Source of the DNA: a virus | Length of the DNA stretch: 20,300 nucleotides | Reading direction: 5' to 3' (one strand) | IMG/VR virus record: IMGVR_UViG_3300036831_000071 | Coordinates: 1 to 20,300 of that record | Part shown: in pieces, positions 1 to 20,300 of the stretch | Numbering within the stretch: the first letter of the stretch is position 1 | Layout of the letters: every line of letters starts with the position of its first letter | Program-made: the position numbers and the translations under genes | The notes under the pieces: model-generated | The model's database searches: none | What the model was told of the DNA's origin: nothing | Seen by the model: the letters and a program-made list of their open reading frames with translations, nothing else

Positions 1-725
1 AGCTTGTCGGAAGGGGACCAGGTGCGGGGCGACGGCAGCACCGGGTACGGGGGGAGCTGGGCGCCGCCGGACGGCGAGCCGCCCGTTCCCAGGGCCGCCG
101 GCGCCGCGGCGGTGAACGACAGCATGATCATCGCCCACGGGGCCGACGTGACCGTCGCGGACACCCCGGCACTGCCGGCGCGCGTCACCCATCCGTAGGC
201 GACCGCGGTGGCCTGCTGGCCGCCCGGGGCGAGGATGCCGAGGACGGGCAGCGCCGCGGGGAACGACGGGGTCCCGCCCGCGGCCGCGTTCTGCACGCAG
301 GCGATGATGACCTCGTTGCCGCCCGCCGCGGTGCCGGCCGCCGCCGGGGACGCCGAGGACCCGTTCGCGGCGACGGCGATGTCCGCGGCGGCGCACCCGG
401 TGACCGCCACCGCGAGGATGTTCTTGTTCTGGCCGTTGGCCGCCGCGAACGTGACCGTCAGGGAATCCCCGGCGGCCGGGTTCAGCCCGGTGACGGCGGT
501 CGCGGTGAACGCCTGCAGGTACTCATTCGATGTCGATGATGCGGCGAGGGCGTACGTGTTGCCCTGGGTGTCGGTGACCGCGGTCGCCGCGGTCGCCCCC
601 GATGCCCCGGCGAAAACGGCGATGACCGCCCCGGGGGGGACCGGGGCCGTCGTCATCGGCACCTGGTACGACGACGCCGATGCGGTGGTCGAGATGAAGC
701 CGGCGAACACGGGGGTGCCGATCAC
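1..725 (-). CDS. Minor tail protein, N-terminal part (runs off left edge)
   Basis: The frame opens at a GTG (725-723) and stays open to the left edge, giving at least 241 residues. The visible part is an Ala/Gly/Thr/Val-rich beta domain with a GNTYAL motif (after about residue 50) and a closing WAMIMLSF strand (about residue 205), then a Pro/Gly/Ser linker entering an unseen second part. The start is supported by GAGG five bases upstream of GTG, in a 12-base context (GAGGCGGCCGTG) identical to that at the start of the preceding tail gene at 4161. The domain resembles the N-terminal 260 residues of that gene, which suggests duplication. The position after the hub gene fits a host-contact or decoration role at the tail tip, but the function is inferred from context only. 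The upstream gene reads 200 nt into this one in another frame. Confidence 0.75.
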   Translation of the reverse strand, partial: MIGTPVFAGFISTTASASSYQVPMTTAPVPPGAVIAVFAGASGATAATAVTDTQGNTYALAASSTSNEYLQAFTATAVTGLNPAAGDSLTVTFAAANGQNKNILAVAVTGCAAADIAVAANGSSASPAAAGTAAGGNEVIIACVQNAAAGGTPSFPAALPVLGILAPGGQQATAVAYGWVTRAGSAGVSATVTSAPWAMIMLSFTAAAPAALGTGGSPSGGAQLPPYPVLPSPRTWSPSDK

Positions 726-3700
726 GGCCGCCTCCCCGTAACCAGCCGAGCACGTTCGGGGCGGCAGGAATCCCGCGTACCGGGTCGTCGAGGGTCAGGA
801 CCTGCCCCGGGTAAGGGACCAGCGCCACCTTCGTCTTCCACTGCCCCGGCGCCTCGGAATGGGCGACGGACATGACCTGGAACAGGCCGCTGATCACGAG
901 CTGGGTGCCCTGAAGGCGGCGGTTGACCTGCGCGACCTGCCCGGTTTCAAGGCCCAGCACGACGGGCCACAGTGCCGGGTTCGCGGCCGGGTCGAGGGTG
1001 AGGACGGAGATCCGGTTGACCGGGGTGCCGGTGGTCTGGATGATCCACTGGGCCTGGTCGGCGATCGCCGCCGGGTCGTTCAGGTACGACGTCTGCTGGA
1101 GGGTCTGGTCTCCGTAGGCGCCGATGGAGGCCGGCGAGGAGGCGGTGACGGTGACCCCGGACGCCTGCTGGTTCACGACCGTCACGGCCGTGTTAGCGGC
1201 GTGCGAGTAGGCGGTCGCCGTGACCCCGATCGCGGTCCCCGACACGGCGGTGACGGTGACGAGTTCCCCGCTGGCGGTCCCCGGGGCGAGGAGCAGCACG
1301 CCGCCCGTGACGATCCCCGTGGCCGGGGACACGGTCAGGGTGACCGCCGCAGCGGTGCAGGACGCGGACAGGGCGGCCTGGTACGCCTCCGGCGAGGCGA
1401 GCTGCGACAGGGTGACGTCGTTATACAGCTGGCTGGGGTCGCAGTCGGTCTGGACGTCGCCGAGGTAGGCGTACTCGCCCGGCGGCGCCAGTGCCGCATA
1501 GCCGGTGTACATGCCCGTGGTATTCGGGGGGACGCCGTCCATGTGCACCGAGATCGCCGCGTACGCGGCGCCGGCGGGGGCGCGGCCGGAGACCGTCAGC
1601 TCGAGCGGGGCCGCGGCCGGCAGGACGGTGACCGGGCCCGCGGCGGAGGAGATGAGGGCGTGCCCGGAGGTGTACCAGTCGGCTGAGACGTGGACGCCTG
1701 TCCAGCCCTGCGGGGAGTACGCCCAGGCCGTGGCGGCGTAGGTGATGCCCGGGGTGACCGGTTCCTGCTCCGACGATGCGTAGGGGCCTGCCGTCACCCC
1801 GTCCGGGACGGTGAGCAGCGACCCCTGGCCCAGCCCGTAGGACCACGCGGCCGAGTAGGAGAGGGTGGCGGCGTTGCCCGCGGTCCACGGGCTGATGCTG
1901 CCGTTGAACAGGTACGTGCTGTTGAGAGGCGCGGCCTGGAGTTCCCCGAACGTCCACAGGACGGGCAGGTCGTACCCGGCCCTGCGGGACTGCAGGAACA
2001 GGTAGCCGGCGGAGTTGACCATCAGCCAGGAGGAGTCGGACTCGGCGACGTTGACGACGTTCTGGCTGACGGCCTGGCCGCCGATGTCGACGGCCCCGGT
2101 GAGCAGGCTCGCCCCGGCGGGCATGACCCGCGGGTACGCGCAGTTCCCGTCGCCGAGGAGCCGGTCGGTCCGGGGGCCGGACGTGTCCTGCCCGGTCATC
2201 CCGGCTACCGCGGAGTAGTAGTGGGAGATGACCCGGGACTGCGGCAGCAGGTACCCGTAGACCGCGAGCCCGCTGGCGATGATGTTGCAGAACCCGGCGG
2301 CGCCGAGCCGGTCGGCGTACCCGCCGTACGACACCCAGTACCCGCTGTTGGCGAGGTTGCATGACCCGGTGGCGGTGCGGACCGCGCCCCCGTCGACGTA
2401 CAGGGTCCATGCGGTCTGGGTGAAGGCGACGGCGATGTGGACGGGGATCCCGGTGAGCATCGTGGCCGCGGAAATAGTGGCGGAGGTGCGGGCCTGGGTG
2501 ATCTTGTCCCACACGTCGAGCGTCAGTATGCCCGCGGAGGTGACCCGGACCTGCAGTACCGGTCCCTGCGCGTTCCGCACGACCATCGGCACCAGGTTCA
2601 GCCCGGCCGGCTGGGAGGCGTCCAGGGCGAACCAGCCTTCGGCGGTGATCCCGCCGGACAGGGCCGGCAGGCCGGCGTCCTGGTAGTACAGGCACCAGCC
2701 CTGGGTGCCGGCGGCGGGCACGGACGCCTGCTGCCACCCGCTCGCGGACGGGTCGCCCGCCAGGTAGGGCACCGGGACGCCGAACGCTGCCGTGGCGCCG
2801 CCCGCCCCGTATTTCGACTGCACGGCCTGAAGCTGCCGGCTGTTGCCCGCCGCCAGGTTCGCCGCTGCCAGCGCCCCCTGCGGGTCATTGCACGGCCAGT
2901 ACGCGTAGGGCTGGTCGGCGAGGATCTCCGCCTGGGCGAGGGTCCGCATCAGCGGGGTCAGCAGCGAGTACACGTCGGTGACGACCGCGTTGGTCATCTG
3001 GTAGCGGGCCGGGGTGAGGGACTGCGGCCACCGTTCGGCGAACCCGCGCCACACGCTGTAGGTGCGGGCGTTCTGCGCCGGCGGCGGCGGCCACGTGGCG
3101 AGGCGGCGCGCCGGAGTGTAGACCTTCAGGTTCGGCCAGTACGGGGAAGCGGGGTTGCCCTCGGTCAGTGCCCCGTCGTTGTTCGCCAGCGACAGGTTGA
3201 CGGTGCCCGCCTGGATCGAATCCAGTTCGTATTGCTTGCCGCGCTGGGTGCTGCCCGACAGGTGCCGGGCGGTGAGGTCGGTCCACGCGACCTGGTCCCA
3301 CGGGGTCTGCGCCCCGGCGCCGAGCCCGGCGAGGGTCTGCATGTACGGCCAGTTCTGGTTCGGGGCCACGGGGACGGTGCCGGTGACCAGCACGCCGGCG
3401 ATGACCTCCGCGAGGTCCTGCGCGACCGATACCGACCACGATGCTGACGGGGCCAGCGATGTGACCTGGTAGGCGGAGGACAGGACGCAGTCCGAGGCGT
3501 GGTCGGTGCCGTTCGTCGCCGTGACGGTGCTGAGGGCCGTCCATGCGGCGCCGGGCCCGGTGACCGTTGCGGTGTCGTTGTCGCCGGCCAGGATCGTGAA
3601 GGCCAGGGCCTGCCCGGGCGGGACGGGAGGGGCCGCCGCGGGCCCCGCGGTAGCCGCCCCGGCGTACCCGGCAGACAGCGCCGCGAGGGTTGCCCAGGGG

Positions 3701-4161
3701 CCGAGCCCGGACACTTCGATGACCTGCACGGCCATCGCGGTGACCGGGCCGTCGGGCGCGGCGTAGACGTTCTGGGCGGGGAACGCGTTCCGGCAGTACC
3801 AGATGCTCGCCGCGGTGTTCCCGGACAGCGGCGTGGTGCCGTTCGGCGCCCCGAGGGGCTCCCACACGTTCGCGCCCGGTGACGTGCTGCAGGAGTCGTC
3901 GCCGACCGCGACGGTGGTCAGCACCGCCGGCGGGGTCCGCCACGCGCACAGGGCGAACAGCCAGTTCCCGCCGAGGCCCGTGTTGGCGACGGGGACGGCG
4001 AGGGACCGGGCGGCGGGCGGCGGGACCGCGTACCCGGACGGCAGCGCCGTCGCCGCGGACCAGGCGCCGGCGACGGCGGCCGGGACGCCGGCCTCGTCGT
4101 AGATGTTCTGGCCGGACTCGTCGAGGAGCGGCGCCCCGCCCTCGTCGAGGATGTCCGCCAC
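523..4161 (-). CDS. Large tail-tip / hub-like protein with lectin-type insertions; C-terminal end probably artefactual
   Basis: A GTG start lies 7 nt after the spike stop. Visible parts in order: three 8-residue repeats (ILDEGGAP, LLDESGQN, IYDEAGVP, residues 3-26); a decoration-like beta domain (30-260); a tail-protein domain typical of actinophage minor tail proteins (265-410, with YSVWRGFAERWP); a LamG/concanavalin-like domain starting at AYWPCNDPQG (about 420-645); more hub sequence; a carbohydrate-binding-module-like domain (about 750-895); a short beta module (929-997) resembling an insertion in the major tail protein; and a hub C-terminus ending near GWL1141. Residues after 1141 are Arg/His-rich and read out of phase through the next gene, so the true end is probably near 736-733. 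The likely role is the baseplate hub with receptor-binding lectin modules. The tail assignment is secure; domain names are inferred from motif character. Confidence 0.8.
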   Translation of the reverse strand: MADILDEGGAPLLDESGQNIYDEAGVPAAVAGAWSAATALPSGYAVPPPAARSLAVPVANTGLGGNWLFALCAWRTPPAVLTTVAVGDDSCSTSPGANVWEPLGAPNGTTPLSGNTAASIWYCRNAFPAQNVYAAPDGPVTAMAVQVIEVSGLGPWATLAALSAGYAGAATAGPAAAPPVPPGQALAFTILAGDNDTATVTGPGAAWTALSTVTATNGTDHASDCVLSSAYQVTSLAPSASWSVSVAQDLAEVIAGVLVTGTVPVAPNQNWPYMQTLAGLGAGAQTPWDQVAWTDLTARHLSGSTQRGKQYELDSIQAGTVNLSLANNDGALTEGNPASPYWPNLKVYTPARRLATWPPPPAQNARTYSVWRGFAERWPQSLTPARYQMTNAVVTDVYSLLTPLMRTLAQAEILADQPYAYWPCNDPQGALAAANLAAGNSRQLQAVQSKYGAGGATAAFGVPVPYLAGDPSASGWQQASVPAAGTQGWCLYYQDAGLPALSGGITAEGWFALDASQPAGLNLVPMVVRNAQGPVLQVRVTSAGILTLDVWDKITQARTSATISAATMLTGIPVHIAVAFTQTAWTLYVDGGAVRTATGSCNLANSGYWVSYGGYADRLGAAGFCNIIASGLAVYGYLLPQSRVISHYYSAVAGMTGQDTSGPRTDRLLGDGNCAYPRVMPAGASLLTGAVDIGGQAVSQNVVNVAESDSSWLMVNSAGYLFLQSRRAGYDLPVLWTFGELQAAPLNSTYLFNGSISPWTAGNAATLSYSAAWSYGLGQGSLLTVPDGVTAGPYASSEQEPVTPGITYAATAWAYSPQGWTGVHVSADWYTSGHALISSAAGPVTVLPAAAPLELTVSGRAPAGAAYAAISVHMDGVPPNTTGMYTGYAALAPPGEYAYLGDVQTDCDPSQLYNDVTLSQLASPEAYQAALSASCTAAAVTLTVSPATGIVTGGVLLLAPGTASGELVTVTAVSGTAIGVTATAYSHAANTAVTVVNQQASGVTVTASSPASIGAYGDQTLQQTSYLNDPAAIADQAQWIIQTTGTPVNRISVLTLDPAANPALWPVVLGLETGQVAQVNRRLQGTQLVISGLFQVMSVAHSEAPGQWKTKVALVPYPGQVLTLDDPVRGIPAAPNVLGWLRGGGRDRHPRVRRLHLDHRIGVVVPGADDDGPGPPRGGHRRFRRGIGGDRGDRGHRHPGQHVRPRRIIDIE

Positions 4162-4168
4162 GGCCGCC

Positions 4169-5842
4169 TCAGGTTTCCAGCACGCAGTACGGCTGGAAGC
4201 CGCACGACGCCAGGCTTGCCTGCGCGTGCGTGGTCGTCCCGATCGTGCCGAGCGTCGACTGGCCGGCCAGTTGCGCCGAGAGCTGGTCGAGGGGGGTCCC
4301 GGCCGCGGCCAGGCCGCCGGCGCCGTTGGTCAGCAGCGTCGAGGGGATGAGGGGCGCGCTGCCCGAGCCCACCCACAGGAGGCCGACCGCGTACAGCGAC
4401 CCGGCCCGCTTGAGGTAGTTGGCGGACAGGGCGATCCGCGTGTTGATCGCCGACGCGCCGCCGATGTACTCGAACGCCGAGGACCACAGGGCCGGCGAGC
4501 TGGTCTGCTCGCCCTTGGCGACGAGGGTGAGCAGCCCGGCGGGCGAGACGGTGAACAGCCCCATCCCGGCATAGGTGCCGCCGGTGGCGGCGGTGTTGGT
4601 GGTCGTCTCGATGTGCCCGGTGTACTCGGTTTTCTTCGCCCGGAAGTAGGACAGCACCAGCAGCCCGGACGTCAGCGTGACGTTGTTGTTCACCGTCGTC
4701 CGGGGCTGCGTTTCCTCCCCTGCCCCGCTGGTGTCTCCCAGGCGCCACTGCTCGAGCTGCGACAGGGCGGCCGGGGTGTCCGTCAGCGTGTTGTAGTCGG
4801 CATCGATTATCGCCTGCTGGTAGGTGCCCAGGTAGATTCCCGGGCCCGCCCCGGACAGGCCCAGGCACGTCGTCGCGGAGTCGCCGTCGAACGTGATGCC
4901 GCCGCCGATGGTGACCGAGTAGGACCCGCCGGCGACGATGATGTTGAACCCGCCGGAGGCCAGCCCGTTGTACAGGTACCCGCCGGACAGGTTAATGCCG
5001 TAGGACCCGCCGGTGATGTACACCGGCGCCGACCCCGCCGCCGCCGAGGACGAGACGGCGAACCAGTTGCCGGCCTCGAGGAAGACCTGCGCGCAGTTGT
5101 TGATGTAGAGGGCGTGCTCGAGGAACCCGTCGGCGACGCACTCGGTCATGAAGCAGGTGTTCAGCGACGGCGACCCGGCGGTCGAGTTGAAGTAGAACCC
5201 GTACGCCCCGGCTGGCGGGGTGACGATCCGGACCCGGTCCAGGTACAGGGACCCGGTGTAGATGGCGGTGGTGCGCTCGTAGTCGAAGGCCTTGCCGCCG
5301 ACGCCGCGCATCACCACGTCGGTCCAGTGCTGCTCAAGGGCAGAGTCGCCGTTGACGTAGACGCCGCCGGCCGCCGAGGACCCGGACATCTGCAGGTCGC
5401 GGCCGTGGAAGTCGCTGGCACCGGTCACGCCGATCGCCTTGGACCCCGCGCCGATGGCGAACTGCATGTCGGAGACGGTGAGCTGCGTGGCGCCGATGAC
5501 CAGGAACCCGGTGGCCCCGGCCACCACGTTGACGACGGTGGACTGGCCGCTGCCCTGCAGCCACCGGTTGCTGACCGTCAGCCCGACCGCCCCGACGTAC
5601 CACTGGCCGGGGGACAGGAGAACGTGCCCGTACGTGCCGATCGCGGCGTCGATCGCGTTGCTGTCCGCCACCCCGGACGTGTCGCCGGACGGCCACAGCA
5701 CGGCGGTTCCCGTCGCCTGCTGCAGCGTCATCTTCTTGTCGGTGCCGGTCCCCGCCATCGACGTGTCGTGCACGTCGACGTCGACGAGGAGGTCATCGGG
5801 CTCCGGGTTGCCCTCGGCGCCGTAACCGGTGATCCTGGCCAT
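4169..5842 (-). CDS. Tail spike / fibre with parallel beta-helix (pectate-lyase-like)
   Basis: 557 aa starting at ATG 5842, with a purine-rich ribosome site (AAAGGGGG) upstream. Residues 1-42 look like a tail-attachment segment (DVHDTSMAGTGTDKK). From about residue 55 comes the classic entry to a pectate-lyase-type right-handed beta-helix (DSNAIDAAIGTYGHVLLSPG), followed by short Gly/Ser/Asn-rich rungs to about 370. Residues 380-557 form a separate C-terminal beta domain that could trimerise or bind receptor. Proteins of this build usually act as homotrimeric spikes that bind or cleave surface polysaccharide; no specific catalytic residues can be assigned by eye. It lies between the tape measure and the hub-like gene, 48 nt after the former and 7 nt before the latter, so it is probably co-translated with both. 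Confidence 0.8.
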   Translation of the reverse strand: MARITGYGAEGNPEPDDLLVDVDVHDTSMAGTGTDKKMTLQQATGTAVLWPSGDTSGVADSNAIDAAIGTYGHVLLSPGQWYVGAVGLTVSNRWLQGSGQSTVVNVVAGATGFLVIGATQLTVSDMQFAIGAGSKAIGVTGASDFHGRDLQMSGSSAAGGVYVNGDSALEQHWTDVVMRGVGGKAFDYERTTAIYTGSLYLDRVRIVTPPAGAYGFYFNSTAGSPSLNTCFMTECVADGFLEHALYINNCAQVFLEAGNWFAVSSSAAAGSAPVYITGGSYGINLSGGYLYNGLASGGFNIIVAGGSYSVTIGGGITFDGDSATTCLGLSGAGPGIYLGTYQQAIIDADYNTLTDTPAALSQLEQWRLGDTSGAGEETQPRTTVNNNVTLTSGLLVLSYFRAKKTEYTGHIETTTNTAATGGTYAGMGLFTVSPAGLLTLVAKGEQTSSPALWSSAFEYIGGASAINTRIALSANYLKRAGSLYAVGLLWVGSGSAPLIPSTLLTNGAGGLAAAGTPLDQLSAQLAGQSTLGTIGTTTHAQASLASCGFQPYCVLET

Positions 5843-5890
5843 CCGCGCCCCCTTTCCGTCCGGGTGCGCGGGTACTGCAGGGAGGGGCGC

Positions 5891-8800
5891 TCAGAGGCTC
5901 AGGGACAGGCCGTTCTTGCCGTTGCGGCGGTTATAGCGCAGGACCTCCTGCTGGAGCACCTTCCGGATCTCCTCGGTGAGCTCGGCGTTGTTCCCGACGA
6001 ACCCGTTCACCGCGACGTGCACCTGCATGGCCGCGCCGGGCCCGGTTCCTCCGCCGCCCATGCCGAGCTCGCGGCGCATCGTCTTCACCATCGACTTCGC
6101 GGCCCGGTCCATCATCGCCGTGACCTGGTGCTCCTGTGCCTGGAGGCCGGACAGGAACCCTTTCCCCGCCTGCTTCCCGGTGTCGTACATGGCGTTCGCC
6201 GCAGCCTGGCCGAGCGACGTGGACCCGGACACGATCGCCGCCTGGGTGGCGTCCATCTCGGCGATGACCTTCGCCGGCCCGTCGATCAGGGCGTTCGCGA
6301 CCTGCAGTCCCTGGGCGGGGCCCATCTGGATGATCTGGTTCAGGAGGTCCTTGCGGAGCCCCAGGTGCGCGAGCTTCTTGATCGCGGCCCCGAACTGGCG
6401 GATGGCGGTGAGGTTGGCCTGCATGCCGGCGAGGAGGTTCCCGCTGTAGGTCATGCCGCCCGAGGTCGTCGAGGAGGCGACGTTCGACAGGCCCGCCCAC
6501 GACTCGGTGTTCGAGGTCGTGGTGGCGGCGTAGGCGTCGGCTGCCTTGATCGTCGCGAGCAGCGCCTGCCGCCTGGCGGCGAGGCCCTGGAGGCGGGTGC
6601 TGTCGGACTCGAGCCACTTCGTCATCGACGAGGCCTTCGAGGTGCTGATGTCCCCGGCCGCCCACGCCTGCTGCACGTAGCTGATCAGCTTGTTCACGGC
6701 CGTCTTCGCCGTGGATGCCGAGGTGGCGCCCTCCAGGGACGTCAGGAGCCCGGCGGCCATCTTCAGGCCGATCGCCTGCATCGTCTTGACGAGCTTGTCC
6801 TGCCGGGAGGTCAGGTCCTCCTGGATTTTCAGGGTGAGCTGCGCGGCCTGGGCGGTGCTGATCTGCCCGCGTGCCACTTCCCGGGCGATCGCCGCCATGA
6901 GCTTGCGGGCGGCGGCCCGCGCCTGCGGCATGGTCTCGGTGATCCCGGCGCCGATGCGGGCGGTAATGTCCGCGCCGAGCTTCGCGGCATCGATAGACGC
7001 GGCGATCTTCGCCAGGGACAGGTTCCGGGCCGACAGGCCGGTGCTGATCCGGGCGAGGAGGCTGGACTCCTCGCTGCCGGTGATCTGCCCGGCCCCGAAC
7101 GCGGCCGTGACCTTCGCCGCCAGGGCCCGGGCCGCGGCGTAGGCCTGCGCGGCGGTCTCCGTGATGCCGAGCGCCAGCCCGGTCGTGATGTTCCCGCCGA
7201 GCGCGTAGAACACCTTGCTCGGGGAGAAGATCCCCGTCACGGCCTTGAACGCGCCGACGACCCCGTGCCCGATGTCGCCGGCGACCTTGCCGACGGCGCC
7301 GAGCATCGACTTGACGCCGTTGATCAGCCCCTGCACGATGGCCTTGCCCGCGTCCCACAGCAGGGTCCCGAACCCGGACGTCATGGTCGTGATGATCGAG
7401 ATAGCACCGTGGAGGGCGTCGGAGGCCAGCTTCTTCAGGTCATTCCACGCCTTGCCCCACTTGCCCGTGATCAGGTCCAGGACCACGCCGATGATGTCGA
7501 GGACGATCTTTATCGCGGTACTGACGTCGACGGCGATCATGCGCCAGACCAGGCGCACCGTGTCCCTGATCAGCCCCCAGGCGACCTTCCACAGCGCTTC
7601 CAGGATGACGAGACCGGGGCGGATCGTCCCGTCCCAGACCATTTTCCAGGCAGTGGTGATGACGTCGCGGATAAAAGCCCAGGCGGCTTTCGCGATCTGC
7701 TTGATCTGCGCGCCGTGCTGATCCCAGAACTTGGAGAAGACGGCGAGCTGCTGCTTGATGAACGCGAGCGGGCCGCCCGTGAACCACTTGATGACCGCGT
7801 CGGCGCCCTTCATCGCGTCGTTCCAGGCCGACTTGAAGAACTTGCCGACATCGGCCACGATGTCGCGGACAAGCTTGCTGTGCTTGTACAGCTCGTACAG
7901 GCCGGCCGCCAGGGCGATGACGGCGACCAGGACGAGCATGACCGGGTTGGCGTCGGTGACGGCGTCGAATATGGCCTCGGCGGCGGCCACGATCTTGAAC
8001 GCGGCGGCGACCGCGAGGATCGCCCCGGCGAACGCGGCCACGGCGGGATGCTTCTCGAGGAACGCCCCGAACTTCGCCAGTGCCCCGACGATCTTCGTCG
8101 CGGGCGGGAGGAGCACGGTCCCGAAGCTGATCGCGAGGGCCTGCGCGCCGGACTTCAGCTGATCCCACTGCTGCGCCATCGTCTTCTGCCGGTCCTGCCA
8201 GGCGCCCGCGAACTTGTCGGCGCCCTTCTGGATGTCCGGGTACTTCGACTTCAGCCGGTCCATCTGCCCGAGCAGGACCGCGATGCCCGACCCGGCTTTC
8301 TTCCCGAACAGGGTGGTGATGACCTCGCCCTGGTCCTTCGCGGTGATCCCGTTCTTCTTGAACCGCCCGGTGAGGTCGTCGAGGGCCTTCATGAGGCCGC
8401 CGGACTGCATGTCGGACGCGAGGGACTTGGAGTTCAGCCCGAGGGCCTTGAGCTGCGCTGCCCCGGCGGCGGCGGGAACTGCGAGGGCCTGCACGGCCAT
8501 CCGGAAGTCGGTCCCGGCCTTGGCCCCGCGGATGTTGTTGTCACCGAAGACGGCAAGCGCGGCCCCCGTGTCCTTCAGGGTGATCCCGTAGCCCTTGACG
8601 ACGGCGAGGAGCCCGGTGGAGAACGCGTCGGCCAGGTCCTGCATGTGCATGTCACCGCTGCCGACGGTGGCGTTCAGCATGCCCATGGCCTGCTGGAAGT
8701 TGTTCACCCCGGGGATCCCGGACGCGACCGCGGCGGTGAGGGCGTTGGTCACGTCGACCAGGCTCGCGCCGCCGACCTGCGCGCCCTCCGCGGCGATCTT

Positions 8801-9454
8801 GACCATCCCGAGCATCTTGGGAGCGGACGCGCCCATCGACGCCATGTTGGACGCGACGTGGTACAGCGACTCCGCCAGTGACTGCGGGCCCTCGCCGGTC
8901 GTGGTCGCGAGCTGCAGGACCCCCTGCGACAGCCCGGCGAGCTTCGACTGCGCGACCCCGGCCTGGGTGTGGAGCTGCTCGATCGACGACTGGAACTTCG
9001 CGGCCTTGTCGATCCCGTACACCGCGGCTAGCCCGACCCCGAGCAGGGCCGTCTTCATCACGCCGCCGAACGCCGATGCCTTCCCCGACGCGCCCTCGGC
9101 GCGGTCCCCCGCTACCGTCGCCGACTCCCCGGCCCGGTCGTAGGCGGCGGCGAGCTCGTCGGCGGCTGCCGTGCTGGCATCCAGCGCCCCGGCGGTCCGG
9201 TCCAGCGCCGCGACCGTCTCATCGAGCGCGCCCATCAGGGCGCCGGCCCGCCCGGCGGCGGCGTTCTCCGCCTCGGCGAGCCGGTCCGCGGCCCCGCCCG
9301 TGGCGTCCGCCACCCCGGACAGGCGCTCCGCCGCCGCCGCGGCGGCATCAAGGGACGCGGCGAGCTTGTCGGTCCGCTCCAGCATTGCGTCGATCCCCGC
9401 GAGGAAGTTCGCGGCCTGGATGCTGAACTCCTGGATGACGGGGGGCAGGGACAA
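5891..9454 (-). CDS. Tape measure protein
   Basis: 1187 aa, the longest reliable gene apart from the hub. An N-terminal Ala-rich coiled region (20-125) precedes a TP901/PhageMin_Tail-type core (about 130-400). Two hydrophobic segments follow (about 471-492 and 504-523), then Trp-rich amphipathic helices (530-740) and the hallmark FSPSKVFYALGGNITTGLALG (743-763). Three related segments of about 60 residues lie at 757-957. The C-terminus is short and polar. Tape measure proteins set tail length at roughly 0.15 nm per residue, which predicts a tail near 180 nm. The start is TTG at 9454; no ATG or GTG occurs in frame just upstream. A G-rich site is present but lies within a small GGGGG-CGAT-CCCCC hairpin. 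The gene follows the chaperone region, as is usual, but with one extra gene between. Confidence 0.95.
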   Translation of the reverse strand: MSLPPVIQEFSIQAANFLAGIDAMLERTDKLAASLDAAAAAAERLSGVADATGGAADRLAEAENAAAGRAGALMGALDETVAALDRTAGALDASTAAADELAAAYDRAGESATVAGDRAEGASGKASAFGGVMKTALLGVGLAAVYGIDKAAKFQSSIEQLHTQAGVAQSKLAGLSQGVLQLATTTGEGPQSLAESLYHVASNMASMGASAPKMLGMVKIAAEGAQVGGASLVDVTNALTAAVASGIPGVNNFQQAMGMLNATVGSGDMHMQDLADAFSTGLLAVVKGYGITLKDTGAALAVFGDNNIRGAKAGTDFRMAVQALAVPAAAGAAQLKALGLNSKSLASDMQSGGLMKALDDLTGRFKKNGITAKDQGEVITTLFGKKAGSGIAVLLGQMDRLKSKYPDIQKGADKFAGAWQDRQKTMAQQWDQLKSGAQALAISFGTVLLPPATKIVGALAKFGAFLEKHPAVAAFAGAILAVAAAFKIVAAAEAIFDAVTDANPVMLVLVAVIALAAGLYELYKHSKLVRDIVADVGKFFKSAWNDAMKGADAVIKWFTGGPLAFIKQQLAVFSKFWDQHGAQIKQIAKAAWAFIRDVITTAWKMVWDGTIRPGLVILEALWKVAWGLIRDTVRLVWRMIAVDVSTAIKIVLDIIGVVLDLITGKWGKAWNDLKKLASDALHGAISIITTMTSGFGTLLWDAGKAIVQGLINGVKSMLGAVGKVAGDIGHGVVGAFKAVTGIFSPSKVFYALGGNITTGLALGITETAAQAYAAARALAAKVTAAFGAGQITGSEESSLLARISTGLSARNLSLAKIAASIDAAKLGADITARIGAGITETMPQARAAARKLMAAIAREVARGQISTAQAAQLTLKIQEDLTSRQDKLVKTMQAIGLKMAAGLLTSLEGATSASTAKTAVNKLISYVQQAWAAGDISTSKASSMTKWLESDSTRLQGLAARRQALLATIKAADAYAATTTSNTESWAGLSNVASSTTSGGMTYSGNLLAGMQANLTAIRQFGAAIKKLAHLGLRKDLLNQIIQMGPAQGLQVANALIDGPAKVIAEMDATQAAIVSGSTSLGQAAANAMYDTGKQAGKGFLSGLQAQEHQVTAMMDRAAKSMVKTMRRELGMGGGGTGPGAAMQVHVAVNGFVGNNAELTEEIRKVLQQEVLRYNRRNGKNGLSLSL

Positions 9455-9479
9455 GGGGGATCGCCCCCGTCGCGAGTGC

Positions 9480-9971
9480 CTAGAAGTCCATGACCGCCCG
9501 CCACGCGTCGGTGGTGACCCGCGTGGCCATCCCGGTGCTCTCCAGCCTCCTGGCCGCTGTGGCCATCGCCGGGCGGCGGGGAATCGTCACGCTCCGGCCG
9601 AAGAACCCGACGTCGGGGTTGCCGAGCTGCGGGAAGTTCCTCGCCGTGATGGTCACCGGCCCGAACTCGTGCACCGCCGCGTAGATGAGCTTGGACCCGA
9701 CGAGGCACCGGAACGCCGCTGTGCCGTCCTGCATGACCGGCGTCCGGGCGTAGGACCGGCGGAGCATCCCCGTGATGAGCGAGGGGGGCTGGCCGGGCTT
9801 GGACGGGGTGCGGGTGCCCTTGGGGTGCGTGCTCGAGGTGAGCGTGACCTTGACCGCGGTCTCGGCTGTCCGCCCGAGCGCCTCGCACGCCGCACGGGGC
9901 GCTTCGGCCGCCGCTTTCTCGCGGATGGCCCGGAGCCTGTCCGCTACCTCGCGGGCCGCGTTGCCGCTCAC
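9480..9971 (-). CDS. HK97 gp10-like head-tail joining / tail completion protein
   Basis: 163 aa from GTG 9971, which overlaps the stop of the GT frameshift product (GTGA). An N-terminal helix rich in Ala/Arg/Glu is followed by a basic Ser/Thr/Pro segment, then YAAVHEFGP (about residues 96-104) and a TIPRRPAMATAARR tail (about 128-141). This pattern, a 'Y..VEFG' strand and a later 'PRPF..pA' helix, is typical of the HK97 gp10-like family, which helps join or complete tails. In most siphoviruses this gene precedes the major tail protein; here it sits between the chaperone and the tape measure. The family call is from motif recognition and the exact role is inferred. Confidence 0.7.
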   Translation of the reverse strand: MSGNAAREVADRLRAIREKAAAEAPRAACEALGRTAETAVKVTLTSSTHPKGTRTPSKPGQPPSLITGMLRRSYARTPVMQDGTAAFRCLVGSKLIYAAVHEFGPVTITARNFPQLGNPDVGFFGRSVTIPRRPAMATAARRLESTGMATRVTTDAWRAVMDF

Positions 9972-10596
9972 CGGCCCCCCTTGCTCCGCCGCTCCGCCCG
10001 CTCGCCCTCGACGCGGCGGCGGATGTTCATCAGGTCGAAGCAGTACCGGCGCACGTAGGAGGGGGCCGCCTGGAAGTCGTCCCAGGACCAGTGCATTTCC
10101 CGCATCAGCTCGTAGTCGGCGACCTCGGCGGGCACTTCGCTGCCGCCCCAGGTGCCGTCGTAGATGGACTCGGCGGGGGCTAGGACGTCTTCCCAGTAGG
10201 CTCCGCCGGGCTCTGCGGAGGGTTTATGACCCCCGTCACCTGCTCCATCAGGTCCATGAGGATGGCCTGCGGAAGCTTCGCCACGGTCTCGGCGGTTGCC
10301 GGGAGCTGCAGGAGCCGCGGCGCTGTCTCCTCGTCGTGGATCAGCTCGCCGGTTTCGAGGTCGGCCTTGACGGGGACCGTGGGGTCCCAGACGCGCCAGC
10401 CGATGATGAGGTTGGCGATCAGCCCGCAGACGCCCTTGATCCTTTCCTCGCCGCTTTCCGTGTCGCCGCGGGAGGCCAGGGCGGTGAATTCGGTGCCGGG
10501 CATCGTCTGCGGGTTACGGATGATGACGTGGCAGGTGTCGCCGTCCTCGACCAGCTCGTCGAACCTGCGGGTGATGACCGGGTTGCGGTAGCCCAT
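9968..10596 (-). CDS. Tail assembly chaperone, -1 frameshift product (gpGT type)
   Basis: This is the long form made when ribosomes slip back one base at A-AAC-CCT (10225-10219). It has 126 residues of the short chaperone followed by 83 residues in the -1 frame, ending at the TGA at 9970-9968, for 209 aa in total. The extension contains the expected T-type sequence: a Tyr/Trp/Asp-rich patch (AYWEDV), then YELMREMHWSWDDFQAAP, and a basic end (RRRVEGERAERRSKGG). In lambda the GT form bridges the tape measure and the tail tube protein during assembly. The extension has no good start of its own, and its stop overlaps the next GTG start, which supports expression by frameshifting. Confidence 0.85.
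10180..10596 (-). CDS. Tail assembly chaperone, short form (gpG type)
   Basis: 138 aa from ATG 10596, with AAAAGGA six bases upstream and only 15 nt after the major tail protein stop. The protein is a soluble alpha/beta chaperone type: FDELVEDGDTCHVIIRNPQ near the N-terminus, a central GVCGLIANLIIGWRVWDP, and a C-terminal helix (AILMDLMEQVTGVINPP) before the slip site. Position between the major tail protein and the tape measure, with an overlapping -1 extension, is the standard siphovirus arrangement. Most ribosomes should end here at TAG 10182-10180, giving an excess of G over GT. Confidence 0.85.
   Translation of the reverse strand: MGYRNPVITRRFDELVEDGDTCHVIIRNPQTMPGTEFTALASRGDTESGEERIKGVCGLIANLIIGWRVWDPTVPVKADLETGELIHDEETAPRLLQLPATAETVAKLPQAILMDLMEQVTGVINPPQSPAEPTGKTS
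10219..10225 (-). other. Programmed -1 ribosomal frameshift site A-AAC-CCT
   Basis: The minus strand reads AAACCCT in the phase A AAC CCT, a perfect X XXY YYZ heptamer. Both tRNAs (Asn, then Pro) can re-pair after slipping to AAA CCC. It is an A-run in a very GC-rich gene, 13 codons before the zero-frame stop, and it links the G frame to an open T-like frame. A G-run (GGGGGT) a few codons earlier is a weaker alternative site. Confidence 0.8.
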
Positions 10597-10611
10597 TTCG
10601 TCCTTTTCGTA

Positions 10612-11763
10612 TCAGTACGCGGCGGTGAGGAAGTTGGACAGGCTGACGGACACGATGCCGCTGTCGGTTGCGTTCGCGATGCCGGTCAGCGCCTGGTTGA
10701 GCTGCACGTACTGGCTTGCGAGGTCGACCTCGCCGGTGGTGTAGCCGGACTGCGACATGGTGATCGCCAGCACCGACCCGCCGGAGGTGACCGGCTGGGT
10801 GAGGGTGTGCACTGTCGGGAGCTGGCTGTACTGCTTGAAGAGGCTGATGTCGAGGTCGTTCTCGAAGATCGCCTTGTAGGTGCCGTCGGCCTCCATGGCG
10901 CCGGGAAAGATCTCCCGGGGCCCCTGGGTGCCGTCGGAGGAGTCGATGACCTCCACGGCCCGCTTCAGCGTCAGGTCGAACGTCAGCCCGCGGGTGGAGG
11001 CCGCGCCGCCGTTGGTGACGGTCCACGCCCAGCCGACGATCGGCTGCACCGCCGACGCCGCGTACGCGAACGTCGACTGGGTGGCGGACGGGAACCCGGA
11101 GTACTTCGGGGAGCAGGTGATGAACCCCTTCGGGTCGATCTTGATCGCCAGGTCGGACATGACGCAGCCGGGCCAGCCGAGCTGGTCGGTCCCGTCGTCG
11201 ACCGTGAACGAGTAGGTCGGCCACACCGTGCTGAAGGTGCGGTTCGCCTTGAACACGTGCGTGGACTGGGACAGCACCGCCCCGCCCGCCGCGGTGTGCG
11301 CGTACTTCGTGCCCGTCGCCGGGACGACGACGGTCGCCGCGGTCCCCACCGTGGTCACCTTCACCCACTCAAGGTTCGCGCCGGCGGAATCGGAGATCTG
11401 GATGACGCTGTTCGTCGGCACGGTCACGGTCAGGGTCAGTGACGTCGCCCCGGCCGCGCAGTTCGACGCCAGGGTCGTCGACACGCCCGCCGCCACCGTG
11501 TCCGGGCCGATCATGGCCCGCATGAAGTGGCCGATCAGGTCCGCGTACGCGTTCGACTCGATATCCCACGTGCAGTAGGCGGGCCCCTGGTTCAGGCCCT
11601 GGACCACGCTGTCGTTCGCCCGCACCGACTCATCCCGCAGCGGGGCGATGACGTCGATGAACTTCGCGGTCGTGAACGGGACGGAGATGGCCGGGGCGGT
11701 GTAGGTGTACTGGGTGCCCTCCTTGGCCAGCCCGAGCTTGGCGAGGCGTGACAGGTAGGTCAT
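10612..11763 (-). CDS. Major tail (tube) protein with inserted beta domain
   Basis: 383 aa starting at ATG 11763, overlapping the previous stop by ATGA. The N-terminus (MTYLSRLAKLGLAKEG, then YTAPAISVPFTTAKF) and the body (SFTVDDGTDQLGWPGC about 185-200, SDLAIKIDPKGFITCSPKYSG about 202-222, and a C-terminal ANATDSGIVSVSLSNF) fit actinophage tail tube subunits, which stack as hexamers to form the tail. Residues about 92-166 interrupt the tube domain with an autonomous-looking Thr/Val-rich beta module that resembles residues 929-997 of the hub-like protein. The insertion probably projects from the tail surface. The gene directly precedes the chaperone pair, which supports the call. Confidence 0.88.
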   Translation of the reverse strand: MTYLSRLAKLGLAKEGTQYTYTAPAISVPFTTAKFIDVIAPLRDESVRANDSVVQGLNQGPAYCTWDIESNAYADLIGHFMRAMIGPDTVAAGVSTTLASNCAAGATSLTLTVTVPTNSVIQISDSAGANLEWVKVTTVGTAATVVVPATGTKYAHTAAGGAVLSQSTHVFKANRTFSTVWPTYSFTVDDGTDQLGWPGCVMSDLAIKIDPKGFITCSPKYSGFPSATQSTFAYAASAVQPIVGWAWTVTNGGAASTRGLTFDLTLKRAVEVIDSSDGTQGPREIFPGAMEADGTYKAIFENDLDISLFKQYSQLPTVHTLTQPVTSGGSVLAITMSQSGYTTGEVDLASQYVQLNQALTGIANATDSGIVSVSLSNFLTAAY

Positions 11764-11993
11764 TCGCCGGCCTCCTTGTCGTGTCCGGCGGCCTTGCCGC
11801 GCTTGCCCGCAGGCTTGTCGTCAGGGGCTTCCGCCGGCGCTGTGCCGCTCTCCGGGCCGTCCAGGCGGGTGCAGCCGGGGATCACCCCGTGGACCTCCGG
11901 GTCGTAGCCTTCGGCCTCGAACTCGCCGGGCGGGATGACCCCGAACGCCTGCGATCGCAGGACGCTGCCGGTGTCGTTCCTGAACTTGGCCAT
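11760..11993 (-). CDS. Small structural-operon protein, 77 aa, unknown role
   Basis: The chosen start is ATG 11993, because GGGAGG lies seven bases upstream; a longer reading from 12131 would overlap the divergent gene. The protein has a short folded-looking N-terminus (MAKFRNDTGSVLR, then GVIPPGEFEAEGYDP) and a low-complexity Pro/Glu/Lys tail. It is translationally coupled to the major tail protein (ATGA). The build, a short N-terminal domain with an RxD.G opening and a charged disordered tail, resembles the 117-aa protein after the capsid gene. I do not recognise a family; a decoration or assembly role is only a guess. Confidence 0.75.
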   Translation of the reverse strand: MAKFRNDTGSVLRSQAFGVIPPGEFEAEGYDPEVHGVIPGCTRLDGPESGTAPAEAPDDKPAGKRGKAAGHDKEAGE

Positions 11994-12029
11994 GCGGCTG
12001 CCTCCCGGTGGCGGGCTAAGGTTGGGGGG

Positions 12030-12389
12030 GTGAGCGAGGTGGCCGGCCGCGAGTTCGGCGAGGTGCTGGTGGCCTTCGTCGATGACCCGCCGAACGGGCC
12101 GAGACTGCGCATCGCCGCAGCGGACGAGCACGTGCTGATCACGGTTCCGCTGCTCGCCCTGGCCGACGCGGGCGAGTCGCCGTGGGCTTCGCTTCGAGAG
12201 GCTGGCGAGCCCGGCGACGGCGACCCGTTCGGCTACCGGGGAGCGGTGCTCAGGCTTGAGATAGGCGAACGGTCAGTCGCCTACCGGGTCGGCGAGTACG
12301 TGCCCGGGCAGCGCGGCTATGTCGCGGAGCGCGAGCGGTGCGGGCAGGAGCTTGAGTGCCAGCGCGCCATCGGGCAGGAGCAGGGCTAG
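12030..12389 (+). CDS. Hypothetical protein, 119 aa (reverse-oriented island A)
   Basis: Starts at GTG 12030 with AAGG eight bases upstream and ends at TAG 12387-12389. It is opposite in direction to all structural genes around it. The product is acidic and shows alternating strands: EFGEVLVAFVDDPP, RLRIAAADEHVLITVPLLAL, AVLRLEIGERSVAYRVGEYV, then GQRGYVAERERCGQE. No signal peptide or membrane segment is visible and I do not recognise the family. Its start is 36 nt from the divergent 77-aa gene and its stop shares CTAG with the convergent tail-terminator-like gene. It is a candidate accessory gene; the precise fit between neighbours argues that it is real. Confidence 0.65.
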   Translation: MSEVAGREFGEVLVAFVDDPPNGPRLRIAAADEHVLITVPLLALADAGESPWASLREAGEPGDGDPFGYRGAVLRLEIGERSVAYRVGEYVPGQRGYVAERERCGQELECQRAIGQEQG

Positions 12390-12892
12390 CCGTTGACCTC
12401 GTCGTCATCCGCGTAGTAGGTAACCGAGGCGCGCAGTTCCTTGTCCGCCGGCACGGTCTGCATCGGGTGCTCGAACGAGACGTGCACGCCCGGCGACCTC
12501 GGTACTTCCCCGGCGGACAGGAACGCCCCGCCGTGCGTCTTGTCGCCTACCGGCCCGCGTATCCGCTGCACGAGGAGGTCGACGGCGTTCTTCAGGTTCT
12601 GCTGCTCGGTTTCCAGCAGCGGCGACGTGGTGACCCGGACCGGCCAGTGCAGGTCAAGGGTGATCTGGTAGTGCGGCATGATCCGCTGGCTTGAGGTCCG
12701 CTCGTCGTCGATCTCCAGTGACGACACGTAAAGCTGCGTCTGCTGGGTGCCGGGGGTACGGGTCCAGAACGCCTGGATGACGTCGAACGGGCCGCCGTCC
12801 TGCGTCAGCAGCCACGGGAGCGAATCTCCCGTGGTCGTGAGCCAGGCCGCCTCGCGGACTTCCACCGTGCTCAGACCGGTATAGGTAGGCAC
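12386..12892 (-). CDS. Tail terminator / tail completion-like protein
   Basis: The preferred start is GTG 12892 (168 aa), because longer readings run through the divergent DUF6221 gene and become Ser/Ala-rich nonsense. Notable segments are DGGPFDVIQAFW, the strand QLYVSSLEID, the pair HYQITLDLHWPV and LLETEQQNLKNAVDLLVQRI, and a C-terminal ELRASVTYYADD. A strand-helix-strand protein of about 150 residues in the slot before the major tail protein fits a tail terminator, which caps the tube and joins it to the head. The ribosome site is weak (GAGGA eleven bases upstream). The assignment rests mostly on position and size. Confidence 0.6.
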   Translation of the reverse strand: MPTYTGLSTVEVREAAWLTTTGDSLPWLLTQDGGPFDVIQAFWTRTPGTQQTQLYVSSLEIDDERTSSQRIMPHYQITLDLHWPVRVTTSPLLETEQQNLKNAVDLLVQRIRGPVGDKTHGGAFLSAGEVPRSPGVHVSFEHPMQTVPADKELRASVTYYADDDEVNG

Positions 12893-12926
12893 TCGGTCAC
12901 CGGTCCTCGCGTGGGATGCTGGCGCA

Positions 12927-13376
12927 GTGAGCGACGAGATGACGGCTTGGCTCCGCGCGCAGGTCGAGGCAGACAAGGCGGCGGGCCAGGCGCTGATTGG
13001 CGATGGCTGCACGGGCACATGGGAGATCGATCACTACCGCGCGGTTCGCGATTCAGGCTCGCCGGTAAGGCTGTTCGATGGGGTCATCCACGACCGCGCC
13101 GCATGGCGAACCGTTGATGTCGCCAGAGCGCGGCATGCAGACGCCCAGGCTCGCCACATCGCCATCCATGACCCGCGTGACGTGATCGCCGACTGCGACG
13201 CGAAGCTGGCTGCGCTCGACCTGTGCGAGCGCGTGATCCGGGAGGATGCCGAGGATCACGACGACTGCGGCGCGGCAAGCTCGTGGACCGGGCTCGCGGT
13301 CGCGCGGCTCGCCGTGAGCCTGCTCGCCTCCGGCTACCGGCACCGTGACGGCTGGCAGAAGAGCTGGGCGGCGTGA
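12927..13376 (+). CDS. DUF6221-like accessory protein
   Basis: 149 aa from GTG 12927. The opening DEMTAWLRAQVEADKAAGQ, the central ARHADAQARHIAIHDPRDVI, the following ADCDAKLAALDLCERVI, and a closing LLASGYRHRDGWQKSW match the layout I recall for DUF6221, a small all-helical family common in actinobacteria and their phages, whose function is unknown. It opens a plus-strand run of small genes, and its stop overlaps the next start (GTGA). The start is 34 nt from the divergent tail-terminator-like gene. There is no strong Shine-Dalgarno; GGGATG lies about 8 nt upstream. It is probably accessory cargo rather than a virion part. Confidence 0.75.
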   Translation: MSDEMTAWLRAQVEADKAAGQALIGDGCTGTWEIDHYRAVRDSGSPVRLFDGVIHDRAAWRTVDVARARHADAQARHIAIHDPRDVIADCDAKLAALDLCERVIREDAEDHDDCGAASSWTGLAVARLAVSLLASGYRHRDGWQKSWAA

Positions 13377-13630
13377 CGGTCACTCAGGCCGACGCGCAGG
13401 CGTGGCTTGAACGGCAGGCCGACCACTACTGCGCGGAAGGCGGCACGTTCACGTCCGACCTGCCGCTCGGCGTCACCGGGCTTGGTGTCCGCCTTGAACT
13501 GTCGGGAGACTTCAGCCTGCGCGCGAGCCTCTGCGAGAAGTTCAAGCCGGGACCACTGACGTTCTATGCCGTCTGGCTCGGCATCGAGCTGACCACGACA
13601 CGGCAATGGAGCCCGAGGTCTGCGCGGTGA
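13373..13630 (+). CDS. Hypothetical protein, 85 aa (island B, second gene)
   Basis: GTG 13373 overlaps the DUF6221 stop by GTGA, implying translational coupling. The sequence has an N-terminal helix (ADAQAWLERQADHYCAEGG), then strands (TGLGVRLELSGDFSLRASL, and LTFYAVWLGIEL). It is soluble and mixed alpha/beta, with no recognised family. Codon use in this island is less strictly G/C-ending than in the structural genes. It is considered real because it belongs to a chain of short overlapping genes. Confidence 0.6.
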   Translation: MTVTQADAQAWLERQADHYCAEGGTFTSDLPLGVTGLGVRLELSGDFSLRASLCEKFKPGPLTFYAVWLGIELTTTRQWSPRSAR

Positions 13631-13914
13631 CGACGCCGTACGTCCACACGCTCGGCGCGACGCGAAGCCCGGCGCTCACTGTCCGGAGGCTGCTTCCGTC
13701 ATGGGAGCCGCCGTGGCCGCCGATGAGGGGGCCGGTACCTGCTGGCCGGCCGTGCGCGACATGCACGCACGGGCAGCCGCCGCGTGTCCTGCCCATTGAC
13801 TGGCCGCTGCCGCCGTTCGAATTCGCGGAGCCGACGGGAGAGCGGTGGCCGTACCGGCTTGAGTGCTACGGTGCGTGGCCGTTCCCGAACTACCGGCTGT
13901 CCAGCGTCATCTAG
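13627..13914 (+). CDS. Hypothetical Pro-rich protein, 95 aa (island B, third gene)
   Basis: The start chosen is GTG 13627, which overlaps the previous TGA (GTGA) and has GAGG eight bases upstream; an ATG at 13606 is possible. The protein is rich in Pro, Trp and Arg, with a CATCTHG motif and a later LECYG, so a small metal site of three cysteines and a histidine is possible. Other segments are SWEPPWPP and IDWPLPPFEF. There is no known family and no membrane segment. Confidence 0.55.
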   Translation: MTTPYVHTLGATRSPALTVRRLLPSWEPPWPPMRGPVPAGRPCATCTHGQPPRVLPIDWPLPPFEFAEPTGERWPYRLECYGAWPFPNYRLSSVI

Positions 13915-13916
13915 CG

Positions 13917-14081
13917 ATGAGCGAAGACGGCTGGGAAGACTACGAATCGGTGCAGATGTTCGAGGGCTGCGACTGCAGCCACGACGCGACCGAGCACAAG
14001 GGCGCGTGGGGAGACTGGCGTGAGGGTGAGGGCTGCCTGGTGCCCGGCTGCCCGTGCGACGTCGAGTGGGAGGACGCATGA
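13917..14081 (+). CDS. Small Cys-rich putative zinc-binding protein, 54 aa
   Basis: ATG 13917 lies 2 nt after the previous stop, and the gene ends at TGA 14079-14081. Near the middle, GCDCSHDATEHKG is followed by GCLVPGCPCDVEW. The pattern C-x-C-x-H...H...C...C-x-C fits a compact zinc-binding fold often seen in tiny actinobacterial and actinophage proteins. The N-terminus is acidic (SEDGWEDYESV). There is no clear Shine-Dalgarno, so translation probably depends on re-initiation. The biochemical role is unknown. Confidence 0.6.
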   Translation: MSEDGWEDYESVQMFEGCDCSHDATEHKGAWGDWREGEGCLVPGCPCDVEWEDA

Positions 14082-14290
14082 AGCTGGAATGGAATCCGCT
14101 GGACATCAAGCCGGTGGGCGAGCTGACGCTCTACGGCGATGCGCGCCCGCTGGAAGAGATCCGCAAGGGTGACCTGGTGCTGGTCAACGGGTCGCCGTAC
14201 CGCGTGACGGACGGGTCGGATGACGGCGACTCGGTGACTTACAAGCTGGAGCCGACCTGGCTGGAAGACGACGGAAGGCCGAGCCCGTGA
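14078..14290 (+). CDS. Hypothetical protein, 70 aa, small beta-barrel-like
   Basis: ATG 14078 overlaps the previous stop (ATGA), with GGGAGG just upstream. The central part, IRKGDLVLVNGSPYRVTDG followed by SVTYKLEPTWL, reads as four or five short strands with a tight turn, in the manner of small SH3-like barrels. The N-terminus is MKLEWNPLDIKPVGELTLYG. The stop overlaps the next GTG. No family is recognised; the fold remark is inference. Confidence 0.6.
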   Translation: MKLEWNPLDIKPVGELTLYGDARPLEEIRKGDLVLVNGSPYRVTDGSDDGDSVTYKLEPTWLEDDGRPSP

Positions 14291-14574
14291 GCCCGAGACA
14301 TCCCGAGACGCTGGAGATCGAGAACCCGCTCGTCGTCTGCGGCCACTGCTGGTTCAGGGTGCCGCTGCGGGGTGAGTGGTCAGTGGAGGATGGCAGGCTC
14401 GTCTTCCGCGCCAACCCGGATCCTCAGCCGGGGCGCGGGCCGGATCTGGTCGGCTGCTGCGAGACTGACCTGATCGAGTTCGAGCGCATCACCGCCGACG
14501 GCAAGGAGCTGAGCCCCGAGCAGGTAGCGGCACTCCGGGAAACGGCCGCAAGCGCGCCAGCCGGGTGGGAGTGA
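14287..14574 (+). CDS. Hypothetical protein with CxxC and CC motifs, 95 aa
   Basis: GTG 14287 overlaps the previous TGA (GTGA), with GGAAGG nine bases upstream. The protein contains VVCGHCWFRVPL (about residues 16-27) and later VGCCETDLIEF (about 55-65), so four cysteines could bind zinc. The C-terminal helix is SPEQVAALRETAAS. It is the last of the overlapping plus-strand chain, and its stop lies 2 nt from the 3' end of the tRNA-like sequence on the other strand. No family is recognised. Confidence 0.6.
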   Translation: MSPRHPETLEIENPLVVCGHCWFRVPLRGEWSVEDGRLVFRANPDPQPGRGPDLVGCCETDLIEFERITADGKELSPEQVAALRETAASAPAGWE

Positions 14575-14576
14575 CC

Positions 14577-14648
14577 TGGCGGCGCCGCCAGGACTTGAAC
14601 CTGGGCCTCCGGGAGCTACCCGGCGCTCTTCTCCTGAGCTACGGCACC
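14577..14648 (-). tRNA. tRNA-like sequence with encoded CCA; nominal anticodon AGC
   Basis: The minus strand folds as a near-complete cloverleaf of 72 nt. The acceptor is GGTGCCG/CGGCGCC (one G-U pair), then TA, the D stem is GCTC/GAGC with a 7-nt loop, and the anticodon arm is four or five pairs around GTAGCTC. The T arm is CCAGG/CCTGG with loop TTCAAGT, followed by G and an encoded CCA. Keeping U33 gives anticodon AGC (Ala), which is unusual in bacteria, and position 26 seems missing, so it may be a degenerate tRNA or tRNA-like element. The encoded CCA and perfect T arm argue against chance. Confidence 0.55.
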
Positions 14649-14726
14649 GGCCCCGTAGGGACCACGACCACGTAACGGGAGCTGCCCGCCCGCCAGCCGA
14701 TAGCCCAAGCATAGGAGGATCACCCC

Positions 14727-14873
14727 ATGACCACCGAACCGGACGCCGACGCGAGCGACGGCAAGACCGAGGCGGAGCGGCTGAGGTCAGCCGAGATTAC
14801 GCTGGTGACGATCCGCGACCACGCCGAGGGCGTGCTGTCCGTGTCGCAAGAGGGCTCTCGTGCCGCCATCTAG
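14727..14873 (+). CDS. Small hypothetical protein, 48 aa (end of island B)
   Basis: ATG 14727 is preceded by AGGAGG nine bases upstream, the best ribosome site of the plus-strand genes. The gene ends at TAG 14871-14873, which shares CTAG with the stop of the convergent basic-protein gene. The peptide begins MTTEPDADASDGKTEAERLR and continues with a short helix (TLVTIRDHAEGVLSV). It is acidic and soluble. No family is recognised; support comes from the ribosome site and the exact fit against the neighbour. Confidence 0.6.
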   Translation: MTTEPDADASDGKTEAERLRSAEITLVTIRDHAEGVLSVSQEGSRAAI

Positions 14874-15232
14874 ATCCGCTTCGGCCTCGCCGCCCGGTAC
14901 TTCGCCGCCTTCTTCCGCTTGACGGCCCGCATCGCATGCCCGTGCTGCCCGGCCGCCTTGAACGCCTTCGCTTTCGCGTGCACCGGGAACGGGTTCCTGG
15001 TCCCGATCCCCTTGTACGCCGCAGGCTTCGGCGCTTTCCAGGGCTTCGCCGTCCGTGCCCGGAATCCCTTCAGCGCCTTCGGGGCGTGTGCCCGGAATAC
15101 TGCCCGGCTGCGCGCGTGATGGGCGCGGAACACCGACCCGCCGTGCTTGACCCCGCGCCTGCTGCGGAACCGCACTTTCCGGTTCCGCCTCGCCCGGCCC
15201 GGCTTGGTCCCGGTCAGCCTCACGGCGGCCAC
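14870..15232 (-). CDS. Very basic 120-aa protein with 11-residue repeats
   Basis: GTG 15232 lies one base after the connector stop, with GGAG five bases upstream. More than a third of residues are Lys, Arg or His and there are almost no acidic residues. Three consecutive 11-residue units are visible in the first half: VFRAHHARSRA, VFRAHAPKALK and GFRARTAKPWK. The rest is Lys/Ala/Pro-rich and ends RAARPKRI. Such a protein should bind nucleic acid or an acidic surface. It occupies the slot where a head-closure (neck) protein is expected, but its sequence looks unlike that family. Its function is unknown. Coupling to the connector and the convergent CTAG stop support it as a real gene. Confidence 0.65.
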   Translation of the reverse strand: MAAVRLTGTKPGRARRNRKVRFRSRRGVKHGGSVFRAHHARSRAVFRAHAPKALKGFRARTAKPWKAPKPAAYKGIGTRNPFPVHAKAKAFKAAGQHGHAMRAVKRKKAAKYRAARPKRI

Positions 15233-15233
15233 G

Positions 15234-15896
15234 TCAGCTCCGCATGTAGTTAGCCAGGGCCATCAGGGCGTCGGTGTGCAGCTCGTCCGGGTTATGATCC
15301 GACGCGGCCGGATTCAGGTCCCTCACCGCGAGGTACGCGGCCATGAATTTCCCCGCCCGCACCAGGTCGGCGGGGATCGCCACCGTGTACCCGCCCGAGT
15401 ACGTCACCCGGATCAGCGACCCGATCGGGATGAACTGGCCGAGCTGGAACCACACGTGACCCGAGTCGTTTTCCGCCCCCTGCCACTGGGACGTCGACAG
15501 GTTCTGGTTCCCGCCGTAGGAGCGGACGACCTGGATGCTGATGCTGCTGTAGGTCCACAGTTCCGGGTAGCGGACCGCGTACTCGTTCAGCCAGCAGTGC
15601 CTGACCAGGGTGGTGACGCCGAGGGCCTGGGCGTAGGAGCGGCCGAGGGTGCCCTGGATGTCCATGGGGATGTTCGCCGAGTCGGTGTACTCGTCGGGGT
15701 CCATGCCCTCGGCCCGGTGCGTTTCCGGCACCGACGTGAACGGGACGAGGCGGCGGCCGGTCTCCGACTCGCACTCCCGCGTCGCCTCCGACAGCAAGTC
15801 GGACAAGGCCTGGGTGCTGTAGCCCTTGACCAGGTCGCTGTACGGTCCCGCCGTGAACTGGGCGGCCGAGACGATGGGCACAGGGCTGTCCGCCAT
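15234..15896 (-). CDS. Head-tail connector (gp6-like adaptor) protein
   Basis: 220 aa from ATG 15896. The N-terminus (AAQFTAGPYSDLVKG) is followed by a helix-rich adaptor body: LSDLLSEATRECESETGRR (about 31-49), ALGVTTLVRHCWLNEYAV (about 91-108), and a C-terminal helix pair (IPADLVRAGKFMAAYLAV, then LHTDALMALANYMRS). The central beta region includes FIPIGSLIRVTYSGGYT. Adaptor proteins of this type form a dodecameric ring under the portal and start the neck. Gene order (capsid, small protein, connector) agrees. Its TGA is one base before the GTG of the basic protein. Confidence 0.8.
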   Translation of the reverse strand: MADSPVPIVSAAQFTAGPYSDLVKGYSTQALSDLLSEATRECESETGRRLVPFTSVPETHRAEGMDPDEYTDSANIPMDIQGTLGRSYAQALGVTTLVRHCWLNEYAVRYPELWTYSSISIQVVRSYGGNQNLSTSQWQGAENDSGHVWFQLGQFIPIGSLIRVTYSGGYTVAIPADLVRAGKFMAAYLAVRDLNPAASDHNPDELHTDALMALANYMRS

Positions 15897-15929
15897 GACC
15901 GGTCACCCCGTCCCTGCGAGCGGAATGGG

Positions 15930-16283
15930 CTACTTCTGGGCGGCAGGCTTGCGGGCCGTGCCGCGCTTCGGCCCGCCGTCTTCCGGCTTGGCCGCACCGG
16001 GCTTCCCGCCCTCGGCGCCGCCGCCGTCGTCTCCCTCGGCGCCGTCCGCCTCGGTCGCGGTCTCCTTGCCGGCGCCTTCGGTGATCTCGCCCGCCGGACC
16101 CGGCTCTGTGATCTCCGTGACCGGCTCCGGTTCGCCGACCTTCTCGAACCCTCCCTCGGGGATCGCGAGCAGCTCCCGGCCGAGCTGGTCCGGGACCTCG
16201 GTGACGAAGCCAGCCTCCGGCCATTCGTACTCGGTCCCTTCCCACAGGATGCCGGATCCGCCCTTGTCCTTGCGCAGGTACAT
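15930..16283 (-). CDS. Small capsid-proximal protein with disordered charged tail, 117 aa
   Basis: The start is ATG 16283, preceded by GAAAGG seven bases upstream; longer readings run into the HNH gene out of phase. Residues 1-50 look folded (MYLRKDKGGSGILWEG, EYEWPEAGFVTEVP, LLAIPEGGFEKV). Residues 51-105 are acidic and low in complexity, and the last dozen are basic (GPKRGTARKPAAQK). Small genes of this layout commonly follow the capsid gene in actinophages, but their role is not established. A perfect 17-bp inverted repeat lies just upstream of its ribosome site. Confidence 0.75.
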   Translation of the reverse strand: MYLRKDKGGSGILWEGTEYEWPEAGFVTEVPDQLGRELLAIPEGGFEKVGEPEPVTEITEPGPAGEITEGAGKETATEADGAEGDDGGGAEGGKPGAAKPEDGGPKRGTARKPAAQK

Positions 16284-16302
16284 GAGCTTGCCTTTCGGTT
16301 GA

Positions 16303-16353
16303 GGGACGGCCTGTTCGCGACGGCAGAGCAGTCCGCCGCGAACAGGCCGTCCC
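16303..16353 (-). repeat. Perfect 17-bp inverted repeat between HNH gene and downstream gene
   Basis: GGGACGGCCTGTTCGCG (16303-16319) and its exact complement CGCGAACAGGCCGTCCC (16337-16353) flank a 17-nt loop that can add three inner pairs (CGG/CCG). In the late transcript it would form a very stable hairpin ending about 12 nt before the GAAAGG of the 117-aa gene. No U-tract follows, so it is not a textbook intrinsic terminator. It marks one edge of the HNH segment. Confidence 0.9.
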
Positions 16354-16366
16354 GGGTTGCTCAGAA

Positions 16367-17005
16367 CTAGGCCTGTGCGGCAGTAGCAGCGGCCTTCGCG
16401 GCGGCCCGCTTGGCCCGCATGTTCTCGCGGTTCCGTATGCGGATGCATATCCGGCACTGCCGCCCGCCGCCCGGCTGGACGTAAGTGTTCTCGGGCGTGT
16501 ACTCGTGGCCCTGCGGGCAGTGGGTCTTGGCCCGCTGGTGGCCGCCCTTGCCGGCCCCGGTGCGGTTCTTGTCGCCCTGCTCCTTGCGCCACCTGCGGAT
16601 GCAGGCGCGGCAGCCCCGGTCCCCGTTGGGATACCAGTAGGTGTTCTCCGTGTCGAACGGGTGCCCGTAGGCGCATTCTGTCGCGAGCGCGTTCCGTGCC
16701 CCCGGCCCCGTTCCCCGCAGGATGTTCACCCGGTCGGTTACGGGCTCAAGGTGGCGGGGATGCACGCACATCGTCACCCGGCACAGGTGATCAAGCGTGA
16801 GGCCATCGGGAATCGGCCCGATGAACAGCTCGAATGAGAAGCGGTGCGCCAGCCTCTTCTTGTCGTCATACCAGAAGTAGCCGTACCCGTTTTCTCCGGG
16901 GGCGCCCTGCCAGACCCAGCACGGACCGAGGTCCGGCGCGTACTCGGGGACCGGGCTGTTCGGCTCGATCTTGCTCCAGAAGCGCGCGATTGTACGCTGT
17001 TCCAT
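16367..17005 (-). CDS. Free-standing HNH endonuclease with two zinc ribbons
   Basis: 212 aa from ATG 17005 with GGAG about five bases upstream. The HNH core includes a first histidine in LAHRFSFEL (H54), the LDHLCRVTMC segment (D72, H73, C75, C80), and VHPRHLEPVTDRVN (H82, H85, N94). Two related zinc ribbons follow: C111, H115, C132, C135, and C163, H167, C184, C187, each of the form C..GH...ENTY...G...CR.CIR. The C-terminus is a Lys/Ala helix. Such genes are usually mobile homing endonucleases that cut an allele lacking them. It lies directly after the major capsid gene, in a segment with more A/T than its surroundings, bracketed by hairpins. No intron is implied, because both neighbours are intact. 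Confidence 0.88.
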   Translation of the reverse strand: MEQRTIARFWSKIEPNSPVPEYAPDLGPCWVWQGAPGENGYGYFWYDDKKRLAHRFSFELFIGPIPDGLTLDHLCRVTMCVHPRHLEPVTDRVNILRGTGPGARNALATECAYGHPFDTENTYWYPNGDRGCRACIRRWRKEQGDKNRTGAGKGGHQRAKTHCPQGHEYTPENTYVQPGGGRQCRICIRIRNRENMRAKRAAAKAAATAAQA

Positions 17006-17022
17006 GTCGACTCCTACTAGTC

Positions 17023-17070
17023 GGCCACGCCCCGGGCCTGTATCAGCAGGCGCCGGGGTCTATTGTGGCC
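17023..17070 (-). repeat. Composite hairpin upstream of the HNH gene
   Basis: An outer stem GGCCAC (17023-17028) / GTGGCC (17065-17070) encloses an inner stem made of CCCCGG and GCCTG (17030-17040), pairing with CAGGC and CCGGGG (17047-17058) across one bulged base and a 6-nt loop. In minus-strand RNA it would form a long, very stable structure between the capsid stop and the HNH ribosome site. No U-tract follows. It could attenuate transcription, protect the capsid mRNA end, or limit HNH expression. Confidence 0.75.
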
Positions 17071-17071
17071 T

Positions 17072-17109
17072 AATTCTAGCGCATAAACATCTTACATTGC
17101 GCCAGAATT
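17072..17109 (-). repeat. 12-bp near-perfect inverted repeat just after the capsid stop
   Basis: In minus-strand RNA, AATTCTGGCGCA (17109-17098) can pair with TGCGCTAGAATT (17083-17072); eleven pairs are Watson-Crick and one is G-U, around a 14-nt A/T-rich loop. It begins 8 nt after the capsid stop codon. The composition is much richer in A/T than the genes around it. It may be a weak terminator, a processing site, or a remnant of the HNH insertion. Confidence 0.75.
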
Positions 17110-17117
17110 GCAAGCGA

Positions 17118-18524
17118 CTAAACGCTAGTAGTTACCCGGCTGAGCCTGCCGAGGTAGCGCGGTGCGCGCACTGCCAGGCAAGTGTCAGTAACCAAAGCGT
17201 AAGGAAGTGAGTCCGGGCTGTTTGTCGTTGGGTAAACATCGAGCGGCATGCATTCCCTCACGTAGGGCCGGATGATGAAGTTCCGGTCGCGGGCCATGAG
17301 GTAGATGTTCTCCAGGCCGGCTGCCAGGGGGTACATGCCGGTGTTGGTGCCGAAGTACGTGGTCGCCAGGGTGCCGGGGACGGTGGTCGCGGACGAGCCG
17401 ACGACGGGGATGAGAGCCGCCCCCGAGTCGACGATGCAGGTCGCGTACACCGGGGTCACCCCGTCGGCCGCCAGGCCCACGGTGGAGTCGACGTAGCCGA
17501 GGAACGTCTCGGACCCGGCCGCCCCGCCGGATGCGGTCCGGTACACCTTGTACAGGGTGGGCAGGGCGCCGTCCTGCCCGGACGGGATGGAGAACGACAG
17601 GGTGGCGTACCCGGAGGCGCCGCCCGTGGTGGCCGTGACCTCAGCGCACGGCAGGATCTCGCCCGACCGGGCGATCACCGGCGCCACCACGTACTTGTAG
17701 GCGGCGTTGGCCAGGGAGCCGGTCAGCGAGGACAGGCCGCCCGGCAGGGAGCCGGACGCGCCCGCCGCGGTGACGGTGCCCATGCCGTAGGACTGCGGCG
17801 CCAGGAACGACGTCGTCATCATGGGGATGTTGCGGTAGGAGTCGACGAGGAGGCCGGGGGCGACCTGCACCTGGCTGAACCGCTGCTGCCCCGACAGGAG
17901 CTGGGCGACCTTGCTGATGACCGTGGAGGAGCAGACGAACATCCAGCTCGACCCGAGGAGCGGCATGGACGCGTTGATCTGCACCATGTTCATCAGCTCG
18001 TCGAGGTGCGCGGTGGTGAGCGTGTTGCCGCCCTTGTCCAGCGCGTTCTGGTACGCCCCGGAGTAAGTCGAGACCTGCGTGTCGAGGCCGTCGAACTGCG
18101 GGCGGGCACCGTTGATCGTGGAGGCCGAGTTGCCCCAGTCGATCGCGGTCTCGGTGTCCCAGAGCAGGCCCTGGATGGAGCCCTCGATTTCAGTCTGCCG
18201 CAGGTCGCCGATCACCATGCGGGTCACGGCCTGGCTGTACCCGGTGACCGCGCCGACGATCTGCAGGTGCTTCATCTGGAAGCTCGACTGGTTGTACGTG
18301 CTGTTGGAGACGGGTGCCGCGCCGCCGTCGGACACGAACCCGCCGTTCGCCACCTGCGACCGGTTGTTCCAGTAGTACTGGTCCGTGTCCCACTTGGTCG
18401 ACGGGATCGCCCGCACCAGGGGCGCGATGCGCCGCATGTACTCCAGGAGGAGCGGGTCGATGATCTTCGGGAGAAGCGGGCCTACACCGCTGACGGTGAG
18501 TGCCTCGCGGAGCTCGCTGGGCAT
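17118..18524 (-). CDS. Major capsid protein with an inserted beta domain
   Basis: 468 aa from ATG 18524, chosen over an upstream in-frame start because GGAAGGG lies eight bases before it. The N-terminal part (PSELREALTVSGVGPLLPKI, LLEYMRRIAPLVRAIPS), the strand WDTDQYYWNNRSQVANGG, and the later SSWMFVCSSTVISKVAQLLSG fit an HK97-fold capsid subunit. Residues about 268-375 look like an added immunoglobulin/FN3-type domain (TLYKVYRTASGG, GSETFLGYVDSTVG) within the capsid fold, which resumes at GLENIYLMARDRNFIIRPYV. In the last 40 codons 17 end in A or T, against 2 in the preceding 40. The position between scaffold and connector genes supports the call. Confidence 0.88.
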   Translation of the reverse strand: MPSELREALTVSGVGPLLPKIIDPLLLEYMRRIAPLVRAIPSTKWDTDQYYWNNRSQVANGGFVSDGGAAPVSNSTYNQSSFQMKHLQIVGAVTGYSQAVTRMVIGDLRQTEIEGSIQGLLWDTETAIDWGNSASTINGARPQFDGLDTQVSTYSGAYQNALDKGGNTLTTAHLDELMNMVQINASMPLLGSSWMFVCSSTVISKVAQLLSGQQRFSQVQVAPGLLVDSYRNIPMMTTSFLAPQSYGMGTVTAAGASGSLPGGLSSLTGSLANAAYKYVVAPVIARSGEILPCAEVTATTGGASGYATLSFSIPSGQDGALPTLYKVYRTASGGAAGSETFLGYVDSTVGLAADGVTPVYATCIVDSGAALIPVVGSSATTVPGTLATTYFGTNTGMYPLAAGLENIYLMARDRNFIIRPYVRECMPLDVYPTTNSPDSLPYALVTDTCLAVRAPRYLGRLSRVTTSV

Positions 18525-18533
18525 GACTGTGTC

Positions 18534-18578
18534 CCTTCCGGGGCGTGGTGGCTTGGGTGGACCGTCACCGCCGGAAGG
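18534..18578 (-). promoter_or_regulatory. Inverted repeat that could mask the capsid ribosome-binding site
   Basis: On the plus strand CCTTCCGG (18534-18541) and CCGGAAGG (18571-18578) are exact complements with a 29-nt loop. In mRNA the near arm contains the GGAAGGG ribosome site of the capsid gene. Pairing would hide it, so capsid translation could depend on ribosomes or a factor opening the leader. The loop is long, so the effect is uncertain. Confidence 0.4.
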
Positions 18579-18580
18579 CA

Positions 18581-18598
18581 CCAGCCGGATGCGGCTGG
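18581..18598 (-). repeat. Small perfect hairpin in the capsid leader
   Basis: CCAGCCG and CGGCTGG flank a 4-nt loop (7 pairs, no mismatch). It is the middle of three inverted repeats in the 124-nt gap between the scaffold stop and the capsid start. The stem is compact and stable; no U-tract follows. Confidence 0.6.
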
Positions 18599-18618
18599 CG
18601 GTCAGGATGCGTTCAGGG

Positions 18619-18644
18619 GGCGCGGCCCGGTTAAGGGCCGCGCC
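18619..18644 (-). repeat. Perfect 10-bp GC hairpin after the protease/scaffold gene
   Basis: GGCGCGGCCC (18619-18628) and GGGCCGCGCC (18635-18644) are exact complements with a 6-nt loop, starting 4 nt after the protease/scaffold stop. It resembles a terminator stem without a U-run. Such a hairpin could shield or partly end the upstream mRNA and so separate scaffold from capsid expression. Confidence 0.7.
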
Positions 18645-18648
18645 GGTG

Positions 18649-19170
18649 CTACCGGTTCGCGCGGTCGCCGAGGACGTAGGCCTGGAGCTGGCCGCCGACG
18701 GCGCGCCGCTGGTCGTCCGTCCACTCCTCGGTCGGGATCATCACGCCGTTCTTCATGGGGAAGTCGGCGGGGATCTCGCCGGAGGAGCCGCCGGACCCGG
18801 CGTGCTCGGTGACGAGGCCCTTGCGGGCGGGGCCGCCGCCGGCGGCGGTGATCTCCTGCCGTTCGCGGACCAGGCGCTCTTCGACGAGGCGGCTGATCCG
18901 CTGGTCGTCGGTCTCGGTGACCGCGGCCGCGGCGCGCTCGGCGGCGAGCCGCTCGGAGACGATGCGGTTAACCCGCTCGTCCTCGGTCTCCGTCACCGTC
19001 GCGGGCGCGGCGGGGGCGGACTCGGCGGGAGAGCCGGCGGCGAGGCGCCGTGCGGCCTCCTTCTTCGCCAGCTTCTTCTGGTACTTCAGCACCAGGTCCT
19101 CCGGGACGCTGGCAGCGGAAGCGGCAGCCGGGGCCGGCGCGACCGTCTCTGTGGTGGTGGCCTCGCTCAT
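18649..19170 (-). CDS. Probable separate scaffold protein from an internal in-frame start
   Basis: ATG 19170-19168 lies in the protease/scaffold frame, and GGAGGAG (19183-19177) sits six bases upstream, a near-ideal ribosome site inside a coding region. The product would be 173 aa: a Thr/Ala-rich start (MSEATTTETVAPAPAAASA), helix VPEDLVLKYQKKLAKKEAA, the two TET-D-R-ERL repeats, and a C-terminus ending LGDRANR. Nested scaffold genes within protease genes are known (lambda C/Nu3). Here the overlap is inferred from the ribosome site and helix content. Confidence 0.6.
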   Translation of the reverse strand: MSEATTTETVAPAPAAASAASVPEDLVLKYQKKLAKKEAARRLAAGSPAESAPAAPATVTETEDERVNRIVSERLAAERAAAAVTETDDQRISRLVEERLVRERQEITAAGGGPARKGLVTEHAGSGGSSGEIPADFPMKNGVMIPTEEWTDDQRRAVGGQLQAYVLGDRANR

Positions 19171-20300
19171 CGCGGGCTCCTCCGTTCCTTCTCGGTCGGC
19201 AGCCGGTTCCGGTGCCGTGTCTTCGGTGGGCGCCGTCTCGGTGACGGCAGGGACCGCCTGGTCCGCCTCGGCGGCAGGCTCTCCCGGCTCCGCGGCGGAC
19301 TCGCCCGGGTTATCGCCGGGCAGGTCGACGTCGCCGTCCATGTCCGGGTCGATCGCCGACAGGGCCATCCCCGCGCCCTTGCACGCCTGCGCGAGGATCA
19401 CCTGCAGGTCGGCCGGATCAAGGCCCCAGGAGCAGACGGTGACCGTGGTGGGGCCGTTCGTGGCGGACAGCGAGTAGGAGCCGCAGGCGTCGCTGTCGCC
19501 GCCGTAGTACTCGACGAGCGCCTCGGTCACCTCGATGGCCGGGCCGACGGTCCAGCCCTCGGCGGCGGCCACCTTCGCGCCGATCTTCCCCATCGCCGCC
19601 TTGATGCGGTTCTTGACCCGCTTGAGCTGCGGGGCGGTGTACAGTGCGGCGTTCTTTGCCTGGTTGATGTACGACCAGGCGCTCCGGACATGAGCAGGGC
19701 TGTCGAGGGGGTACCTCTTCTTGCCGTCCTTCTGGTAGCCGTTGTCGGCGTAAACCACGTCGCCGTACGGCTTCGCCGGGTCCTTCGCCGCCTCGGCCAC
19801 GCCCGGGCAGATGGCGCACAGGCCGTTGGCCAGCAGGTGCGGCACGTCCAGCGGCAGCACGGACCGCGCAGCCTCCCGGGCTGCTGCCGGCATCGCCTCC
19901 GCTACCGGGTTCGCTGGCATCGTTTCCTCTGTGATGGCGGTTTCCACCAGGGCCTCCGGTGCTGATTCCGAGATCGCGTAGCGCTCGCCGGACTCTTCGC
20001 CGCCCGTGCCGGCGTAGCGGAACGAGTCGACGCCCGCGCCGATGACGCCGGGCTCGCTGGTCCAGTCCAGGCGGCCGATCTCCAGGTCGGAGGCGGTCTC
20101 GAGGAACCCGGACCCATCCGGGTTGCGCTCGCGGCGGGGAGAGCCGACCCAGTTGCCGCGGATCGAGACCCCGCGCAGGAACGCGGGCTCATCGCCCTCG
20201 GGGTCGACCAGGCCCGCGATGTGGCGCCCGATCGGCGTGTCGCCGATCGCCGAGACGTAATGGGCCGACCCGTCTTCTTCCTGCCAGATTTTGGTGACCC
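18649..20300 (-). CDS. Capsid maturation protease with C-terminal scaffold (5' end beyond right edge)
   Basis: The frame is open from the right edge to TAG 18651-18649: at least 549 residues, with the start missing. The first visible part, HIAGLVDPEGDEPAFLRGVS followed by IRGNW and FLETASDLEIGRLDWTSEPG, resembles actinophage prohead proteases; the His of HIAG and Ser of GVSIRG are candidate catalytic residues (inference). A DUF6582-like segment follows (YQKDGKKRYPLDSPAHVRSA, then LKRVKNRIKAAMGKIG). An acidic linker leads to a coiled C-terminus with two repeats (TETEDERVNRIVSERL, TETDDQRISRLVEERL) and an end suited to capsid binding. The protease cleaves scaffold during head maturation. An internal start probably makes the scaffold alone. 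Confidence 0.8.
   Translation of the reverse strand, partial: VTKIWQEEDGSAHYVSAIGDTPIGRHIAGLVDPEGDEPAFLRGVSIRGNWVGSPRRERNPDGSGFLETASDLEIGRLDWTSEPGVIGAGVDSFRYAGTGGEESGERYAISESAPEALVETAITEETMPANPVAEAMPAAAREAARSVLPLDVPHLLANGLCAICPGVAEAAKDPAKPYGDVVYADNGYQKDGKKRYPLDSPAHVRSAWSYINQAKNAALYTAPQLKRVKNRIKAAMGKIGAKVAAAEGWTVGPAIEVTEALVEYYGGDSDACGSYSLSATNGPTTVTVCSWGLDPADLQVILAQACKGAGMALSAIDPDMDGDVDLPGDNPGESAAEPGEPAAEADQAVPAVTETAPTEDTAPEPAADREGTEEPAMSEATTTETVAPAPAAASAASVPEDLVLKYQKKLAKKEAARRLAAGSPAESAPAAPATVTETEDERVNRIVSERLAAERAAAAVTETDDQRISRLVEERLVRERQEITAAGGGPARKGLVTEHAGSGGSSGEIPADFPMKNGVMIPTEEWTDDQRRAVGGQLQAYVLGDRANR
19177..19183 (-). promoter_or_regulatory. Internal Shine-Dalgarno GGAGGAG
   Basis: This seven-base purine run lies inside the protease gene, six bases before an in-frame ATG. 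It is stronger than the ribosome sites of most structural genes here, and it decides the proposed start of the nested scaffold. Confidence 0.6.

Follow-up and report, generated by a model that had tools for sequence, protein, structure and literature searches.

Why should two runs of small genes lie on the plus strand inside the minus-strand virion operon of a virus? The window analyzed here, an entire virus record of 20.3 kb, holds two such islands, at 12030-12389 (island A) and 12927-14873 (island B), and an initial annotation took their common layout to suggest a preferred way of inserting accessory genes. We set the window beside relatives found with HT1, a putative head-tail connector, as query (32 viral loci from IMG/VR, together with L034 and L035, two loci in Streptosporangiaceae MAGs); related contigs reach ~104 kb. 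INPHARED, a collection of cultured phages, gave no match by DNA and none for the HC, MCP, iA or DUF6221 proteins. Of 14 related virus contigs searched for an integrase, nine have one. In G001 and G002 the nonstructural arm runs mostly leftward, which is the direction of the islands.

The islands and their virion neighbors

Slot A, the site of island A, is bordered by g77 (11760..11993, minus strand), a small virion-operon gene with orthologues in related loci. HC (12386..12892, minus), judged by its position to be a neck or head-tail gene, separates slot A from slot B; it has orthologues in most relatives and a dN/dS of 0.18 against L002. On the far side of slot B lies a basic, Lys/Arg-rich 120-aa gene (14870..15232, minus; 88% in L002, 73% in L046), followed by HT1 (15234..15896, minus), whose putative role is likewise assigned by position. 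The virion strand of the window also carries an HNH gene (16367-17005).

Island A is a single 119-aa gene of the iA family (12030..12389, plus). Its homologues are 42%–72% identical and occupy slot A in L002, L037, L046, and L036, and a place after MTP in L015; more distant ones sit among long series of small genes that share one strand. The protein has no Pfam or PHROG match, and a structure model (mean pLDDT 72) has no PDB match below E 0.2; the one BFVD match in the fold search (E 2.4e-4) is to an uncharacterised protein of Mycobacterium phage Sparky. The annotated frame has zero stops and a pN/pS of 0.58–0.65, the lowest or tied lowest of the frames, and the minus frame that ties with it at 0.58 contains eight stops. 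The plus-strand frames hold coding signal, and purifying selection on the island proteins is weak (pN/pS ~0.6).

Island B opens with a 149-aa gene (12927..13376, plus) that had been described as DUF6221-like, an assignment borne out by Pfam PF19730 (E 3e-17, 63.8 bits against a gathering cut-off of 27.6). A 46% identical DUF6221 gene stands at slot B of L046. Family members also fill different slots in L025 and L033, and nine related records have them in yet other places; a structure model (mean pLDDT 67) gave no fold match. Five small plus-strand genes follow: gene 2 (13373..13630, 85 aa, positive coding score, no Pfam or PHROG family), gene 3 (13627..13914, 95 aa, with a ~50% identical partial homologue at slot B of L002), the Cys-rich gene 4 (13917..14081, 54 aa, an ORF with a weak coding score and no family), gene 5 (14078..14290, 70 aa, 80% identical in slot B of L002), and the Cys-containing gene 6 (14287..14574, 95 aa, with a 47% match in L047 that sits in a run of small genes). 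The junctions among genes 1–6 are mostly GTGA or ATGA overlaps, as had been claimed: four of the five overlap by 4 nt (GTGA at 13373, 13627, and 14287; ATGA at 14078), and the remaining one (13914/13917) is a 2-nt gap. Gene 7 (14727..14873, plus, 48 aa) has its own Shine-Dalgarno, AGGAGG, and a coding score of 17.8. The tRNA-like sequence previously counted in this island is a real tRNA, tRNA-Ala with anticodon agc (14577..14648; ARAGORN; Rfam RF00005, 52.7 bits), but it lies on the minus, virion strand and is therefore no plus-strand island gene. L012 has a tRNA-Gln in the same slot and strand.

Both islands were said to end by sharing CTAG, which reads TAG on both strands, with a convergent gene, and the sequence agrees. 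The stops of island A and HC share 12386..12389, conserved at the L046 junction, and those of gene 7 and the basic protein gene share 14870..14873; since these ends overlap, there is no room for a terminator between the stops. Across the family, an overlap of exactly 4 nt is seen in 12 of 43 convergent pairs, and structural genes end in CTAG at 19 of 43 convergent junctions versus 53 of 304 ordinary ones, defined as non-overlapping and co-directional (Fisher p ~2e-4, relatedness ignored). CTAG ends are thus enriched, yet within a class of 4-nt convergent overlaps that is recognised as common in prokaryotes (PMC2174442).

Divergent spacers and -10 boxes

The divergent starts, placed 34–36 nt apart at both islands by the initial annotation, are indeed separated by 36 nt (11993/12030) and 34 nt (12892/12927), and the spacing recurs at orthologous junctions. 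At slot A it is 36, 35, 36, 36, 36, 35, and 35 nt in the window, L002, L037, L046, L036, L011, and L012; at slot B it is 34, 32, 33, 32, and 33 nt in the window, L002, L037, L046, and L016 (starts other than those of the gene caller were used for slot B of the window, L002, and L046, and for L012, L036, and L011). Each spacer contains the Shine-Dalgarno of the virion gene back-to-back with a -10 box 6–7 nt before the island start codon. The box of island A, TAAGGT (12017..12022, plus), stands 7 nt before a GTG start and is an exact TANNNT; TACGGT or TAAGGT is aligned at -12/-13 in the window, L002, L037, L046, L036, L014, and L012, and GGGGTACGGT also precedes the 46-aa gene of L011. The box of island B, GATGCT (12915..12920, plus), is 6 nt before a GTG start and matches TANNNT only at the A and the last T; the same position reads GATGCT in L002, GATACT in L046, CATCCT in L037, and CATGCT in L016. 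Upstream of the island A box, a small inverted repeat, CCCG-GTGG-CGGG (12004..12015), is common to L002, L037, and L046 and overlaps CCTCCC (12001-12006), which is complementary to the Shine-Dalgarno of g77; it may possibly be an operator.

NANNNT occurs at -13/-12 from the island start in 11 of 11 tight divergent spacers, one of them using the start of the earlier annotation and one an alternative start, and at almost no other offset. The stricter TANNNT is found there in seven of 44 island-first genes, compared with none of 400 virion-strand genes and none of 2,305 alternative starts (Fisher 6e-8, relatedness ignored). Overall, 7–12 of the 44 first genes have a clear TANNNT box; other islands, with long upstream gaps, lack it or have misassigned starts. 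No -35 element is seen by eye, and the divergent Shine-Dalgarno occupies that region. TA-like signals ~12 nt before the start mark leaderless genes, which are common in Actinobacteria (PMC3160421), and promoters of M. tuberculosis are of the form TANNNT, with the -35 not conserved (PMC3898074).

The predicted slot A promoter, GG(C/G)TACGGT, precedes iA, a zinc-ribbon gene plus iA, iA plus zinc-ribbon, zinc-ribbon alone (L011), and also a 102-aa gene in L012 and a 96-aa gene in L014 that are unrelated. Promoter and 35–36-nt spacing are kept in seven phages with differing cargo; in L014, 198 nt separate the promoter from g77, which shows that the fixed spacing has exceptions. A search of all viral contigs with this pattern, which is strict and misses the TAAGGT form of the window as well as L002 and L011–L014, returned only three known slots and four matches without slot genes, and gave no sign of use outside the clade.

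Insertion, turnover, and competing explanations

Relatives without the islands have the flanking virion genes adjacent. Slot A is empty in L034, where HC and g77 are 8 nt apart. Slot B is closed in L010, L014, L021, and L028–L031, in which the basic or spacer gene and HC lie within ~17 nt or overlap; HT1 adjoins HC in L015, L023, and L025–L027. In many relatives other antisense genes occupy the same slots; antisense genes stand at slot B in ~9 and at slot A in ~11 of ~28 scorable loci, and a 27-taxon tree calls for at least three changes at slot B and at least five at slot A. The first genes at slot B are mosaics. These comparisons support the view that the islands are accessory insertions, and the empty slots and other cargo run counter to the same islands being fixed in the same place in all relatives. 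The closest relatives, L002, L037, and L046, come from different metagenomes and keep the two-island architecture, which implies that the slots are passed on by descent with changing cargo; L004, inside the clade, has no called antisense genes at either slot, indicating that the socket can be lost.

Could the plus-strand frames not be genes at all, or the assembly be chimeric? Most of the small frames belong to no Pfam or PHROG family and selection on them is weak, but the architecture shared across metagenomes, the DUF6221 match, in-frame pN/pS below 1 with zero stops, and homologues in other phages already contradict this idea, which we consider extremely improbable. It is unlikely, though far less so, that the islands are ordinary early genes displaced from the nonstructural arm, with a geometry owed to general genome compactness. 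The commonness of 4-nt convergent overlaps, the same-strand runs that hold distant iA homologues, and the direction of the G001 and G002 arms would all fit; recurrence at the same few junctions, with promoter and 35–36-nt spacing kept over different cargo, and the start-proximal promoter signature argue against it.

Free-standing homing nucleases might instead have brought the islands to intergenic sites, with the other genes as passengers. In L002, a pair of antisense genes resembling endonuclease VII stands between MTP and TAC; HNH, DUF559/Vsr-like, and endonuclease VII matches occur among the antisense genes of the family, the window has its virion-strand HNH gene, and nuclease-type insertions are described for Cluster J phages in the part of that report used here (PMC3706429). 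Against this, Pfam and PHROGs detect no nuclease domain in island A or B, none is seen in the island genes tested from L046, L037, L011, and L012, and for most antisense genes no nuclease family gives a match. As the origin of the islands this seems quite improbable; homing endonucleases, or plain module exchange, could nonetheless account for some of the turnover.

The likely reading, in our judgment, is that the islands are autonomous leaderless morons, antisense within the late virion operon of temperate, probably actinobacterial, tailed phages. A sigma-70-type, -10-only promoter would open each island, and transcription would begin at the first codon or 1 nt before it, giving a leaderless mRNA. 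The spacer would be held at ~32–36 nt because this promoter and the Shine-Dalgarno of the divergent virion gene stand back-to-back within it. Of the proposed preferred way of inserting genes, the conserved geometry stands; its spacing is best accounted for by a leaderless promoter set tightly beside a Shine-Dalgarno and not by an insertion device. The socket would be kept by descent in one clade, and its cargo, whether single genes or GTGA/ATGA-coupled small-gene operons, would turn over by recombination. Host RNA polymerase probably expresses the cargo early or in lysogeny, along the mostly leftward direction of the nonstructural arm, and the late transcript would then run antisense over it and damp its expression.

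The cargo is probably accessory, with host interaction, superinfection, and anti-defence as candidate roles. PADLOC, NCBIfam, Pfam, and PHROGs searches of 74 antisense proteins returned mainly DUF6221 and nucleases, with isolated weak matches. Among the island proteins of the window, Pfam and PHROGs matched no helix-turn-helix; an acr-aca locus would have an Aca repressor gene of that kind beside its small variable genes. One antisense protein elsewhere in the family matches a helix-turn-helix. That the slots are conserved antisense promoter sockets for exchangeable early anti-host or anti-defence genes, silenced by antisense late transcription, is a doubtful extension; if true, promoter position alone would predict new anti-defence genes. 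The rule itself, a -10 box 6–7 nt before the start and a fixed spacer against a virion Shine-Dalgarno, is testable and may serve as an accessory-gene finder in uncultured actinophages, in which protein searches offer no match to go by. The arrangement also illustrates how genes can be added to the most conserved phage operon with the translation signals of the neighbors undisturbed.

Comparison with known systems

In archaeal viruses, anti-defence genes have been found by a shared early promoter, and some were tested experimentally (PMC11065993). There too a conserved regulatory sequence precedes small, dissimilar genes, but the promoters are of the TATA/BRE type. Between their capsid and tail genes, Cluster J phages have variable insertions, among them genes for glycosyltransferases and methyltransferases, HNH genes, and a transposon; like the islands, these non-structural genes interrupt the capsid-tail region, and the part of the report considered makes no mention of antisense promoter sockets (PMC3706429).

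By description, the closest precedent appears to be the small leftward genes of the Cluster O mycobacteriophage Corndog, where the structural operon is broken by small reverse-strand genes at as many as four sites, and one of these genes follows PL2, a promoter predicted to be leaderless (PMC4351075). The portion of that account drawn on here reports neither a kept promoter with swapped cargo nor CTAG ends, and gives Corndog as lacking an integrase, unlike most of the related contigs searched here.

Morons, as summarised in the relevant part of PMC6316719, are extra genes or transcription units between genes that are adjacent elsewhere, with their own promoter and small proteins. The islands resemble them in lying between genes adjacent in related phages (L034 and the closed slot B loci) and in their small proteins; a promoter of their own is predicted from the -10 signature. 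Base composition does not mark them as foreign (72.5% G+C in island A and 68.8% in island B against ~67%–71% around them), a deviation that is frequent in morons but not obligatory. Unlike usual morons they are antisense to the late operon, their leaderless promoter would abut a neighbor's Shine-Dalgarno, and their convergent ends overlap. The moron is a known kind of add-on gene; here the spots and promoters are kept and the genes are swapped.

Antisense islands and their slots among relatives

The 20.3-kb window is the entire virus record. On its minus strand runs a virion operon whose genes, judging by order and size, encode capsid and head-tail proteins, a major tail protein, the tape measure and tail proteins; two plus-strand islands, A (12030-12389, the single 119-aa gene iA) and B (12927-14873), break it up. 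The coordinates of the initial annotation all proved correct on the sequence, including divergent spacers of 36 and 34 nt at islands A and B and the CTAG common to convergent stops at 12386-12389 and 14870-14873. Pfam bore out the DUF6221 gene of island B, whose internal junctions are, as described, mostly overlaps (four of five, each 4 nt). The tRNA reported there is a genuine gene by ARAGORN and Rfam, but sits on the virion strand rather than the plus strand. It is a tRNA-Ala (agc; 14577-14648, minus), and L012 has a tRNA-Gln (ctg; 2451-2524, plus) in the same slot; the two differ in identity, and both lie on the virion strand downstream of the basic protein gene. That gene (14870-15232, minus) encodes a Lys/Arg-rich product, and its counterpart in L004 (8669-9154) is of other length, with repeated KMSAASKAK segments. 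A 58-aa frame at 22-198 (plus), antisense to a tail gene and 93% conserved in the L002 contig, is probably just a shadow frame of the gene on the opposite strand.

Relatives gathered with the protein of HT1, the putative head-tail connector (15234-15896, minus), comprise 32 viral contigs together with two from Streptosporangiaceae MAG bins; cultured phages in INPHARED gave no match to the window DNA or to four proteins (HC, MCP, iA and DUF6221). By gene calling on these relatives, the order HT1, HC, g77, MTP, TAC is conserved, with slots in between. Slot B, between the basic gene and HC (12386-12892, minus), holds antisense genes in the window, L002, L011, L012, L013, L016, L033, L037 and L046, and is closed, or HT1 adjoins HC, in L010, L014, L015, L021, L023 and L025-L031. 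The HC-MTP interval (slot A) holds antisense genes in the window, L002, L010-L014, L025, L033, L037 and L046; in L034 the gap between HC and g77 (11760-11993, minus, in the window) is 8 nt. Mapped on a tree of 27 taxa built from HT1, HC and MTP, these patterns require at least three changes for slot B and at least five for slot A, counted before the small slot-A gene of L011 was recognised. Because empty, closed and filled slots vary among relatives, the islands behave as the insertions initially proposed, with closed slots where they are missing, and not as a fixture that all relatives carry at the same place. The HC-MTP slot can take virion-strand cargo as well: in L027 it contains five inserted sense-strand genes (9238-12178, 3 kb).

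A packed spacer with exchangeable cargo

Spacers are 36 (window), 35 (L002), 36 (L037), 36 (L046), 36 (L036), 35 (L011) and 35 nt (L012) at slot A, and 34 (window), 32 (L002), 33 (L037), 32 (L046) and 33 nt (L016) at slot B, computed from coordinates with starts set by hand rather than by the gene caller for window slot B, L012, L036, L011 and slot B of L002 and L046. In every spacer the Shine-Dalgarno of the virion gene, present as its complement, is abutted by a hexamer resembling a -10 box, which lies 6-7 nt ahead of the island's start codon. NANNNT at -13/-12 occurs in 11/11 tight divergent junctions and almost nowhere else, and TANNNT at 7/44 first island genes versus 0/400 virion-strand genes, statistics that ignore relatedness, several sites being orthologous. 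In Actinobacteria, TA signals ~12 nt upstream mark leaderless genes (PMC3160421), and a -10 element alone can define promoters (PMC3898074).

The predicted slot-A promoter sequence, GG(C/G)TACGGT (TAAGGT in the window), stands upstream of iA in five phages, and also before a 46-aa zinc-ribbon gene (L011) and unrelated genes (L012, L014). The zinc-ribbon-like module (CxxC...CxxC) occurs alone (L011, 4489-4629), fused before the iA domain (L036, 1417-1899) or after it (L037, 3992-4561). The spacing is not fixed everywhere, for in L014 this promoter and g77 lie 198 nt apart. A strict search of all viral contigs for the exact pattern, which misses the window's TAAGGT form, L002 and L011-L014, yielded three known slots and four hits without slot genes, with no sign that it is used outside the window's clade. 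Slot B begins with DUF6221 in the window and with different small genes in L002 and L046; the 181-aa first gene of L037 has only its first 26 residues in common with that of L046. DUF6221 genes occupy other slots in L025 and L033, and further places in related records.

The islands' CTAG ends had been read as part of a repeated insertion architecture. Exact 4-nt overlaps join 12/43 convergent pairs in the window's family, and structural genes end in CTAG at 19/43 convergent versus 53/304 non-overlapping co-directional junctions. Since convergent overlaps in prokaryotes jump in frequency at 4 nt (CTAG, TTAA and the like; PMC2174442), these ends reflect compact packing rather than a new mark of insertion.

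Coding signal, functions and known kinds

In island A and B5 (14078-14290, plus, 70 aa), changes are in excess at third positions and in-frame stops are absent. Their pN/pS is 0.56-0.65, and dN/dS for HC is 0.18; the island proteins evolve fast. Most have no family match, and structure predictions for iA and DUF6221 gave no function, so an anti-defence role is only a possibility. Antisense genes elsewhere in the family include some endonuclease VII or HNH genes. L002 carries an adjacent antisense pair of endonuclease VII-like genes (12478-13328, minus; 36% mutual identity) between MTP and TAC, a slot closed in the window. On the window's virion strand, an HNH endonuclease (16367-17005, minus; PHROG 826, E 2.8e-68) lies between the capsid and head-tail genes; it is absent from this position in most relatives, and L017, L033 and L046 have HNH relatives there. 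A tyrosine integrase was found in 9/14 related virus contigs searched, and in the two fully read contigs (G001, G002) the nonstructural arm runs mostly leftward, the direction of the islands.

Morons are known as a general kind (PMC6316719) and variable interruptions are described in PMC3706429. In Cluster O phages, the virion operon was found to contain small genes in reverse orientation, with a promoter predicted to be leaderless (PMC4351075). Added here are the conservation of the slots, the spacer in which predicted promoter and Shine-Dalgarno are packed together, and a predicted promoter that is kept while its cargo changes.
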